Assembly (NCBI RefSeq): GCF_900095825.1
Contig: NZ_LT608315.1
Coordinates: 386,318 to 450,317 of the forward strand
DNA length: 64,000 bases
Source: Acidaminococcus massiliensis
Lineage (GTDB): Bacteria > Bacillota > Negativicutes > Acidaminococcales > Acidaminococcaceae
Direction of reading: 5' to 3'
Shown: in pieces, positions 1 through 64,000 of the stretch
How positions within the stretch are numbered: position 1 is the stretch's first letter
How the letters are laid out: each line of letters starts with the position of its first letter
Notes under the pieces: generated by a model
What the model saw: only the letters and a program-made list of their open reading frames with translations
Databases searched by the model: none
Told to the model about the DNA's origin: nothing
Program-made: the position numbers and the translations under genes

Positions 1-758
1 GGGATGCGGCCCAGGTGGCGGAGACCTGCCTGAAGAAATATCCGGATCTGGACCTGTTCGCCCTGATCCCCAACTACAAAGGAGCAGAGAACGCCCGGAA
101 AGTGGGTATGAAGAAGGTCACCAACGTGATTTCCCTCAGCGAATCCCACAACAAGGCCAACATCAACCGGACAAGAGACGAATCCTTCGAAGGGCTGGAA
201 AAAATCGTGAAGGATTTCTCAAAGGACATGGAAGTATGCCTGGATGTGGCTACCGCTTTCGGCTGTCCCTTCGAAGGGAAGTTCTATGATGTGAAGCCTC
301 TCTTGGCCTTCCTGAAACGGGGCCATGACATGGGGATCCGTTCCTTCACCCTGTGCGATACGGTGGGCCTGGCGGATCCGAAACAGGTCCGGGAATTTGT
401 GAAAGCCTCCCTGGAAGAATTCCCGGATTCCCATTTCGAAGTCCACATCCACGATACCCGGGGCATGGGCCTGGTGAACACCCTGGCGGCTGTGGAAGCC
501 GGCATCAGCGGTGTCCAATCCACCCTGGGCGGCTTAGGGGGCTGCCCCTTTGCACCGGGAGCTTCCGGCAACACGGCTACAGAAGATCTGGTATTGATGT
601 TCAACGAAATGGGCTACGACACAGGCATCGATTTTGCCAAGATCCTGGCCGCAGCCAAGAAAGAACATGCAGAAGTGGAGGGGAACTATTCCGGCCACAA
701 CATCAATATCCAGAACAATACCGGCTGCTGCACACCTCCCCAGCAGCATAACGAATAA
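1..758 (+). CDS. HMG-CoA lyase-like protein (5' truncated by window edge)
   Basis: The reading frame is already open at base 3, so the N-terminus lies outside the window; about 252 residues are visible. The protein is a TIM-barrel lyase of the HMGL-like family. Visible family signatures are the metal-binding HIHDT stretch, followed by GLGGCPFAPGASGN, which carries the active-site Cys of hydroxymethylglutaryl-CoA lyases, and an ATEDLV segment. HMG-CoA lyases split HMG-CoA into acetyl-CoA and acetoacetate; related enzymes act on other 3-hydroxy-3-methyl acyl-CoAs, so the substrate is not proven. The C-terminus ends in NNTGCCTPPQQHNE, a loose tail. A strong hairpin terminator follows 18 bases after the stop. 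Confidence 0.85.
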   Translation, partial: DAAQVAETCLKKYPDLDLFALIPNYKGAENARKVGMKKVTNVISLSESHNKANINRTRDESFEGLEKIVKDFSKDMEVCLDVATAFGCPFEGKFYDVKPLLAFLKRGHDMGIRSFTLCDTVGLADPKQVREFVKASLEEFPDSHFEVHIHDTRGMGLVNTLAAVEAGISGVQSTLGGLGGCPFAPGASGNTATEDLVLMFNEMGYDTGIDFAKILAAAKKEHAEVEGNYSGHNINIQNNTGCCTPPQQHNE

Positions 759-775
759 AACTGTCGGCTTAAAAA

Positions 776-812
776 AAGCTGCTGCGCGTAAAAACCATAC
801 GTGCAGCAGCTT
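776..812 (+). terminator. rho-independent terminator after HMGL-like gene
   Basis: AAGCTGCTGC (776-785) pairs with GCAGCAGCTT (803-812), with CGTA/TACG extending the stem inward, and a T-run follows. It ends the HMGL-like transcript. A-rich sequence on the left side lets it also work for minus-strand transcripts. Confidence 0.85.
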
Positions 813-817
813 TTTTG

Positions 818-1129
818 TCATGCTTCTTTATACAGGCCTGTCTTGATATACATCTCCATAATCTGACTCATAGTAGACAGATCATTCCGATTGGCATCTA
901 CCAGATTGGTAACGCCCAGTTCCGGATGGTTGTGGATATAGGTCACGAATTTATCCACTCTTGCCCGCAGGGGTGCTTCTTGGGCATTCTTTGCCTCTTT
1001 CTGCTGATTCCGGATTTCATTCGCCTTCCGGAAATATCCGTAGAACCGATCCTAATCGATGGCATAGGCCTTTATTACATTTGCAGATGTAAAATAGCGT
1101 GTTTTGTATGATAAATTCACTTTTCTAGG
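818..1129 (-). pseudogene. decayed reverse-strand gene, unidentified
   Basis: On the minus strand a coding-like frame runs from about 1129 to a TGA at 818-820, interrupted by a TAG at 1052-1054. After the stop codon it encodes DRFYGYFRKANEIR..., then a basic helical segment, ending ...MEMYIKTGLYKEA. Upstream of the TAG the same frame continues (FTSANVIKAYAID). Residue composition is protein-like, unlike the hydrophobic plus-strand frame over the same bases. I see no start codon with a ribosome-binding site and the upstream part dissolves into AT-rich sequence. I do not recognise the family; it is probably the remnant of a transferred gene. Confidence 0.45.
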
Positions 1130-1206
1130 AAAACAGGATATATGTCTTTATAATAAATATACAAATACTAATTATTTATTCTTTATATTACATTTTTCTT
1201 TTTATA

Positions 1207-1235
1207 TTGTCAATGATTCAGTAAAGTGCTACAAT
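1207..1235 (+). promoter_or_regulatory. promoter of the cupin gene
   Basis: TTGTCA (1207-1212), 17-base spacer, TACAAT (1230-1235) preceded by TGC (extended -10). Both boxes match consensus at 5 of 6 positions. The start codon lies 42 bases downstream. Confidence 0.8.
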
Positions 1236-1277
1236 AAAATTGCATTGAATTTAAAATTTTCAGAGGAGTTGATTGCC

Positions 1278-1781
1278 ATGGAATTGAAAAAATGGGCTGT
1301 GCTTCTAGCTTTGGGTGCCACTTTGGCAGCTGGAACGGCTTTTGCTGCAGGTTCTCCAGATTCTCCCTTCAAGCCGGATGAACAGGTCTACCCCAAAGAG
1401 GAGCTGTTCACCTTCGATAAACAGGATGTAGCCAAAGGAAAAGGTACAGCTTATGGGAAGTTTGCCTTTGCCCGGGATAAAGCAGCCCCGGATTCCGCCA
1501 TCAAGGAAATCTGCTACCTGACTTTGGAAAAAGGTTCTTCCATCGGCTGCCACAAACATGGTTTCAATGAAGACGCCTATATCATCATTTCCGGGGAAGG
1601 GATCTTTACCGACGGCACAGGGAAAGAAACCCCGGTAAAGGCAGGAGATGTGACCATTGCCCGTCCTGGACAATTCCACGGCCTGCGCAACGAAAAGGAA
1701 ACTCCTCTGGTCTTCCTGGATGTCATCGCCCAGAATGACACCTATCTGAAGGACCATCCGGAAGCAGCACCGAAGAAATAG
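1278..1781 (+). CDS. secreted cupin-domain protein
   Basis: A 167-residue exported single-domain cupin. The start at 1278 is chosen because AGGAG lies 9 bases upstream and the protein then opens with a clear Sec signal peptide (MELKKWAVLLALGATLAAGTAFA, cleavage after AFA). Both cupin motifs are complete: motif 1 as G-SSIGC-HKH-GFNE...G and motif 2 as GDVTIARPGQFHGLRN, giving three His and one Glu for a metal ion. Function cannot be told from the fold: small cupins include isomerases, dioxygenases and sugar- or acid-binding proteins. It is monocistronic, with its own promoter and terminator, and is not physically linked to a pathway. Confidence 0.85.
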   Translation: MELKKWAVLLALGATLAAGTAFAAGSPDSPFKPDEQVYPKEELFTFDKQDVAKGKGTAYGKFAFARDKAAPDSAIKEICYLTLEKGSSIGCHKHGFNEDAYIIISGEGIFTDGTGKETPVKAGDVTIARPGQFHGLRNEKETPLVFLDVIAQNDTYLKDHPEAAPKK

Positions 1782-1860
1782 TCCGGCCGTCCACAGTTCC
1801 CTGGGATTGCAAGAGAGGGATAGGGTCAGCCGTATATGTCAACCTACCAAAACAGAATAG

Positions 1861-1890
1861 AAAAACCCGGTGCTGCAACACCGGGTTTTT
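1861..1890 (+). terminator. terminator after cupin gene
   Basis: AAAAACCCGGTG pairs with CACCGGGTTTTT around a short loop; a perfect stem ending in a T-run. Confidence 0.85.
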
Positions 1891-1938
1891 CTTTGTGTCA
1901 GATGAACACATTCTTTCGTTTCGCCTGCCAACTGCAAA

Positions 1939-1972
1939 AATACCCTTGCGGTCTTCCAACCGCAAGGGTATT
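1939..1972 (-). terminator. terminator downstream of tRNA-Ala
   Basis: AATACCCTTGCGGT (1939-1952) and ACCGCAAGGGTATT (1959-1972) form a 14-bp perfect stem. On the minus strand it is followed by a T-run, 12 bases after the tRNA 3' end. It separates the tRNA from the convergent cupin transcript. Confidence 0.85.
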
Positions 1973-1983
1973 GGTTTTTCATT

Positions 1984-2059
<76 letters not shown>

Positions 2060-2072
2060 AAACGACTTCTTA

Positions 2073-2101
2073 AGTATACCTCAAAGAAAAGTCCTTGTCA
2101 A
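2073..2101 (-). promoter_or_regulatory. tRNA-Ala promoter
   Basis: On the minus strand: TTGACA (2096-2101), exactly 17 bases, TATACT (2073-2078), placed 14 bases before the tRNA 5' end. It begins about 10 bases after the cvfB stop codon, so cvfB transcripts may read into the tRNA; no hairpin separates them. Confidence 0.9.
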
Positions 2102-2110
2102 CGACTTTTT

Positions 2111-3007
2111 TTATTTTTTGACCAAACTCGTCCACCCGTTTTCCTGGGTGATCTTCCCTTCTTTCATCAGCCGTCCCAAGGCCCGTTTGAAAGCGGCCTT
2201 GGAAATGCCGAAGGCGTCCTTGATGATTTCCGGAGGGGTGGCATCGCTGTAGGGCATGGTGCCCTGGCGCTTTTCCAGAAGGGCCAGGATACGTTCGCTG
2301 TCGGTGACCATGGCTTTTTCCTTCACTTCCCGGAGGGACAGATCCACCCGGCCGTCTTCCCGGACAAAGGTAACCCGTCCAGTGACTTTCTGGCCGAAAT
2401 CCAGCCGTCCTCCAGGGACTTCGCTCCGGTGGATGAAGGCCAGATACCGCTGGGTGGTCAAAAGGAAGAACCCTTCCGGCAGGATGTTGTAGACGGTGCC
2501 AGTGAGTTCGTCCCCCACCTTCACATCTTTGGCCGGCACGGAAGCCCGGACCATATCCTCTTCCACCCGCATGGTCACCGCCTGGCGGCCGCTTTTATCC
2601 CGGTAGAGCTTCACCCACACCAGCTGCCCCGGAGACACATGGCCCCGCATTTCGCTGTAAGGCAGGAAGATTCCCCGTTCAGCGCCGATATCCACGAAAC
2701 CGCCCTGCCGGGTCACGGACAGGACCTTCACATATCCCAGTTGCCCTTCCCGCATCTTGGGGAGCTTCATGCTGGCGGTCATCCGTCCTTTGGCATCCAA
2801 GTACAGGTAGACCTTCACTTTGTCCCCTGCCTTCACCGGACTGGTCTGCTGGTGCTGGTGGAGCAGGATGTCATCGGAAGTATTGCCGGTGCCCGCGTCC
2901 AGGAAAGCGCCCACTTCCCCTACCCGGCCCACGGTCATCTCGCACACATCTCCCACCCGGTACCGGCCCACGGTCTTAACGGTCACCGGTCCATGTTCTT
3001 TCCTCAT
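2111..3007 (-). CDS. cvfB: S1-domain RNA-binding protein, CvfB family
   Basis: A 298-residue cytoplasmic protein of the CvfB type: several S1-like OB folds (one around residues 60-130 with GYVKV...GGFVDIG, another around 150-215) and a C-terminal winged helix (about 230-298, APPEIIKDAFGISKAAFKRALGRLMKEGKI). CvfB of staphylococci binds RNA and affects virulence-gene expression; here a general RNA-related role is inferred. The start at 3007 makes an ATGA overlap with the rsfS stop, the usual sign of translational coupling. It is the last gene of the nadD-yqeK-LCP-rsfS-cvfB string. Confidence 0.85.
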   Translation of the reverse strand: MRKEHGPVTVKTVGRYRVGDVCEMTVGRVGEVGAFLDAGTGNTSDDILLHQHQQTSPVKAGDKVKVYLYLDAKGRMTASMKLPKMREGQLGYVKVLSVTRQGGFVDIGAERGIFLPYSEMRGHVSPGQLVWVKLYRDKSGRQAVTMRVEEDMVRASVPAKDVKVGDELTGTVYNILPEGFFLLTTQRYLAFIHRSEVPGGRLDFGQKVTGRVTFVREDGRVDLSLREVKEKAMVTDSERILALLEKRQGTMPYSDATPPEIIKDAFGISKAAFKRALGRLMKEGKITQENGWTSLVKK

Positions 3008-3357
3008 GCTTCCGTCTCCGTATAGCTTTCGCTGGGTGCGTCCGCCCACAGCTGTTCCAAGTTGTAGAAATTCCGCTGGGATTCCTGGAACACATGGGCC
3101 ACACAGTCGCCGTAATCCAGGAGCACCCAGTTCCCTTCGCTGTAGCCCTCCTTATGGGCCGGCAGCTTCCCTTCCTGGGCCAGTTTATCTTCGATGCCGT
3201 CGGCGATGGCCCGCACCTGGGTGGTGCTGGGAGCCGAGCAGATCATGAAGTAGTCGGTCACGGAAGAAAGCCCTTCCATGTTCAGCAGCAGGATATCCCG
3301 TGCTTTTTTGTCGGCAGCAGCCGCTGCAATCTTGTTGGCCAGTTCTTTTCCGGTCAT
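3004..3357 (-). CDS. rsfS: ribosomal silencing factor RsfS
   Basis: A 117-residue protein of the Iojap/RsfS family, which binds ribosomal protein L14 and blocks 30S-50S joining when nutrients are short. Family signatures visible are the ITDYF-like segment (SVTDYFMICSA), STTQVRAIADGIEDKL, EGYSEGNWVLLDYGDCVAHVF and a final Y-L-E-Q-LW. The start at 3357 sits 6 bases from AAGGAAGG; a second ATG at 3363 touches that site and is less likely. Its position next to nadD, yqeK and an LCP gene is the common Firmicute arrangement. Confidence 0.95.
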   Translation of the reverse strand: MTGKELANKIAAAAADKKARDILLLNMEGLSSVTDYFMICSAPSTTQVRAIADGIEDKLAQEGKLPAHKEGYSEGNWVLLDYGDCVAHVFQESQRNFYNLEQLWADAPSESYTETEA

Positions 3358-3413
3358 TTTCATCCTTCCTTTCCTAAAAACTTTCTATTTCGTTCCACTG
3401 AACGTCCTTTGGT

Positions 3414-4391
3414 TCAAATACTGGGGATCCGCTTGTGGGGGATCTTCAGCTCATCCAGGGTAGCTGCAATCTTGGAGGGGGTGGTGACCCAGTAGCTGAC
3501 GCCGCCGATGTCCCCGAAATCCCCTTTCAGGCTGGCGCTCTTCACGCCGCCTTCACCGAACAGCCGCAGGCAGTTGGCTGCCTTCACCATCTGGAGGAAG
3601 TCCATATCCGTCTTCACATAATCGGTGGCGGTACCGATGATCATGGGCAGTTTCACCATATTCCCCACGGTAAAGGCCTGTTTGGCCAAAGCCTTCATGA
3701 ATTTCTGCTGCCGTTCCACCCGGCCGATATCCCCCATCTCATCATGGCGGAACCGGACGTACTCCCCGGCTTTTTCCCCGTTCAGATGCTGTTTGCCTTT
3801 TTTCAGGTGGATCTTCAGATCCGCATAGGGGTCTTCATAATCCATGTCCTGTTCCACATCCAGGTCCACGCCGCCCAGCATATCTACCACTTTGATGAAG
3901 CCCTGCCAGTCCACCTGCATGTAATGGTTCACTGGCACCTGGAGCAGATTGGCCACGGTCCGTTTGGCTAGGTTCACACCTCCGTAGGCATAGGCCGCAT
4001 TGATCTTGTCATGGCCCCGCCGGCCGGGGATGGTCACCCGGGTATCCCGGGGCAGGCTCAGGACGGAAACCTGGCTGTTTTCCGGGTCGAAGCTCACCAG
4101 CAGCATGGCATCGGTCCGTTTGGGCGTATCCTTGCCGAAATCCTCGCTGTCCCCGTCATCGGTCCCCAGGAGCAGCACATTGATCCGGTTGGAAAAGCCT
4201 TCCGTAGTGAGGCTCTCCTGCTTGGTTTCGGCCACCTGGGACCGGGGCCGGAAGAAGCGGTTGTAGATCCGCATGCCGGCCGCAAAACAGCTGGCCATGA
4301 GGAAAAAGATCAGGACCAGGGAAAAGAACACTCTCCCTTTCCGCAGCCGTTTCTTGTAGCGCCGGGTCCCGGTTTTCTTTTGGTCTGTCAT
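3414..4391 (-). CDS. LytR-CpsA-Psr (LCP) family cell-wall polymer transferase
   Basis: A 325-residue type II membrane protein. It has a basic N-terminal tail, one membrane segment (about residues 20-43) and an extracytoplasmic LCP domain (about 70-255). LCP enzymes move undecaprenyl-phosphate-linked glycopolymers onto peptidoglycan or proteins. Conserved parts seen are RTDAMLLVSFDP, LSLPRDTRV, KINAAYAYGG, the GGVDLDV strand and the RFRH-x10-RVERQQ region, which supply the Asp and Arg residues that bind the lipid pyrophosphate. The acceptor polymer cannot be told. It lies 12 bases after yqeK within the same minus-strand string. Confidence 0.92.
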   Translation of the reverse strand: MTDQKKTGTRRYKKRLRKGRVFFSLVLIFFLMASCFAAGMRIYNRFFRPRSQVAETKQESLTTEGFSNRINVLLLGTDDGDSEDFGKDTPKRTDAMLLVSFDPENSQVSVLSLPRDTRVTIPGRRGHDKINAAYAYGGVNLAKRTVANLLQVPVNHYMQVDWQGFIKVVDMLGGVDLDVEQDMDYEDPYADLKIHLKKGKQHLNGEKAGEYVRFRHDEMGDIGRVERQQKFMKALAKQAFTVGNMVKLPMIIGTATDYVKTDMDFLQMVKAANCLRLFGEGGVKSASLKGDFGDIGGVSYWVTTPSKIAATLDELKIPHKRIPSI

Positions 4392-4403
4392 TTTCTGCTC
4401 CTG

Positions 4404-4988
4404 TCAGTTCTGGTTCTCTTTCTGTTTCAGGGTAAGTTCATTGTAGCCGGCCAGGCAGTCGGGATGGATCAAAAGGCCCTGGCTCAGGAGGTAGCTCATG
4501 GTATGGATATATGCCTTCCGCATGCCGTTTTCCAGTCCCTTCTCCACTTCTGCCCGCATGGTATCCACCCCGGGGAAATCCCGGTTGGGTTCCACCAGGT
4601 CCGCCAGGTAGATGACCATATCCAGGGGACTCATATGGGCCGCTCCGGTGGTGTGCCGGCGGATGCTGGAGAGGATTTCCGGATCCGTGACACCGAATTC
4701 ATGCTGGGCATAATAGACTCCCAATTTGGCATGGATCAGGATGGGCTGGTGCTTTTCGATTTCGTCCAACGGGATGCCCAGTTCCGCTGCTTTGGCGATG
4801 AATTCCTTTGTAGAGATCTGCCGACCGCTGTCGTGGAGCAGGCCTGCAATGGCCGCCTTCTTTTCATCCACCCCGTACCGGCGGGCCAGTTCTACGGCCG
4901 TTTCGCTGACGGCCAGGGTATGACGGAAGCGTTTTGCCGGCAGTTCCTTTTCCAGCCGGGCTTTCATTTCCTTGATTTCCATGTGCAT
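4404..4988 (-). CDS. yqeK: YqeK-family HD hydrolase (probable diadenosine tetraphosphatase)
   Basis: A 194-residue HD-domain protein. YqeK proteins hydrolyse Ap4A symmetrically to two ADP. The metal and phosphate ligands are present: RHTLAVSE, LLHDSGR (the HD pair), a later HAKLG, RRHTTG and YLADLVEPNRDF. The usual length is about 190 residues. The start at 4988 has GGGAGG 4 bases upstream; the ATG at 4982 is an alternative 10 bases away. It follows nadD closely, as in most Firmicutes. Confidence 0.92.
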   Translation of the reverse strand: MHMEIKEMKARLEKELPAKRFRHTLAVSETAVELARRYGVDEKKAAIAGLLHDSGRQISTKEFIAKAAELGIPLDEIEKHQPILIHAKLGVYYAQHEFGVTDPEILSSIRRHTTGAAHMSPLDMVIYLADLVEPNRDFPGVDTMRAEVEKGLENGMRKAYIHTMSYLLSQGLLIHPDCLAGYNELTLKQKENQN

Positions 4989-5017
4989 TTTCCCTCCCAA
5001 GAAAAAACAGAGAGCCC

Positions 5018-5629
5018 CTACTGACGGTAGAGGTCTCTCTGTTCGATGTATTCCGCTACTGCCTTGGGTACCATCGTGTCAACAGGTTCGCCCTTCCGGA
5101 TCCGTTCCCGGATCTCTGTGGAAGAGAGGTCCAGTTCCGGCGTATCCACCCAGACCAGGTTCCGAAGTCCCTGCCGGACCAGATCTTCACTGACTTTCTC
5201 CTTCTGGGGGGCGAACCCGGGACGGGCGGCCGCCGCAAAAGTGGCATAGTGCATAGCCTCCCGGATGTTGTGCCAGGTGGGCAGCTGTTCTGCTGAATCG
5301 GCTCCGATGATAAAGTACAGGTCGTAGAACCGATGCCATCTCCGGTGGAGCTGCCGGAGGGTATCGCAGGTATAGGACACCCCGCCCCGTTCCAGTTCCA
5401 TAGCAGAAACCGTATACCGGGGATCCTCTGCAGCCGCCAGGATGGTCATGGCCAGCCGGTCGGCGGAGGGAGAACAGTGCCAGCCCTGTTTGTGGGGCGG
5501 GATATAGTCCGGGATGAACAGGATCCTGTCCAGGCCCAGCTGTTCCTGCATGGCACGGGCGATCATCAGATGACCGTTGTGGATGGGATCGAAGGTCCCC
5601 CCAAAGATGCCCAGGCGCTGACGGCCCAT
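5018..5629 (-). CDS. nadD: nicotinate-nucleotide adenylyltransferase NadD
   Basis: A 203-residue enzyme that makes deamido-NAD from nicotinate mononucleotide and ATP in NAD synthesis. The N-terminal GIFGGTFDPIHNGHL carries the T/HxGH nucleotidyltransferase signature, and the C-terminal SSTEIRERIRKG is the second ATP-binding motif. The start at 5629 is preceded by GGAGG. The frame is open further upstream (to 5734) but that extension has no ribosome-binding site and is not part of the family. It is the first gene of a five-gene minus-strand string ending with cvfB. Confidence 0.96.
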   Translation of the reverse strand: MGRQRLGIFGGTFDPIHNGHLMIARAMQEQLGLDRILFIPDYIPPHKQGWHCSPSADRLAMTILAAAEDPRYTVSAMELERGGVSYTCDTLRQLHRRWHRFYDLYFIIGADSAEQLPTWHNIREAMHYATFAAAARPGFAPQKEKVSEDLVRQGLRNLVWVDTPELDLSSTEIRERIRKGEPVDTMVPKAVAEYIEQRDLYRQ

Positions 5630-5746
5630 GGTCCTCCACTCTCCTTTATCATGGTGATACCAGAGTATTATATCAGGGAAAAGAGGCGAAAACAAGAATG
5701 AAGCAGTGACAAATGTATGAAGGGAATGCTGCATGGGCAGCAGTCC

Positions 5747-6526
5747 CTATTCACAAAGCATCCGCTTCCGTTCTTTATAGTACACCAGAGTCAGTCCTGC
5801 TGCGTCGGCGATGGCTTTCCCTTTGGCGAAATCCCGGCCTACGTGTTCCTTGTAATGGGCGTCGCTGCCCAGGGTGGCGTACTTCCCGCCCAATTCCCGG
5901 AACCGTTTGTACAGTTCCAGAAGGGGTGGGATGGTACTGTCATCTCCCAGCCGGCGGGTATTGATCTCCAGGGCCTTGTTTTCCTGGATCAGCAGTTGGA
6001 ATACCCGGTCCCACAGGTCCGGATGGTCTTTGTAATGGAGGTTGGGATCCTCATAGGGCATGTACCGGGAGATGTAGTCGATGTGGCCGTAGGAATCGAA
6101 ATCAGGCTTCCTCTCCAGGCACCGGACGGAGTCTTCCAGATATCGGCGGACGGCCTGGTCCTTGGTGAGCCCTTCATAGGTGGTGGGTTCGTACATATCC
6201 AGCCCGTCGAAGCAGTGCATGGACCCCACCACTTCGTCAAAGGGATGGGCCTGGACCATCTTCCGGTCTTCCTCGATGGCCCTGGGCTGGAGCCCCACTT
6301 CGATGCCCAGGAGCACCCGGCCGCTGCGGAAAGGACCGTCTTTTTTGAAATAGTCGTCGATATCGAACAGGAACATCTCCGGATTGGTGGGATAGTACCG
6401 GTCCCAGTGTTCCGTCAGGATGATCCCGATTCCCTGGGCCTCAGCCGCTGCGGCAGCCTCCTGGATGGTCTGTTCCGCATCACAGGAATAATCCGCATGG
6501 GTATGGGTATCAAACAGCATGGACAT
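5747..6526 (-). CDS. PHP-family histidinol-phosphatase-like phosphoesterase
   Basis: A 259-residue PHP-domain metal-dependent phosphatase. The first metal motif is FDTHTHADYSCD; others are a mid-region H of TEHWD, E of GIEVG, H of GSMHCFD, H of YGHID and the C-terminal GSDAHYKEHVG. This pattern fits HisK-type histidinol phosphatases, which carry out the penultimate histidine step, but no other his gene is near, so PHP phosphatases of other specificity remain possible. It is minus strand, just downstream of ychF with 22 bases between. Confidence 0.8.
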   Translation of the reverse strand: MSMLFDTHTHADYSCDAEQTIQEAAAAAEAQGIGIILTEHWDRYYPTNPEMFLFDIDDYFKKDGPFRSGRVLLGIEVGLQPRAIEEDRKMVQAHPFDEVVGSMHCFDGLDMYEPTTYEGLTKDQAVRRYLEDSVRCLERKPDFDSYGHIDYISRYMPYEDPNLHYKDHPDLWDRVFQLLIQENKALEINTRRLGDDSTIPPLLELYKRFRELGGKYATLGSDAHYKEHVGRDFAKGKAIADAAGLTLVYYKERKRMLCE

Positions 6527-6548
6527 ACACCTCTTCCTTTTCCGTCTA

Positions 6549-7658
6549 TTATACGTTGAAGCGGAATTCCACTACATCCCCATCCTGCATGATATAGTCC
6601 TTGCCTTCCAGGCGCACCAGGCCTTTTTCCTTGGCCGCCTGTTTGGACCCGCACTTCACCAAGTCATCGTAGGAGACGATTTCTGCCCGGATGAAGCCCT
6701 TTTCAAAATCCGTATGGATCTTGCCGGCAGCCTGGGGTGCCGTGGATCCTTGGACGATGGTCCAGGCCCGGGATTCCATTTCCCCGGCGGTGAGGAAAGT
6801 CTGGAGCCCTAGCAGCTTGAACCCGGCTTTGATAAGACGGTCCAGACCAGCCTCGGAAAGGCCTTCCATTTCCAGGTATTCCTTGGCTTCATCCTCCGGC
6901 AGCTCCGCGATTTCTTCTTCCACTTTGGCAGAGATCACGATCACCTGGGCATTTTCTTTGGCAGCGTAGGCTTCCAGAGCCTTTACATAGGAGTTCCCGG
7001 ACCAGTCAGCGGCTTCTTCTTCCGCCACATTGGCCACATAGAGGATGGGTTTGGAGGTGAGGAGATCCAATTCCTTCAGGCCGTCTTTTTCATCGTCGGT
7101 CATATCCACCCGGCGCACCGGGATCCCTTCTCCCAGGGCATCGGAAATCCGCTGGAGCAGCGCAGCCCGGGTGGCCGCTTTCTTGTCCCCGGCCTTGATC
7201 AGCTTCTGGGCCTTTACCAGCTGTTTCTCCACACTTTCCAGGTCTGCCAGGCACAGTTCCGTGTCGATGATCTCCACATCCCGGACCGGGTCGATGGAGC
7301 CTTCCACATGGGTGATGTTCCCGTCTTCGAAACAGCGGACCACTTCTGCGATGGCATCGGTCTGGCGGATGTGGGACAGGAATTTGTTCCCCAGGCCTTC
7401 CCCTTTGGAAGCCCCCTTCACCAGGCCGGCGATGTCCACGAACTTCATGCCCGCCGGCACGATCTTTTTGGAATGGAACATGTCCGCCAGGACTTTCAGC
7501 CGGGCATCGGGCACATCCACCACGCCCACATTGGGCTCTATGGTACAGAAAGGATAGTTGGCCGCTTCGGCCCCTGCTTTGGTGATGGCATTGAACAGGG
7601 TGCTCTTGCCCACGTTGGGCAGGCCCACGATCCCCATTTCCAGATTGGTAGAACTCAT
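6549..7658 (-). CDS. ychF: ribosome-associated ATPase YchF (OLA1 family)
   Basis: A 369-residue Obg-related P-loop protein that hydrolyses ATP rather than GTP. Visible parts: P-loop GLPNVGKSTLFNA (about residues 9-21), DIAGLVKGASKGEGLGN (G3), a non-canonical G4 region (YVANVAEEE), and the C-terminal TGS domain ending in DGDVVEFRFNV. Length matches the family (about 364). The start at 7658 has GGAGAG 8 bases upstream. YchF acts on ribosomes and in oxidative-stress response. Confidence 0.96.
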   Translation of the reverse strand: MSSTNLEMGIVGLPNVGKSTLFNAITKAGAEAANYPFCTIEPNVGVVDVPDARLKVLADMFHSKKIVPAGMKFVDIAGLVKGASKGEGLGNKFLSHIRQTDAIAEVVRCFEDGNITHVEGSIDPVRDVEIIDTELCLADLESVEKQLVKAQKLIKAGDKKAATRAALLQRISDALGEGIPVRRVDMTDDEKDGLKELDLLTSKPILYVANVAEEEAADWSGNSYVKALEAYAAKENAQVIVISAKVEEEIAELPEDEAKEYLEMEGLSEAGLDRLIKAGFKLLGLQTFLTAGEMESRAWTIVQGSTAPQAAGKIHTDFEKGFIRAEIVSYDDLVKCGSKQAAKEKGLVRLEGKDYIMQDGDVVEFRFNV

Positions 7659-7709
7659 ATTGTATCTCTCCTTCATGCAGACTATTGTTTATTATACCAT
7701 ATTCCTGGC

Positions 7710-8765
7710 CTAGTGACCCATCTCCACCACCCGGAACCGGAACTTCCTGCCCCCCTTCAGGTATTTCAGCAGGAACCGCTCTTCTTCCGGGATCCGGCCC
7801 AAGACATCCACCCGCCGGTCTGCCGGCAGTTCCGTAAGGCAGATTTCCAGTTCCCCGGCATACCGTCCGTACCGGGGGTTGTCCAAGGTCACATCTCCGG
7901 CGTGACAGCGGCGGAAGGGGAATTCCGGGATCTCCGCTTCTTTCCACAGGGCCCGGCTGTTGACGGTCCGGATCACTTCTTCCGCTTCATCCGGACGGGT
8001 CTCGTACACATGGCCGGCCAAAATCTTGTACAGAGGCCGCGGTTCCCACACCTGGAGGGTCAGTTCCAACACGTCTCCAGAAAGCCGGGCCAATGCCTCC
8101 AGTTCCTGCCGGTCCGGCCCATCGTCCCCGATATACACCGCATCGGTCCCCAGGGCTGCCAGCTGCCGGGCCGCCAGGGAGACCTCCCGATGCCGGTCCT
8201 GTTCCAGGGTGGGGAGCCCCTCCTCCAGGGGCCCCCGTCTCCCGGCTTGGCTGGCCACAAAAGCACCCACCGGGATCCCCGCCTCATGGAACAGTGTATT
8301 CTGCTGGAGCAGATAGCCCTCCGAAAGGCCGGTATGGGGATGGGGATAGAAATTGTGCAGGGCTTCCACCCGGGAGAAGTCCACCCCTTCCCGAGCCAGT
8401 TCCCGAAGCTGTTCCCTATTCATGGCCGAAGCATTGAGCACCAGTTTCCGCCCTGGATACTTTTGCTGCAGCTCAGCCATGTCCGCCCCGGTAAAACCGT
8501 CATCCAGGCGCAGGGCCGTCAGCTCTTCCGGCACCGGATTCCCCGGCACCAGGTCCCCCACTGTTTCCATATCCCAGGCCCGGGCAGCCCGGAGCAGGGG
8601 CTGCACCGTTTCCCCAAAAGCAGCCGGATCCGTTTCTGGGATGTGGAAGGACAGGAACAGCCGGGAAATCCCCATTTCCGCAGCCGTCCGGAGCTGCTCC
8701 AGATTCTCCTCCAACGAATGCTCCAACCCCGGATACAATGAAATCCCCTTTGCCAAATCAGTCAT
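7710..8765 (-). CDS. mupG: 6-phospho-N-acetylmuramidase MupG (DUF871)
   Basis: A 351-residue DUF871 protein. MupG of staphylococci cleaves MurNAc-6P-GlcNAc to MurNAc-6P and GlcNAc in the cytoplasm. N-terminal TIM barrel features visible are GISLYPG, LFLSFHIPE and LNASAMN; HNFYPHPHTGLS is a typical DUF871 segment; the C-terminal cyclophilin-like part contains DVTLDNPRYGRYAGELEI. The start has GGAGG upstream. It is downstream of murP and murQ, as expected for disaccharide or MurNAc recycling. Confidence 0.9.
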   Translation of the reverse strand: MTDLAKGISLYPGLEHSLEENLEQLRTAAEMGISRLFLSFHIPETDPAAFGETVQPLLRAARAWDMETVGDLVPGNPVPEELTALRLDDGFTGADMAELQQKYPGRKLVLNASAMNREQLRELAREGVDFSRVEALHNFYPHPHTGLSEGYLLQQNTLFHEAGIPVGAFVASQAGRRGPLEEGLPTLEQDRHREVSLAARQLAALGTDAVYIGDDGPDRQELEALARLSGDVLELTLQVWEPRPLYKILAGHVYETRPDEAEEVIRTVNSRALWKEAEIPEFPFRRCHAGDVTLDNPRYGRYAGELEICLTELPADRRVDVLGRIPEEERFLLKYLKGGRKFRFRVVEMGH

Positions 8766-8831
8766 CGTTGCACGCCTCCTTGATTGCGTGGTCAGGTCAT
8801 AAATGGTTCAGTGGTTAGGTGTTTTTTCTCT

Positions 8832-10229
8832 TTACTCTGCACTCTTATCCTCAAACCCCATCACCCACGTGGCTGCGAAGCCAACTGCGTAAGACACCAG
8901 GAGCCCCGCCAGATACACGGGCACATTGGTGGTGCTGGGGGCCAGGGGCAGGCCGGAAATCCCCAGAGCTCCGGCTCCCACCTGGAAAGCCGCCTGGACC
9001 GCACCCCCGGCAGCTCCTCCGATACAGGCCCCCAAAAAAGGACGGCCCAGCGGCAGGGTCACGCCATAGATCAGCGGTTCCCCCACCCCCAGCAGTCCTG
9101 CCGGAAGGGCTGACGCCACCACTTTCTTCACCTGGGGATCCTTTGTCTTCAGATAGACAGCCAGGGCAGCCCCCACCTGTCCCCCGCCGGCCATGGCCAG
9201 GATGGGCAGCAGGATGGTATAGCCATATTGGGCGATCAGCTGGGCATGGATGGGGGTCAGTCCCTGATGGATCCCCAGCATCACCAGGGGCAGGAAGCCG
9301 CCTCCCAAAAGGGCTCCGGTCAAAGCACCTCCCTGGGCAACAGCCCCGGTAGCCGCAAAGCCGATGCCTTCCGCCAGCCATCCCCCCAGGGGTTGGAAGA
9401 AGAACAGGGTGGCGAAAGCCATGATTCCCAGCACCAGGAAAGGAGTCAGGAAAAGGTCCAAAGCCTCTGGGATGATCTCCCAGAGTTTCCGTTCCAGCAG
9501 GGCACCCAAGGCTGCCACCAGCAGCACGGCTACCACCCCGCCCCGGCCTGGGATCAGAGGCTGTCCGTACAGGCTCACCTCCGCCAGGCCCGGATGGCTG
9601 ATCAGGGCCCCCAGGGCGCCGCCCAGCACCGGGGAACCGCCGAACTCTTTGGCCGCGTTCCAGCCTACGAACAAGTTCATCCCCCAGAACACGGTACTGC
9701 CCGCCAGCCCCAGGATCTGGAAGAAGGCGTGGCTGGCCAGGGCCGGATCCAGACGCCGGACCATGTTCAGGATCCCGGTGAGGAGACCGCAGCCGATGAA
9801 CCCAGGGATGAGGGGCACAAAGATCCCGGAGATCCGTTTCAGGAACAGTTTCCCCGGGGTGGCATTCCGCTTCCGGATGGCTTGGTGGAGAGCTTCTCCC
9901 TCCCCTACTTTGCCGGCAAATCCCTGGAGCACCGTTTGGCCCGCCGGAGTTTTTTCCCCTGCCTGCTGCTGGGCCTCCGCATCCTCCCGGAGCAGCGTCT
10001 GGAAAGCCGCAGTCACCTGGGCTGCCTTCCCCGGCCCTAGGATGATCTGCAGCTCCGGCCCTGCCACATTGACTCCCATGACGCCCGGCAGCTTTGCCAG
10101 GGCCTCCCGGTCCACATCCTGGTCCTCCAGCTGGAGACGCAGCCGGGTCATGCAGTGGCTGGCCTGGCGCACATTCTTCCGGGGACCGGTGATGTCCAGG
10201 ATGGCCTGAGCCAGCTCCTTATTTCCCAT
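8832..10229 (-). CDS. murP: PTS EIIBC transporter, MurNAc type
   Basis: A 465-residue fused EIIB-EIIC phosphotransferase permease. The EIIB domain (about 1-85) carries the phosphorylation Cys26 in ASHCMTRLRL. The EIIC domain (about 130-460) has about ten membrane segments and the substrate motif GVGEPLIYGVTLP. There is no EIIA domain, so a separate Glc-type EIIA is needed, as for E. coli MurP. Specificity for N-acetylmuramate, or for MurNAc-GlcNAc as in staphylococci, is inferred from the flanking murQ and mupG. It overlaps the end of murQ by 11 bases, implying one transcript. Confidence 0.9.
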   Translation of the reverse strand: MGNKELAQAILDITGPRKNVRQASHCMTRLRLQLEDQDVDREALAKLPGVMGVNVAGPELQIILGPGKAAQVTAAFQTLLREDAEAQQQAGEKTPAGQTVLQGFAGKVGEGEALHQAIRKRNATPGKLFLKRISGIFVPLIPGFIGCGLLTGILNMVRRLDPALASHAFFQILGLAGSTVFWGMNLFVGWNAAKEFGGSPVLGGALGALISHPGLAEVSLYGQPLIPGRGGVVAVLLVAALGALLERKLWEIIPEALDLFLTPFLVLGIMAFATLFFFQPLGGWLAEGIGFAATGAVAQGGALTGALLGGGFLPLVMLGIHQGLTPIHAQLIAQYGYTILLPILAMAGGGQVGAALAVYLKTKDPQVKKVVASALPAGLLGVGEPLIYGVTLPLGRPFLGACIGGAAGGAVQAAFQVGAGALGISGLPLAPSTTNVPVYLAGLLVSYAVGFAATWVMGFEDKSAE

Positions 10230-11055
10230 GGGCCGCCTCCCATTCCTCCACGGCCTTCCGGGCGCTTCCCCGGTTCCGGGCCAGGCTCAGCCGGGCTTCT
10301 TCCCGGGTGCAGCCGGTCACGGTGCAGACGATGTGGAGGGCCCGTTCCAACAGTTTCTCATTGGTGGCCCGGACATCGATCATCAGGTTGCCCCGGACTT
10401 TCCCCAGTTTCACCATGGCCCCGGTGGTGATCATGTTCAGGACCATTTTCGTAGCCGTCCCAGCCTTCATCCGGGTAGAGCCGGTGATCACTTCCGGACC
10501 CGGCAGCACCGTCAGGCACAGATCCGCCACTTTGGCCATGGCGGACTGGCGGCTGCAGCAGAGCCCCAGGACGGCACAGCCCCGTTCCCGGGCTTCCTTC
10601 ATGCCACCCAGCACATAGGGTGTCCGGCCGGAGGCGCTGATGCCCATCACCACATCCAGCGGAGTCAGTTCCTTGTTCCAGATGTCATCCCGGCCCTGTT
10701 CCTCACTGTCTTCCGCCCCTTCCTTGGCCCGGAAGATGGCTTCATAGCCTCCAGCGATGAGGCCCTGGATCTGTTCCGGCTCGGTGCCGTAGGTGGGCGG
10801 GCATTCCACCGCGTCCAAAATGCCCAGCCGGCCGGAAGTGCCGCTGCCCATATAGAACAGCCTCCCTCCCCGGCTCAGCCGGTCCGCCACCAGATCCACC
10901 GCCAAGGCAATGGCCGGCAGGATCTTCTCTACTGCATCGGCCACCTTGTGGTCCTCCCGGTTGATGATTTCCACCAATTCCTGGGTGGATACTTTATCAA
11001 TGGCAACGGAAGCAGGATTCCGCTGTTCCGTAGAAAGTCTGTCCAAATCGATCAT
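10219..11055 (-). CDS. murQ: N-acetylmuramic acid 6-phosphate etherase MurQ
   Basis: A 278-residue SIS-domain etherase that removes D-lactate from MurNAc-6P to give GlcNAc-6P. Family segments: the N-terminal TEQRNP, GGRLFYMGSGTSGRLG (sugar-phosphate loop), DAVECPPTYG, the catalytic-region AGGYEAIFRAKEGAEDS, GISASGRTPYV and GSTRMKAGTATK. It is slightly shorter than E. coli MurQ (298). It heads the minus-strand murQ-murP-mupG operon, divergent from nagA, which handles the GlcNAc-6P product. Confidence 0.96.
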   Translation of the reverse strand: MIDLDRLSTEQRNPASVAIDKVSTQELVEIINREDHKVADAVEKILPAIALAVDLVADRLSRGGRLFYMGSGTSGRLGILDAVECPPTYGTEPEQIQGLIAGGYEAIFRAKEGAEDSEEQGRDDIWNKELTPLDVVMGISASGRTPYVLGGMKEARERGCAVLGLCCSRQSAMAKVADLCLTVLPGPEVITGSTRMKAGTATKMVLNMITTGAMVKLGKVRGNLMIDVRATNEKLLERALHIVCTVTGCTREEARLSLARNRGSARKAVEEWEAAHGK

Positions 11056-11077
11056 TGCTATGAAACCTCCAGCCCTA

Positions 11078-11086
11078 TGCTATAAT
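11078..11086 (+). promoter_or_regulatory. extended -10 promoter of nagA
   Basis: TGC-TATAAT with no good -35 box, 67 bases before the nagA start in the murQ-nagA divergent region. Position and consensus -10 support promoter use; regulator sites were not recognised. Confidence 0.6.
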
Positions 11087-11152
11087 GAAAGAGTCCCGTC
11101 CATATGCCCATCTGTTTCCTGCGCCATGGACGGCCAGAAAAGGAGATCCTGT

Positions 11153-12322
11153 ATGAAAGCGATATGTAACGGCAGATTTATTTTACCACAAGAAATCCGG
11201 GAGGGACAGGCACTGCTGTTCCAAGAAAAGATCCTGGGCTTCTGCAGCCCGGACCGGATCCCTCCGGAAGCAGAACGGATCGATGTCCAAGGGGACTACG
11301 TATCCCCTGGGTTCCTCAATCTCCACATCCACGGCTGCGGGGGAAAGGATGTGATGGACGGCACCCAAGAGGCTCTCAGGACCATGAGCCGGCTGCTGCC
11401 TTCCACCGGAGTCACCGGCTGGCTGCCCACCACCATGACCAGTGGCAGAGGAGCCATCACCCAGGCCCTCACCGCCATCCGGGGAGCCCAGGGCACAGTG
11501 GCCGGAGCGGAAATCCTGGGTGCCAACCTGGAAGGGCCCTTCATCAGCGAAAAATACAAAGGAGCCCAAAAGGCCTGCCACATCCGAAAAGCCAGCTGGG
11601 AACTGGTGGAACCTTTCGCCGGCCTGATCCGGATCCTGGCCCTGGCGCCGGAGACCCTGGAGGACACAGATTTCATTTCCCGGTGCCACCAAGCCGGGAT
11701 CATCGTCTCCCTGGGCCACAGCGATGCCACATTTGAAGAAGCTGCCCAGGCCGTGGCCACCGGCGCCAGCCACATCACCCACCTGTTCAATGCCATGAGT
11801 CCCCTCCACCACCGGAAGCCCGGTTTGGTGGGAGCGGCCCTGACCCTGCCGGTGACCTGCGAACTGATCGCCGATGGGATCCATATCCACCCGGCCGCCT
11901 TGGAACTGGCGGTCCGTGCCAAAGGGTTGGACCGGGTGGTGCTGATCACCGACTCCATGCGGGCCTGCCTCCTGGGAGAAGGAAAAAGCGAATTGGGAGG
12001 CCAGACGGTCTACGTCAAAGATGGCCGGGCCACTTTGGCAGATGGGACCCTGGCCGGCAGCATCCTCACCATGGAAAAAGCCGTCCGGAACATCTGGAAA
12101 TGGGGTCATCTGACCCTGCCCCAAGCCGTCCAGCTGGCCACCGCCAATCCAGCCCGAGAACTGGGCCTCACCGACCGAGGCACCCTGGAACCAGGGAAAC
12201 AGGCGGATATCACTGTGTTCGATGAGGATTTCCGGATCCTGCGGACATACGTAAAGGGGTGCTGCGCATTCTGCGCAGCACCCTGGTCTCGGGTCTCAGG
12301 TCTCGCGTCTCGAGCCGAATGA
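11153..12322 (+). CDS. nagA: N-acetylglucosamine-6-phosphate deacetylase NagA
   Basis: A 389-residue amidohydrolase that deacetylates GlcNAc-6P. The start at 11153 is preceded by AGGAG. Motifs: LNLHIHGCGGKDVMDG (metal HxH region), NLEGPFIS (metal Glu), SLGHSDA, ITHLFNAMSPLHHRKPG, and DSMRA, where family members have the catalytic Asp. The C-terminus is odd: after DFRILRTYVKG the frame runs through a hairpin (12257-12283) and a TCTCG-rich repeat arm, adding about 23 residues (CCAFCAAPWSRVSGLASRAE). The original end was probably near 12255. It is divergent from murQ and completes MurNAc recycling. Confidence 0.95.
   Translation: MKAICNGRFILPQEIREGQALLFQEKILGFCSPDRIPPEAERIDVQGDYVSPGFLNLHIHGCGGKDVMDGTQEALRTMSRLLPSTGVTGWLPTTMTSGRGAITQALTAIRGAQGTVAGAEILGANLEGPFISEKYKGAQKACHIRKASWELVEPFAGLIRILALAPETLEDTDFISRCHQAGIIVSLGHSDATFEEAAQAVATGASHITHLFNAMSPLHHRKPGLVGAALTLPVTCELIADGIHIHPAALELAVRAKGLDRVVLITDSMRACLLGEGKSELGGQTVYVKDGRATLADGTLAGSILTMEKAVRNIWKWGHLTLPQAVQLATANPARELGLTDRGTLEPGKQADITVFDEDFRILRTYVKGCCAFCAAPWSRVSGLASRAE
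12257..12283 (+). terminator. hairpin inside the 3' end of nagA
   Basis: GGGTGCTGCGC pairs perfectly with GCGCAGCACCC, but within the open frame and without a T-run. Probably the original nagA terminator stem, now read through by translation. Confidence 0.45.
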
Positions 12323-12488
12323 GAAAATTTGCAAGCAAATTTTTGAACGGGTAAAATCTGATCCGCTCTCGATAAAATATCCGTTTCTATATCCAGCACG
12401 ATCCTGATTCTGTACTTTCAAAAGAACCTGGCCATGGGACAGGTTCTATCCAAAGGCCCGAGACTCGAGACCCATAGCTCGAGACCCC
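12285..12488. repeat. intergenic element with inverted TCTCG-type arms
   Basis: The left arm (12285-12316) is built of repeated GTCTC(G/A) units and the right arm (12457-12488) of GAGAC units, so the two arms are roughly complementary over about 32 bases. The 140-base core contains AAATTTGC-AAGCAAATTT and AGAACCTG...CAGGTTCT (12423-12447). I see no gene in it. Similar low-complexity arms occur at 32909-33056 and 33637-33680. Confidence 0.6.
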
Positions 12489-12565
12489 AAAGAGGGGCTG
12501 TTGTGATGTGACTCCAAAAAGTTAGACCTTAGTAACGAGATGGTTTTTACTGTCTCGTTACTTTT

Positions 12566-13411
12566 TTATGCTGCCAGCAAAGAAAGCCTGTATTGAACAG
12601 GACTTTTCCAGCCCAGTTTTTCCTTGATCCTTTGTTCGTTATAGTATTTGATGTATCGTTCGATAGCGGCTTTTAGTTCTTCGTAGCTGTAGTAGATCAC
12701 TCCATAATACATTTCCTGTTTCATTAAGCCGAAAAAGTTTTCCATTACAGCGTTATCATGACAGTTACCCTTTCGAGACATGCTCTGAAAAATTCGTTCT
12801 TTTTTTAGTTTCCTGGTATAGGCCTTCATTTGGTATGCCCAGCCCTGATCGGAGTGAAACGTTCTTCGATATGGACAATCAGCAGTAATTTCGATTGCTT
12901 CAGCTTGAGCTTCCAGTATGCTTTCAGCCGAAGGACGTTTGGCTATTCCATAGCTGATGATTTCATCATCGAACATGTCCAGGAAAGGATCCAGATAAAG
13001 CTTGTGCAGGGTCAGATGTCCCTGTGTATCTACTTCATAATATTTGAATTCTGAAGTATCGGTCGTAATCTTCTGATGTGGGATATTCGTCTCAAAACGA
13101 CGATGTATTCTATTCGGAGCAATGGTCCCTACCTTACCCTTATAGGAACTGTATTTACGGCTTTTCCGGGTAAAGGATGTTACCTGAAGGCTCAGTTTCT
13201 GCATGATACGTTGAACTTTCTTCTTGTTCACGCAAATCCCTTGATTCTTCAGCTCACCGGTCATGCGCCGATATCCATAATCTTTATGCTGGCTGCGGAT
13301 TTCCTGTATTTTGTCCTCTACTTCCTGGTCTGGATTCACGCGGTCAAACCGTTTCTGCCAGTACATATAGGTCGCTTTGGGCATTTGAGTATAGGAGAGA
13401 AGGTCTTTCAA
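12566..13411 (-). CDS. IS3-family transposase OrfB (copy 1)
   Basis: A 281-residue integrase-core transposase, identical to the copy 2 protein. It has an HTH-like N-terminal part (MTGELKNQGICVNKKKVQRIM) and an rve DDE core: TDTSEF (first Asp), HSDQGWAYQ (second Asp), and NCHDNAVMENFFGLMKQE (Glu). Translation starts at TTG in the -1 frame relative to orfA and overlaps its end by 4 bases, so expression by frameshift or coupling is expected, as in other IS3-family elements. In this copy the upstream orfA is broken, so a full OrfAB fusion cannot form. Confidence 0.93.
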   Translation of the reverse strand: MKDLLSYTQMPKATYMYWQKRFDRVNPDQEVEDKIQEIRSQHKDYGYRRMTGELKNQGICVNKKKVQRIMQKLSLQVTSFTRKSRKYSSYKGKVGTIAPNRIHRRFETNIPHQKITTDTSEFKYYEVDTQGHLTLHKLYLDPFLDMFDDEIISYGIAKRPSAESILEAQAEAIEITADCPYRRTFHSDQGWAYQMKAYTRKLKKERIFQSMSRKGNCHDNAVMENFFGLMKQEMYYGVIYYSYEELKAAIERYIKYYNEQRIKEKLGWKSPVQYRLSLLAA

Positions 13412-13986
13412 TTTGAATGATCTTCGGAGACTGGAGATGATTTTCGCAACTCTCTCATTTTTGCTTCGTCCTCTAAACGCAGTCTCCTCAGTTCTTTTAA
13501 AAAAGCATTCTCTATACGGAGTTTAAGATTTTCATCCTCTAACTCCTTGACATGTTCCACACTGATGTCGACCATCGGCTACTGAACCTGGGTATCTGTT
13601 TTTTTGGTTTGAGATTTGTTCAAAGTTCTCTTCCTGCCTTTTTTATGTGACCGTAAAGCATCTGGTCCCGCAATTCTAAATTCATTGACCCATCTGGCAA
13701 TCATTGATGGGTTGTTGATCCCTACTTGAATTGCTAGTTCCTGATATGAGATTTCATTTGTTAAGTAAGACTCTACCACAGAAAGTTTTTCTTTGAAAGA
13801 GTATATTTTTTGAGAGCGGGATCTTTTCAGTCCATCATCACCAAATGCCTTGTAAGCAGCAACCCACTTTAGCAGCTGGCTGCTACTTGCCATCCCATAT
13901 TTACGTGAAATAGAAATACACCCTTCGTCACTGTTCAAATATTCCAGTACTATTTTTTTCTTAAATTCATAGCTGTGTTTTGCCAT
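13408..13986 (-). pseudogene. IS orfA with nonsense mutation (copy 1)
   Basis: Matches the 192-codon orfA of copy 2, but codon 136 is TAG (13579-13581) instead of CAG, leaving 135 residues. The lost part includes the heptad-like segment VEHVKELEDENLKLRIENAFLKE, the leucine-zipper region through which OrfA and OrfAB usually associate. The two HTH-like regions remain. Copy 1 is probably not self-mobile but could be moved by copy 2 proteins. Confidence 0.9.
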
Positions 13987-14066
13987 AAAAAACTGACCCC
14001 CAATTGTTAGATTTTTGGTCTAACAATTGGGGGTCAGCTCATAGCACACGCAACAGCCCCTCTTTC

Positions 14067-15236
14067 TTACACCGCTACACTCATGGCATCCAGGCCCAAT
14101 TCCGCCCGGACTTCTTCCCAGATCACGATCTTGGCTTTCCGGAAGCCGTTGAAAGTGGTGGCGGAAGCGGAGGTATAGGCCCCGCACACCGGCACCAGCA
14201 GCAGATCGCCCACTTCCAGGGGTTCCGTCATCTTCCCCCGGAACATGATATCCAAGGAATCACAGCTGGGCCCTGCAAAGGTGGCGGGGATTTTCTTCCC
14301 TTCCTTGAAGCTGATCAGTTTGAAATCCCACTGGTCGAAGATCACTCCGGAGAAGGTCCCGTAGATCCCGTCATCCAGGAAATACCAATGCTGTCCATTC
14401 CGTTCGTTTTCCCCGATCACCCGAGTGATCAGGTTCACTGCCGTACCGCACATATACCGGCCCGGTTCAGCCCAGATCTCCAGATCCGAGAAGTCTTCCC
14501 GGAGCCGGGCAGCTACCTGGTCCAGGAGCGCCGTCAGGTTGTAATGGACGCCCGTTTCCGGGATGGGGAAGCCGCCCCCGATATCCAGCACCCGCATGGT
14601 CAATCCCTTGGCCCGTGCTTCTTCCATCAGTCCCTTGGTCACATCCATGGCATGGAAATAGGGATCCGCAGCGACCGTCTGGCTGCCCACATGGAAGGCG
14701 ATTCCCGCCACATCCAAGCCGGCCGCTTTGGCCTTCAGCATCAGATCCAGGGCTTTTTCCCGGGGACAGCCGAATTTCTTGTTCAGGTCCACATGGGCCT
14801 TGGGATTGTCGATCCGCAGCCGGAGCAGCACCGTAGCGCCTGGACAGTGCTGGGCGATCTTTTTGATCTCGCTTTCGCTGTCATAGGTCATCCGGTAGAC
14901 ACCGGCATCGTTGCAGGCCCGGAAGCCCGCATCCAATTTGATGGGATTGGCGTAGATCATCCGGTCCCCAGACACCCCCAACTGGCTCAGGGTACGGATT
15001 TCTCCATCACTGGCCACATCGAAGCAGGCCCCCTTGTTGATCAACAGATCCAGGATCCGGAGATCCGGATTGGCTTTCATGGCATAATGTATCTTCAGCT
15101 GCGGGATATGGTTCCGCAGGATCTCGTAGTTTTTTTCAACCTGTTCCAGAGACAGCACCAGAAGAGGAGTTCCATACCTTTCTGCCAGGCTGGTGACTGC
15201 ATCTTGTGACAATTGGAAAAAGCTTTGTTCGTTCAT
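14067..15236 (-). CDS. lysine/ornithine decarboxylase (fold III, Selenomonas type)
   Basis: A 389-residue PLP decarboxylase of the alanine-racemase fold. The PLP lysine is in YAMKANPD, the phosphate-binding glycines are in DIGGGFP, the substrate-binding region is EPGRYMCG, and the catalytic Cys motif is AGPSCDSLD. The sequence resembles the bifunctional lysine/ornithine decarboxylase of Selenomonas ruminantium, which makes cadaverine that is covalently linked to peptidoglycan; this role is inferred here. The start at 15236 removes an improbable 53-residue extension. It lies alone between the two IS copies, next to serS, and its terminator has been split by IS copy 1. Confidence 0.88.
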   Translation of the reverse strand: MNEQSFFQLSQDAVTSLAERYGTPLLVLSLEQVEKNYEILRNHIPQLKIHYAMKANPDLRILDLLINKGACFDVASDGEIRTLSQLGVSGDRMIYANPIKLDAGFRACNDAGVYRMTYDSESEIKKIAQHCPGATVLLRLRIDNPKAHVDLNKKFGCPREKALDLMLKAKAAGLDVAGIAFHVGSQTVAADPYFHAMDVTKGLMEEARAKGLTMRVLDIGGGFPIPETGVHYNLTALLDQVAARLREDFSDLEIWAEPGRYMCGTAVNLITRVIGENERNGQHWYFLDDGIYGTFSGVIFDQWDFKLISFKEGKKIPATFAGPSCDSLDIMFRGKMTEPLEVGDLLLVPVCGAYTSASATTFNGFRKAKIVIWEEVRAELGLDAMSVAV

Positions 15237-15571
15237 TATCCATCCCCCTTTGGGCCTTGAAAAGAGTCCCGGTCTTTCGCCGGAACTTTCCGGGCCATCC
15301 TTAAATTCGTAGTTCATTATACTACGGTTTGGGGAAAGTGCAAGAGGAAAATCGAGGAAAAAAGAGGAGTTTTGAGGACTTTTAAGGACCTTCAAGAAAA
15401 ATATTCACCATCCTGTTTTAATCACAATAACGCGCATTTTTTCGATTTTGTCCAAAATAAAGCGATTCAGTGCGTATGAGCCAGCATGGTCCAGTTCTGT
15501 ACAGACAAAACACCCGCCACAAAGGGCGGGTGTTGTATATTTATGCAATTGTAGCGAATATCCAAACTTTA
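15237..15571. other. intergenic region ldc-serS
   Basis: Contains the ldc -10 box TATAAT on the minus strand (15316-15321, with a weak TTGCAC 16 bases upstream) and the serS terminator at 15509-15534. Nothing else is recognised in the A/T-rich middle. Confidence 0.6.
15509..15534 (-). terminator. serS terminator
   Basis: AACACCCGCC and GGCGGGTGTT form a 10-bp stem with a 6-base loop; on the minus strand a T-rich tail follows. It lies 38 bases after the serS stop. Confidence 0.85.
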
Positions 15572-16899
<1,328 letters not shown>

Positions 16900-17053
16900 C
16901 AAAACCGTAAGGAAAAGTATGCTTATCCTGCCACAATGCGTACAAATCAGCCAGCCCGCCGGTCTCTGACAGAAAAGGCTGCTGCACGCAGATCGTTTTG
17001 AGCTGACCCCCAATTGTTAGACCAAAAATCTAACAATTGAGGGTCAGTTTTTT

Positions 17054-17632
17054 ATGGCAAAACACAGCTATGAATTTAAGAAAAAAATAGTACTGGAATA
17101 TTTGAACAGTGACGAAGGGTGTATTTCTATTTCACGTAAATATGGGATGGCAAGTAGCAGCCAGCTGCTAAAGTGGGTTGCTGCTTACAAGGCATTTGGT
17201 GATGATGGACTGAAAAGATCCCGCTCTCAAAAAATATACTCTTTCAAAGAAAAACTTTCTGTGGTAGAGTCTTACTTAACAAATGAAATCTCATATCAGG
17301 AACTAGCAATTCAAGTAGGGATCAACAACCCATCAATGATTGCCAGATGGGTCAATGAATTTAGAATTGCGGGACCAGATGCTTTACGGTCACATAAAAA
17401 AGGCAGGAAGAGAACTTTGAACAAATCTCAAACCAAAAAAACAGATACCCAGGTTCAGCAGCCGATGGTCGACATCAGTGTGGAACATGTCAAGGAGTTA
17501 GAGGATGAAAATCTTAAACTCCGTATAGAGAATGCTTTTTTAAAAGAACTGAGGAGACTGCGTTTAGAGGACGAAGCAAAAATGAGAGAGTTGCGAAAAT
17601 CATCTCCAGTCTCCGAAGATCATTCAAATTGA
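17054..17632 (+). CDS. IS3-family OrfA (copy 2, intact)
   Basis: A 192-residue DNA-binding protein with two HTH-like regions (about 7-55, CISISRKYGMASSSQLLKW, and about 65-115, ISYQELAIQVGINNPSMIARW), a basic linker (KKGRKRTLNKSQ) and a C-terminal heptad region (about 144-175) for multimerisation. The TGA overlaps the orfB start. A short A-run in CGAAAAT (17594-17600) marks where a -1 shift into the orfB frame could occur. The start lies directly behind the T-run of the IS terminal hairpin. Confidence 0.93.
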   Translation: MAKHSYEFKKKIVLEYLNSDEGCISISRKYGMASSSQLLKWVAAYKAFGDDGLKRSRSQKIYSFKEKLSVVESYLTNEISYQELAIQVGINNPSMIARWVNEFRIAGPDALRSHKKGRKRTLNKSQTKKTDTQVQQPMVDISVEHVKELEDENLKLRIENAFLKELRRLRLEDEAKMRELRKSSPVSEDHSN

Positions 17633-18474
17633 AAGACCTTCTCTCCTATACTCAAATGCCCAAAGCGACCTATATGTACTGGCAGAAACGGTTTGACCGC
17701 GTGAATCCAGACCAGGAAGTAGAGGACAAAATACAGGAAATCCGCAGCCAGCATAAAGATTATGGATATCGGCGCATGACCGGTGAGCTGAAGAATCAAG
17801 GGATTTGCGTGAACAAGAAGAAAGTTCAACGTATCATGCAGAAACTGAGCCTTCAGGTAACATCCTTTACCCGGAAAAGCCGTAAATACAGTTCCTATAA
17901 GGGTAAGGTAGGGACCATTGCTCCGAATAGAATACATCGTCGTTTTGAGACGAATATCCCACATCAGAAGATTACGACCGATACTTCAGAATTCAAATAT
18001 TATGAAGTAGATACACAGGGACATCTGACCCTGCACAAGCTTTATCTGGATCCTTTCCTGGACATGTTCGATGATGAAATCATCAGCTATGGAATAGCCA
18101 AACGTCCTTCGGCTGAAAGCATACTGGAAGCTCAAGCTGAAGCAATCGAAATTACTGCTGATTGTCCATATCGAAGAACGTTTCACTCCGATCAGGGCTG
18201 GGCATACCAAATGAAGGCCTATACCAGGAAACTAAAAAAAGAACGAATTTTTCAGAGCATGTCTCGAAAGGGTAACTGTCATGATAACGCTGTAATGGAA
18301 AACTTTTTCGGCTTAATGAAACAGGAAATGTATTATGGAGTGATCTACTACAGCTACGAAGAACTAAAAGCCGCTATCGAACGATACATCAAATACTATA
18401 ACGAACAAAGGATCAAGGAAAAACTGGGCTGGAAAAGTCCTGTTCAATACAGGCTTTCTTTGCTGGCAGCATAA
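17629..18474 (+). CDS. IS3-family transposase OrfB (copy 2)
   Basis: A 281-residue DDE transposase with rve core; TDTSEF, HSDQGWAYQ and the ENFFGLMKQE helix supply D, D and E. The frame is -1 relative to orfA and can be read upstream through KIISSLRRSFK, so an OrfAB fusion by frameshift is likely. As the only copy with an intact orfA in the window it is the probable active one. Confidence 0.95.
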   Translation: MKDLLSYTQMPKATYMYWQKRFDRVNPDQEVEDKIQEIRSQHKDYGYRRMTGELKNQGICVNKKKVQRIMQKLSLQVTSFTRKSRKYSSYKGKVGTIAPNRIHRRFETNIPHQKITTDTSEFKYYEVDTQGHLTLHKLYLDPFLDMFDDEIISYGIAKRPSAESILEAQAEAIEITADCPYRRTFHSDQGWAYQMKAYTRKLKKERIFQSMSRKGNCHDNAVMENFFGLMKQEMYYGVIYYSYEELKAAIERYIKYYNEQRIKEKLGWKSPVQYRLSLLAA

Positions 18475-18566
18475 AAAAGTAACGAGACAGTAAAAACCAT
18501 CTCGTTACTAAGGTCTAACTTTTTGGGGTCACATCATTTCCCTCCGTGCAGCAGCCCCTCTTTTCC

Positions 18567-19340
18567 CTACAGTTGGATATGCTCTTTTTCTGCCAAGGCA
18601 GCGAACACCCGATCCATGTCTTCCGTCAGAGACAGCGTCTCTGCCTTCAGCCGGACGGAAAGGGGGTCCCGGTTCAGGATCACCAGCCGTTTCCCGTGGA
18701 AATAGTTGATGAAGGAAGCCGCCGGATATACCGTCAGAGAAGTACCGGCGATGATCATCAGATCCGCCTCCGAAATGGCCCGGACCGCATTTTCCACCGC
18801 TTCCTCAGGGAGCATCTCTTCATAGAGGGTGATGTCCGGCCGGATCACACCCCCGCAGGAGCAATGAGGGATGGGTTCTTGGGATTCGAAGATGTAGTCC
18901 GCCGGGTACCGTTTCCCGCAGCTCATGCAGTAGTTCCGCAGGGCACTGCCATGGATCTCGAACACCTTCCGGCTGCCGGCCTTCTGGTGGAGCCCATCGA
19001 TGTTCTGGGTGACGATGCCCGTAAGCTTCCCGGTCTTTTCCAAGGCCGCCAGGTATTTGTGGGCATTGTTGGGCTGGATCTTCCGGGTATCCATCTTCTG
19101 CCGGTGGAATTCGAAATAGACTTTGGGTTCATTCACCAGACAGCTGTGGCTCAGCAGGTATTCCGTCCGATACTGTTCAAAGCGTACATCGTGCTGGTTG
19201 TACAGTCCGTCCTTGCTGCGGAAATCCGGGATCCCACTGGCCGTGGAAACTCCCGCACCTCCAAAGAATACGATATGCTGTGCTTCCTGGATCCAGGCAT
19301 CCAGCTCTGCGATGGCCTGGTCGAATTTTTTCTGTTCCAT
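18567..19340 (-). CDS. cobB: NAD-dependent protein deacylase (sirtuin)
   Basis: A 257-residue Sir2-family enzyme that removes acyl groups from lysines using NAD. NAD-binding GAGVSTASGIPDFRS, TQNIDGLH and catalytic His in FEIHG are present. The zinc site is YCMSCGKRY followed by HCSCGG (CxxC...CxC spacing). The later GTSLTVYPAA and NRD segments bind NAD ribose. The bacterial CobB Tyr/Arg pair expected for desuccinylases is not obvious. Its terminator was split by IS copy 2 about 10 bases after the stop. It shares orientation and a 27-base gap with the upstream secreted-protein gene. Confidence 0.95.
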   Translation of the reverse strand: MEQKKFDQAIAELDAWIQEAQHIVFFGGAGVSTASGIPDFRSKDGLYNQHDVRFEQYRTEYLLSHSCLVNEPKVYFEFHRQKMDTRKIQPNNAHKYLAALEKTGKLTGIVTQNIDGLHQKAGSRKVFEIHGSALRNYCMSCGKRYPADYIFESQEPIPHCSCGGVIRPDITLYEEMLPEEAVENAVRAISEADLMIIAGTSLTVYPAASFINYFHGKRLVILNRDPLSVRLKAETLSLTEDMDRVFAALAEKEHIQL

Positions 19341-19367
19341 GGATATCAGCTCCTTCTTGCAGTCCGC

Positions 19368-20648
19368 TCATTCTCCCCCATACTTGATCCGAGCCGGGGG
19401 TTCCGGTCCTTTTTTCCCGGTCCGGACGGCTGGCTCCGCCTTCTTCCACTGGAGGCTGTCCACTGAATGGTCAACGATTTTCTGCAGGCTCTCCCGGCCC
19501 ATTTCCGTATAGTCCAGAGAAAGCAGCATTCCATCCTGGAGGAACACATATCCCAGCTGCGTGCCTCCTGGGGTCACCATTTCCTCCACCAGGCAGGTCC
19601 GGCCGGCGGCCTTGGAAAAATAGGTCTTGTTCTCCTTCAGGGGCCATCCCGGGTTCTTTTCCTGCCATTTGTCCTTCCGGGTTTCTGTCATCAATCGGCA
19701 GAGGTTCGCCTGGTCGCGGGGATCCAATCCCTCCAGGCTGTCCGGCAGGAAAGCATAGTCCAGGCTTTCCCGCAGCGGCTGGTACAGGACCGCCGTCACC
19801 AGAGAATGATCCAGATGGAGCCGGGTCAGCTGATGGAGGTCTCCCGGTTCCACTTCTTTCTGGACATCCACTGCCCCATAGGGGATTTCGTAGGAGATTC
19901 CGGTATGGGGCAATTCGATCCGTTCATAGGCTTCCCCGATCTTCAGGGTATCCAGCACCTGCTGGATCTCCGGTTCCAACGTTCCGAATTCTTTTTCCGC
20001 CGCCAGGAAGCTGAGGCTGTACAGGTTCTTCCGGTCCCCGAAGAAATACCGGTCGGAAACCTTGTCCCCTTCCTTCTGCCGGATGTGGATCCCCTCCCGG
20101 CCCGCAAAGGTCCCGATGGCAAGCCCCTGGACGGGGATCTTCTTGGCCTTGGCTTCTTCTTCATAGCTGCGCCAGGTCAAAAGCAGCATCACCTCCTGGG
20201 ACTGGAAGGGCCGGGCTTCCTTCTGGCCATCGGTCTTCATCATGGCCCCGTTGGCCATGTAGACCAGGAGGGTGTCTCCCCGAGCCGCCCGCATGAGGAT
20301 GTCTTCCTGTTTTTTCCCCCGGGCATAGATTCCCTGGATCTGGAACCCTTCCGGCAAAGAAAAGGTCACATCATTCCGGGGATCCTTGAAGGTCACCGGT
20401 TTCTTTTCCTGATTCCCGTATTTGGCCAGGAGCTCTGCTTTCAGGTCCTTCTGCCGGGTGGAGCCGGATTCCGCCAGAGGCTGGGCAGTTTCCAGATGGT
20501 CAGCTGCGGCATTCTTCTTGGGAACCGCCGTGACAGCTGCGGCTGTGTCTTTTTCACTTGCTGTGCTGCCGGCAGCCCAGGCTCCCGGCAGCAGGCTCCC
20601 CCAAAGCAGCATTGCCAGGAGCAGCCGTTTCCCTTTGGTTGCTTTCAT
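19368..20648 (-). CDS. secreted protein of unknown function
   Basis: A 426-residue exported protein that I do not recognise. The signal peptide is MKATKGKRLLLAMLLWGSLLPGAWA with cleavage after AWA, followed by an Ala/Lys-rich linker (about 26-80). Two similar modules follow: about 84-240, starting VTFKDPRNDVTFSLPEGF, and about 245-395, starting IELPHTGISYEIPYGA; both have the look of PsbP-like or DUF1795-like folds in which an amphipathic beta sheet follows a FSLPxGF strand. The tail is basic (KKGPEPPARIKYGGE). No catalytic motif is seen. It precedes cobB on the same strand. Confidence 0.7.
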   Translation of the reverse strand: MKATKGKRLLLAMLLWGSLLPGAWAAGSTASEKDTAAAVTAVPKKNAAADHLETAQPLAESGSTRQKDLKAELLAKYGNQEKKPVTFKDPRNDVTFSLPEGFQIQGIYARGKKQEDILMRAARGDTLLVYMANGAMMKTDGQKEARPFQSQEVMLLLTWRSYEEEAKAKKIPVQGLAIGTFAGREGIHIRQKEGDKVSDRYFFGDRKNLYSLSFLAAEKEFGTLEPEIQQVLDTLKIGEAYERIELPHTGISYEIPYGAVDVQKEVEPGDLHQLTRLHLDHSLVTAVLYQPLRESLDYAFLPDSLEGLDPRDQANLCRLMTETRKDKWQEKNPGWPLKENKTYFSKAAGRTCLVEEMVTPGGTQLGYVFLQDGMLLSLDYTEMGRESLQKIVDHSVDSLQWKKAEPAVRTGKKGPEPPARIKYGGE

Positions 20649-20727
20649 AGGAACTCCCTCTGGGCCCAGAGGCCCTTTCTGTTGGATGATTCGATACAGT
20701 TCCTATTATAATCCATACGGGGGCAGG

Positions 20728-20773
20728 AAAAAAGAGGGGCTGTTGCACGTTCGGTGCAACAGCCCCTCTTTTT
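20728..20773 (-). terminator. intact bidirectional terminator
   Basis: AAAAAGAGGGGCTGTTGCAC folds onto its complement around GTTCG, with A and T runs on both sides, directly after the oxidase stop. The stem is nearly the same sequence as the hairpin split by IS copy 1. Confidence 0.92.
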
Positions 20774-22199
20774 ACGCTACAAAGTCTCCGTTCACGTCCA
20801 CCAGTTTCCCTGGATTCATGATGTTGTTGGGATCTAGGGCCTGTTTGATGGCCTTGATCAGCTTCACTTCCCCTTCGGGGGTGCAGCGGGCGAATTCTTC
20901 CAGCTTCTTGTAGCCGATGCCGTGTTCGCCGCTCATCTTGCCGCCCAGTGCATAGACCCGGGGGAACAGATCCGCATGGAAGGCCTTGATGGTCTTGAAC
21001 CATTCTTCCGGGGACAGGCCGTATTTGTTGAGGGGCAGTACATGGATGTTCCCGTCCCCGATATGGGCCACGGTCACCGTGTACAGGTTGTACTTCTTTT
21101 CCAGTTCCGGAATCTGGGCGGTCATTTCTGCAATCTTATCCAGAGGCACCACGAAATCTTCGGTCTGGAACATCCGGTCGATATCCCGAGCAGCTTCCGC
21201 GAACTGCTTCCGCAGGGTCCAGATCCGCTGGTCCGCTTCGAATTCGTCGATGGAACCGTTGGCTTCTGCCAGGTCGCAGAGTTTTTCCATCTTCCGGTCA
21301 GATTCTTCTTCATCGAAACTTTCCACCGTAACGATCACATAGCAGCAGCCTTCATCCACATGGGGCATTTCCATGTTGTCCAGGTATTTGCAGGTCATGG
21401 CAATGGCGGAATTCCCCATATATTCGATGGAAGTGGGGTCGATCCCAGCTTTCAGGATCTTATTGGGCAGGGCAAAAGCTTCTTTGTCCGTATTGAACAC
21501 GCAGACCATGTTGAAGGAATAGGGAGGCAGAGGACGGAGCTTCACGGTGACTTCGGTGATGATCCCCAAGGTCCCTTCGCTGCCCGCAAAGAGCTGTTCC
21601 AGGCACAGACCGGTGGAGCATTTCTTCAGCCGGGCCCCTACATCCACGATGTCCCCGGTGGGGGTGACCACTTTCAGGGCATAGATCTGGTCCCGGGTGG
21701 TTCCGTACCGGACGGCCCGGTTGCCACCGGCATTATTGGCCACGTTGCCGCCGATCTGGCAGGATTCTGCACTGGAGGGATCCCCGGCATACATGACCCC
21801 GGCTTTTTTGGCTTCCGCCTGGAGCTGGCCGGTGAACACCCCAGTCTGACAAACTGCATAAAAGTAGTCTGCATCCAGCTTCAGGATCTTGTTCATCCGC
21901 TGGAGTTCCACCACCATCCCATGGTAGATGGGGATGGCGCCGCAGGCCACCCCGGTGCCGGCAGAACGGGGAGTGATGGGGACCAGATATTTGTTGGCCA
22001 GTTTCACCACTTCCGCCACTTCTTCCGTGGTGCCGGGGAACACGACGACTTCCGGTTTCTTGAAGAAATGGGGATTCCCCTCTTCATCGGTCTGGTACTG
22101 TTCCAGATATTCCTCATCGGTCTTTACATACCGATCGCCCACTACTTTTTTCAGTTCTTCTACCAGTTCCGGAGTCACTGGATTGTACGTTTGTGCCAT
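20772..22199 (-). CDS. FAD-linked 2-hydroxyacid oxidase/dehydrogenase (GlcD/DLD family)
   Basis: A 475-residue flavoenzyme of the VAO/PCMH family: FAD-binding domain (about 45-225) with PRSAGTGVACGAIP, a DPSSAESCQIGGNVANNAGG pyrophosphate loop and GSEGTLGIITEVTVKL, then a substrate cap and the C-terminal HIGDGNIH metal/substrate motif with SGEHGIGYKKLE. The family oxidises D-lactate, glycolate or D-2-hydroxyglutarate. In glutamate fermenters 2-hydroxyglutarate is an intermediate, but no EtfAB or other partner is adjacent, so neither substrate nor acceptor can be fixed. It is monocistronic. Confidence 0.88.
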   Translation of the reverse strand: MAQTYNPVTPELVEELKKVVGDRYVKTDEEYLEQYQTDEEGNPHFFKKPEVVVFPGTTEEVAEVVKLANKYLVPITPRSAGTGVACGAIPIYHGMVVELQRMNKILKLDADYFYAVCQTGVFTGQLQAEAKKAGVMYAGDPSSAESCQIGGNVANNAGGNRAVRYGTTRDQIYALKVVTPTGDIVDVGARLKKCSTGLCLEQLFAGSEGTLGIITEVTVKLRPLPPYSFNMVCVFNTDKEAFALPNKILKAGIDPTSIEYMGNSAIAMTCKYLDNMEMPHVDEGCCYVIVTVESFDEEESDRKMEKLCDLAEANGSIDEFEADQRIWTLRKQFAEAARDIDRMFQTEDFVVPLDKIAEMTAQIPELEKKYNLYTVTVAHIGDGNIHVLPLNKYGLSPEEWFKTIKAFHADLFPRVYALGGKMSGEHGIGYKKLEEFARCTPEGEVKLIKAIKQALDPNNIMNPGKLVDVNGDFVA

Positions 22200-22500
22200 T
22201 TTCGTTTCCTTCTTTCCAGTATATTGTAACTTGAACAGTTTTTCGTCTTTGTCTTGTTGACGATGATGTTCCCTAGTATATCACATTTTGTATACAAGTA
22301 AAGGATTTTTTTATCTTGTTCCAGGGCCTTTATACATCTATCCCCTTGTTTTTATACATAAATCACTATAATATGTAACATCTAATATAGAAAGTCTCTG
22401 ATTTTCTGCATATTTTCCATGTGAATCATTTTTGGATACAGCTTTTCCTTCTCTTGTACATAAACGATTGTTTTTATTGTAGAGACATCCCTACAAAAAA
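22200..22500 (-). promoter_or_regulatory. AT-rich promoter region of the FAD oxidase gene
   Basis: A TATACT -10 (22275-22280) with a weak -35 16 or 17 bases upstream. The perfect palindrome TTGTATACAA (22289-22298) sits in that spacer and is a candidate operator. Similar TTATACAT words recur at about 22330 and 22353. No coding frame is supported. Confidence 0.5.
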
Positions 22501-22533
22501 AGAAACCCCGGAAGCACCGCTCCCGGGATTTCT
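22501..22533 (-). terminator. cstA terminator
   Basis: AGAAACCCCGG pairs with CCGGGATTTCT (one mismatch); on the minus strand the hairpin is followed by a run of Ts. It lies 32 bases after the cstA stop. Confidence 0.85.
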
Positions 22534-22564
22534 TTGAAGGGAAATGGATTCTTTTTACAAGGAA

Positions 22565-24004
22565 TCAGCCTTGGACAGGTTTGTCGGCAATATCCAGTTC
22601 GCCCCGGTCCACTTTCTTAGCCCGTTTCCAGAACAGGCAGAAAGCAACGATGGCGAAGACAATGCCTACAGGGTATGCAATGGAAGTGCTCAGCTGCAGC
22701 CCTTCCTTAGCAACCAGGATGTAGGTGCAGGAAACGGCACTCATGAAGGTTGCAGGGATGATGGCGATCCAGGCATTACCCTTATTGGCATACAGGTACA
22801 TGGCACCGGACCAGAGCACCAGCATAGCCAGGGTCTGGTTGGTCCAGGAGAAGTATCTCCACAGGATGGTCACATCTACCTGGGTCAGGATGCCGCCCAC
22901 AGCGATGATGGGCACAGCCAATTTCAGACGGGAAGCCAGGGTGTGCTGGTCGATCTTGAACCAGTCCACAATGGTGTACCGAGCGGAACGGAAGGCCGTA
23001 TCAGCAGAGGACACAGGGCAGGCGATGACGCCGATCATGGCGATGACGGTGCCCAGATAGCCCATCAGGCCAGAGCAGATGTCGTAGACGACGCCGCCGG
23101 CACCATGGTACTTCACGAAAGCTTCGCCCAGGCCAGCGGTATTGCCGTAGAAGGAAACACCGGCAGCAGCCCAGATCAGAGCGATGATCCCTTCGCAGAC
23201 CATGGCTCCGTAGAAGATCTTGTGGCAGTCCCGTTCACTCTTGATGCAGCGGGCCATGATCGGAGACTGGGTGGAATGGAAACCGGAAATGGCACCGCAG
23301 GCCACAGTGATGAACATGATCGGCCAGATCGGGGTTCCTTTCGGATGCATGTTGGTCAGGGTGATTTCAGGGACATGGTACCCTTCCACGAAGAGCATGG
23401 TCCCAACGCCCACAGCCATGAAGATCAGGCAGAATCCAAAGAACGGATACAGTTTCCCGATGAGCTTATCCACCGGCAGGAAGGTAGCACAGAAATAATA
23501 GATCAGTAAGATGACCAGCCAGAAGTTGTAGCTCAGAGGAGTGATCTTGGTCAGCAGGCCGGCAGGGCCCGTGGTGAAGGCAACGCCTACCAGGATCAGC
23601 AGCACGACGGAGAACCCACGCATGATATGTCTCATGGTCGTTCCCAGATATTTGCCGCACAGTTCGGAAATGGAAGCCCCATCATTCCGTTCGGACAGTA
23701 CGCCGGAGATGAAGTCATGGACACCGCCGGCAAACACCGTACCGAAGGTGATCCACAGGAATACAGCCGGCCCCCACATAGCACCAGCCAGAGCACCGAA
23801 GATAGGACCCAGGCCAGCGATGTTCAGCAGCTGGATCAGGAAAACCCGCCAGTTTTCCATAGGTACGTAGTCAACACCATCTTCCAGACGATAGGCAGGA
23901 GTCTTTCTGTCATCGATCGGAGGACGGAAGCAGCTTTCTACGTATCCGCCATAGATGAAATAACCACCAATTAAGATAGCAAGACACACAAAGAAGCTAA
24001 TCAT
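22565..24004 (-). CDS. cstA: CstA-family carbon starvation/peptide or pyruvate transporter
   Basis: A 479-residue polytopic membrane protein with about 12-13 hydrophobic segments. It matches the shorter CstA form; E. coli CstA has 701 residues. Recognisable parts are YGxYVE near the N-terminus, the GLGPIFGALAGAMWGPA segment, GGVHDFISGVLSERNDGAS, and GFHSTQSPIMARC. CstA proteins take up peptides or pyruvate under carbon limitation. A -10 TATAAT lies on the minus strand at 24060-24065 and the leader contains short inverted repeats (GGACCC/GGGTCC, TGCGGA/TCCGCA). Confidence 0.92.
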   Translation of the reverse strand: MISFFVCLAILIGGYFIYGGYVESCFRPPIDDRKTPAYRLEDGVDYVPMENWRVFLIQLLNIAGLGPIFGALAGAMWGPAVFLWITFGTVFAGGVHDFISGVLSERNDGASISELCGKYLGTTMRHIMRGFSVVLLILVGVAFTTGPAGLLTKITPLSYNFWLVILLIYYFCATFLPVDKLIGKLYPFFGFCLIFMAVGVGTMLFVEGYHVPEITLTNMHPKGTPIWPIMFITVACGAISGFHSTQSPIMARCIKSERDCHKIFYGAMVCEGIIALIWAAAGVSFYGNTAGLGEAFVKYHGAGGVVYDICSGLMGYLGTVIAMIGVIACPVSSADTAFRSARYTIVDWFKIDQHTLASRLKLAVPIIAVGGILTQVDVTILWRYFSWTNQTLAMLVLWSGAMYLYANKGNAWIAIIPATFMSAVSCTYILVAKEGLQLSTSIAYPVGIVFAIVAFCLFWKRAKKVDRGELDIADKPVQG

Positions 24005-24135
24005 TGAATAAACCCCCTTCTGCGGACCCCTTCAATCCGCAAGTTTCACTGTCGGGTCCATTATAATCCTTCTTACACAAAAAATCCATATGAATTGTAG
24101 TAATTCTGTGTATATTTACTATATTTGGTTAAATC

Positions 24136-24164
24136 AAATGGGAAGGTGTATCACCTTCCCATTT
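24136..24164 (-). terminator. terminator after DUF697-like gene
   Basis: AAATGGGAAGGTG and CACCTTCCCATTT form a perfect 13-bp stem with a 3-base loop, between the DUF697-like gene and cstA. Confidence 0.85.
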
Positions 24165-24206
24165 ATTGTAAACACATGTTGGTTTGTCAGTAGACACTGC
24201 AAAATC

Positions 24207-25451
24207 TTACTTCTTCAAACCCCATTGGCTGAGCACATGGAGGCCGTCGGCTTCCGGCACCAGCCCGGTAAGCCGTACCAAGTCGAAGAGATTGAAGCCC
24301 TTCACCTTCAGCTGGGACAGCCGGCTCTTCTTGATCACTTCCGTGAAGTCCACGGTCAGGCTCTGGTCATTGAAGGTGCAAATCAGGTCGTCCCGGTTCA
24401 CCACCGTCATATTGAAGATGGCGTTCACCAGGCTCATGATGATCCGGGTCCCCAGGAGACGCACCAGCAGTTCGCCCAGCCGATTGTCTGCAATGGAGAA
24501 ATCATGGATCCGGAACCGGGCATAAGAGGCCGTATTGTTCAGGGCCAGGGCTTCGATTTCTACATCCGCCGTCAGGGATCCATATTTTTCATGGTCTACG
24601 GTGACTTCCAGCTGGTTCTCTCCCTGGTACCGGCATTCCCGGAACTGGAATTCGCTGTCCTTCATGGCTTCCCCCAATCCCTTGGCCAGATCGGTATAGG
24701 GGATCACCAGTTCTCCCCGGCGCAGCTGTTCGAAGGTCTGGGCATTCACCCACCGGCTCACCGCTTCTTTGAAGGGAGCCACCAGCACATTGAAATCTTC
24801 CACATAGGTGCCCATGTTTTCCGCCACTTCACCCAGGCGGTCTGCGGCTTCATCAGCCTTGCCCTTCAGTTTGTCGAACAGAGGCCGGGCTTTTTCTGCC
24901 ACTTTCTTCCGTTCATCCCCCAGGGGCAGGTTCTTATTCTTATCCTTGGTGAATTCCCGGAATCTTTCCATGCCTTCCTTCCGGGCCTGTTCATACATCT
25001 CCTTGAACTGGCTCAAGTCATCGGGCCGGCCTGCATCCAGCCAGGCATTGGCCGCTTTCCCCACCGCATAGGTGATGCCCACGGCCATGGGGACCTGGAG
25101 AGGCGGGAAGGGGATGAAGGTGAACACGGTCTGGCCCACGAAGGAAGCCCCCAAAGAACCGATCAGCCCGGCAATGGCGCCGGTTTCCAGTTCCACGCCC
25201 CGGAGATCGCACAAGCGGGTGATCATGTAGACTTCATTGGCCATCAGGGCCAGGCTGCCCAGGAAGGGCGTCATGACGATGACACTGGCCCGGGCTGCGC
25301 CCCAGCGGATGATCCGTTCCGATTCCCGGGCGATGTCCTCCGGTCCCAGGTTTTCTTCCTCATCCACTGCTCCGTCCATAGGACGAGCTTCCGCTTCGAT
25401 GGTTTCTTCATCTTTTTCCACAGCGTCCCGTTTATCCATTTCTTCTGTCAT
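24207..25451 (-). CDS. DUF697 (YcjF-like) membrane protein with long C-terminal domain
   Basis: A 414-residue protein. An acidic N-terminus (about 1-40) is followed by a DUF697/YcjF-like region (about 45-150) with hydrophobic segments VIVMTPFLGSLALMANEVYMI and GAIAGLIGSLGASFVGQTVF, then a charged helical part (about 150-230) and a beta-rich C-terminal domain (about 265-405) recalling DUF2993-type lipid-binding proteins. The start at 25451 has GGAGGG upstream. It has its own promoter but follows an operon with a Ycf46-like ATPase on the same strand. In E. coli YcjF accompanies the GTPase-like YcjX; a similar NTPase partnership is conceivable here. Function unknown. Confidence 0.65.
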   Translation of the reverse strand: MTEEMDKRDAVEKDEETIEAEARPMDGAVDEEENLGPEDIARESERIIRWGAARASVIVMTPFLGSLALMANEVYMITRLCDLRGVELETGAIAGLIGSLGASFVGQTVFTFIPFPPLQVPMAVGITYAVGKAANAWLDAGRPDDLSQFKEMYEQARKEGMERFREFTKDKNKNLPLGDERKKVAEKARPLFDKLKGKADEAADRLGEVAENMGTYVEDFNVLVAPFKEAVSRWVNAQTFEQLRRGELVIPYTDLAKGLGEAMKDSEFQFRECRYQGENQLEVTVDHEKYGSLTADVEIEALALNNTASYARFRIHDFSIADNRLGELLVRLLGTRIIMSLVNAIFNMTVVNRDDLICTFNDQSLTVDFTEVIKKSRLSQLKVKGFNLFDLVRLTGLVPEADGLHVLSQWGLKK

Positions 25452-25509
25452 AAGAATCCCTCCTGTCATTGTCCGCAGCTTGCTTTGCGGAGATCCATCC
25501 TCTACCGTA

Positions 25510-25538
25510 AGTATAGCATATTTCCCTCAGCCCGTCAG
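25510..25538 (-). promoter_or_regulatory. promoter of the DUF697-like gene
   Basis: Minus strand CTGACG (25533-25538), 17 bases, TATACT (25510-25515) preceded by TGC. It lies between the ATPase operon and the DUF697-like gene, so the latter can be expressed alone. Confidence 0.7.
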
Positions 25539-25579
25539 GCTTTGGGGCCAGGTATCGGAAAAGTGTCACAAACCTCCAT

Positions 25580-26065
25580 TCAGTCCGGGATCACCGCCAC
25601 CCGGCCGTCCGGGAACACCCCTCGGCAGCAATCCGTATAGACTTCCACAAAGGCGTAGCCTCCGTACAGGGCCAGGCTCCGTCCCTTGTCCAATCCTTCC
25701 GGCAGGGCTTCCCCCAGATGGTAATGGCGGAGGATTTCCAGCCGGTAATCCAGGGTATGCACATCATAGGTATCGTCGATGTAGCACTTGGCCAGGACCC
25801 CCAGGAACTGCCCCAGGCAGCGGACGGCCGGGAACTCCTTCCGGATCTCCTCTGCCACCCGGGCGGCGAACCGGGGATCCAGCCTCCCATCCCCAGTATC
25901 CAGTTTCCCCAAAAGGTCCACATAGGCCGGGTTCCGGGTCTCCCGCAGGAGCCGGGCATTTTCCCCTGTAAGGGTCCCTGTCTCCGTAGGGGCGCCACCC
26001 TGGGTCCGGAGCTCGGTGCCGGAACGGGCCAGGGCTTCCTGCCGTTTCTGTCGGCTCATGAACAT
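25580..26065 (-). CDS. small conserved-looking protein of AAA+ operon, unknown
   Basis: A 161-residue cytoplasmic protein I do not recognise. The start at 26065 lies 2 bases after the ATPase stop with GGGGGAG upstream, so it is translated with the ATPase. N-terminal basic helix (MSRQKRQEALARSG), then an alpha-helical part (about 50-100) and a mixed region with HTLDYRLEILRHYHLGEALPEG, a Gly-Tyr-rich GGYAFVEVYTDCCRGVF and a short tail. No signal peptide, membrane segment or catalytic motif. It is the last gene of the operon starting at 29875. Confidence 0.7.
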   Translation of the reverse strand: MFMSRQKRQEALARSGTELRTQGGAPTETGTLTGENARLLRETRNPAYVDLLGKLDTGDGRLDPRFAARVAEEIRKEFPAVRCLGQFLGVLAKCYIDDTYDVHTLDYRLEILRHYHLGEALPEGLDKGRSLALYGGYAFVEVYTDCCRGVFPDGRVAVIPD

Positions 26066-26067
26066 GG

Positions 26068-27690
26068 TCACTCCCCCTTTCTCCGCACCAATACCCGCCG
26101 GGCCAGGTTCCCCGTATGGGAGGGCAGCTTTTCTTCCCCGATGGGCCGTCCAGAAGCCGGCACTGCCCTTTCTTTGCCCCAACTGCGGATCTGGTCGATC
26201 TTTTCCGGGCTGGTCTGGGAAAGCGGCACCACATTTTGGAAGGAGGACAGGATCTCGCTCCGGGTCAGGTCATGCTCCGGCTCCGCCACCTTCCGGTAGG
26301 CCAATTCCCGCACCGCCGATTCCAGATCTGCGCCGGTGAACCCATCGGTGAGAGTCACCAGCTGCTTGGCGAACCCTTCATTGGAATGGATGTCCACCTG
26401 GAGATACCGCTGGAAGTACAGGTGGAGGATGTCCTCCCGTTCCTCTTCCGTAGGCAGGTCCACAAAGAACAGTTCATCGAACCGGCCTCGACGGAGGAGC
26501 TCCGAAGGCAGCCGGGATACATCGTTGGCCGTGGCCACCACGAACACCGCCTTCCGGCATTCCTGGAGCCAAAACAGGAACTGTCCCACCATCCGGGTGG
26601 AGACCCCTCCGTCATTGGAGGAACCGGCCCCAGCCAGGCCTTTTTCGATCTCGTCGATCCACAGGATGCAGGGGGACACATTCTCTGCCGTAGCCAGGGC
26701 ATCCCGCAGCTGCCGTTCCGACTGGCCCACATAGCTGCCCTGGACCGTGGCGAAATCCAGCCGATAGAGGGGCAGTTCCCAGCTGGCCGCAATGGCCTTG
26801 GCGGAAAGAGATTTCCCGCAGCCCGGCACCCCCACCAGAAGGATGCCCCGAGGCGGCTGGAGATGGAGCCGGCGCATGAGTTCCTTTTTTTCCGGCCGGA
26901 GCAAGGTCTTCTTTTCATCCAGCCAAGCCTGGAGCCCCTGGAGTCCGCCCACTTCCTTCATGGTCGGGTCCACCTGGATCTTTTCCAGGCCGGAAATGTT
27001 GGAGAACAGGCGGTTCTTGGCATTCCGCACTTCACCCATATCTTCTTTGGTCACTTTGCCCTTGGCCAGGAGGGCCGAAAGCACATTGGTGGCTTCGATC
27101 TGGCTCACTCCGGCCAGGGTGGCCGCCGCCTCCCGGATATCCCCTTCATCCCACTGGATATCTACTTCATCCCGGTTCACATCCAGCTGGGAATGGATCA
27201 GCTGGGTCATCTCCTCTTCATCGGGCATGTCCAAGGTCACGATGAGGCCGTGGCGCTGGAGGTTGTTCCAGACCGGCCGGTGGCTCACCACCACCAAGGT
27301 CCCGTACATCTCCGATGCCAGAGAGACAAGGTCCAGCATCCGCTGGGCGTCGCTGCAGTCCTGGCTGATGTCGGGGATCTCCGTCAGGATCAAGGTCTGG
27401 TATTCCTTCTTTTCCTGGCGCATCTTCCCGATGAGGAAATCCCCGGCTCCCAGGACGGATTTGGCATTTTCTTCCACGCTCCGGTTGGTACACAGCTCAT
27501 AGACACCCTTGCTCAGGGTATGGGCGAAGAAGCTCTGCTGGTCCAGCCAGTGCTCCTGGTCCAATTCCAGGGCGATCTCCCTCAGCAATTCCAAGGCCCG
27601 GGGCACTTCGATGGTCTGGAGCACGATGAAGGGGATCCGGGCGATGAGATACTGCCGCAGCAGCTGTTTGGCTTCTTTACGATTGCTCAT
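26068..27690 (-). CDS. Ycf46-like AAA+ ATPase
   Basis: A 540-residue ATPase. The N-terminal part (about 1-240) resembles a degenerate RecA-like or adaptor region as found in Ycf46-type proteins; the AAA+ module (about 270-470) has Walker A GVPGCGKSLSAKA, Walker B CILWIDEIEKG, second region of homology VVATANDVSRLPSELLRRGRFDE with the Arg finger, and sensor 2 in DGFTGADLESAVREL. Such ATPases form hexamers that remodel proteins; Ycf46 of cyanobacteria has been linked to inorganic carbon use. It starts inside the end of the preceding gene, behind GGAGGAG. Its substrate is unknown; the operon partners are the best guess. Confidence 0.88.
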   Translation of the reverse strand: MSNRKEAKQLLRQYLIARIPFIVLQTIEVPRALELLREIALELDQEHWLDQQSFFAHTLSKGVYELCTNRSVEENAKSVLGAGDFLIGKMRQEKKEYQTLILTEIPDISQDCSDAQRMLDLVSLASEMYGTLVVVSHRPVWNNLQRHGLIVTLDMPDEEEMTQLIHSQLDVNRDEVDIQWDEGDIREAAATLAGVSQIEATNVLSALLAKGKVTKEDMGEVRNAKNRLFSNISGLEKIQVDPTMKEVGGLQGLQAWLDEKKTLLRPEKKELMRRLHLQPPRGILLVGVPGCGKSLSAKAIAASWELPLYRLDFATVQGSYVGQSERQLRDALATAENVSPCILWIDEIEKGLAGAGSSNDGGVSTRMVGQFLFWLQECRKAVFVVATANDVSRLPSELLRRGRFDELFFVDLPTEEEREDILHLYFQRYLQVDIHSNEGFAKQLVTLTDGFTGADLESAVRELAYRKVAEPEHDLTRSEILSSFQNVVPLSQTSPEKIDQIRSWGKERAVPASGRPIGEEKLPSHTGNLARRVLVRRKGE

Positions 27691-28141
27691 GTTTCTCCTC
27701 CCATCGGTTCACTGGATACAGCTGTAGGAGATGCTGCAGCACACTGCTGTGGTCCTGAGCGGCCGAAGCTTCCAGACTGGTCTGGACCCGGTCCGCTCCC
27801 TTCTGGATCTCGGCCGGGAATTGGTTCCGGAGAGATTCCGGCAGGCCGGGGAGGGTGACCGCTGCCTTCAGCCGACCCAGCCCATCCCGGAGACCTCGGA
27901 TCGTCCGTTCCGCCTGGTCCGGAGTCTGCAGGGCTCCCTGGGCCTGGAATTCTCCCACCAGATTTTCGAACCGCTTTTCCATGGCCTCATCCAGCCGGGC
28001 AGTGAACCGTTCCAGGACCACCTGGAAGCAAGGGATCTTCCCTGCCTGCATGGCAGGCAGCACTTCCCGGTCATTCTTCCCTTCTGCGAACTGTTTCAGC
28101 AGGGGGATCCACTCCCCATAGATTTCCGGTGGTTTGATCAT
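27677..28141 (-). CDS. small helical protein of AAA+ operon, unknown
   Basis: A 154-residue, probably all-helical cytoplasmic protein (DEAMEKRFENLVGEF..., TPDQAERTIRGLRDGLGRLKAAVTLP). No family recognised. It begins with an ATGA overlap with the 50-residue upstream gene and its end overlaps the ATPase start by 14 bases. This tight coupling suggests that it works in a complex with the ATPase. Confidence 0.75.
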   Translation of the reverse strand: MIKPPEIYGEWIPLLKQFAEGKNDREVLPAMQAGKIPCFQVVLERFTARLDEAMEKRFENLVGEFQAQGALQTPDQAERTIRGLRDGLGRLKAAVTLPGLPESLRNQFPAEIQKGADRVQTSLEASAAQDHSSVLQHLLQLYPVNRWEEKHEQS

Positions 28142-28290
28142 CCCTTATTCCCTCCCCGTACCGGCATCCGGGGCGGCATCAGGTCCCAGTCCGGGAACTG
28201 ATGGCCCTGGCGGCTCTGCTGCTTTTCCTGTTGGGCTCCAGACTGGGGCCCAACGGAAGCAAAGGGGCTCCCCTTTTCTTCTTGTTCCAT
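28138..28290 (-). CDS. 50-residue protein of AAA+ operon
   Basis: A short gene easily missed: ATG at 28288-28290 with an ideal AAGGAGG 7 bases upstream, 50 codons (MEQEEKGSPFASVG...GGNKG), stopping at 28138-28140 in an ATGA overlap with the next gene; the upstream gene ends 13 bases before it. The product is hydrophilic and rich in Gln, Gly and Pro, likely disordered, with RQGHQFPDWDLMPPRMPVRGG as the only compact-looking part. The strong ribosome-binding site and the coupled ends argue for real translation. Function unknown; perhaps a linker or regulator of the complex. Confidence 0.65.
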   Translation of the reverse strand: MEQEEKGSPFASVGPQSGAQQEKQQSRQGHQFPDWDLMPPRMPVRGGNKG

Positions 28291-28303
28291 CCTGCTTCCT
28301 CCT

Positions 28304-29875
28304 TTATGAATGGCGGATCCGCCGCTTCTGCATCATTTCAGCTTCTTTTTCCAACTGGGCGAACTGGGCCCGGATCTTTTCCTGTTCCCCGGTATAAGCC
28401 CGGTAATGGTCCCGGAAATCCGCTGTCTCCGCACAGGATCCCCGGACCAGGGCTTCCAGGGACTGCCACAGCTGTGCCCGGTCCTGGGCGAACTGCTTGG
28501 CCAGGGGCCGCTTCTTCCAATACTGCCAGAAGGTCATGAGTCCCAGGAAGACCACCATCCCCAAAAGAGGGGACTGGACATGGGGCATGGCCATGTGGAA
28601 GAGGGCCAGGATCACTATGGACCCCATGAACGAAAAAAAGAAGCTGGTGGATCTCCTCGCCATGAAGAAGCAAAAGACCCCTGTCCCCAAGGTAAAGAGT
28701 ACACTGTGCTGGGCCATGAGCCTTCCCCCGTTCCCGTACAAGTACATCCCGGCCAGGAACCAGGGCAGGGTGGTCTTCATAGCGGCCCACCGCCAGTCTG
28801 CGTACCGCCGTTCCTCTGCCAGGGCCCCATCCATGCTTTCCTGGCACTGCCGGACCACGTCCCTTTCTTCCATCCCATCCTGGATGTCGCAGCTGAAGCA
28901 GTAGTTCTGCCGGTGGAAGGTATAATTGAAATTGTAGCGGATGGGCCCCGGTACCAGCCGAGCGGTTTCCCCTGTCACATCATCGAAGGCTTGGTGCAGC
29001 CAGCGGGCCGAATGGGCCAGCAGGAACCGTTCCACCCGAGGACTGGGCACCCCATCTTTTCCCTGTTCCGTCTGCCGGAGGGAAAAAGTCAGGAAATCAC
29101 TGTAGGTCCCCTTCCAGATGGCCGCCGGCAGCTGCAGGCATTCAGACCGGAGGAAGGCTTCCAGCAGCAGACGGCACCCTTCCCGCATCTCCTTCCAGAT
29201 TTCCTGCCGGCTTTGGTGCCGTTCCAAGAACTGTCCCACCGGCCGGGCCAGGAGTGCCCCTTGGAGCAGGGTCCCCGCCGTGGTCCCGGGCAGTTCCCGG
29301 AGATACTGGTACTGGTCCAGCTGAGGGAGAGCGATGTTCTTCCGCAGCTCCCGGAAATACCGGCGCCACAGATCCACCTGCCGTCCTTCCGCCTCAGCGG
29401 ACCGGGACAGTTCTTCCTCCCAGCCTGCCAGCACCGTCTCCAGTTTCTTCCCTCCTGCCGGAGAAAGGGCCTTCCGGGCCCACAGTTCCAGCAGATACCG
29501 GAAGTCCCCGGTCACCAAAAGCTCGTTCTGGTTCCGGAGATACCTCTCCAGCCACCGGTCGCTCATAGGATCCCGCTGCTGCCAAGCCGCGGCCAGGAGG
29601 AAGAAAAGAGACGTCTTTTCCTCCTGGAGCCCCAGGGCCCGGTCCAAGGCCTTCTGGGCAGATCCCGGTTCATCACAGAACCAGAACACCAGGGCTGCCA
29701 TACTGTAGCTGAGCCAATCCTGGGAGGCCCGCACCACCCATTCCCGGGCCCGGGCCAGCCAGCCCGCATCCGGGATCAATCCCTGTTCCAGATTCCGCAG
29801 TACGCCGATGTAATAATTCCCTGTCTTTTCGCCCCGGCAGGCCTTTCCCGCCCCCGGAGAAACCCCTTCTGCCAT
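28304..29875 (-). CDS. membrane protein with helical-repeat N-terminus, unknown
   Basis: A 523-residue protein heading the AAA+ operon. Residues about 20-150 look like TPR-type helical repeats (WLSYSMAALVFWFCDEPGSAQKALDRALGL...). The centre is helical and Arg/Glu rich. At about 385-465 three or four hydrophobic segments follow (WFLAGMYLYG, VLFTLGTGVFCFFMA, STSFFFSFMGSIVILALFHMAM, LLGMVVFLGLMTFW), then a coiled-coil tail (EQEKIRAQFAQLEKEAEMMQKRR). I choose the ATG at 29875 because AGGGG lies 10 bases upstream; 29884 touches that site. It could anchor the ATPase at the membrane. Confidence 0.7.
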   Translation of the reverse strand: MAEGVSPGAGKACRGEKTGNYYIGVLRNLEQGLIPDAGWLARAREWVVRASQDWLSYSMAALVFWFCDEPGSAQKALDRALGLQEEKTSLFFLLAAAWQQRDPMSDRWLERYLRNQNELLVTGDFRYLLELWARKALSPAGGKKLETVLAGWEEELSRSAEAEGRQVDLWRRYFRELRKNIALPQLDQYQYLRELPGTTAGTLLQGALLARPVGQFLERHQSRQEIWKEMREGCRLLLEAFLRSECLQLPAAIWKGTYSDFLTFSLRQTEQGKDGVPSPRVERFLLAHSARWLHQAFDDVTGETARLVPGPIRYNFNYTFHRQNYCFSCDIQDGMEERDVVRQCQESMDGALAEERRYADWRWAAMKTTLPWFLAGMYLYGNGGRLMAQHSVLFTLGTGVFCFFMARRSTSFFFSFMGSIVILALFHMAMPHVQSPLLGMVVFLGLMTFWQYWKKRPLAKQFAQDRAQLWQSLEALVRGSCAETADFRDHYRAYTGEQEKIRAQFAQLEKEAEMMQKRRIRHS

Positions 29876-29935
29876 ACTGATCATTCCCCTGTATCTTTAC
29901 TTGTCAATTCTTTTCCATTGTACAACAAAAAAGGA

Positions 29936-29972
29936 GGTGATGCACGCGTGAAAACCACACACGTGCATCACC
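29936..29972 (-). terminator. terminator after LysM gene
   Basis: GGTGATGCACG pairs with CGTGCATCACC; on the minus strand followed by TCCTTTTTTG. It separates the LysM gene from the AAA+ operon. Confidence 0.8.
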
Positions 29973-29985
29973 CCCCGATCAACCG

Positions 29986-30285
29986 TCAATTGCGGCTGGC
30001 CACCATCTTTTCCGTTTTGCGCTGTTTCACCGGCACCGTCAGCTTCTGCCCTGGCTGGATGGCCTGCCGCAGGTCTAGGTGGTTGGCCTTGGCGATCCGG
30101 TCGATCACTTCCCGGACATCTTCTTCCGGATGGGTATACCGCCGGGCGATGCCCCACAGGCTGTCCCCCCGCATCACCACTACCTGTTCTGTATGATAAC
30201 TGGTGGGCGCCGCTTCCATCTGCAGCACCCCATACCCGGAAACCCCAAATAAAAGCAGCACCAGACCCAGTAAAATCCTTTTCAT
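29986..30285 (-). CDS. LysM-domain membrane protein, YneA-like SOS cell-division inhibitor
   Basis: A 99-residue protein: a single N-terminal membrane segment (about 3-21) and one LysM domain (about 35-90, MRGDSLWGIARRYTH...IQPGQKLTVPV) that would bind peptidoglycan outside the membrane. This is the architecture and size of B. subtilis YneA (105 residues), which delays division after DNA damage. Two LexA-type boxes lie just upstream, which supports the assignment. The start at 30285 has GGAGGG upstream. LexA itself is not in the window. A plain LysM anchor protein is the alternative. Confidence 0.72.
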   Translation of the reverse strand: MKRILLGLVLLLFGVSGYGVLQMEAAPTSYHTEQVVVMRGDSLWGIARRYTHPEEDVREVIDRIAKANHLDLRQAIQPGQKLTVPVKQRKTEKMVASRN

Positions 30286-30301
30286 TTTTCGTCCCTCCAT
30301 T

Positions 30302-30315
30302 CGAACTTTTGTTCG
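30302..30315. promoter_or_regulatory. LexA/SOS box 1
   Basis: CGAACTTTTGTTCG, a perfect CGAAC-N4-GTTCG palindrome as in Gram-positive SOS boxes, 17 bases upstream of the LysM gene start. Confidence 0.85.
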
Positions 30316-30332
30316 TCATGGCAAGGCTTTTA

Positions 30333-30346
30333 TGAATATATGTTCG
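30333..30346. promoter_or_regulatory. LexA/SOS box 2
   Basis: TGAATATATGTTCG matches CGAACATATGTTCG at 12 of 14 positions, 17 bases from box 1, in the same divergent promoter region. Confidence 0.7.
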
Positions 30347-30416
30347 TTTTTTTCAGGATAAGCCATATCCTCTGGCTATAACCGTTCCCCCTCTGTTGGA
30401 AACCCGGAAAGTGGGC

Positions 30417-30422
30417 TATAAT
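30417..30422 (+). promoter_or_regulatory. -10 box of the two-component operon
   Basis: TATAAT with a poor -35 (TTGGAA 15 bases or TGTTGG 17 bases upstream). It overlaps a possible ATG at 30421, so that ATG cannot be the start of the response-regulator gene. Confidence 0.6.
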
Positions 30423-30453
30423 GAAAGGAAAAAGCAACGGAAGGAGCAATGGT

Positions 30454-31131
30454 ATGTCGCTGATTTATTGTGTGGAAGATGACGAAAATATCCGGGAGCT
30501 GGTCCGCTACGCCCTGCGCAGCCAGAATTTCCAGGCAGAGGCCTTTCCCGACGGCACGGCTTTCTGGAAAGCCCTGGAAGAAAAAATGCCCGACCTGGTC
30601 CTCCTGGACATCATGCTGCCGGGAGAAAGCGGCCTGGACATCCTGAAGAAGCTCCGGGGCCAGGCTGCCACTTCTTCCCTTCCCATCATCATGCTCACCG
30701 CCCGGACCAGTGAATATGACGTAGTCACCGGGCTGGATGCCGGAGCGGATGATTACATCTCCAAACCCTTCGGGATCATGGAACTATTGAGCCGGGTGAA
30801 GGCCGTCCTCCGCCGGGGCAGCATCCAGAAACCCCAGGCCCAGGATCTCCTGGTCTGCGGCGACATCACCTTGGACCTGAAGAAACACCAGGTCACCACC
30901 CAGGGAGAGCCCTGTGAACTGACCGTCAAGGAATTCGACCTGCTCCATTACCTGATGGCCAATGCCGGCATCGTCCTGAGCCGGGACCAGATCATGGAAG
31001 CAGTCTGGTCCTTCTCCTACGCAGGAGAGAGCCGCACCATCGACATGCACATCCGGAGCCTGCGCCAGAAGCTGGGAGAAGCCGGCCGGATCATCCAGAC
31101 CGTCCGGGGTGTGGGCTACCGGATCCAGTAA
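30454..31131 (+). CDS. OmpR/PhoB-family response regulator
   Basis: A 225-residue transcription regulator. The receiver domain (1-120) has the acidic pair E8-D9-D10, phospho-acceptor Asp52 in LLDIMLPG, Thr in MLTART and Lys in YISKPFG; the DNA-binding winged helix (about 130-223) has the usual VVTTQGEPCELTVKEFDLL and VRGVGYRI. The start at 30454 is set by GGAAGGAG 9 bases upstream. It is followed after 15 bases by the sensor gene. The pair resembles PhoP/PhoR or WalRK; the signal is not shown by the sequence. Confidence 0.93.
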   Translation: MSLIYCVEDDENIRELVRYALRSQNFQAEAFPDGTAFWKALEEKMPDLVLLDIMLPGESGLDILKKLRGQAATSSLPIIMLTARTSEYDVVTGLDAGADDYISKPFGIMELLSRVKAVLRRGSIQKPQAQDLLVCGDITLDLKKHQVTTQGEPCELTVKEFDLLHYLMANAGIVLSRDQIMEAVWSFSYAGESRTIDMHIRSLRQKLGEAGRIIQTVRGVGYRIQ

Positions 31132-31146
31132 AACAGGGAGCCGTCT

Positions 31147-32877
31147 ATGAAAAAACAGATCTATCTCCATCTGTTCCTGGTGGGGCTGGCCTGCATCCTG
31201 ATCACCGCCTTAGTCTGTGCCTTTGCCTCCTGGCAGACCGCCAAACGCCAGACCTTGGCAGACCTCCAGCAGGTGGCCCAAGTCATGGGCACCGAGATGG
31301 AACATTACAGCGATCCCTATGTTTTCCTCCGTCGTTCCAGTAAGTCTTCTGTGGATCTGCGCTTCACCTGGGTGGACCACCATGGCACCGTACTCTACGA
31401 TTCTTATGAAGAAGCATCCCGGATGCCCAACCACCGGGAGCGGCCGGAAATCGCCGAAGCCCTGGGAGAAGGCCAGGGCAGCGATGCCCGTCATTCCACC
31501 ACCCTCCAGGAAGTGACCCTCTATGCGGCCCAGAGGCTCTCCAATGGCAGCGTGCTCCGGGTGGCCCGGACCCAGACGGAACTGTTCCGTCCCCTGGAAG
31601 CCCTGCTGCCCTGGTGGATTGTTTCCCTCCTGCTCTTGATCCTCATCTGCCAGTTCACCGTACGGCGGCTCACCCAGGGGCTCCTGGACCCATTGGACCA
31701 GGCCACCCGGTATCTGTCCCAGATCGGCCAAGGAGATACCACGGAAGAAGAACGGCAGCTGTTCCACACCTCCTATCCGGAATTGATCCCCTTCCTGGCC
31801 ACCATCGACCGCCAGGGCAAACAGCTGGACCAGAGCCTGCGGAACCTGGAACAGGAACGGAACACCATGAAACGGATCACCGACAGCCTGAAAGAAGGTG
31901 TCATCCTCCTGGACGACCAGATGCGGATCCAGTGGATCAATGCCTGGGGGTTCCAGCTGCTCCAGCAGGAAGAACGCCCCACCGCCGGCCGGCCCCGTCT
32001 CCTGGGGAAATTCCTCATGCCCTTCCTGCCCCCGGAAGCCCGGATCCCCCTAAATCAGCTCAAAGATGGACGCTCTTGGACCCAGACCGTGAAATACCGG
32101 AGCCGCCAGTACCAGCTGGATCTCCAGTTCCTCACCCCGCCCCAGGGCCGGGCCACCCGCATGCTGATCATCCAAGACATCACGGAAGCCCGGGAACGGG
32201 AACAGCTGCGGAGGGACTTCACTGCAAACGTGACCCATGAGCTGAAGACCCCCCTGACTTCCATCAGCGGCTTTGCTGAACTGATGGCCGCCGGGATGTA
32301 CCAGAAGAAAGAGGATATCACCCATTTCGGCCAGCTGATCCGGAAAGAAGCCGGCCGGCTGCTGGAAATGATCAACAGCATCATCTTCCTCTCCCGGATC
32401 GAAGAGATGCCGGCCAATGCTCTCCAGGAAGAAGTACCCCTGGGCGGGCTGATCCAGTCCGTGGTGGAATTCATGGATCCGTTCTGCAAGGACAAACAGG
32501 TGACCATCCACTGCCAGCTCACCGAAGACAAAGTCCGGGGCAGCAGCAGCATGCTCCGGGAAATGGCCATGAATCTCATCGACAACGGAGTCAAGTACAA
32601 CCGGCCCGGAGGCCATGTGTACGTGACCATGAAACGCTCCGGGAGCCAAGTGATCCTCACCGTGAAGGATACCGGCATCGGGATCCCGGAAGACGTCCAG
32701 GAACGGGTCTTCGAACGGTTCTATCGGGTGGACGGCAGCCGGAGCAAACAAAGCGGCGGCAGCGGCCTGGGCCTTTCCATCGTGAAGCACATCGTGGAAC
32801 AGCACCGGGGCAACATCAGCCTCACCAGCCGGCTGAATGAAGGGACCACCATAGAAGTCCATCTGCCGGGAGCGTGA
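31147..32877 (+). CDS. PhoR-like sensor histidine kinase
   Basis: A 576-residue membrane kinase: first membrane segment about 9-27, extracytoplasmic sensor about 30-155, second segment about 157-175, HAMP-like linker, PAS domain (about 240-345), HisKA with phospho-acceptor His364 in NVTHELKTPL, and HATPase with N box (NLIDNGVKYN), G1 (DTGIGIP), F box (FERFYRVD) and G2 (GGSGLGLSIVK). This order is that of PhoR/WalK kinases. It forms an operon with the upstream regulator, and a terminator follows its stop. Confidence 0.93.
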   Translation: MKKQIYLHLFLVGLACILITALVCAFASWQTAKRQTLADLQQVAQVMGTEMEHYSDPYVFLRRSSKSSVDLRFTWVDHHGTVLYDSYEEASRMPNHRERPEIAEALGEGQGSDARHSTTLQEVTLYAAQRLSNGSVLRVARTQTELFRPLEALLPWWIVSLLLLILICQFTVRRLTQGLLDPLDQATRYLSQIGQGDTTEEERQLFHTSYPELIPFLATIDRQGKQLDQSLRNLEQERNTMKRITDSLKEGVILLDDQMRIQWINAWGFQLLQQEERPTAGRPRLLGKFLMPFLPPEARIPLNQLKDGRSWTQTVKYRSRQYQLDLQFLTPPQGRATRMLIIQDITEAREREQLRRDFTANVTHELKTPLTSISGFAELMAAGMYQKKEDITHFGQLIRKEAGRLLEMINSIIFLSRIEEMPANALQEEVPLGGLIQSVVEFMDPFCKDKQVTIHCQLTEDKVRGSSSMLREMAMNLIDNGVKYNRPGGHVYVTMKRSGSQVILTVKDTGIGIPEDVQERVFERFYRVDGSRSKQSGGSGLGLSIVKHIVEQHRGNISLTSRLNEGTTIEVHLPGA

Positions 32878-32882
32878 AAATG

Positions 32883-32908
32883 GGGGGTGTGAAAAAATTC
32901 ACACCCCC
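32883..32908 (+). terminator. terminator of the two-component operon
   Basis: GGGGGTGTGAA/TTCACACCCCC stem with AAAA loop, right after the kinase stop; the following bases are a repeat arm rather than a T-run, so efficiency is uncertain. Confidence 0.55.
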
Positions 32909-33056
32909 GGTCACGGGCCACGAGTCACGGGTCGCGAGCCTTGACGTTTAAGCCGTTTGTTCTTTTTCTATAGGATGATAAGGCAAAATCCATTGGAATT
33001 TGCAAAACGGGATTTTCGGCTTGCACCAACAAGCCCGCGGCTCACGACTCGCGACC
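32909..33056. repeat. intergenic element with GTCACG/CGTGAC-type arms
   Basis: Left arm 32909-32940 (GGTCACGGGCCACGAGTCAC...) and right arm 33034-33056 (CCCGCGGCTCACGACTCGCG...) contain short reiterated units and are partly complementary (GGGTCGCGAG against CTCGCGACC). A roughly 90-base core shows no gene. Confidence 0.55.
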
Positions 33057-33057
33057 A

Positions 33058-33101
33058 AAGGGGCTGTGAAAAAATGATTCTTCATTTTTTCACAGCCCCT
33101 T
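33058..33101 (-). terminator. luxS terminator
   Basis: A perfect stem of about 20 bp (AAGGGGCTGTGAAAAAATGA and its complement) with a 4-base loop, directly after the luxS stop. Confidence 0.9.
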
Positions 33102-33104
33102 GTT

Positions 33105-33584
33105 TTATTCCACGATCTTCCGCTCATAGGGATCACTGCTGATCCCTTTGGCCAAAATTTCCTTGGCCCATTCCTGGGCACAGAACAGAGAATGATCCTT
33201 GTAGTTCCCACATTCCTTTTCTTTCGTTCCGGGCACCTGGTCCCAGGTGGTCTTGACCACCAGTTCCAAGGCTTCCTTCAATGCCTTGGCCACGTCTTTG
33301 GGATCATGGACGCCCCAGCACAGGAGATGGAACCCAGTGCGGCAGCCGAAGGGAGAACAGTCCAGATAGCCCTTGATCCGAGGCCGCAGGTAGAGGGCCA
33401 GGAGATGTTCCAGGGTGTGCATCCCCCCGGTAGGGATTTCCTGCTGGTTAGGCTGGCAGAGCCGGATGTCGAAGTTAGAGACGATATCCCCATGTTCCCC
33501 GGTCTCCTGTCCAATCAGCCGCACATAAGGGGCTTTCACTTTCGTATGGTCTAGAGTGAAACTTTCGATGATGACTTTTTCCAT
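33105..33584 (-). CDS. luxS: S-ribosylhomocysteine lyase LuxS
   Basis: A 159-residue metalloenzyme that turns S-ribosylhomocysteine into homocysteine and DPD, the precursor of autoinducer-2, in the activated methyl cycle. The metal motif HTLEH, the catalytic Cys in [11 protein letters not shown]-x-QPN and the later CGNYKDHSL are all present. The start at 33584 has GGAGG 7 bases upstream; an ATG at 33590 is too close to it. No pfs or metE is adjacent. Confidence 0.97.
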
Positions 33585-33600
33585 ATTCATTCCTCCAATG

Positions 33601-33636
33601 AAAGAAGTGTTGCACGGTTCTGTGCAACACTTTCTT
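33601..33636 (-). terminator. hairpin between DUF190 gene and luxS
   Basis: GTGTTGCAC/GTGCAACAC core with A-rich and T-rich shoulders. It is placed to end the DUF190 transcript. Confidence 0.7.
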
Positions 33637-33680
33637 GTCAGCTGTCAACAGTCAGCGGTCAGCGGCCGTTGACCGTTGAC
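33637..33680. repeat. reiterated GTCAGC/GTTGAC element
   Basis: 44 bases built from GTCA-type units (GTCAGCTGTCAACAGTCAGC...) turning into complementary GTTGAC units, so it can fold back on itself. It lies between two hairpins (33601-33636 and 33681-33708). Confidence 0.6.
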
Positions 33681-33708
33681 GGGGGTGCTGCCCATTTGCA
33701 GCACCCCC
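33681..33708. terminator. hairpin next to the DUF190 stop
   Basis: GGGGGTGCTGC/GCAGCACCCCC stem. T-run is on the plus-strand side, although the adjacent gene is on the minus strand, so orientation is ambiguous. Confidence 0.5.
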
Positions 33709-33712
33709 TTTT

Positions 33713-34111
33713 TCATTTCTGCAGTGCCGGGTTGTCCCGGTTGGCAATCTTTTTCTGGTATTCTTCTTTCACGAAGTTGGTGGCCAGCATGTCGATTTCT
33801 TCCACCGTAGCCACCCCATGGCGCAGGTTTTCCTCTAGGAACGGATACAGCAGTTCGATCTGTTCCTTCTTGTCGATCATGGTGATGACCACCGGCAGGT
33901 TGATGGCTTCGGAAACACTGATGAACAGTCTCCGTTCCTTTCCCCGCACCCGGCTCCCATAGCCCTGGGTCCCCCGCATCACCGTACAGCCGGCGATCTT
34001 GTATTTCCCAGCAATGTCAAAGATGGCCTTGTAAAAAGGTTTGTCCTTGTAGAAGAAGTCCTCCCCTACATAGATGGTCAGTTTGGTCAGTTTCAAGAAT
34101 TCAGCAGCCAT
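33713..34111 (-). CDS. DUF190 (PII-like) protein
   Basis: A 132-residue DUF190 protein. These adopt a PII-like ferredoxin fold. Visible family parts: LTIYVGEDFFYKDKPFYKAI, GCTVMRGTQGYGS, and LPVVITMIDKKEQIE. The usual length is about 110-130. The start at 34111 has GGAGGG upstream. Function is unknown; DUF190 genes sometimes accompany crcB fluoride exporters, which is not the case here. Probably monocistronic. Confidence 0.85.
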   Translation of the reverse strand: MAAEFLKLTKLTIYVGEDFFYKDKPFYKAIFDIAGKYKIAGCTVMRGTQGYGSRVRGKERRLFISVSEAINLPVVITMIDKKEQIELLYPFLEENLRHGVATVEEIDMLATNFVKEEYQKKIANRDNPALQK

Positions 34112-34509
34112 ACGTCTTCCCTCCATTTCGGATGAGTTTCTCTTTTCTTGGTTTTATTGTAACATAAATTAATTATTTTCGTAATAGGAAAGGATGATGT
34201 GAAAATACTTTTAAGCAAGAAGGCAGACTCGGCCCTTAATAAGAAGTCAGACTGGCCCTTACGGGCCTTTCAGATGTCAGACATAAGCTTGTTGGCGATG
34301 AGCAGGACGGACCAGCATCTAAGCCGAGCGAAGCTTACGTCTGACGTCTTAAGGCCCGTTAGGGCCGTTTCTAACTTCTTCTTTTTTCTCTTACAACACT
34401 TTCTTCCACTTAATGACGGCTTTTTTCCACTCAGGAAGGAAGTTCTTGTTTCTTAACGAATGGTATCACCATTGGACCCTTGCAAAAATAACAGAAAGAT
34501 GGTGATTCC
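34112..34509. other. intergenic region with palindromic repeat copy 1
   Basis: Apart from the 147-base repeat (34234-34380) and a partial head copy at 34216-34238, this holds only A/T-rich sequence and the leader of the Rpn gene. No other gene is supported. Confidence 0.6.
34234..34380. repeat. 147-bp palindromic repeat, left copy
   Basis: Aligned without gaps to 35517-35663 with about 12 differences by eye. The unit itself is a long imperfect inverted repeat: AAGAAGTCAGAC..GGCCCTTACGGGCC at one end is mirrored by GGCCCGTTAGGGCC..CTAACTTCTT at the other, and GTCAGACATAAGCTT by AAGCTTACGTCTGAC. The GGCCC-NNNN-GGGCC blocks are small palindromes in their own right. Confidence 0.85.
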
Positions 34510-35493
34510 ATGAAAATCTCTACCACTGTTGCCCAGGATCTGGGCACGTGGCAGGAAGAACAGGCGCTGGATGCTGCCTGCTGCCGACTTTTGGCTAACA
34601 AAATCATCCTGGCTCATATCCTCCAGGGCTGTCTTCCGGAATATGAGCATTGTTCCATTCCCGAACTGCTTCCCTGTCTGGAAGGGACTCCTGCCGTCTG
34701 TTCTGTGGCCGTGGATCAGGATGCCCTGAATCCCGGACGCGTCAGAGGCGAAAACACAGCGGACAAAAGCATCACAGAAGGAAATGTGAATTTCGATATC
34801 CTGTTTTCGGCGCGTACTCCTGACGGCAGTGATTCCCGACAAATTTTCATCAACGTGGAAAGCCAGGATACCTGGAGTCCTGGTTATCCCCTGCTGAAGC
34901 GGGCTGCCTATTACTGTGGAAGGCTCCTGTCCCGGCAGAAAGGGATTGTCTTCCAGAATTCCGACTACCAGAAACTCCAGAAAGTCTATTCTCTCTGGGT
35001 CTGCCTGGATCCGCCGAAATCCAAGGAGAACACCCTGACTGCCTTCCATATAAAAGAGGAAAATTTGGTAGGAAATGCCAAATATGGTAAAATGAATTAT
35101 GATATGGTGTCCATGATGATGATTTGCCTAGGACAGCCGGACCATCGGCAGGAGGACATCATCCACCTGCTCAGTGTCCTCCTGTCCACAAAAATGGACC
35201 CTGACGTAAAGAAAGAGATCCTGGAACGGGAATATGATATTCCCATGACCATTGAGATGAAAAAGGAGGCGGAGACCATGTGCGGTATCGGACACGCCAT
35301 TGCAAGGAAGAACTTGGAAAAAGGCATAGAGCAAGGCATTGAGAAGGGCTTGGAAAAAGGCCGCATGGAAGAACGGGAAGCCAACATTGTTGCTATGCTG
35401 AAGGAAAAGATCCCCATGGAGACCATTTCCCGGATCACCCATTACTCCCTGGATCAGATCCAGAAGCTGGGGAAATTGCATGGACTGCTGTAA
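34510..35493 (+). CDS. Rpn/PDDEXK_2-family nuclease (putative transposase-like)
   Basis: A 327-residue PD-(D/E)XK nuclease of the recombination-promoting nuclease type. The catalytic core lies at about 90-150: Asp96 in NFDILF, Glu117-Ser-Gln119 in INVESQ (the E-x-Q variant used in place of E-x-K), then YPLLKRAAYYCGRLL. The C-terminal part has Glu/Lys heptad-like repeats (EKGIEQGIEKGLEKGR) and a final HTH-like helix pair (MEEREANIVAMLKEKIPMETISRITHYSLDQIQKL). E. coli RpnA promotes RecA-independent recombination. The gene is enclosed by two copies of a palindromic repeat. The ribosome-binding site is weak. Confidence 0.82.
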   Translation: MKISTTVAQDLGTWQEEQALDAACCRLLANKIILAHILQGCLPEYEHCSIPELLPCLEGTPAVCSVAVDQDALNPGRVRGENTADKSITEGNVNFDILFSARTPDGSDSRQIFINVESQDTWSPGYPLLKRAAYYCGRLLSRQKGIVFQNSDYQKLQKVYSLWVCLDPPKSKENTLTAFHIKEENLVGNAKYGKMNYDMVSMMMICLGQPDHRQEDIIHLLSVLLSTKMDPDVKKEILEREYDIPMTIEMKKEAETMCGIGHAIARKNLEKGIEQGIEKGLEKGRMEEREANIVAMLKEKIPMETISRITHYSLDQIQKLGKLHGLL

Positions 35494-35516
35494 GTAGGAT
35501 AAGACATCAGAGCAGA

Positions 35517-35663
35517 CCTTAATAAGAAGTCAGACCGGCCCTTCCGGGCCTTTCAGATGTCAGACATAAGCTTGTTGGCAATGAGCAGGACGGACCTGCA
35601 TCTAAGCCGGACAAAGCTGACGTCTGACGTCTCAAGGCCTGTCAGGGCCGTTTCTGACTTCTT
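35517..35663. repeat. 147-bp palindromic repeat, right copy
   Basis: Direct-orientation partner of 34234-34380, same length. A partial further copy of its tail (35668-35709, CTCAAAGCC...TTTCTGACTTCTTT) follows, as a partial head copy precedes the left repeat. Confidence 0.85.
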
Positions 35664-35765
35664 TTTTTGATATCTCAAAGCCCGCGTCAGGGCCATTTCT
35701 GACTTCTTTACACGGCCTCCCGGCTCTTTTGGACACACTAACGTACAGTGTTCCTTATTTTTCCC

Positions 35766-36701
35766 TTATACAGTTCTCTTCTCCAAATACTGCCTAATAA
35801 AACTTTCAATGACTTGGAGGACTTCATCTTGGACCCAGTATGCTCCCCCATGTCCGGCACCCGGTATCACATACCGTTCACTGGGGATTCCTTGGGCCCG
35901 GAGAGCTTGGAAAAGCAAATCTGTCTGGCTGGGAGAGACTTCCAAATCTTCACTTCCATGCATCAACAAGATGGGAGAACTTTTTTTACTGATATAACAA
36001 AGGGGATTGGCAGCTGCTGCTCTTTCCGGATTGGCCTGAAGGCCTCCCGGACTGCCTCCAATCTGAGGTATTCCATTGACAAAAAGCGATTGGAGAGACC
36101 CTTCTGACCTATGGAATGCCTGGATTTCTTCACGATAGTCCTCGGCTGCTTTGGAAAGATCTGAAGGTCCATACAGACTGACTGCACAGCTTACGTCACT
36201 TTTTACCTGCAGGTTCTCCCCTTTATCAAACCGCGCTACACCATTTGTGATGCCAGCAAAAGAAGCCAGATATCCACCGGCACTGGCGCCTACCAGTGCT
36301 ATCCTCGTGGCATCCAGATTCCATCTCTCTGCATGGGACCGTAAATAACGGACGGCCCCTTTTACATCTTCCAGCGGTCCCGGGAACTGGGTACCGGGGG
36401 TCACCCGATACGCAACAGAGGCTACGGCGTACCCTCTTTCTGCCAGATAGTACCGCAGCTGCACTCCATTGTCCCGGTTGCTGAAGATAAATCCCCCGCC
36501 AGTAAGGAAAATGACCAGAGGCAGCGGCCCTTCCTGCTGGGGCTGCAGCAAATCCAGTGCCATAGGCATATTGGGGTATCCATGGCAGGAGACCTGCTCA
36601 TAGATGATCCCAGAAATTTGTTTGATTTCCTGCTTTTTCAAGGAAATTTCCAGGAAGTGACTGAAACCATACGTACTCGATCTTTCGTTGATCATATCCA
36701 T
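35766..36701 (-). CDS. alpha/beta-hydrolase, acetyl esterase type
   Basis: A 311-residue carboxylesterase/lipase-like hydrolase. FLTGGGF is the oxyanion-hole segment, GASAGG holds the nucleophilic Ser, HGSEDLEVSP the Asp, and GAGHGG the catalytic His. No signal peptide, so cytoplasmic. Similar enzymes (BD-FAE, Aes) remove acetyl or other short acyl groups from sugars or drugs. The start has GGAGG upstream. It stands between the Rpn region and the YitT gene on the minus strand and is not obviously part of the neighbouring pathway. Confidence 0.88.
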   Translation of the reverse strand: MDMINERSSTYGFSHFLEISLKKQEIKQISGIIYEQVSCHGYPNMPMALDLLQPQQEGPLPLVIFLTGGGFIFSNRDNGVQLRYYLAERGYAVASVAYRVTPGTQFPGPLEDVKGAVRYLRSHAERWNLDATRIALVGASAGGYLASFAGITNGVARFDKGENLQVKSDVSCAVSLYGPSDLSKAAEDYREEIQAFHRSEGSLQSLFVNGIPQIGGSPGGLQANPERAAAANPLCYISKKSSPILLMHGSEDLEVSPSQTDLLFQALRAQGIPSERYVIPGAGHGGAYWVQDEVLQVIESFIRQYLEKRTV

Positions 36702-36742
36702 TGCTTACCTCCCAAAGTCAATTTTCAGCCAGAAAAAATCTT

Positions 36743-37594
36743 TCACCAGGTGAATCCTTTTCCCACGACTTCATTCACATCCTGTATGGCCACAAAAGCC
36801 TGAGGATCCTCTTCCTGTACGATGGCTTTCAGCTGGGCCAGCTGGGTCAGTTTCAGGACCACCAGGAGGACTTGCAGTTTTCGGCGGGAATAAGCTCCTT
36901 CTCCCTGGAGGAAGGTCACCCCCCTGTCCAGTTCATGAAGGATCCGGGTACTGATATTCTCCGGCCTTTCTGTAATGATCAGGATGCTTTTCTTGAAATC
37001 GAACCCCACCACGAAGGTATTGGTAGATTTGAAGATCACAAAGAACATCATCATGCTGTACAGCACTGGAGTCAGCCCCAGAAAGAAAAGAGCCGCCAGC
37101 ATCAAGGTAAAATTGTACAGGAAATTGGTGGTCCCCACCGAAACATTGTAGTATTTCTGGCTCAGGAACCCTAGGATGTCCACTCCACCTGTGGTGGAAC
37201 CGGCCCGGAAAACCAGTGCATAGCCCAGTCCTGTCAGGACTCCGCCGGCAGCCAAACCGAGGATAGGATCCTCTACCTGGACTTTTCCCTGGAGAAAAGC
37301 CAACCCATCCAATGCCGCTGAAAAAAGGAAGGTTCCAATCAGGCTGTCCACAAAGAATTTCCGGCTGATATACCGCCAGGCCAGATAGAACAAAGGGAAA
37401 TTCAGCAGAAAACCTACCATCCCAGGAGGCCACCCGAAAAGATAGTAGAAAATAATGGCCAGCCCGGTAAGGCCCCCTGTCAGGAAATGATGGGGAACAA
37501 AAAAAATATGGAAAGCGCCAGCCATCAGGACACATCCTGCAAGGATGCTCCCATAACGGAGAAATGTCTGGGAAAAGGGTGTCCAGGGCTTCAA
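36743..37594 (-). CDS. YitT-family membrane protein (DUF161/DUF2179)
   Basis: A 283-residue membrane protein: five or six hydrophobic segments (about 15-200; e.g. GSILAGCVLMAGAFHIFFVP, GLAAGGVLTGLGYALVFRAGSTTGGVDIL) and a C-terminal soluble DUF2179 domain (about 200-283). Function unknown in general. The frame is open upstream into buk, but a TTG at 37594 (KPWTPFSQTFLRY) fits the family start best; no strong ribosome-binding site is seen there, and a start overlapping the end of buk is possible. Last gene of the minus-strand catabolic string. Confidence 0.8.
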   Translation of the reverse strand: MKPWTPFSQTFLRYGSILAGCVLMAGAFHIFFVPHHFLTGGLTGLAIIFYYLFGWPPGMVGFLLNFPLFYLAWRYISRKFFVDSLIGTFLFSAALDGLAFLQGKVQVEDPILGLAAGGVLTGLGYALVFRAGSTTGGVDILGFLSQKYYNVSVGTTNFLYNFTLMLAALFFLGLTPVLYSMMMFFVIFKSTNTFVVGFDFKKSILIITERPENISTRILHELDRGVTFLQGEGAYSRRKLQVLLVVLKLTQLAQLKAIVQEEDPQAFVAIQDVNEVVGKGFTW

Positions 37595-37604
37595 CTTTCG
37601 ACAG

Positions 37605-38714
37605 TCAGCCAAGATGGAACCCGTTCCAGCAGGGGATCCCCGTATAGGTTTTGGGTTCCTCTTCTCCGGTAAGGACCCGCAGGGCACCAGCTGCCAGTGC
37701 CTCCATTTCAAATTCTCCGGCCATTATTGTAACCGGCGCAATGAACTGCAGTTTCCGTTTCAGTTCTGCATCCACATAGGGATCATAGCTGATGCCCCCG
37801 GTCAGGACAATACCGTCCACCTTTCCTTCCAGGACTGCCGCCATGGCTCCGGCCTGTTTGGCAATCTGGTAAATCATGGCGTCATAGACCAATTTGGCAT
37901 ACCCGTCCCCGGCAGCGATCCTTTTTCCCACTTCCCGGGCATCACTGGTCCCCAGATGATCCACCAGGCCCCCATTCTTGGTGATTTTCTGATAGATTTC
38001 TTCTTCTGTGAACTTTCCGGAAAAGCACATCCGTACCACATCTTTCACCGGCAGAGCACCGCAGCGGGTAGGCGCCATCGGTCCGTCTCCCTGGGCGATG
38101 TCATTGGAATCGATCATCTTCCCTTTCCGATGGGCGGTAACGGAGATGCCGCCCCCGATATGGCAGATGATCAGATCTATCTCTTCATATCGTTTCCCCA
38201 GGCTTTTGGCATAACGGATCCCCACTTCTTTCTGGTTCAGGGCATGGAGCTTGCTTTCCCGGTAAAGGCCCTTGAGCCCGGTGATCCTAGCCTCATCGAT
38301 GAACTCATCCACATCAGGAGGATTGACGATGAAAGCCTGTCCCCCGTACTCTTCTACGAATTCATGGGCCAGCTGGGCTCCCAAAATGGCTGGATGCTGG
38401 ACACTGACTTTATTGCGCTGATCGGCCAGGATCCTGTCATTGACGGGATATGTACCCCCTACCACACTGACCAATCCTCCTCCCCTCCCTACGAAAGCAT
38501 CGGTACCAGTAAGGCTCTGATTGGCTTCTTGGAGAGCTTCCAGGATAGATTTCTTTCGATAAGCCAGCTGATCCAGGATTTCCCGGAACTGCTTCAGTTC
38601 AGCAGCTTCATGGGTGATATTTTTGCTGAACACTTCCACGTCTCCCTGGAAAAGGGCAATTTTAGTAGATGTAGAGCCTGGATTGATGGCAAATACTTTA
38701 TATTCCTTCATCAT
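37605..38714 (-). CDS. buk: butyrate kinase
   Basis: A 369-residue acetokinase-family enzyme that forms ATP and butyrate (or another short acid) from the acyl phosphate. Signatures: INPGSTSTKIALF near the N-terminus, the acidic GRGGGLVSVVGGTYPV, ICHIGGGISVTAHRKGKMIDSNDI and TGGISYDPY. Typical length is 355-370. GGAGG lies before the start. It is separated from ptb by a transporter gene and a hairpin, an unusual order since ptb and buk are generally adjacent. Confidence 0.95.
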   Translation of the reverse strand: MMKEYKVFAINPGSTSTKIALFQGDVEVFSKNITHEAAELKQFREILDQLAYRKKSILEALQEANQSLTGTDAFVGRGGGLVSVVGGTYPVNDRILADQRNKVSVQHPAILGAQLAHEFVEEYGGQAFIVNPPDVDEFIDEARITGLKGLYRESKLHALNQKEVGIRYAKSLGKRYEEIDLIICHIGGGISVTAHRKGKMIDSNDIAQGDGPMAPTRCGALPVKDVVRMCFSGKFTEEEIYQKITKNGGLVDHLGTSDAREVGKRIAAGDGYAKLVYDAMIYQIAKQAGAMAAVLEGKVDGIVLTGGISYDPYVDAELKRKLQFIAPVTIMAGEFEMEALAAGALRVLTGEEEPKTYTGIPCWNGFHLG

Positions 38715-38741
38715 ATGATTCCTCCCAACAGGATAAAAAGA

Positions 38742-38779
38742 GCCAGGAACGGAAATCTTGTAAATTTCCAGCTCCTGGC
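38742..38779 (-). terminator. hairpin between transporter and buk
   Basis: GCCAGGA/TCCTGGC with inner GGAAAT/ATTTCC and, on the minus strand, a CTCTTTTT tail. It may lower buk expression relative to the upstream genes. Confidence 0.65.
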
Positions 38780-38789
38780 AAAAGCAGCA

Positions 38790-40136
38790 TCACAGCATGA
38801 AAAGCGGATACAGAAGCCCCAGCCAGATGACCATTAGGGCCCCTCCGATCCGGGTGGAAATAGAGGCAAAAGCCAGAAGGTCCATCCGTTTGGCAGCGGT
38901 CAGCACGGCGATATCTCCGGAACCGCCGATATTGCAGCAGCACAGGCCGGCGGTAACTCCGGCTTCATAGGGATACAGCCCGGCAAGGCGGCCGAAAAGC
39001 ATGGCCCCCACCATGGCACCCAAGACTCCCAAGAAAATCACAAGCAGCACGCCGCCGGAGAAATAGCTGGTCAGGTCGGTGATGCGCAGGGAGCAGACCC
39101 CGATGCCGGCAATCAGCATGGGCAGCATGGCCTTCAGGGCAAACTGCATAGAATAGACGCAGTCATAGGACACATCTTCCGGCAGGATGTTAGTGGTCTT
39201 GATCAGAATGGCCAGGATGATGGTCCAAGCCAGGCCGGCAATGTGATTCAGCCCCGGGATGTGGGCCAGCAGGACGCCAGCCAGGTAGAGGACCAGAGCC
39301 ATGAAGATGCCCCCGCCCAGTTTCTTGTAATCGGCAGAAGTCACGTCTCTCTTTTCCCCCTTGACTTCATCTTCTGCTTCAATAGCATCTTGGTTCATCA
39401 GGATCTTCCCCCGCCCGTTGAGACCAGGGATCTTTTCTGTAAGAGGACCGCCGACAGCGGCAAAGAGTACGGCCAGTACATTGGAAATGGAGGCATAACA
39501 GAGGAACTGTCCTGCCAGCCCCGTCAGATCCTTTCCCGCCAGATTGGAATACAGAGCCGGCAGCGTGGTCATAGCACCGGCAGAACCGCCGGACATGCAG
39601 GGAGCGCCTACATAGAACATTCCTTCTTTCCAGCCGAACCCGGTGAGCCAGCCTCCCAGGATGCAGAAGCCCAAGGCAAAGACCTGGCTTCCTACCACTG
39701 TGGGCAGATACCGCACGGTAGCCTTCATCAGCACTTTCCGATCCATGACCAGGACGGATCCCACCAGCAGGAGAGCGATATAGGCATCCTGGAACCCTGT
39801 TTTCATCAGGACACGGCATCCATTGACCAAAGTCTGGGGAATCATGCCCATATAATTCATGAGAGAGGCCCCGAACAGAGGCAGCAGGCAGGAACCGCCC
39901 AGATATTTATTGACGATGGGAACCGCGTCCCCAAGCCAGAAAAAGAGCCCGCCGACCGCCATCAGGAAAGCTCCAGTGGCAATGTAGTTGGTCGCCACAT
40001 ATTTTCCTGCTGTATTGGCATAGACCGTGGTGGTAGGCAGCCAGCCCATATAGGTACAGATCATGATGATCAGGAAAAATGGCAGGAAATATTTGAACTG
40101 CAGTCCGCAAACTTGGAATTGGATATCTTGTTTCAT
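38790..40136 (-). CDS. 2-hydroxycarboxylate transporter (2HCT/CitS family)
   Basis: A 448-residue secondary transporter with about 11 membrane segments. The two inverted halves each have a GGxG re-entrant loop: GGSAGAMTTLP in the first half and CNIGGSGDIAVLTAA in the second, the hallmarks of the CitS/MleP/CitP family, which exchange or take up citrate, malate or related 2-hydroxy acids with Na+ or H+. The exact substrate cannot be read from the sequence. It is placed between ptb and buk in the catabolic string. Confidence 0.92.
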   Translation of the reverse strand: MKQDIQFQVCGLQFKYFLPFFLIIMICTYMGWLPTTTVYANTAGKYVATNYIATGAFLMAVGGLFFWLGDAVPIVNKYLGGSCLLPLFGASLMNYMGMIPQTLVNGCRVLMKTGFQDAYIALLLVGSVLVMDRKVLMKATVRYLPTVVGSQVFALGFCILGGWLTGFGWKEGMFYVGAPCMSGGSAGAMTTLPALYSNLAGKDLTGLAGQFLCYASISNVLAVLFAAVGGPLTEKIPGLNGRGKILMNQDAIEAEDEVKGEKRDVTSADYKKLGGGIFMALVLYLAGVLLAHIPGLNHIAGLAWTIILAILIKTTNILPEDVSYDCVYSMQFALKAMLPMLIAGIGVCSLRITDLTSYFSGGVLLVIFLGVLGAMVGAMLFGRLAGLYPYEAGVTAGLCCCNIGGSGDIAVLTAAKRMDLLAFASISTRIGGALMVIWLGLLYPLFML

Positions 40137-40155
40137 ATGAAATTCCCCTTGTCTT

Positions 40156-41052
40156 TTAACAGCCGTGGCCGATCAGGGCAGCCACTACAATGGACATGTA
40201 TTTATCATCGGCAGAAGCGGCCCGGGAAACCAGGAGCACCGGAACTTTTGCACCCAGGACCACCCCACCGGTCCTGCCGCCTCCGATGACCGTGATGGCC
40301 TTGGCCACCGCATTGGCTGCCACGATATCCGGCAGTACCAGCAGATCCGCATCCCCTGCCACCGGACTTTCATAGCCTTTGATCCGGGCCGCTTCCGGAT
40401 CCATGGCCAAGTCCAGACTGATGGGCCCTTCCAGTGTGCAGCCGGGGATACCTTCCCGTTTGATGGCATCCGCTTCCACCGTTTCCGGCATCTTGGGGTT
40501 CACTTTTTCCACAGCAGCAAGCATGGCCACCTTAGGATCCTTTTCTCCCAAAGCATGGAAAGCGCCTACCGCATTGCGGATTTCCGCTTTTTTCTGTTCC
40601 AGATCCGGATAGGTCAGAAGAGCCGGATCCGTAATGGCGAATACTTTGTGGTAATAAGGACTTTCAAAGAATCCCACCAGGCTCATGATGTCCCCAGTGC
40701 GGATTCCCGTATCCTTGTTCACCAGGACCTTCATCAACGTCCCGGTCTGACATTTGCCCTTCATGATACAGTCCACCCGGCCTTCCCGGGCCAAGTCCGC
40801 TGCTTTCTGGATACATGCCACCGGATCTTCCAGGTCGATGATGTCCACTTCCAGTTCTGGGCAGCCGATTTTTTCCAGGATTTCCAGGATTTCTGTTTCT
40901 TTTCCAATCAGTACCGGACGGACCAAACCGTCCCGAGCAGCCTGGCTCACCGCCTGGAGGGTATGTTCATCCTGGGCTACAGCTACTGCCACCCGCCGTT
41001 TCCCCTGCTGCTGCCGGAGCATTTCTTTCATCTGTTCAAAATTTTTCAGCAT
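40156..41052 (-). CDS. ptb: phosphate butyryltransferase
   Basis: A 298-residue phosphotransacylase-family enzyme converting butyryl-CoA plus phosphate to butyryl phosphate. Typical parts: DCIMKGKCQTGTLMKVLVNKDTGIRTG, VFAITDPALLTYPDL, GPISLDLAMDPEAARIKGY and GADLLVLPDI-like DADLLVLPDIVAAN, with a final KVPVLLVSRAASADDKYMSI. The ATG at 41052 is preferred over GTG at 41055. It follows the fused dehydratase gene by 15 bases. Confidence 0.95.
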   Translation of the reverse strand: MLKNFEQMKEMLRQQQGKRRVAVAVAQDEHTLQAVSQAARDGLVRPVLIGKETEILEILEKIGCPELEVDIIDLEDPVACIQKAADLAREGRVDCIMKGKCQTGTLMKVLVNKDTGIRTGDIMSLVGFFESPYYHKVFAITDPALLTYPDLEQKKAEIRNAVGAFHALGEKDPKVAMLAAVEKVNPKMPETVEADAIKREGIPGCTLEGPISLDLAMDPEAARIKGYESPVAGDADLLVLPDIVAANAVAKAITVIGGGRTGGVVLGAKVPVLLVSRAASADDKYMSIVVAALIGHGC

Positions 41053-41067
41053 CACGGCACTTCCTTC

Positions 41068-42864
41068 TCAAAGTTTCCGAGGATCAGTCACTACGCCAGT
41101 AAGAGCCGTAGCCGCTGCCACTGCTGGACTGCATAGATAGCTCAGGGTCTTCTTGGTTCCCTGCCTGCCGATGAAATTCCGATTGGCTGTAGAGAGGATC
41201 CGCTCATCGTCATACATCAGCCCATAGGGCATACCGCAGCACAGCCCGCAGCAAGGATGGCAGATGACAGCCCCTGCTTCGATGAAGGTCCGGATATAGC
41301 CTCGCCGGATGGCTTCCTTAAAGACCGCATTGGTGGCAGGAACCACAATGAACCGCATGGTTTCCGGCACGTGTTTTCCCTTCAGGATTTCTGCAGCAAT
41401 GGCCAGGTCCTCGATGCTCCCGTTGGTACAGCTGCCCAGATAAACTTCATCCATGGGAGTCCCTTCCACCTCTCGGATAGGATGGACATTATCCACGCCC
41501 TGAGGACAGGACAGCTGGGGTTCCAATTCATTCACATCATAGGTCAGTACTTTTTCGTACTGGGCCTCTTCGTCCATGGTCACCCAATCGATTTCCGAAA
41601 GGGGGACGCCATAGTAATCGGCCGTTTTCTGATCTGCCTCAAAAAGACCGCATTTGGCTCCTGCTTCCAAGGCCATGTTGGCCACAGTGAACCTAGCATC
41701 CATGCTCATTTCATGAGCGGCCGGACCGGTAAATTCCAGGCTCTTGTATTGTCCTCCATCCGCCTTGATATCCCCCAGGATTTTCAGGATCACATCTTTA
41801 GACAGGACCCCTTTGGGCAGATGCCCATTCAGGACGATTTTGATGGCTTCCGGGATCTTGAACCACAGTTCCCCGGTAATCAAGGCCGCCGCCATTTCCG
41901 CCGTCCCGATGCCGCTGCAGAAACACCCGGCTCCTCCGTAGGTGGTGGTATGGCTGTCCGTTGCTGTGGCTACGCAGCCCGGTCTGGCATACTTTTTTTC
42001 ATGCATCAGGCTGTGGCAGATCCCTTCCCCGATGTGGAGTTTTTCGATTCCGTACTCTTTGGCCAGTTCCAGTCCTGCATCATAATGAGCCGAGTCATTT
42101 TTCGCCACCGCCGTAGGCATGCAATGGTCGAACACAATGGTCACCCGGTCCGGAGCAAAGATTTTTTTGGCTCCGATTTGGTGAAGGGTATCCAGCAGAT
42201 AAGGGGTATAGATATCATGGATCATGAACATATCCGGGTGGGAAATCACGATATCCCCTGGTTTGACCTGTTCTACTCCCGCATTTTTCCGCAGAATCTT
42301 TTCCGCCAGGGTAAAGCCTTTCCTGCGCCGTTCCCGGTCATCCAGTTCTTTATGGGGTTCCGGCTGGAACCCTCCTGCCAATCTCCGTTTCGTATCGGCA
42401 ATCAACCCACCGTGAGCTACGATATCGAAAAGATTCTGGGGAATGGCACCTACAGGGAACTCCTTCCCATTGGCGCTGACCTTGTGCTGTTCCAGGTCGA
42501 CAGTGACGATGTCACCTCCCTTTACCACATCCTGGATCCCATCACAGGTCAGCAGGATGATGCCGCTGTTAAAGGCATTCCGAAAGAAAATCCGAGCAAA
42601 GCTTTTGGCGATGATGCACCGTACTCCATTGTGGCTGAGGACCGTAGCTGCCTGCTCCCGGGAAGACCCGCAGCCGAAATTGCTGCCTGCCACCAGGATA
42701 TCCCCTGGCCGTACCGTAGACCCAAATTCCGGTTTCAGCAGCTCAAAAGCATACTTCTTCATTTCTTCGATGGTGGGAATGGTGCCTCGCTTGCCGGGGA
42801 TGATGGTATCCGTATCGATATCATTGCCAAAGGTCCAGATCCTTCCGCTGAAAACTTTCTCCAT
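41068..42864 (-). CDS. fused LeuD-LeuC-type (aconitase family) hydratase/dehydratase
   Basis: A 598-residue protein with the small subunit first: LeuD-like swivel domain (about 1-165; NDIDTDTIIP, AGSNFGCGSSREQA) joined by a charged linker (about 166-182, ELDDRERRRKG) to a LeuC-like large domain (about 183-598). All three cluster ligands are present: Cys479 in GSCTNG and Cys539 and Cys542 in CGLC; TDSHTTTYGG and NRNFIGR are intact, so an active [4Fe-4S] enzyme is expected. Separate leuC and leuD are the rule for isopropylmalate dehydratase; the fusion and the catabolic neighbours suggest a hydratase for aconitate, citramalate or a related acid rather than leucine synthesis. Confidence 0.88.
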   Translation of the reverse strand: MEKVFSGRIWTFGNDIDTDTIIPGKRGTIPTIEEMKKYAFELLKPEFGSTVRPGDILVAGSNFGCGSSREQAATVLSHNGVRCIIAKSFARIFFRNAFNSGIILLTCDGIQDVVKGGDIVTVDLEQHKVSANGKEFPVGAIPQNLFDIVAHGGLIADTKRRLAGGFQPEPHKELDDRERRRKGFTLAEKILRKNAGVEQVKPGDIVISHPDMFMIHDIYTPYLLDTLHQIGAKKIFAPDRVTIVFDHCMPTAVAKNDSAHYDAGLELAKEYGIEKLHIGEGICHSLMHEKKYARPGCVATATDSHTTTYGGAGCFCSGIGTAEMAAALITGELWFKIPEAIKIVLNGHLPKGVLSKDVILKILGDIKADGGQYKSLEFTGPAAHEMSMDARFTVANMALEAGAKCGLFEADQKTADYYGVPLSEIDWVTMDEEAQYEKVLTYDVNELEPQLSCPQGVDNVHPIREVEGTPMDEVYLGSCTNGSIEDLAIAAEILKGKHVPETMRFIVVPATNAVFKEAIRRGYIRTFIEAGAVICHPCCGLCCGMPYGLMYDDERILSTANRNFIGRQGTKKTLSYLCSPAVAAATALTGVVTDPRKL

Positions 42865-42880
42865 AATTGCTTCTCCCCTT

Positions 42881-43999
42881 TTATAAACTCTTGGTCCAGG
42901 ATGCCCGGATCACCGTTTCCACAGAAGCCGTATACACGGAGGAGTCCGGCACCCCCATACAGCCGGCATAGGTATAGAGCCCCGTAGTCACCAGAGTTTC
43001 TCCCCTGCCGATGACGCCGGCTCCCTGCCGTACTTCACTGCGGTCCCCTGCTGCCTGGATCTGTGCCCCATAATCGATGAAGTGTTCGATGATTCCTTCC
43101 TCCATTGCCTTGATGTAATCTGCGCTGGTGGCCGGGCAAACGCTCAGCCGGAAGCCCTTGGCCAGTTGCTTTCCCTGGATCAGATGATCAGCCCGCCGCA
43201 GGTCCTCGATGGTCCCGCCTGTATACCCGCCGATCTGGCCGGCTTCCACCGACCTGCCCCGCAGTTGAGAAACTGGGAAGATGGGCGCCGTCTTTTGATT
43301 TTCCCGGCGGCCGCAGGGGCCTACGGCCATGGCTCCGCAGCCGTCCAATTTCAGGACCCGGTCAGGCGTCCCGGCATCTGTACAAATCGCTGAAAAAGCG
43401 CCGGTTCCGCAGACCATGCTGCAGAACACGCTTTTCTGATGGAGATTCCACTGGGGAGCGATGATCTGGAGCATTTTCCCTGAAATATCCTTATTTTCAG
43501 TTAAAAACTGCAAGGCCGCATCCATGCTGCTGATTCCTTCCGGCAGGGTTCCCTGGATTCTCACCGTCAAGGTCTCTGGTACCACCACCTGATAGCTTCC
43601 GCTTTCCAAAATCCTGGCCAATTCCAAGGGGCTAACATCGATTCCCAAGGCACCTGCGGCCCCCAGAATGGAAGCATGAAAGCCGCCGCCCACCAAGATC
43701 TGTCCCGGCTGGACGATATGGAGCAGGCATTCATACGCACTTCCCAGCGCCTGATGAAAAGCAATCCCATATTTTTTAGCAAAATCTCGGAGGATGTCGA
43801 ACACATGGGACGCTTCCGGATCTCCGGTCGGGACATTGTGGTCAAAATAAAGCTGGACCTTGGCTGGCTGTGCCACGTTCTGTGCTTCCAGTACCGCTTG
43901 ATGGGCCACGCCATTGGTCACCAGCAACCAGTCCGGCTGGAAGGAAACCACAGTCCCTGCAGGAGCACCCAATATTTTTTCAATCAAGGGAGTTGCCAT
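42881..43999 (-). CDS. LeuC-like aconitase-family protein lacking Fe-S ligands
   Basis: A 372-residue protein aligned over its length with LeuC-type large subunits (FDHNVPTGD, GGFHASILGAAGALGI near the TDSHT region, GGTIEDLRRADHLIQGK). The cluster ligands are replaced: Tyr259 for the first Cys (GGYTGG for GSCTNG), Asp319 and Glu322 for the CxxC pair (GDRSE for GCGPC). The substrate-binding NRNFxGR is LYTYAGC. A [4Fe-4S] cluster therefore cannot bind in the usual manner. It lies between PFOR and the fused LeuD-LeuC, spaced 16 bases from the latter. Possible roles are a cluster-free enzyme, such as an isomerase, or a partner of the fused enzyme. Confidence 0.72.
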   Translation of the reverse strand: MATPLIEKILGAPAGTVVSFQPDWLLVTNGVAHQAVLEAQNVAQPAKVQLYFDHNVPTGDPEASHVFDILRDFAKKYGIAFHQALGSAYECLLHIVQPGQILVGGGFHASILGAAGALGIDVSPLELARILESGSYQVVVPETLTVRIQGTLPEGISSMDAALQFLTENKDISGKMLQIIAPQWNLHQKSVFCSMVCGTGAFSAICTDAGTPDRVLKLDGCGAMAVGPCGRRENQKTAPIFPVSQLRGRSVEAGQIGGYTGGTIEDLRRADHLIQGKQLAKGFRLSVCPATSADYIKAMEEGIIEHFIDYGAQIQAAGDRSEVRQGAGVIGRGETLVTTGLYTYAGCMGVPDSSVYTASVETVIRASWTKSL

Positions 44000-44094
44000 T
44001 TTTTACCGTCTCCTTTTTATCAAGCCGCTTTCCTCTGCTTCTTCCCAGGAAGCAGAGGAAATACAGCCTGTTCTTCCATTTCTGATGCTGTCTG

Positions 44095-47000
44095 TTATTG
44101 ATTTTCTTTCATTGCCGCCAGTTCTTTGTAGCAGGCAAACCGTTCCCGAGCATCCTGTTCACTCTTGGCATAGAGAGCCGGCGCAATTTCCGGGAACTTC
44201 CGAGCCAGGCTGGAATACCGCACTTCTCCTTGGAGAAAAGCCTGATAATCGCCGGTAGGTTCCTTGCTGTCCAACTGGAAAGGATTCTTCCCTTCTTCGA
44301 TCCGACGGGGATCATACCGGTACAGCTGCCAGTAGCCGCATTCTACAGCTTTCTTCATCTCCGCCATCACATTCCCCATGCCGCAGCGCAGGCCATGGTT
44401 GATGCAGGGAGAATAGCAGATGATCACAGAAGGGCCAGGATAGCTTTCCGCTTCCTGGACGGCTTTCAGCAGCTGGCCAGGATTGGCCCCCATTGCTACC
44501 TGTGCCACATAGACGTCCCGATAGCTCATGGCCATCATGCCCAGGTCCTTTTTCTTGGTCCGTTTCCCCGCGGCCGCAAACTGGGCCACAGCAGACCGGG
44601 GACTGGATTTAGAAGCCTGTCCGCCGGTATTGGAATAGACTTCTGTATCGAAGATCATCATGTTCACATTGGCTCCGGTGGAAATCACATGATCCAAGCC
44701 GCCGTAGCCGATATCATAAGCCCAGCCGTCACCGCCAAAGATCCAGATGGATTTTTTCCGCAGGTGTTCTGCATTGGCTCGGATATAATCCAGGGTTTCC
44801 TGAGCCCGAGCCGGGACCTGGGCCTGTGCCAACGCCTTTTTAAAGGCATCGCTGGCCGTCCCGCTCAGCTTTTCATCATCGAAGCTGTCCATCCAGGCTC
44901 TGGCAGCTTCCGCCAGTCCGCTGTCCGCCGGCAGGGCTGCCAGCAGTTCTTCCACCTTGCTGTACAGTGCTTTCCTCTGCTGTTCCACGGAAAGGCTGAT
45001 CCCCATGCCGAATTCCGCATTGTTTTCAAACAGGGATCCTCCCAGCGCCGGTCCGAACCCTTTCTTGTCCTTGCAGTACGGGAAGCTGGGGAAGCTGGTG
45101 GCCCAGACCTGGCTGCAGCCGGTAGCCGTGGCAATGTACATATGGTCCCCATAAAGCTGGGTCACCAGTTTGGCATAAGGTGTCTCTCCGCAGCCGGCGC
45201 AGGCACCGCTGAATTCCAGCAGGGGCTGGTTGAACTGGCTGTTTTTGACAGTCTGTACCCCGTAGGGATTCCGGACTTCCGGCAGCCCATCCAGATATTC
45301 CCAGTTGGCTCCTTCTTTTCTCTGGCTGTCCAGAGGTTCCATGGAAATGGCCTTCACCGGACAGACACTGACGCAGCTGCCGCAGCCCTGGCAGTCCAGG
45401 ACAGCCACCTGCATGCGGAATTTGAGATTGCTGGCTTTGGGCCGGGTGTCGGCCACCGCCATGGGTTCCGGAGCCTTCGCCACTTCTTCCGGTGTCAGCA
45501 GGAAGGGCCGGATGGCCGCGTGGGGACATACATAGGAACACTGGTTGCACTGGATGCATTTGGCAGCATCCCAGGCAGGGACTTTCACCGCTACGCCCCG
45601 TTTTTCATATTTGGAAGTGGCCTGAGGCCAAGTTCCGTCATTCCAGTCTTTGAAAGCGCTGACAGGGAGTTCGTCCCCGTGCATGGCATTCACCGGTTCC
45701 AAGATTTTCGTGATGAATTCGGGCACATCCTTCCGAGGCTGGGGCTTTTCATCCGGTAAATCGGCCCAGGATTCCGGATAATGGATTTCCACGGCACCGC
45801 CGATGCCCCGGTCCACTGCTGCATAGTTCATGTTCACGACCTTTTCCCCTTTGCGGCCGTAGCTCTTCAGAGCAGCTTCTTTCATATACTGCACTGCCTG
45901 ATTATCAGGGATGATCCCGGTAATGTGGAAGAAAGCTGCCTGGAGGATGGTATTGGTCCGATTGCCCAGCCCCAGTTCTGCCGCAATGGATACGGAATCG
46001 ATCACGTAGAAACGGATGTGTTTTTGGGCAATGGCACGGCGCATGGCAGCCGGCAGATGGGCATCCAGTTCCTCTACCGTTTTCCAGTCACAGGCCAGGA
46101 AGAAGCTGCCTTCCGGCTTCAGGTCGCTGATCAGGTCATAGGTCTGTACATACGCCTTGTTGTGGCAGGCCACGAAATCAGCATGGCGCACCAGATAACT
46201 GCTGCGGATAGGTGTATCCCCGAACCGGAGATGGCTCTTGGTGACCCCGCCGGACTTCTTGCCGTCATATTCGAAATAGGCCTGGACATATTTGTCCGTA
46301 TGGTCTCCGATGATCTTGATGGTGTTTTTGTTGGCTCCCACCGTCCCGTCAGAGCCAAGGCCCCAGAACTTGCAGCTGTAGGTACTGCTCGGGATGATGT
46401 TGATTTCCTTCCCAACAGCCAGGGAACGATGGGTCACATCATCGTTGATGCCGATGGTGTAGTGGTTGGCTGGGGCCACCTGTTCCATGTTTTTGTACAT
46501 AGCCACGATCTGGGCCGGAGTGGTATCCTTGCAGGCCAGGCCGAAGCGGCAGGCATACACTGGAAGATTGCTGCGGTATTCCTTCAGGACGGAGCAGACA
46601 TCTTCATAAAGAGGTTCCCCGGTAGCTCCCGGTTCCTTGGTCCGGTCCAATACCGTCACAGCTTTGACGGTGGAAGGCAGAGCCTTCAGCAGATACTGTA
46701 CCGGGAAAGGCCGGTACAGATGGACATCCAGATAGCCCACTTTCTTTCCCTGCTGCCGCAGGTAATCAATAGTTTCTGCGGCAGTTTCCGCCACGCTGCC
46801 CATGCCGATGAGGACCAGCTCCGCTTCCGGATCACCGTAATAATTCACACAGTGGTATTCTTTTCCGGTGAGGGCGCTGATTTTCTCCATATAGCCTTCT
46901 ACAATGGCTGGCAGCGCATCATAATATGGATTCATAGCTTCCCGGCATTGGAAATAAGTATCTGCATTCAGACCCGCAGTCCGCAGCAGGGGCCGTTCCG

Positions 47001-47625
47001 GATTCAAGCTCCGCTTCCGGAATTTTTCCAATTCCTGCCAGTCCACCAGCTTGGCCAGATCCTGGAAATCCAGCACATCGATTTTCTGGATCTCGTGACT
47101 GGTCCGGAACCCATCGAAGAAATGGAGAAAAGGCACATGTCCTTTGATGGCGGACAGATGGGCCACGGCCCCCAGGTCCATGCATTCCTGCACGCTGGAA
47201 GAAGCCAGGAGGGCAAAACCGGTCTGCCGGCAGGCCATCACATCGGAATGTTCTGCGAAAATGGAAATGTTGTTGGCAGCCACGTTCCTGGAAGCAGCAT
47301 GGATCACCGCCGGCTTCAGCTCCCCAGCAATCCGGTACATGGTAGGGATCATGAGCATCATGCCCTGACTGGCGGTATAGCTGGTGGCCAGGCTCCCGGC
47401 ATCCAGTGCCCCGTGCATGGAGGCCACTGCACCGGCTTCGCTCTGCATTTCCACCAGTTTCACCGGCTGCCCAAATATATTCTTCATTCCATTGGCCGCC
47501 CAAGTGTCCACATGGTCGGCCATGGGGCTGGACGGAGTGATCGGGTAGATGGCTGCTACCTCCGTAAACGCATAAGAGGCATAGGCCGCAGCTTCATTCC
47601 CGTCCATGGTTTTCTTGTGTGCCAT
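44095..47625 (-). CDS. nifJ: pyruvate:ferredoxin (flavodoxin) oxidoreductase
   Basis: A 1176-residue single-chain PFOR converting pyruvate and CoA to acetyl-CoA, CO2 and reduced ferredoxin. N-terminal YPITPSSPMADHVD; domain order of the homodimeric enzymes; two [4Fe-4S] motifs in the ferredoxin-like domain (CIQCNQCSYVCP at about 690 and CQGCGSCVSVCP at about 750); CAGCGETPY; TPP-binding GDGWAYDIGYGGLDHV followed by NVNMMIFDTEVYSNTGGQ. Length is normal. It is the first gene of the minus-strand catabolic string and has a consensus promoter overlapped by LacI-type operators. Confidence 0.97.
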   Translation of the reverse strand: MAHKKTMDGNEAAAYASYAFTEVAAIYPITPSSPMADHVDTWAANGMKNIFGQPVKLVEMQSEAGAVASMHGALDAGSLATSYTASQGMMLMIPTMYRIAGELKPAVIHAASRNVAANNISIFAEHSDVMACRQTGFALLASSSVQECMDLGAVAHLSAIKGHVPFLHFFDGFRTSHEIQKIDVLDFQDLAKLVDWQELEKFRKRSLNPERPLLRTAGLNADTYFQCREAMNPYYDALPAIVEGYMEKISALTGKEYHCVNYYGDPEAELVLIGMGSVAETAAETIDYLRQQGKKVGYLDVHLYRPFPVQYLLKALPSTVKAVTVLDRTKEPGATGEPLYEDVCSVLKEYRSNLPVYACRFGLACKDTTPAQIVAMYKNMEQVAPANHYTIGINDDVTHRSLAVGKEINIIPSSTYSCKFWGLGSDGTVGANKNTIKIIGDHTDKYVQAYFEYDGKKSGGVTKSHLRFGDTPIRSSYLVRHADFVACHNKAYVQTYDLISDLKPEGSFFLACDWKTVEELDAHLPAAMRRAIAQKHIRFYVIDSVSIAAELGLGNRTNTILQAAFFHITGIIPDNQAVQYMKEAALKSYGRKGEKVVNMNYAAVDRGIGGAVEIHYPESWADLPDEKPQPRKDVPEFITKILEPVNAMHGDELPVSAFKDWNDGTWPQATSKYEKRGVAVKVPAWDAAKCIQCNQCSYVCPHAAIRPFLLTPEEVAKAPEPMAVADTRPKASNLKFRMQVAVLDCQGCGSCVSVCPVKAISMEPLDSQRKEGANWEYLDGLPEVRNPYGVQTVKNSQFNQPLLEFSGACAGCGETPYAKLVTQLYGDHMYIATATGCSQVWATSFPSFPYCKDKKGFGPALGGSLFENNAEFGMGISLSVEQQRKALYSKVEELLAALPADSGLAEAARAWMDSFDDEKLSGTASDAFKKALAQAQVPARAQETLDYIRANAEHLRKKSIWIFGGDGWAYDIGYGGLDHVISTGANVNMMIFDTEVYSNTGGQASKSSPRSAVAQFAAAGKRTKKKDLGMMAMSYRDVYVAQVAMGANPGQLLKAVQEAESYPGPSVIICYSPCINHGLRCGMGNVMAEMKKAVECGYWQLYRYDPRRIEEGKNPFQLDSKEPTGDYQAFLQGEVRYSSLARKFPEIAPALYAKSEQDARERFACYKELAAMKENQ

Positions 47626-47680
47626 TTGAATTCTCCCTTTCTAATGCTTGTTTTTCAGGTTACGCGTGACTCAAAATAGC

Positions 47681-47692
47681 TAAAACGTTTTA
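47681..47692. promoter_or_regulatory. LacI-type operator O1
   Basis: TAAAACGTTTTA, a perfect 12-base palindrome with central CG typical of LacI-family sites, just downstream of the PFOR -10 box. Confidence 0.75.
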
Positions 47693-47701
47693 CTTGATTG
47701 C

Positions 47702-47730
47702 ATTATAGTAAATCGTTTTAGCATTGTCAA
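47702..47730 (-). promoter_or_regulatory. PFOR operon promoter with operator O2 in its spacer
   Basis: Minus strand TTGACA (47725-47730), exactly 17 bases, TATAAT (47702-47707): full consensus. The spacer holds TAAATCGTTTTA (47709-47720), a second copy of the operator word, so a bound regulator would block RNA polymerase. Confidence 0.85.
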
Positions 47731-47851
47731 TTCTCCATAACTGTACATTTTATTTAATCAGTTTTAACGATTCATTCCCATAATTTCTTGATTTTGCTTT
47801 TTTATATTACATATTTCATCCTATCATTAACTTTACTGAACTTACTAACCA

Positions 47852-47880
47852 TTGACGATTTTACTGATATTTACTATAAT
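47852..47880 (+). promoter_or_regulatory. promoter of lacI-family gene
   Basis: TTGACG (47852-47857), 17 bases, TATAAT (47875-47880), 38 bases before the start. Between this and the PFOR promoter (47731-47851) I see only A/T-rich sequence with TTTAACGATT at about 47760. Confidence 0.8.
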
Positions 47881-47917
47881 TTACTAAACAATATGTTCTG
47901 CAAAAAGGAGCTTTTCT

Positions 47918-48931
47918 ATGCCAACCATAAAAGATGTGGCCGCTGCGGCCAAAGTCTCTCCCACCACCGTCTCCCTGGTCATGAACGGCCGGGGACCGGA
48001 ACATCGGATCCCGGAAAGCACCATCGAACGGATCCGGACCGCTATGCGGGAACTGGGATACCAGCCCAATCTCAGTGCCCGCCGTCTCCATGATAAGGAT
48101 GAACACAAACCAGTCATCGCCTTTTTCTGGCCGTTGGACTATCGGGCCAACCTGATGGGGTATTTCCTCTCCCTGATCCAGAATGCCCTAAAAGAAAAAG
48201 GGAAAGACTGCGAACTGTTGGTCCGTCCCTACATCAACGACCGGATCTCGAAATCCTGTTCTGAGCTGATCAAGAACAATTACACGGGGGCCATCATCGG
48301 AGCTGCCAGTGAAAAAGACATCCGTTATCTGGAAAGCCTGGATCTCCAACTGCCCCTGGTGCTGATCAACCGGGAAAGCAACAAATTCAGCACTTCCGGC
48401 TGTGACAGCAATAAAATCGCTCTCCAGGCGGCCAGCCTGATCCGTCAGAAAGGCTATAAAAAGATTGCTCTCATCCAAAGCGGCACTCGTTATATGGCTA
48501 CATCCCGAAGGACGGAAGCCTTTCTCTTTGTCTGCCGGCAGTTCGGGATCCAGGTTCCGGATAGCTGGATTTTCCATGGGATCAACAACCCAGAGGGCGG
48601 AGCAGCTGCCACAGAAAGCCTCTGCGCCCAAAAAGAAAAGCCTCAAATGATCCTGTGCGAAAGCGATGCCATGGTCTCCGGAGTCCTCTATACTCTGCAC
48701 AGATACGGCTTCCGAGTTCCCAGGGATCTGGAACTATTGAGTTTCGCCACCCAGAATCCCCAGAATACTCGTTACCTGATTCCCTCGGTCAGCACCGTGG
48801 CCATGCCCAGTGACGACATCGTCCGGCAGGCGGTGAATGCTTTGCTGGCCCAGATCAGTACGGGAAGCCGGGAACCGGTCCACATCGAAAATGAAGCCCG
48901 GATCGAGCTCCATGAGTCCTTTACCCTGTGA
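47918..48931 (+). CDS. LacI-family transcriptional regulator
   Basis: A 337-residue regulator: N-terminal HTH (TIKDVAAAAKVSPTTVSLVMNG) and hinge (ARRLHDK), then a periplasmic-binding-protein-like ligand domain (about 65-335). AAGGAG precedes the start. It is divergent from the PFOR operon and upstream of the OadA-like gene; TAAAACGTTTTA-like palindromes, the kind of site LacI regulators use, occur at both promoters, so it probably represses both when its ligand is absent. The ligand is not shown by the sequence. Confidence 0.92.
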   Translation: MPTIKDVAAAAKVSPTTVSLVMNGRGPEHRIPESTIERIRTAMRELGYQPNLSARRLHDKDEHKPVIAFFWPLDYRANLMGYFLSLIQNALKEKGKDCELLVRPYINDRISKSCSELIKNNYTGAIIGAASEKDIRYLESLDLQLPLVLINRESNKFSTSGCDSNKIALQAASLIRQKGYKKIALIQSGTRYMATSRRTEAFLFVCRQFGIQVPDSWIFHGINNPEGGAAATESLCAQKEKPQMILCESDAMVSGVLYTLHRYGFRVPRDLELLSFATQNPQNTRYLIPSVSTVAMPSDDIVRQAVNALLAQISTGSREPVHIENEARIELHESFTL

Positions 48932-48941
48932 CCCATCACAA

Positions 48942-48984
48942 AAATGGAGGGGTGCTGCACGAAATATGCAGCACCCCTCCATTT
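48942..48984 (+). terminator. lacI-family gene terminator
   Basis: An 18-bp stem (AAATGGAGGGGTGCTGCA and complement), 7-base loop, T-run. It abuts the -35 of the following promoter. Confidence 0.9.
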
Positions 48985-48989
48985 TTTTA

Positions 48990-49046
48990 TTGACAAAACA
49001 AAAAAATCATGCAAAAATAAGTTAAACGTTTTAGTGAAACGATTTA
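48990..49046 (+). promoter_or_regulatory. promoter and LacI-type operators O3/O4 of OadA-like gene
   Basis: TTGACA (48990-48995), 17 bases, a poor -10 AAAAAT preceded by TGC. Then TTAAACGTTTTA (49022-49033) and TGAAACGATTTA (49035-49046), matching the operator words upstream of PFOR. Confidence 0.7.
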
Positions 49047-49098
49047 GCAAGCTTGCAAAAAGAATTCTTTGATCCCTTAGACAGGGAAAGGAGTTGTG

Positions 49099-50508
49099 AT
49101 GGAATTGTCGGCGGAACAACAGACAAAAAAAACAGGACCCTCTACTGGCGGGCCTTCTTTTGCCAGTACAGCACCTGTCCAGTTCAACAGTGTAGAATTC
49201 CGGGATGGAATCCAGTCCCTGCTGGCTACCCGGGTAAAAACCGAAGAAATGATCCCGTTTCTTTCCCGGATGGACCAGCTCGGCTATGCATCCATGGAAA
49301 TGTGGGGAGGCGCAACTTTTGACGTCTGCATCCGCTTTCTCCAGGATGATCCTTGGGACCGGGTCCGTACCTTCAAACGGTATATGAGACATACTCCGCT
49401 GAAAATGGTCCTCCGGGGCCAGAATCTGGTGGGCTACCATGCTTATCCAGACGACATCGTGGAAAAGTTCGTGGAATGTGCTGCCAAGGCCGGCATCGAT
49501 GTTTTCCTGATCTTCGATGCCCTGCAGGATCTGCGGAACTGTGAGACCGCCTTCCGGGCGGTACAAAAAATGGGCAAAAAAATCGAGGGGAGCCTCCAGT
49601 ACAACCTGAGTCCCCTCAACACCATCGATACTTTTGTGAAAAACGCCCTGACGCAGCAAAAAATGGGAGCCCAGCTCATGCATGTGGAAGACATGGCCGG
49701 CCTGATGACTCCTCCTATGGCTTATACCCTGATCCACGCCCTGAAAGAGGCTCTGGATATCCCAGTCCATCTCCACTGTCACTGTACCGGAGGCATGGCG
49801 GAAATGTGCTATTGGGAAGCCATCCGGGCGGGCGCTGACGGAGTAGATGTGTGCGTTTCAAGCCTGGGCCTGGGGCCCGGACATCCCCCCATCGAAAGTT
49901 TCATTGCAGGCTTGCGTGGGACCTGCCGGGATCCCCAGATCGACTTGGCTCCCTTTGCAGCCCTGAACAAGGGATTCCAGTATCTCCGGGAGCTCCACAA
50001 GGATGTAGAAAGCCAGCTGATCGGGGTTGATGTGGGATGCCTCCAGCACCAGGTACCGGGCGGGATGCTCACCAACCTGGAAAACCAGCTGAAAGCCATG
50101 AACGCCTTGGACTGTCTCCCGGAAATCCTGGAAGAAGTCACCCGGGTCCGGAAGGACATGGGTTATCCTCCCCTGGCTACCCCCAGCAGCCAGATCTGTG
50201 GGGCCCAGGCCACCAGCAATGTGCTGATGGGAGAACGGTACAAATTCATCAGCAAGGAAATGCGGGACTACTGCCGAGGCATGTACGGCTGTCCTCCCGG
50301 TCCCATCGCTCCGGAGCTGCTGCAGAAAGCCCTGGGCGGAAAAGCGCCCATTGACTGCCGGCCGGCCAGCCTGCTGGAACCGGGCTGGGAAAAAGCCAAG
50401 AGAGATGCCGGAAGCCTGGCCCGCAGCGAGGAAGATGTGCTGACCTATGCTCTCTTCCCCACCGTTGCACCGGATTTCCTGAAGAAAAAGTACCATTGGG
50501 AGGCCTGA
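49099..50508 (+). CDS. OadA/PycB-type carboxyltransferase-domain protein without biotin domain
   Basis: A 469-residue TIM-barrel protein resembling the carboxyltransferase part of oxaloacetate decarboxylase alpha or pyruvate carboxylase B (WGGATFDVCIRFLQDDPWDR, LRGQNLVGY, LHCHCTGGMAEM, GGMLTNL). Differences: the N-terminal motif is RDGIQ (Asp36) rather than RDAHQ, and Glu197 in HVEDMAG stands where the family has the carbamylated Lys of KDMAG. The C-terminus has no biotinyl domain or MKM motif. It may be a biotin-free lyase or decarboxylase, or need a separate biotin carrier, not in this window. AAAGGAG precedes the ATG; it is paired with the CMD gene. Confidence 0.85.
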   Translation: MELSAEQQTKKTGPSTGGPSFASTAPVQFNSVEFRDGIQSLLATRVKTEEMIPFLSRMDQLGYASMEMWGGATFDVCIRFLQDDPWDRVRTFKRYMRHTPLKMVLRGQNLVGYHAYPDDIVEKFVECAAKAGIDVFLIFDALQDLRNCETAFRAVQKMGKKIEGSLQYNLSPLNTIDTFVKNALTQQKMGAQLMHVEDMAGLMTPPMAYTLIHALKEALDIPVHLHCHCTGGMAEMCYWEAIRAGADGVDVCVSSLGLGPGHPPIESFIAGLRGTCRDPQIDLAPFAALNKGFQYLRELHKDVESQLIGVDVGCLQHQVPGGMLTNLENQLKAMNALDCLPEILEEVTRVRKDMGYPPLATPSSQICGAQATSNVLMGERYKFISKEMRDYCRGMYGCPPGPIAPELLQKALGGKAPIDCRPASLLEPGWEKAKRDAGSLARSEEDVLTYALFPTVAPDFLKKKYHWEA

Positions 50509-50512
50509 AATC

Positions 50513-50893
50513 ATGAAACAAGAAAATCTTGAAAAACTGGCCCAAAGCCGCCAGTTCCTGGCACAACTGAAGCAAGCCCGGGGAGGGTCCATTATGGACA
50601 GCCACCGGAAAATGGGCAATGACCCCATGCTGGTCAAAGCTTTTCTGGACGGGTACAAAGACAATGCGTCCGATACCCAGATTCCCCGAAAGTATCGGGA
50701 ACTGATCGTCATGGCTATCGGCATGGCCACAGGTACCGATACCACCATGAAAGTCCATGCCCGGCTGGCTCAGGAAAATGGCGCCACCGTAGACGACATC
50801 TGCGAAGTCATCCGGATCATCTTCTTCACCTGCGGCGTCACAAAACTCCTGCCCATCCTGGAAAAGCTGGATCTGGAACCAGTGGAAGATTGA
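50513..50893 (+). CDS. carboxymuconolactone decarboxylase (CMD/AhpD-like) family protein
   Basis: A 126-residue helical CMD-domain protein (about 45-115: RKYRELIVMAIGMATGTDTTMKVHARLAQENGATVDDICEVI). The Cys pair of AhpD-type peroxidase partners (CxxC before the His) is missing: TDTTMKVH keeps only the His. A decarboxylase or lactonase-like role for the neighbouring pathway is possible; the family also includes many proteins of unknown role. It starts 4 bases after the OadA-like stop with GGGAGG upstream, so both form one operon. Confidence 0.82.
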   Translation: MKQENLEKLAQSRQFLAQLKQARGGSIMDSHRKMGNDPMLVKAFLDGYKDNASDTQIPRKYRELIVMAIGMATGTDTTMKVHARLAQENGATVDDICEVIRIIFFTCGVTKLLPILEKLDLEPVED

Positions 50894-50952
50894 GCCGGTC
50901 CACATCTCTACTCTTGCATACCTTCTGAAGATTGTCCATAAACCACACAAAA

Positions 50953-50988
50953 CCCTGTTGGATGCTCCCCCTCTTTCATCCAACAGGG
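50953..50988. terminator. bidirectional terminator
   Basis: CCCTGTTGGATG/CATCCAACAGGG stem flanked by AAAA on the left and CTTTGCTTT on the right, between convergent genes (CMD-family and lipoprotein). Confidence 0.88.
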
Positions 50989-51017
50989 CTTTGCTTTATT
51001 AGGAAAAGGACTGCGGC

Positions 51018-51776
51018 TCACGCCCCAGTCCCCTTCATCCTTTTCCGTTTCCGGTAATAGGCGTCTCCTACGCCGCCTACCACCAAGAGCACCATGAGCC
51101 AGCCGGCGGCTTTCACCGGGTTCAGGTAGGTGACGGTGGCATCCATGGGTGTCTCTTCTCCCAGGGGCAGTTTCCAGGTGAGGACCCGTTTGTCATCGCT
51201 GACCTGGGTAGCGTTGGTGGCGTCCACTCCCGTGGGCAGGATCAGGGTGAACCGCAGGTCGAACTGTTTCATAATGGTCTGGAGCACGGCCTGGGCATCC
51301 CGGTTCTTCAGTTCTTCTTTGGGGGCCATGTTGATCCCCGTATGGACGCTGATGGTATCGAAGAGCAGTCCGCCCTGGAGCTGGACGATGGGTTTCTTCC
51401 CTTCCTTAGGAAGTTCCGCTTTTTTCCCCGTTCCCCCGTTCTGGGGACCGGCCGCGTCCTGGGCCGCATTTTCCCAGGTCCGGATGTCGAAGGTCTTCAG
51501 CACCTTGGAATCCTTGATGTCTTTCACCTGGTTGTAATGCTTGGTGGCGAGGAAACCTTCATACTGCCCTTCTTTAGCAGGCTGGACAGCGTAGCCGTCC
51601 TTCTGGAAATCTTCCTGGAAGGCGTCCACGGTGGGTTTCAGCACCGGTGCTGTCACCAGTTTACAGGTCAGGTCGGCCGCCCCCAGGCGGGTGATTTCCA
51701 AGGTGATATGGCCTTTGGCGCAGCCGCTGAAGAGAAGGCTCAGCAGCAGGCACCCAAGGAGCATGATTTTTCTCAT
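51018..51776 (-). CDS. lipoprotein, DUF3153/LppM-like
   Basis: A 252-residue predicted lipoprotein: signal peptide with lipobox LLFSGC (Cys about residue 18), extracytoplasmic domain (about 19-222) and a C-terminal membrane anchor (about 224-240, AAGWLMVLLVVGGVGDAYY) with a basic tail. The N-terminal GHITLEITRLGAADLTCKL recalls LppM/DUF3153 proteins. Function unknown. Its ATG overlaps the stop of the acyl-CoA synthetase gene (ATGA), so it is co-translated. Confidence 0.75.
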   Translation of the reverse strand: MRKIMLLGCLLLSLLFSGCAKGHITLEITRLGAADLTCKLVTAPVLKPTVDAFQEDFQKDGYAVQPAKEGQYEGFLATKHYNQVKDIKDSKVLKTFDIRTWENAAQDAAGPQNGGTGKKAELPKEGKKPIVQLQGGLLFDTISVHTGINMAPKEELKNRDAQAVLQTIMKQFDLRFTLILPTGVDATNATQVSDDKRVLTWKLPLGEETPMDATVTYLNPVKAAGWLMVLLVVGGVGDAYYRKRKRMKGTGA

Positions 51777-53269
51777 AAAGCCCTCCCGGCTGTTCTGTTC
51801 TTTTCTAAAAGTTTCAAGGTTTCTTCCTGGAGCACATTCTTCCGGACTTTCCCCAGTCCGGTCCGGGGAAGTTCCCGGGCCAGGAAGTATTTTTTCGGGA
51901 TTTTGTAAGGGGCGATCCGGTCCAGTAGGTACCGGCGCAGGGCGCGGAGATCCACTGCCGTCCCCGCTTCCGGAACCACCCAGGCTGCCGCGGATTGTCC
52001 CCGGAGGGGATCCGGATATCCGATCACCGCTGCTTCCGCCACTCCGGGATACTGGAGGAGCACCTGTTCCACTTCCCGGGGATAGATGTTCTCTCCGCTG
52101 GAAATGATCAGGTCCTTCAGCCGGTCCACCAGGTGGAGGAAGCCCTCCTGGTCGAAAAAGCCCACATCTTCCGTATGGAACCACCCATAGCGGAAAGCTC
52201 GTTCCGTTGCTTTTTCCTGGTTCAGGTAGCCCAGCATCACATTGGGTCCCCGGACGGCGATTTCCCCGGTTTCTCCCGGCGGAAGCTCCTGCCCCTGGGG
52301 ATCCAAGATGGCCACTTCCACATCCCGGATGGGGATCCCGATGGTCCCGAACCGGGCCTTTCCTGGCCGATTGAAGCTGACCACCGGGGACGTTTCTGAA
52401 AGGCCGTACCCATCTAACAGGGGTTTGCGGCTCCAGGCGGCGAACCGCTCCCCCAGTTCCTTCTTCAGGACCGCTCCGCCGCAGATGAAGGCCCGCACCG
52501 AAGCCAGATCCGGCAGAGGGGCGCCGTCCAAGAGCAGTTCCATCACTGCCGGCACCCCCACGAAGATGGATACCTGCTGCCGGACCACCAGCCGCAGGGC
52601 CGTCTTGAAATTGTAGCTGGTCTGGATCACGATCCGGGCCCCCAGGAGGAGGCCGCTGGTGACGCAGACCGTCCAGCCGTAGCAGTGGTACATGGGCAGG
52701 AGGCAGAGAATCCTGTCCTCCGGCAGCAGTCCCACCGCTTCACAGTAGGCCCGGGCGTTGGTCAGCAGGTTCCGGTGGCTCAGCATGGCTCCCTTGGGAT
52801 GCCCGGTGGTCCCAGAAGTGTAGATGATGGTGCAGTTATCCTCTTCCCGGCGCTCCGGCGGCTGGAAAGTCCATTCCACCGGCTCATCCAGATTTTCGTA
52901 CAGGAACTGCCGGACCCCGCTGATCCCCGCTTCTTCCAGAGCTTCCCCAAGCTCCAGAGGACGGCGGCTGATCAAAAGGGAGATCCCGGCATCTTTCAGG
53001 ATATAGGCGATTTCCCGGGGGACCAGTTGGAAATTGAGGGGGACGATGACGCCCCCAGCCCGGATCACCGCCAGATAGGCGGCCACAAAGCCATTGCAGT
53101 TCCGGCTCACCAGAGCCACCCGCTGTCCTTTCTGCAGCCCCTTCGCCTGGAGGAACGCAGCCCAGCGGTCCACCTTTGCCTCCAGTTCCCCATAGGTCAG
53201 CTCCTCTTCCTGGTCTACCAGGGCCAGACGGCCAGGAGCCTTCCCCTTCAGCAATTCATCATAAAACAT
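51773..53269 (-). CDS. acyl-CoA synthetase (AMP-forming)
   Basis: A 498-residue ANL-superfamily ligase. The AMP motif IIYTSGTTGHPKGA, DGYGLSET, WFHTEDVGFFD and the hinge/catalytic DRLKDLIISSGENIYPREVE are intact; the C-terminal catalytic Lys lies in RTGLGKVRKN. It activates a carboxylic acid to the CoA thioester; the length suits medium or long chain acids (FadD-like), but chain length cannot be set from the sequence. GGAGG precedes the start. It is divergent from a hot-dog thioesterase gene. Confidence 0.92.
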   Translation of the reverse strand: MFYDELLKGKAPGRLALVDQEEELTYGELEAKVDRWAAFLQAKGLQKGQRVALVSRNCNGFVAAYLAVIRAGGVIVPLNFQLVPREIAYILKDAGISLLISRRPLELGEALEEAGISGVRQFLYENLDEPVEWTFQPPERREEDNCTIIYTSGTTGHPKGAMLSHRNLLTNARAYCEAVGLLPEDRILCLLPMYHCYGWTVCVTSGLLLGARIVIQTSYNFKTALRLVVRQQVSIFVGVPAVMELLLDGAPLPDLASVRAFICGGAVLKKELGERFAAWSRKPLLDGYGLSETSPVVSFNRPGKARFGTIGIPIRDVEVAILDPQGQELPPGETGEIAVRGPNVMLGYLNQEKATERAFRYGWFHTEDVGFFDQEGFLHLVDRLKDLIISSGENIYPREVEQVLLQYPGVAEAAVIGYPDPLRGQSAAAWVVPEAGTAVDLRALRRYLLDRIAPYKIPKKYFLARELPRTGLGKVRKNVLQEETLKLLEKNRTAGRAL

Positions 53270-53344
53270 GCTGCCTCCTTGCCTTTCCTGTGAAAAACGA
53301 GTAAGATGGAATTGTCAAAAATCTAAAAGAGAGAAGTGGATACC

Positions 53345-53740
53345 ATGAAAGAATTCCGTATCGGCGCCGTGGGCGAAGCCACGGATACCGTTCTCCACAC
53401 CAACACCGCAGCCGCCATGGGCAGCGGTTCCCTGGAGGTCTATGCCACCCCGGCCATGCTGGCCCTGATGGAAAAGGCAGCCTGCAATATCGTCAATCCC
53501 TGCTTGGATGAAGAAACCACCAGCGTGGGGATCAGCGTGAACCTGTCCCATGATGCCGCCACCGCCGTAGGCAAGACCGTTACGGCCAAAGCCGTCCTAG
53601 TAGGCGTGGACGGACGGAAACTGACCTTCAAGATCACTGTTTCTGACAACTATGGCACCATCGGCCAGGGCACCCATGAACGGTTCCTGGTGAACAAGGC
53701 CAAATTCCTTGGCAAGCTGGCTGCCAAGGACAAGAAATGA
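53345..53740 (+). CDS. hot-dog thioesterase, FlK-like
   Basis: A 131-residue hot-dog-fold protein similar to fluoroacetyl-CoA-specific thioesterase-type proteins: LEVYATPAMLALMEKAACNIV helix, GTSVGIxV-like TTSVGISVNLSHDAATAVG strand, VTAKAVLVGVDGRKLTFKITVSDNYGTIGQGTHER. It should hydrolyse small acyl-CoAs. The start at 53345 is an ATG behind AGAGAAG. The stop TGA abuts the stop of the convergent FolD-like gene without spacing. A weak promoter (TTGCCT-17-TAAGAT) precedes it. Confidence 0.82.
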   Translation: MKEFRIGAVGEATDTVLHTNTAAAMGSGSLEVYATPAMLALMEKAACNIVNPCLDEETTSVGISVNLSHDAATAVGKTVTAKAVLVGVDGRKLTFKITVSDNYGTIGQGTHERFLVNKAKFLGKLAAKDKK

Positions 53741-54559
53741 TCAGAGGCGGCAGGTCAGGGTCTCCATCACCATCAGGTTGCTGACCACACCCACTCCGCC
53801 GGGAACCGGGGTATAAGCGGACGCTTTGGCGATCTTCGCCGCTTCGGACACATCCCCCACCAGTTTCCCGTCTACGGAATTGATGCCCACATCCACCACC
53901 ACAGCGCCTTCCCGGATCATATCTTCTGTGATCAGGTTGGGTTTCCCTACGGCGCTGAGGATCACATCTGCCTGCCGGGTGATGGCGGGCAGATTTTTTG
54001 TGCGGGAACGGCAGACGGTCACGGTGGCATAACGCCCCATGAGCATCAGGGTGAGTGGCCGCCCCACCACTTCACCATAGCCCACCATCACCACATTCTG
54101 TCCCACCAGGGGGATCCCGTAATAGTCCAGGATCGCCATACAGGCTCGGGGGGTGCAGGGGGCCCAGGGTGTGATGCCCAGATAGAACTTTCCCCCGTTG
54201 ATGGGATGGATGCAGTCCATGTCCTTTTCCGGATCCATCTGCTGGACCAGGTCCAGCCGCCGGATGTGTGGAGGGAAGGGAACCAGGGGCAGGATGCCGC
54301 TGATTTGGGGATCATCGCTGAGTTCCCGCAGGACTTTTTCTGCTTCTTCCTGGCTGGTCTCTTTGGGCAGTACTACATCCCGGGTATGGATCCCCAGGCT
54401 GGCGGCCGTCCGGAGCAGGCTCCGTTTGTAGACCTGGGCCGCCGGATTGTCCCCGATGAGGAAAGTGGCCAGGGTCAGGTCCTTTCCTGCGAATTTTTCC
54501 TGGAGTTCCCTGCGTATTTTTTCTGCGACCGGTTTCCCGGCCATGATGATCTGTTCCAT
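53741..54559 (-). CDS. folD: FolD-like protein with altered active site
   Basis: A 272-residue protein matching FolD (methylene-tetrahydrofolate dehydrogenase/cyclohydrolase) from end to end: GDNPAAQVY, KDMDCIHPIN, PCTPRACMAIL, GEVVGRPLTLMLM for NADP, DVGIN and TPVPGGVG. However, the catalytic Lys of the YxxxK motif is Leu48 (Tyr44 kept), the Gln of VQLPLP is Leu (LPLVPFP), and the C-terminal GVGPMT is GVGVVS. The cyclohydrolase reaction should be affected. It may be a paralog with a dehydrogenase-only or different role; whether a normal folD exists elsewhere is unknown. Confidence 0.82.
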   Translation of the reverse strand: MEQIIMAGKPVAEKIRRELQEKFAGKDLTLATFLIGDNPAAQVYKRSLLRTAASLGIHTRDVVLPKETSQEEAEKVLRELSDDPQISGILPLVPFPPHIRRLDLVQQMDPEKDMDCIHPINGGKFYLGITPWAPCTPRACMAILDYYGIPLVGQNVVMVGYGEVVGRPLTLMLMGRYATVTVCRSRTKNLPAITRQADVILSAVGKPNLITEDMIREGAVVVDVGINSVDGKLVGDVSEAAKIAKASAYTPVPGGVGVVSNLMVMETLTCRL

Positions 54560-54572
54560 GGTATCTCCTTGT

Positions 54573-54602
54573 GAGGGGCTGCTGCTTGCGCAGCAGCCCC
54601 TC
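54573..54602. terminator. hairpin upstream of folD
   Basis: GAGGGGCTGCTGC/GCAGCAGCCCCTC, a 13-bp perfect stem 10 bases before the folD ribosome-binding site; the T-run is on the plus-strand side only. A second hairpin ACCCTGCTGCC/GGCAGCAGGGT lies at 54624-54662 just after the PBP stop. Confidence 0.65.
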
Positions 54603-54668
54603 TTTCCTTTTCTATTATTTTACACCCTGCTGCCGCGGCTGAAAAGAGCCGGGCAGCAGGGTGTGTGT

Positions 54669-56798
54669 TTACCGGAAATAGACGGTCACCGTATCCCCGC
54701 TGTGGAGGACCGTCCCTGGGGCCGGGGTCTGCTTCCAGCTGGTGCCGCTGCCGATGGGGATCAGGGACAGCTTCGCCCCGCCCAGGGCCGCCGCCACCTC
54801 CCGGATGGAATGGCCTGCCAGGTTGGGCAGTTTCACAGAGCCGTCTTCTCCTGCTTCCAAGGTAGCCAGGGGTGCCGCCTCCTTGGCCGTTTTGGACAGC
54901 AGGGATTCCACCGTAGGCAGCCCGTCCCAATTGCTGGGCTGGATACCTTCCGCCACCAGGATCTGCTGGAGGGTATCCCGGAAAATCGGTGCAGAGACCT
55001 GGGACCCGTAGAAGGCCCCCTTGGGAGAATCCAGCATGATGATCATGGCGTATTTGGGGGCATCACTGGGGACAAATCCCACAAAGGAGGCGATGTACAC
55101 CCCAGGGATATAGCCTCCCTTGGGAGAGAGCTTCTCGGCGGTCCCCGTCTTGCCAGCGATCTTATAGCCCTTGATCTGGGCCGTCTTGCCGCCCCCTTCC
55201 GAGACGACTTTTTCCATCATGGTCCGCATCTCTTCTGCCACTTCCGGGGTGATCACTTTCCGGACTGCTTCGGTTTTCCCTTCTTTCAGGACGGTCCCGT
55301 CAGGAGCCACGATCTTCTGGACGATATACGGCTTCAACAGGGTACCCCCGTTGGCGATGGCGCAGATGGCCCGGAGCATCTGGAGGGGGGTCACCGCGAT
55401 CCCCTGGCCGATGGCCATGGTGGCCACATCGGAAGGCACCATGTCTTTGGGATCGTACAGAATCCCGGCCTCTTCTCCCGGCACATCGCTGCCGGTGATG
55501 CTGCCGAAGCCGAAATCCCGGGCATAAGCCGTTTCCCGTTCGCCCCCCAGTTTCAGCCCCAGGGCGGCCATCCCCGTATTCAGGGAGAACTTGATCACAT
55601 CGGTGAAGGTCACATGGCCCATCCCTTTGCCGTCCCAGTTCCGGATCCGCCGTCCCCCTACGTCGATGGAGCCTTCATCGTTGAAGGGCGTATTGGGGGT
55701 GATGACGCCTTCCATGAGGCCGGCAGACCCCATGATGGGCTTGAACACGGAACCCGGCTCATAGACGATGCCCACTCCCCGGTTCATAAACGCTCCCTTG
55801 GGGGCATCCCCGAAGTGGTTGGGATCGAAGGTGGGCCGGCTGGCCATCCCCAGGATCTCTCCGGTGTTAGGGTCCATCAGGATAGCCGCTGCACTGGCTG
55901 CGTGGGTCTTCTTGATGGCCTCATCCAGGCTCTTTTCCAGGATGAACTGCATCCGGGCATCGATGGTGAGCTGGACGGTGTTCATCCGCCGGGCCTGGAC
56001 CTGGTTCATGGCACTGGGGCCGACCAGATTCCCTTTGGCATCGAAAAAGCTGCGTTTTTTCTGGTTCTGGCCCTTCAGGTACTCATCCTCAGAGGCTTCG
56101 ATCCCTTCCAGGCCCTCATCATCGGTGCCCACAAAGCCCAACACCTGGGCGGCCAGGTTGTTCTTCGTGTAGAACCGTTTGCTTTCTTCTTTGAAATGGA
56201 AGCCGCTGAGCTTCTGGTCCTTCAGAATCTCTTCCACCCGGTCCGCCTCATGGGGGTCCAGGGTCCGTTTCACCCAGACGAACCGGCGGTCCGGCTCACA
56301 GAATTCCCCATAGAGTTCATCGGCCTTCAGGTCCAGCACCGGTGCCAGGGCTTCCGCCGCTACTTTTTTGGGGTCCCGGCTGGGCATTTTCCCCAGCGGC
56401 CACCGGGCCGGGTCATCCACCAGTTCCTGGGGATCCACATAGAGAGATTTGCTCACCACGCTGACTGCCAGCTCTTCGCCGTTCCGGTCTAGGATGCTGC
56501 CCCGAGGGGAGATCTCGATATGTTCCCCGCTGATCTGATCCAGGGCTTCCCGTTCCATGGCCCGTCCCTGGACCACTTGGAGATAGAACAGTCTCCCCAC
56601 CACCAGGAGGATGCCGAACCCCAGGACCCAGCCCAGGGTGGTCACCCGGCGGTTGCCCTTTTCCAGCACATCCTGATGGGAGGAATCCAGGTGCAGCAGG
56701 GAAGACTCCCTAGCTTTTTCTGCGTTTTTTTGTTTTGCTGCTTGCTTTTTTGGGGCTCCCGGAAAGCCCGGGAATTTGGGAAACTTCAAGGCCGCCAC
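54669..56798 (-). CDS. class B penicillin-binding protein (FtsI/SpoVD type) with PASTA domain
   Basis: A 709-residue division-type transpeptidase: basic Pro/Lys-rich cytoplasmic tail, membrane segment (about 53-72), dimerisation domain, transpeptidase domain (about 270-600) with SxxK in EPGSVFKP, SxN in KFSLNTG and KTG in GKTGTAEK, and one C-terminal PASTA domain (about 645-709). It cross-links septal peptidoglycan. It overlaps the end of the ftsW gene by 13 bases, so the polymerase/transpeptidase pair is co-expressed. Confidence 0.95.
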   Translation of the reverse strand: MAALKFPKFPGFPGAPKKQAAKQKNAEKARESSLLHLDSSHQDVLEKGNRRVTTLGWVLGFGILLVVGRLFYLQVVQGRAMEREALDQISGEHIEISPRGSILDRNGEELAVSVVSKSLYVDPQELVDDPARWPLGKMPSRDPKKVAAEALAPVLDLKADELYGEFCEPDRRFVWVKRTLDPHEADRVEEILKDQKLSGFHFKEESKRFYTKNNLAAQVLGFVGTDDEGLEGIEASEDEYLKGQNQKKRSFFDAKGNLVGPSAMNQVQARRMNTVQLTIDARMQFILEKSLDEAIKKTHAASAAAILMDPNTGEILGMASRPTFDPNHFGDAPKGAFMNRGVGIVYEPGSVFKPIMGSAGLMEGVITPNTPFNDEGSIDVGGRRIRNWDGKGMGHVTFTDVIKFSLNTGMAALGLKLGGERETAYARDFGFGSITGSDVPGEEAGILYDPKDMVPSDVATMAIGQGIAVTPLQMLRAICAIANGGTLLKPYIVQKIVAPDGTVLKEGKTEAVRKVITPEVAEEMRTMMEKVVSEGGGKTAQIKGYKIAGKTGTAEKLSPKGGYIPGVYIASFVGFVPSDAPKYAMIIMLDSPKGAFYGSQVSAPIFRDTLQQILVAEGIQPSNWDGLPTVESLLSKTAKEAAPLATLEAGEDGSVKLPNLAGHSIREVAAALGGAKLSLIPIGSGTSWKQTPAPGTVLHSGDTVTVYFR

Positions 56799-57982
56799 CT
56801 CCCTGTTCCTTTTCTTTCAGCCTGGTGCCGGAAGGCTCCCTGGGGAGCTTCCGCCCTTTCCCTGCCTGCTTTTTCCAGCCGGCAGACAGAAAGCACCAAT
56901 CCGATGGCAGCCTGGGTGATCACGAGGGACGTGCCCCCATAGCTGATGAAGGGCAGTGGGACCCCGATTACCGGCAGGATGCCGCAGACCATGGCCATAT
57001 TGGCAATGGCCTGGCCCACCACCAGGAAATTGACCCCGGTGACCAGCAAAAAGCCCCGCCGGTCCTGGGTCTCCTTTCCGATCCGGTACAGGGCCAGCCC
57101 CATGATGATAAATACCAGGAGCATCAGCAGGGCTCCCAAAAAGCCCCATTCCTGACAGAAAACGGCAAAAGCGAAGTCCGTATGTGCCTCGGGAAGGAAG
57201 AAAAATTTGCTGGAACCCATCCCATGGCCCATGCCACTGATCCCTCCGCTGCCGATGGCCACAAAGGATTGGACGGCCTGATAGCCGTTCCCCTGGGGAT
57301 CCGACCAGGGATCGAGCCAGACCAGGACCCGGTTCAGCCGGTAAGGGGCCTGGATGACGGCTGCCGTGGCCAGGGCCGCTCCCGAAGCCAGGAGGACGAA
57401 GATTTCCCGGTAGGGGAGTCCGGCCACCACGTACAGGACGATCATCAGGGCCAGGATGATGGCGGCGGTGCCCATATCCGGCTGGATCAGCACCAAAAAG
57501 GACATGAAGGCTGCTTCCAGGAAGGCCAGGCAGGTGTCCTTCCGGAGCAGATGGGGCTGTTTTCCCTCTTCCATCAGACGGCCCAGATAATTGGCCCCCA
57601 GGAGGATCACTGCCAGTTTCACCAGCTCTGAGGGCTGGAAGGAGATCGGCCCCAGGATCAGCCAGCGCTGGGCCCCTTTGAGGGTTTTCCCGTAGCCATC
57701 CACAAAGAGCAGGAGCCCGATCAAAAACACACAGATCCGCTGAACATACGGGAAGAGCTTGTGGTAATCCCCTTTCCGTCCGATAGCGTGCATCAACACA
57801 AGGCCCGGCAGCCCAAAGGCCCAGTAGCGGATCAGGTAGTGGTATTCGTTGCCGAACATATCCTGGGACGCTACGAAGCTGGCACTGAAGATGTTCTCTC
57901 CCCCCACGAGCATCAGCACATACACCAGGCTGACCAGGGCGTCCCTAGGATCTGCCCAGAGTAGTAAAAACCGTTTTCCCAT
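56786..57982 (-). CDS. ftsW: FtsW/SpoVE-family peptidoglycan glycosyltransferase
   Basis: A 398-residue SEDS protein with about ten membrane segments. Family signatures: GAQRWLILGPISFQPSELVKLA, IQPDMGTA, GGISGMGHGMGSSKFFFLPEAHTDFAFAVFCQEWGFLGA and PFISYGGTS near the C-terminus. It polymerises lipid II together with the cognate class B PBP encoded next. The C-terminal tail is basic. It lies after trmB on the minus strand. Confidence 0.95.
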   Translation of the reverse strand: MGKRFLLLWADPRDALVSLVYVLMLVGGENIFSASFVASQDMFGNEYHYLIRYWAFGLPGLVLMHAIGRKGDYHKLFPYVQRICVFLIGLLLFVDGYGKTLKGAQRWLILGPISFQPSELVKLAVILLGANYLGRLMEEGKQPHLLRKDTCLAFLEAAFMSFLVLIQPDMGTAAIILALMIVLYVVAGLPYREIFVLLASGAALATAAVIQAPYRLNRVLVWLDPWSDPQGNGYQAVQSFVAIGSGGISGMGHGMGSSKFFFLPEAHTDFAFAVFCQEWGFLGALLMLLVFIIMGLALYRIGKETQDRRGFLLVTGVNFLVVGQAIANMAMVCGILPVIGVPLPFISYGGTSLVITQAAIGLVLSVCRLEKAGRERAEAPQGAFRHQAERKGTGRWRP

Positions 57983-57998
57983 GCTTTGCCTCGGTCCT

Positions 57999-58640
57999 TT
58001 AAAAAACCACTTCGCAGAAATTGATGTTCTTGCCCCGGGCGCTGAACTTCTGCTCGTATTCCGTCTGGGCCTCGTTGAGAATGTCCGTATGGTGGAGGTC
58101 CGTAGAAAGTGCCACGATTTCCAGTCCGAATTCTTTGAACTCCTCTACAGAAAAGGCGAATAGGTCATCATTGTCCGTCTTGAAGCGGAGATGGCCGCCG
58201 GGCTTCAGGATCTCTTTGTACTGGGACAGGAAGGTCCGGTAGGTGAGCCGCCGTTTGGCATGGCGGGCCTTGGGCCAGGGGTCGCTGAAGTTCAGGTAGA
58301 TCTGGTCCACTTCCCCGGGCGCGAACCATTCCAGGAGATGGGCGGCGTCCGCATGGACGATCCGGGCATTGGGGATCTCCCCCTCCCGGAGCTTTTTCAC
58401 GGCATAGTAGCAGACTTCCCGCTGGGTCTCGATGCCCAGGTAGCCGATTTCCGGATGGAGGCCGCTCATGGCAGTGAGGAACTGTCCCTTGCCGCAGCCG
58501 ATTTCCAGTTGGACCGGGCGCCCGCCCAGGACCAGTTGGGACCATTTCCCCTTATACTGTTCCAGATTGTCTTCCAGCAGTTCTTTCCCCCGAAAATCTT
58601 CCAGGGCCTGGGGGATCCAGGGTTTCTTACGTAAACGCAT
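57999..58640 (-). CDS. trmB: tRNA (guanine46-N7)-methyltransferase
   Basis: A 213-residue SAM-dependent methyltransferase. The SAM loop LEIGCGKGQFL, GIETQREVCYYAVKK, and the TrmB-specific NFSDPWPKARHAKRRL with substrate Asp/Pro/Trp are complete; the end TEYEQKF is typical. It methylates G46 in the variable loop of tRNAs. It precedes ftsW by 16 bases. Confidence 0.97.
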   Translation of the reverse strand: MRLRKKPWIPQALEDFRGKELLEDNLEQYKGKWSQLVLGGRPVQLEIGCGKGQFLTAMSGLHPEIGYLGIETQREVCYYAVKKLREGEIPNARIVHADAAHLLEWFAPGEVDQIYLNFSDPWPKARHAKRRLTYRTFLSQYKEILKPGGHLRFKTDNDDLFAFSVEEFKEFGLEIVALSTDLHHTDILNEAQTEYEQKFSARGKNINFCEVVF

Positions 58641-58667
58641 GCCATCTCTCCTTATCGTCTGAATAAG

Positions 58668-58693
58668 CGGGCTGTTGCATTGGCAACAGCCCG
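58668..58693 (-). terminator. terminator after AcoR-like gene
   Basis: CGGGCTGTTGC/GCAACAGCCCG stem with a 4-base loop, 5 bases beyond the AcoR-like stop; the tail on the minus strand is not a clean T-run. Confidence 0.7.
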
Positions 58694-58698
58694 TCGGT

Positions 58699-60612
58699 TT
58701 ACTCTTTTTTCGCTCTCTTTCCCCGTGCCTTCTTTTCTTCCGGGCCCAGGTTGAACTTCTTCAGATACCGGTACAGAGTCACCCGGCTCACATCCAGCAT
58801 CAGGGCCAGTTTGCTGATATTGCCCCCGGCAGCTTTCCAAGCGGCCACGAAGGCATCCTTGTCATGTTTCCAGGATTTTTCGATCCGGTGTTCTCCCGGC
58901 AGTTTGATGTGGGAAGCTTCGATGACGCTGCCGGAGGTATGGAAGAAAGCCTGTTCGATGACCCCTTGGAGCTGTTTGATGTTCCCAGGCCACTGGCAGC
59001 TGTTCAAAAGCTGCAGGGCTTCCTTGGAAAGGGTCTTTCCGGGCATATTGTGCCGGGCGGCCATTTCGGTGAGGATGTGGTTGGCGATCACTTCCACGTC
59101 TTCCACCCGTTCCCGCAGAGGCGGTACCCGGATCACAGTCCCGATGACCAGTTCGTACAGGCTCCGGGAGAAGAGCCCTTTGTCCGTCAGCCGTTTCAGG
59201 TTGGAATCGCAGGCAGCGATCACCCGCACGTTGAATTTCCGCCGGGTCCCGGTCTCCCAGTTCAGTACTCCGTTGCGCAGGGCATCGGCCAGCACATCTT
59301 CCAGCCGGGTGGGGAATTTTTCGATTTCATCCAGGAACAGGGTCCCCCCGTTGGCCAGTTCCAGGGCCCCTGCCGTCACATGGCCGGCCCCGTCGTCACT
59401 GCCGAAGAATTCGGCTTCCAGTTCCGCTTCCACCCCTTCATGGCCTCGAACGGTGATAAGAGGCGCCGCCGCCCGGGGGCTGGCCTGATGGATCCCGTGG
59501 GCCAGCCGCTGTTTGCCGGTGCCCGGTTCGCCCTGGAGCAGCAGGTTGTTGTCTCCCCGGGCCACCCGGGCGGCCTTGTGCTGGAGTGCCAGGAATTCAC
59601 TGGAATTCCCTACCATGCTGTACAGGCTGTACCGGGAACTGTATCCGGTGGCGTGGGCGATGGTGGTCTTCAGGTCCTCGATGGCCATGGTGATGATCAC
59701 CACACTGTCCACCTTGCCCCCGGCCCGCACTGGCAGTACGCTGGTCACATCTTCATAAGTCCGGTCCTGGGTGATCCAGGTGATTTCTTTCCGGATGGTG
59801 CTCTTCCCCGAAAGGCCTTTCTGGATGGGGATATGTTCGTAATTCAGGAACACTTCATCCAGCCGGTTCCGGCCTTCCAGGCGCTTTTTCCCGTTGGAAT
59901 TGCAGTAGCGCAGGGTCCCGTCCGGGTTCACCCAGTACACAGAAGCCGGGATCTCTTCAGAGATCAGTCCGCAGACCTTCCAGTAGGCCAGCATGGTCAG
60001 GAAATTCTCTACGGAATACTTCATGGTCATCAAAAGGCTCAAGAGGATGTCGTAGGGCAGATCGTTCTGATCCAAGGAGAACAGGGACAGGATGTACCGT
60101 CCCTGGCCTGCCACATCGATGGGCGCCGAGCAGGCATCCCCGGAATGGCTTTCCCGGATCCACATTTCCGGTCCGAACATCAAAAAGGGCACATTGTGGC
60201 TCCGGGCCACGCAGATGCTGGAGGTGCCCACATCTTCTTCCAGGACCCGCATGCCCTGGATGTCTTCGATGCTCCGCTGGAAGAACGGCAGGGCATAGTT
60301 CTTCAGCACATAGCCGTCTTCATCCACCAGCAGCATGCTCAGGTTGTGGGAATTGAAATACTGCTTGTTCTGTTCAAAGAGCCCATCCACATATTTCACC
60401 ACATCCTCATGGACTTCCAGGGCTCTTTCCAGTTCCTGAGGAGACAGCCGCACCCCATGGGCCGGCATGGTTTCATGGTTCAGTTTCCGGGCTTCGCACC
60501 GGCACCAGGACTCCGCTACCCACGGATGGACGTTGGGATCTATGATTCCTTCGTCAATGAACTTGTTGTAGTAGCTAGTCAATTTTTCCTTATTGCGTCG
60601 TTCCCTAATCAT
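58699..60612 (-). CDS. AcoR/DhaR-like AAA+ regulator lacking GAFTGA
   Basis: A 637-residue regulator: N-terminal sensory part with GAF-like domain (about 75-215), PAS-like part (about 225-320), AAA+ module (about 330-565; Walker A GEPGTGKQRLAHG, Walker B GTLFLDEIEKF, CQWPGNIKQLQ) and a C-terminal Fis-type HTH (about 595-625, NISKLALMLDVSRVTLYRYL). The sigma-54 contact loop GAFTGA is absent; the corresponding stretch reads GSDDGAGHVTAGALELANGG. Such proteins (TyrR, DhaR) act with sigma-70. The target genes are not evident; adjacent genes are on the same strand. Confidence 0.88.
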   Translation of the reverse strand: MIRERRNKEKLTSYYNKFIDEGIIDPNVHPWVAESWCRCEARKLNHETMPAHGVRLSPQELERALEVHEDVVKYVDGLFEQNKQYFNSHNLSMLLVDEDGYVLKNYALPFFQRSIEDIQGMRVLEEDVGTSSICVARSHNVPFLMFGPEMWIRESHSGDACSAPIDVAGQGRYILSLFSLDQNDLPYDILLSLLMTMKYSVENFLTMLAYWKVCGLISEEIPASVYWVNPDGTLRYCNSNGKKRLEGRNRLDEVFLNYEHIPIQKGLSGKSTIRKEITWITQDRTYEDVTSVLPVRAGGKVDSVVIITMAIEDLKTTIAHATGYSSRYSLYSMVGNSSEFLALQHKAARVARGDNNLLLQGEPGTGKQRLAHGIHQASPRAAAPLITVRGHEGVEAELEAEFFGSDDGAGHVTAGALELANGGTLFLDEIEKFPTRLEDVLADALRNGVLNWETGTRRKFNVRVIAACDSNLKRLTDKGLFSRSLYELVIGTVIRVPPLRERVEDVEVIANHILTEMAARHNMPGKTLSKEALQLLNSCQWPGNIKQLQGVIEQAFFHTSGSVIEASHIKLPGEHRIEKSWKHDKDAFVAAWKAAGGNISKLALMLDVSRVTLYRYLKKFNLGPEEKKARGKRAKKE

Positions 60613-60633
60613 CGATTTACCCCCTGATTCGCT

Positions 60634-61332
60634 TCAGCGATATGATTTGTGTACCGGGACCAGGACCCGCTTGGCACCGTAGTATCTTGCTTTCCAGTAA
60701 TCGTCGGACAGGCTGCACAGCCGCACTCCCTGGGAAGAGGTGGCATTCCAGAACAGCCCGTTCCCTGCGTAGATCCCCACATGGGAGGCCCCAGGTTCGT
60801 AGGTGGAGAAAAATACCAGATCCCCCGGCTTCAGCTGCCGCTGGGTCACGAAGAGCCCTTTTTCGAACTGCAGGTCCGCGGTCCGGGGCAGCTGGGCCTT
60901 GTGCTGTCGGAATACATACTGGACGTAGCCGGAACAGTCAAAGGCCCGGGGAGTGGTCCCTCCGAAGCTGTAGGGTACGCCCTTGTAGCGGGAAGCCGTC
61001 CGGACCACATCTTCTCCCTTCACCCCGTGGATCCCTTCTTTTTCAAAGGCGGCTTCCTGGATCCGGAAGTAGGTGGTGTCATCCACTTTTCCCGTGGCCT
61101 GCAGCTTGTGGCTGCGCTGGAAATTCCGGACCTGCTCCTCCAGGTCCCGGGTATATTTCCCGGTCATGGGTGTCTTCATCCCGATGGCATTCAATTTGAT
61201 CTGTACCGTCTTGACTTTCCAGCCCTTGTCCCCCACTTTCAGAGGAGCCGCCTTCCGGGCAGCCGCGCCTGCTGAAAGGGGCAGAGCCAGCACAGCCAGG
61301 ACCAGCGCTGTGATGAGTCTATGCAGTTTCAT
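60634..61332 (-). CDS. secreted NlpC/P60 peptidoglycan hydrolase with peptidoglycan-binding domain
   Basis: A 232-residue exported enzyme: signal peptide (MKLHRLITALVLAVLALPLSAGA), a peptidoglycan-binding_1 domain (about 30-95, LKVGDKGWKVKTVQIKLNAIG...), then NlpC/P60 (about 105-230) with catalytic Cys in FDCSGYVQYVF, His in ASHVGIYAG and a later polar residue. It cleaves stem peptides, probably D-Glu to diaminopimelate. The ATG at 61332 is taken since the signal peptide begins there. Confidence 0.93.
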   Translation of the reverse strand: MKLHRLITALVLAVLALPLSAGAAARKAAPLKVGDKGWKVKTVQIKLNAIGMKTPMTGKYTRDLEEQVRNFQRSHKLQATGKVDDTTYFRIQEAAFEKEGIHGVKGEDVVRTASRYKGVPYSFGGTTPRAFDCSGYVQYVFRQHKAQLPRTADLQFEKGLFVTQRQLKPGDLVFFSTYEPGASHVGIYAGNGLFWNATSSQGVRLCSLSDDYWKARYYGAKRVLVPVHKSYR

Positions 61333-61393
61333 ACAAGGTGCCTCTTTTCCTGAACCAAAGGATCCTTTCAGATCCGACAAAAATGAAACATTC

Positions 61394-62302
61394 TCAATAC
61401 TCCATATTAGTATAAACTTCCCAATCCGTCAATTTGGAAAGTTTCCCGATGGACACTTCCAGTTCCCGGAGCAGACGTTCCTTATCCTGGGGCAAGGTGC
61501 CGGCCAAGGCCACGTAATTAGAAATGTGGTTGCTGCGGAACAGGGTATGGTTCTCCGGCCGGATCTCCACATTTTCCAGCATGGTGTGGGCTTCCTGGGC
61601 CAGGCCTGCCGGAGAAAGCAGTTCGAATTCTCCCTTTTCGAACTGCCGGAGCATCTCCGTCCCCTTGTACAGCCGCAGGGTCAGCACGCTGAGCATATTG
61701 GGCTGGATGGCGGTGACAGCTTTGCCGGTCTCCACGGCGTGGCGCTCACTGTCAGCTTTCCCGCCCAGGCCGGCGATCACCATCATGGAAAGCTTCATCC
61801 CGCTGCGGACCACCTTTTGTCCGGCAGCGATGGCTTCTTCTGCCGTGACGCCTTTCTTGATCCGGGCCAAGAGGGCATCGTCTCCCGTTTCCAGGCCGAA
61901 ATACAGCATCTTCAGCCCAGCCTCCCGGAGCTGTTCCATTTCTGCATCGCTTTTCCGCAGGATATCCCGAGGGCCGGCGTAGGAGGTCACCCGCTGGAGA
62001 TGGGGGAAGGTCCGGTAGAGCACTTCCAGGATCTTCAGCAGTTTCGAGGTGGGGAGCACCAGGGCATCCCCATCCGCCAGGAAGATCCGCTTCACCTGAT
62101 CCTGGGCGTACCGGGCCGCCAGGGCAATCTGCCGAGAGATTTCCTCATCCGGACAAAGGGCGAACTGCACGTCCTTGTACATGGCACAAAAGGTACATGT
62201 ATTGTGGGCACAGCCCCGGGTCACCCGCAGGATGAAGCTGTTGGCTTCACTGGGGGGCCGGAACACCGGTGTCTCATAATCATCGAAATACAATCCGAAC
62301 AT
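61394..62302 (-). CDS. radical SAM protein, substrate unknown
   Basis: A 302-residue radical SAM enzyme. The cluster Cys motif is RGCAHNTCTFC, spaced C-x4-C-x2-C rather than the classic C-x3-C-x2-C. The SAM region includes FLADGDALVL and LETGDDALLARIKKG. The end has HISNYVALAGTLPQDKERLL. The family occurs in many anaerobes and is not functionally assigned. The start at 62302 is preceded by GGGAGG 8 bases upstream; an earlier ATG at 62338 has no such site. Confidence 0.82.
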   Translation of the reverse strand: MFGLYFDDYETPVFRPPSEANSFILRVTRGCAHNTCTFCAMYKDVQFALCPDEEISRQIALAARYAQDQVKRIFLADGDALVLPTSKLLKILEVLYRTFPHLQRVTSYAGPRDILRKSDAEMEQLREAGLKMLYFGLETGDDALLARIKKGVTAEEAIAAGQKVVRSGMKLSMMVIAGLGGKADSERHAVETGKAVTAIQPNMLSVLTLRLYKGTEMLRQFEKGEFELLSPAGLAQEAHTMLENVEIRPENHTLFRSNHISNYVALAGTLPQDKERLLRELEVSIGKLSKLTDWEVYTNMEY

Positions 62303-62600
62303 AGGCGCTTCCTCCCGCATGCTGTAAATTCTCTTCATTATATATACGAAAGTGTAGACAGTTTTTTCATAAGATTTTTCAAATTCTTACATTTGTACAA
62401 AAATCCTCCTGCTACGATCATTATTATAAACTATTTTACACTCTCCTGCATGTTTTTTTGTAAACTTTTTGGGAAGAAAAATTTTCCCCGCTTTCTTCCC
62501 CCTTCCTCTAAGAGAGTCTTTTCAGCCCCTTGTTTTTTGTGATTTAACAATATATAATTTTTACTTGAAGTTGACACATGAAAGGTTAGAGGTGAACTGA
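62303..62600 (+). promoter_or_regulatory. intergenic region with rnfC promoter
   Basis: A/T-rich region between divergent genes. TTGTTT (62530-62535), 17 bases, TATAAT (62553-62558) serve rnfC. GAGGTG (62589-62594) is its ribosome-binding site. The radical SAM promoter on the other strand is not clear. Confidence 0.7.
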
Positions 62601-63968
62601 ATGTCTGCACAAGAAGCAAGTTTCATGGGCGGTGTAGAAGTACCCCCCAGCAAGTCCTTGACCGACAAAGTGGCCATCGAAAGATGCCCGGCCCCGGACG
62701 TGGTGTACATTCCTCTTTCCCAGCACATTGGTGCTCCGGCAAAGCCGGTGGTCAAACCAGGGGATAAGGTCACGATCGGGCAGGTGATTGGTGAAGCAGG
62801 CGGCTTCGTCAGCACCAATATCCACGCCAGCGTAAGCGGCATGGTCATGAAATTGGAAAATCGGTATATGCCCAACGGCATGATTTCCCAGTGCGTGGTC
62901 ATCAAAAATGATGGCCAGGATACCATGTGCGAGGATATCAAACCCCGCAGCGAAGCTGACATTACCCCGGATCTGATCCGTCAGGTCCTGCGGGAAAAAG
63001 GGATCGCCGGCATGGGCGGCGCCACCTTCCCTACGGCGGTGAAGTATGCTCCTCCCAAGGAAGGCCACTGCCCCATCGACACAATCCTCCTGAACGGTAT
63101 CGAATGTGAACCCTTCGTCACGGCGGACCACCGTACCCTGCTGGAATACGCCGATGAGATCATCCAAGGCCTGAAGTATTTCATGCTGGCTGCCGGCGCT
63201 GCCAAAGGCGTCATCGGCATCGAAGACAACAAGCCCGATGCCATTGAACTGATGCAGAAGAAAGTGGCTGGAGAAGCCAATATCGAAGTCTGCGTCTGCA
63301 AAGAAAAGTATCCTCAGGGCTCTGAAAAGCATCTGATCTATGCGGCAACGGGCCGTACCGTTCCCGACCGGGGGCTGCCTGCGGATGTAGGCGTCATCGT
63401 GGACAACGTAGGGACGGCTGTGGCTGCCTGCCGTGCTGTGAAAGACAACATCCCCCTGTACGAAAGAGTCGTGACCATCAGCGGTGACGGCGTGAAGAAA
63501 CCGGGGAACTATATCGTCCGTCTGGGGACTCTCTACAGCGATGCTGTGGAAAAAGCCGCCGGTGGCCTGGAAGGGGATCCCGGAAAGATCGTTTCCGGCG
63601 GGATGATGATGGGCTTTGCCGTCAACTCCCTGGATTACCCCATCACCAAGGGTTCCAGCGGTCTCCTGATCTTCAATTCCAAATCTCCTTTCGCCCAGTA
63701 TCATGAACCGGATCCCTGCGTGCACTGCGCCCGCTGTGTGGATGCCTGCCCTATGAAGCTGGAACCCACGGAAATCGTCCAGGCTGTGAAGAAACAGAAC
63801 TGGGATGATGCAGAACGGTTCTTCTGCCATGCCTGCATCGAATGCGGTTCCTGTGCTTTCGTATGCCCTGCCCACATTCCTCTGGTGCAGTACATCCGGA
63901 TGGGCAAGCAATTTATCAGAGGGAAAGGTGACGGCGGTCACAACCCCTTCTATAAATTCGACAAATAA
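62601..63968 (+). CDS. rnfC: Rnf electron-transport complex subunit C
   Basis: A 455-residue peripheral subunit of the Rnf ferredoxin:NAD oxidoreductase, which couples ferredoxin oxidation to ion pumping. It binds NADH/FMN through GMGGATFPTAVK and NGIECEPFVTADHR regions and has two [4Fe-4S] motifs at the C-terminus: CVHCARCVDACP and CIECGSCAFVCP. The length (about 450) fits anaerobe RnfC. It is the first gene of the rnf operon; the RnfD gene begins 26 bases after the stop at the window edge. It links with PFOR-derived reduced ferredoxin. Confidence 0.96.
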   Translation: MSAQEASFMGGVEVPPSKSLTDKVAIERCPAPDVVYIPLSQHIGAPAKPVVKPGDKVTIGQVIGEAGGFVSTNIHASVSGMVMKLENRYMPNGMISQCVVIKNDGQDTMCEDIKPRSEADITPDLIRQVLREKGIAGMGGATFPTAVKYAPPKEGHCPIDTILLNGIECEPFVTADHRTLLEYADEIIQGLKYFMLAAGAAKGVIGIEDNKPDAIELMQKKVAGEANIEVCVCKEKYPQGSEKHLIYAATGRTVPDRGLPADVGVIVDNVGTAVAACRAVKDNIPLYERVVTISGDGVKKPGNYIVRLGTLYSDAVEKAAGGLEGDPGKIVSGGMMMGFAVNSLDYPITKGSSGLLIFNSKSPFAQYHEPDPCVHCARCVDACPMKLEPTEIVQAVKKQNWDDAERFFCHACIECGSCAFVCPAHIPLVQYIRMGKQFIRGKGDGGHNPFYKFDK

Positions 63969-63994
63969 TTTCGCGAAAGGACTGGATATCGATT

Positions 63995-64000
63995 ATGGAA
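63995..64000 (+). CDS. start of next gene, probably rnfD (truncated)
   Basis: ATGGAA at 63995, with AAAGGA 13 bases upstream. Only two codons are inside the window. RnfD is inferred from the usual rnfCDGEAB order. Confidence 0.55.

Follow-up and report, generated by a model that had tools for sequence, protein, structure and literature searches.

Gene order and promoter-like sites

The window, the whole 64-kb stretch of DNA that we analysed, contains a main operon on the minus strand and three further genes of the same locus on the plus strand. The main operon begins with PFOR, pyruvate:ferredoxin oxidoreductase (44095–47625; TIGR02176, 1744 bits against a cut-off of 911), followed by LeuCx, a LeuC paralogue without Fe-S ligands or the catalytic Arg pair (42881–43999; PF00330, 77 against 28.7), a fused LeuD-LeuC, LeuDC (41068–42864; PRK00402, 504 against 385; TIGR02087, 176 against 109), a Ptb-like phosphotransacylase (40156–41055; PF01515 (PTA_PTB), 146 against 24), a 2-hydroxycarboxylate transporter of the 2HCT/CitS family (38790–40136; PF03390, 421 against 26.2, E = 4.5e-126) and, as the last gene, Buk, of the butyrate kinase family (37605–38714; TIGR02707, 435.6 bits against 289.1). 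The plus strand carries a LacI-family regulator (47918–48931; PF00356 and PF13377), the carboxyltransferase-domain protein OadA* (49096–50508; PRK09282, 611 against 402) and a CMD-family protein (50513–50893; PF02627, 50.9 against 23). Open reading frames and profile matches placed all nine genes, and the four operator words described below, where the earlier note had put them. PFOR, Buk and the 2HCT carrier passed the cut-offs given above; the Ptb-like protein missed that of the Ptb equivalog TIGR02706 (276.8 against 410.5), the carrier that of the CitS equivalog (246 against 600) and the CMD protein that of the PcaC equivalog (32 against 156).

The claim that near-identical operator words lie at both promoters held to the exact coordinates, with all four candidate words on promoter-like sites. 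The PFOR-operon site (TTGACA-17-TATAAT, 47702–47730, minus strand) matches 12/12 sigma-70 consensus positions and has one word in its spacer (TAAATCGTTTTA, 47709–47720) and one downstream (TAAAACGTTTTA, 47681–47692). The oadA*-cmd site (TTGACA-17-AAAAAT, 48990–49018, plus strand; 10/12) is followed by the remaining two words, which begin 4 bp after its end: TTAAACGTTTTA (49022–49033), found by pattern search, and TGAAACGATTTA (49035–49046), spaced 13 bp from the preceding word. A third promoter-like site, before lacI (TTGACG-17-TATAAT, 47852–47880, plus strand; 11/12), carries no operator word. Allowing up to two mismatches, TAAAACGTTTTA had four matches in the 64 kb, all at this locus, with 0.62 expected; four matches were reached in 1 of 100 shuffled controls. 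Similar words recur at the promoters of related clusters. Of 14 promoter regions, 11 contain operator-like words (shuffled mean 1.1) and 9 have pairs with 13 bp spacing (shuffled mean 0.02), in a test that left out loci L040, L136 and L137. We also considered a global regulator reading these words. The exact pattern WAAACGWTTTAG has two matches in the genome, both at the locus, which argues against such a regulator, weakly, since a backwards control also gave two.

Seven complete clusters were found, in the window, two congeners, Gemmiger, Clostridiales 1_7_47FAA and two further genomes, together with one partial cluster. The nine-gene set is identical in all seven, each encoding Buk and each having the CMD gene next to oadA*; in the six others, relatives of the LacI protein (40–54% identity) lie between PFOR and oadA*. 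Within Acidaminococcus, the cluster is present in 3/9 genomes, and a fourth genome carries a diverged relative. OadA* is not universal, being absent from L136 and L137, which have the cluster core. A plasmid search returned 51 records, every one below 60% identity, and among the titles and opening lines of abstracts in the open-licence literature we recognised no paper describing the cluster. Gene content and conservation support the earlier proposal that the locus is a single, putatively LacI-controlled catabolic unit with a 2HCT-type carrier, a LeuCD-type enzyme and a PFOR/Ptb/Buk ending.

Residues of LeuDC, LeuCx and OadA*

LeuDC retains the three Cys ligands and the equivalents of H147, D165-S166-H167, R447 and R452, and is presumed from these residues to be an active dehydratase/isomerase. 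It falls within the subfamily PRK00402, and it scored below the curated equivalogs for isopropylmalate isomerase (LEU2, 427 against 610.65) and homoaconitase (HacA, 401 against 550). Its substrate recognition loop is polar and reads KRGTI in all seven clusters read (RRGTI in L205), unlike the YLLx/YLAx loop of the tandem LeuD/LeuC sets.

The description of LeuCx as ligand-free proved correct in the residue table: the equivalents of C421, C424, R447 and R452 are missing in 8/8 cluster-type copies, and that of C358 in 7/8, the window copy among them. Two diverged LeuCx proteins (L036 and L202) retain all three cysteines. The predicted model of LeuCx (pLDDT 88.6) has 4kp2 as its best PDB match (TMq 0.86), consistent with retention of the aconitase large-subunit fold. 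In the tree, LeuCx forms one group of 13 rows (support 100/99) that is joined with tandem LeuC1 (100/97 to 100/98), the LeuCx rows having long branches; cluster LeuC2 is not a single group (2 changes). These losses and this conservation suggest that LeuCx is probably a catalytically dead LeuC twin that has been kept, although it might have another activity. Two other identities were rejected. A decayed pseudogene does not fit the intact frame, the same position in all complete clusters and 46–57% identity to the window copy, and aconitase X does not fit a protein whose only Pfam match is PF00330 and whose TMq is 0.86 to the LeuC/HacA fold against 0.56–0.61 to AcnX. A natural LeuCx-LeuD fusion was modelled as well: each part matches a known fold, the aconitase arrangement is absent and the pTM is only 0.66. 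This model yielded no usable LeuD docking.

No further LeuCx was found in the phylum sample, where a C-x-x-C-type ligand motif is present in 25 of 26 loci from 25 other genomes. The exception, L083, keeps GSCTNG and DSHT, some loci lack GSCTNG and DSHT yet keep C-x-x-C, and L084 is a tandem LeuC1. A search of genome contigs found LeuCx in 3 of 23 loci (L039–L041); the other 20, of which L060 and L061 are cut off and L059 is split over two frames, each retain one or more of the motifs GSCTN, C-x-x-C and DSH.

OadA* has Glu (residue 198 in the window copy) at the equivalent of Lys178 in 7/7 complete clusters, and its RxFD arginine is replaced by Leu in 7/7 cluster copies. In oxaloacetate decarboxylase, Lys178 is proposed to accept the carboxyl group (PMC2881705), and because it is replaced, a role for OadA* as an ordinary decarboxylase is doubtful. 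The lysine is retained in the genome's second OadA, Pyc, the second OadA of L040 and three PDB sequences; the OadA piece of L040 leaves the site uncovered. Pfam detected no biotin domain in the 470 amino acids of OadA*, and no carrier lies beside the gene; the three biotin/lipoyl matches in the genome (GcdC-like, Pyc and one marginal) are all away from the locus. OadA* also missed the oadA equivalog (573 against 756). Taken together, the sequence features suggest that OadA* is probably not a biotin carboxyltransferase. At the diverged congener locus L036, the domain fused to LeuC resembles, at a score below cut-off, HMG/CHA aldolase-oxaloacetate decarboxylase, and would use pyruvate-enolate chemistry similar to that proposed below for OadA*.

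A predicted route and its alternatives

We consider it fairly probable that the locus is a fermentation unit under LacI repression whose substrate is a 2-hydroxydicarboxylate bearing a polar group. The acid would be taken up by the 2HCT carrier and dehydrated or isomerised by the Fe-S enzyme LeuDC, with LeuCx as a putative structural or regulatory partner. OadA*, metal-dependent and probably biotin-independent, would then, perhaps with CMD, either decarboxylate the resulting acid or cleave it in an aldol-type reaction, freeing pyruvate or a close 2-oxoacid via an enolate. PFOR would form the acyl-CoA, Ptb the acyl-phosphate and Buk ATP, and in the presence of inducer LacI would leave the operator pairs of both promoters. 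We weakly prefer a substrate of the tartrate/malate type, because a dihydroxy acid yields oxaloacetate on dehydration and needs no dehydrogenase. The recognition loop of the more distant relative L202 differs from that of the clusters. This locus lies beside genes for both subunits of L-tartrate dehydratase (above cut-off) and for two homologues of LarA-type malate racemase (below cut-off), as well as a CMD and a 2HCT gene. It also has a CitG/CitX-type gene (citX part 142.7 against 105.25), a sign of citrate-lyase-type chemistry no less than of tartrate. The full version, which we consider rather improbable, is a new fermentation pathway: the LeuCD-type Fe-S enzyme, bound to its catalytically dead twin, would dehydrate a tartrate-like acid, and the oxaloacetate so formed would be turned into pyruvate by an OadA that works without biotin and has a metal site remodelled by Glu.

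Citramalate, or a 2-isopropylmalate-like acid, is an unlikely substrate. LeuDC would convert it to 3-methylmalate, a LeuB-type enzyme would yield 2-oxobutyrate, PFOR propionyl-CoA, and Ptb/Buk propionate and ATP. The solved structure closest to LeuDC is that of the M. jannaschii isopropylmalate/citramalate isomerase, and Ptb and Buk suit C3–C4 acyl groups better than acetyl. A LeuB-like gene (LeuB*) in 5 of 9 related catabolic loci (L039, L041, L204, L205 and L137) points to an oxidation step there; however, LeuB* has lost the usual tyrosine and NAD loop. Neither the 64-kb window nor L034/L035 contains a LeuB-like gene, and the NQLH loop occurs in none of the four Iso_dh loci of the window genome, so that LeuB* is absent from it; one of these loci is LeuB-like with the usual loop and one is a tartrate dehydrogenase by score. 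The polar recognition loop also argues against citramalate, and this route leaves OadA* without a place.

A tricarboxylate (citrate, aconitate, hydroxycitrate or similar), as the earlier note proposed, is more doubtful still. The 2HCT family includes citrate carriers, the recognition loop has basic residues that could hold a third carboxylate, and the CitG/CitX-type gene at L202 would fit; however, aconitase-type conversion of citrate would lead to 2-oxoglutarate, which PFOR does not usually accept. Citrate and trans-aconitate are weakened as leading or default candidates, since citrate lyase alpha is present in 9/9 congener genomes and the cluster in only 3/9. Citrate lyase is indeed absent from the locus, but three CitF genes occur in the genome. 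In favour of a tricarboxylate, both citrate and trans-aconitate are used by A. fermentans (PMC3035267), but the published trans-aconitate route passes via citrate and oxaloacetate.

It is very unlikely that OadA* works as a normal, biotin-dependent subunit of oxaloacetate decarboxylase with a borrowed carrier and pump: a GcdC-like biotin carrier, adjoining a GcdB-like pump elsewhere in the genome (names by eye), could in principle serve it, and the genome's second OadA, 45% identical, likewise has no biotin match in place, but that protein keeps the lysine, as does the rest of the comparison set, whereas both substitutions in OadA* are invariant.

The cluster most likely serves gut anaerobes to ferment a small hydroxy acid for energy, a predicted bacterial route from hydroxy acid to short-chain acid and ATP at a locus that standard annotation would tend to label leucine synthesis plus oxaloacetate decarboxylase. 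If the full version is true, the tartrate dehydratases would gain one more kind and the carboxyltransferase family a branch that works without biotin. The cluster is a defined, conserved test case for the role of a dead twin in an Fe-S hydro-lyase, and for whether a biotin carboxyltransferase barrel has become a biotin-free enzyme.

Comparison with known systems

OadA* aligns over its full length with oxaloacetate decarboxylase alpha and transcarboxylase 5S (PDB 2nx9, 1rqb), keeping RD..QS, HxH and TP[ST]SQ; it differs from them in the Lys178 to Glu and RxFD Arg to Leu changes and the missing biotin domain, and the locus has no OadB or OadG gene. LeuDC shares the Cys ligands, DSH, the NRNFxGR arginines and GSSRE with isopropylmalate/citramalate isomerase (PDB 4kp1, 4nqy, 3vba), unlike which LeuD and LeuC are fused here, the loop is KRGTI, and there is an additional ligand-free LeuC twin. 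The nearest relatives of LeuCx and the cluster LeuC are LeuC1 and LeuC2 of tandem LeuD1-C1-D2-C2 sets (L121–L134, from relatives of Clostridiales 1_7_47FAA, and L201), which have two LeuD genes and, in the 10 sets in the tree, all ligands in both LeuC copies; by eye, some adjoin ilv-like genes or leuB. Citrate fermentation clusters of the CitS/2HCT type likewise combine a 2HCT carrier with an OadA-type gene; unlike them, the present locus lacks citrate lyase and a Na+ pump, and has LeuDC, PFOR, Ptb, Buk and LacI.

Layout, predicted operators and distribution of the cluster

The earlier note had described a LacI-controlled catabolic locus in the window (contig C4:386318-450317 of a genome, G000, of 2,669,996 bases); this observation was confirmed, and the catabolic reading of the locus is a good one. 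The minus strand carries an operon of PFOR, LeuCx (the LeuC-like twin without Fe-S ligands), LeuDC (fused LeuD-LeuC), Ptb, 2HCT and Buk, with intergenic gaps of 12-95 bp; the plus strand carries lacI, followed by oadA*-cmd. An esterase-like alpha/beta-hydrolase gene lies near the cluster at 35766-36701, and a gene of the same kind, named by eye, lies between lacI and PFOR in the congener locus L035 (4500-5396). A gene for a YitT-like membrane protein, identified by eye and with weak family scores, follows Buk in all three genus clusters (window 36743-37711, L034:4567-5418, L035:15761-16471). As expected for the genus, the window genome also has a GcdC-like biotin protein adjoining a GcdB-like pump (both named by eye).

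All four near-identical 12-bp operator words were found where the note had placed them (47681-47692, 47709-47720, 49022-49033 and 49035-49046), and none was found elsewhere in the window at ≤2 mismatches. At PFOR, the promoter-like site matches the sigma-70 consensus perfectly and contains an operator word in its spacer, and the PFOR-side pair is spaced 28 bp apart, not 13 bp; the other two words lie directly after the oadA* promoter-like site. We compared 14 regions from seven clusters, comprising those upstream of PFOR and those upstream of oadA*. The word occurs with ≤2 mismatches in 11 of the 14 regions (500 first-order resamplings gave a mean of 1.1 and at most 4). A pair of words, each with ≤3 mismatches, at a spacing of exactly 13 bp is present in 9 of the 14 (resampled mean 0.02, maximum 1); this spacing was picked after inspecting the words, which biases the test in its favour. 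At those thresholds, regions L034_O and L035_O have neither the word nor the 13-bp pair, with only a 3-mismatch word in each. Even so, the case for the predicted operators is far stronger than chance.

Complete nine-gene clusters are found in the window, in the congener loci L034 (G005) and L035 (G003), in Gemmiger sp. An120 (L039), in Clostridiales 1_7_47FAA (L041), and at L204 (G952) and L205 (G951). LeuDC is ~80% identical among clusters, and LeuCx is 46-57% identical to the window copy. A partial cluster in a Gemmiger MAG (L040) covers roughly two thirds of PFOR and includes pieces of OadA (272 aa) and Ptb; it gave no 2HCT match, and LacI was found there only at a looser threshold. Genome G474 has two related loci (L136 and L137) without OadA*, in which LeuCx is fused to LeuD. 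An MBL protein that we take to be UlaG-like is encoded in L039, L041, L136 and L137, with a piece of one in L040. Within the genus, the cluster is present in 3 of 9 genomes, with a diverged relative in one more (G006, locus L036), where LeuC is fused to a domain resembling HMG/CHA aldolase-oxaloacetate decarboxylase (below those cut-offs). The phylum sample of 398 genomes yielded the cluster only in the window's own genome, and among 395 relatives of G951 LeuDC was detected at E≤1e-250 in just two, namely G951 and G952 themselves. The cluster is rare within the sampled genomes. A further locus, L202:1698-19799 (G696), mixes a LeuCx relative, a fused LeuD-LeuC, 2HCT and CMD with L-tartrate dehydratase alpha and beta (both over cut-off) and a CitG/CitX-type gene (CitX part over cut-off). 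Scoring below cut-off at this locus are two homologues of LarA-type malate racemase and a protein resembling galactarate dehydratase.

Ancestry of LeuCx

Tandem LeuD1-C1-D2-C2 sets are found at L121-L134 and L201, mostly in relatives of Clostridiales 1_7_47FAA. By eye, some adjoin ilv-like genes or leuB, and one (L122:1042-12725, G528) lies among acyl carrier protein, ketosynthase and reductase genes, possibly a natural-product locus. We took D100, H101, S166, R447 and R452 to be aconitase reference positions. The remaining references were C358, C421, C424, H147, D165 and H167 of mitochondrial aconitase (PMC8184944). All positions are kept in 10/10 tandem LeuC1, 10/10 tandem LeuC2 and 6/6 canonical rows, and in the ten rows of cluster LeuC2 (the LeuC part of LeuDC), the L202 row being unreadable at the Cys and Arg sites. 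Cluster-type LeuCx (n = 8) retains D100, H101 and H167; H147, D165, C421, C424, R447 and R452 are lost in all eight, and C358 in seven, L041 having Cys there. Five diverged LeuCx rows all lack the Arg pair; the full set of three Cys persists in L036 and L202.

LeuCx forms a single group of 13 rows (support 100/99), which joins tandem LeuC1 in a group of 23 rows (100/98, or 100/97 with a corrected L202 LeuC2 row); LeuCx branches in this tree are long. In an AlphaFold2 prediction for LeuCx (pLDDT 88.6, pTM 0.87), the fold matches that of the HacA/LeuC large subunits of M. jannaschii (TMq 0.86 and 0.84). Our conclusion is that LeuCx and a LeuC1 bearing all ligands are sisters, that LeuCx most simply descends from a functional enzyme, and that it has been kept as a non-catalytic partner, although the partnership is something we infer.

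Altered OadA-like and LeuB-like proteins

OadA* aligns along its length with PycB, oxaloacetate decarboxylase alpha and 5S, and retains the RD..QS, HxH and TPSSQ motifs; a profile search found no biotin domain in it. For V. cholerae OAD, transfer of the carboxyl group to Lys178 has been proposed (PMC2881705). In the 2nx9 alignment row, chain residue 178 stands opposite Glu198 of window OadA*. OadA* of all seven complete clusters has HVEDMAG, whereas the second OadA of the window genome, Pyc, the second OadA of L040 and three PDB rows have IKDM or LKDM. Likewise, RxFD is replaced by LxFD in 7/7 OadA*, whereas both second OadA proteins and the three PDB rows have the Arg. Because of the Lys178-to-Glu and RxFD-to-LxFD changes and the missing biotin domain, OadA* is unlikely to transfer carboxyl groups by the proposed biotin-dependent mechanism; metal-stabilised enolate formation is possible. 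The second OadA of the window genome (L002:1492-2868) has the usual lysine and no biotin match, and lies near a masked stretch.

The GGxY tyrosine and the HGSAPDIAG NAD loop of LeuB are both motifs of catalytic meaning. In LeuB* (L039:17529-18620, L041:8869-9978, L137:3402-4664, L204:3087-4184 and L205:16656-17735, by motif comparison), the tyrosine is replaced by F or L and HGSAPDIAG by NQLH, each in 5/5. By sequence, LeuB* is a distinct set of LeuB-like proteins. The window, L034, L035, L136 and L040 have no LeuB-like match, and NQLH occurs in none of the four Iso_dh loci of the window genome, one of which scores above the tartrate dehydrogenase cut-off (496 vs 470). A tartrate dehydrogenase-type gene outside the cluster in this genome (L148:9423-10544; TIGR02089 over cut-off) is adjoined by a LysR-looking frame on the opposite strand.

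Candidate substrates

The specificity of IPMI and homoaconitase is set by a small-subunit recognition region (PMC7308503). This loop reads [K/R]RGTI in seven cluster-type proteins (window, L034, L035, L039, L041, L204 and L205), the unreadable L040 loop being left out of the comparison. Because the loop is polar, it argues for a polar substrate substituent. We weakly prefer a dihydroxy acid such as tartrate, which would give oxaloacetate through dehydration alone, without a dehydrogenase; such a substrate would account for OadA* ahead of PFOR. Alternatively, the substrate may be a tricarboxylate, whose third carboxylate the basic residues of the loop could bind, or it may be citramalate.

The main interest of the cluster is that two remodelled enzymes are maintained together across distant Bacillota. 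In contrast to the cluster loop, tandem LeuD1 has YLLx (n = 5) and tandem LeuD2 has YLAx (n = 5), a difference that suggests two different substrates for the tandem sets.
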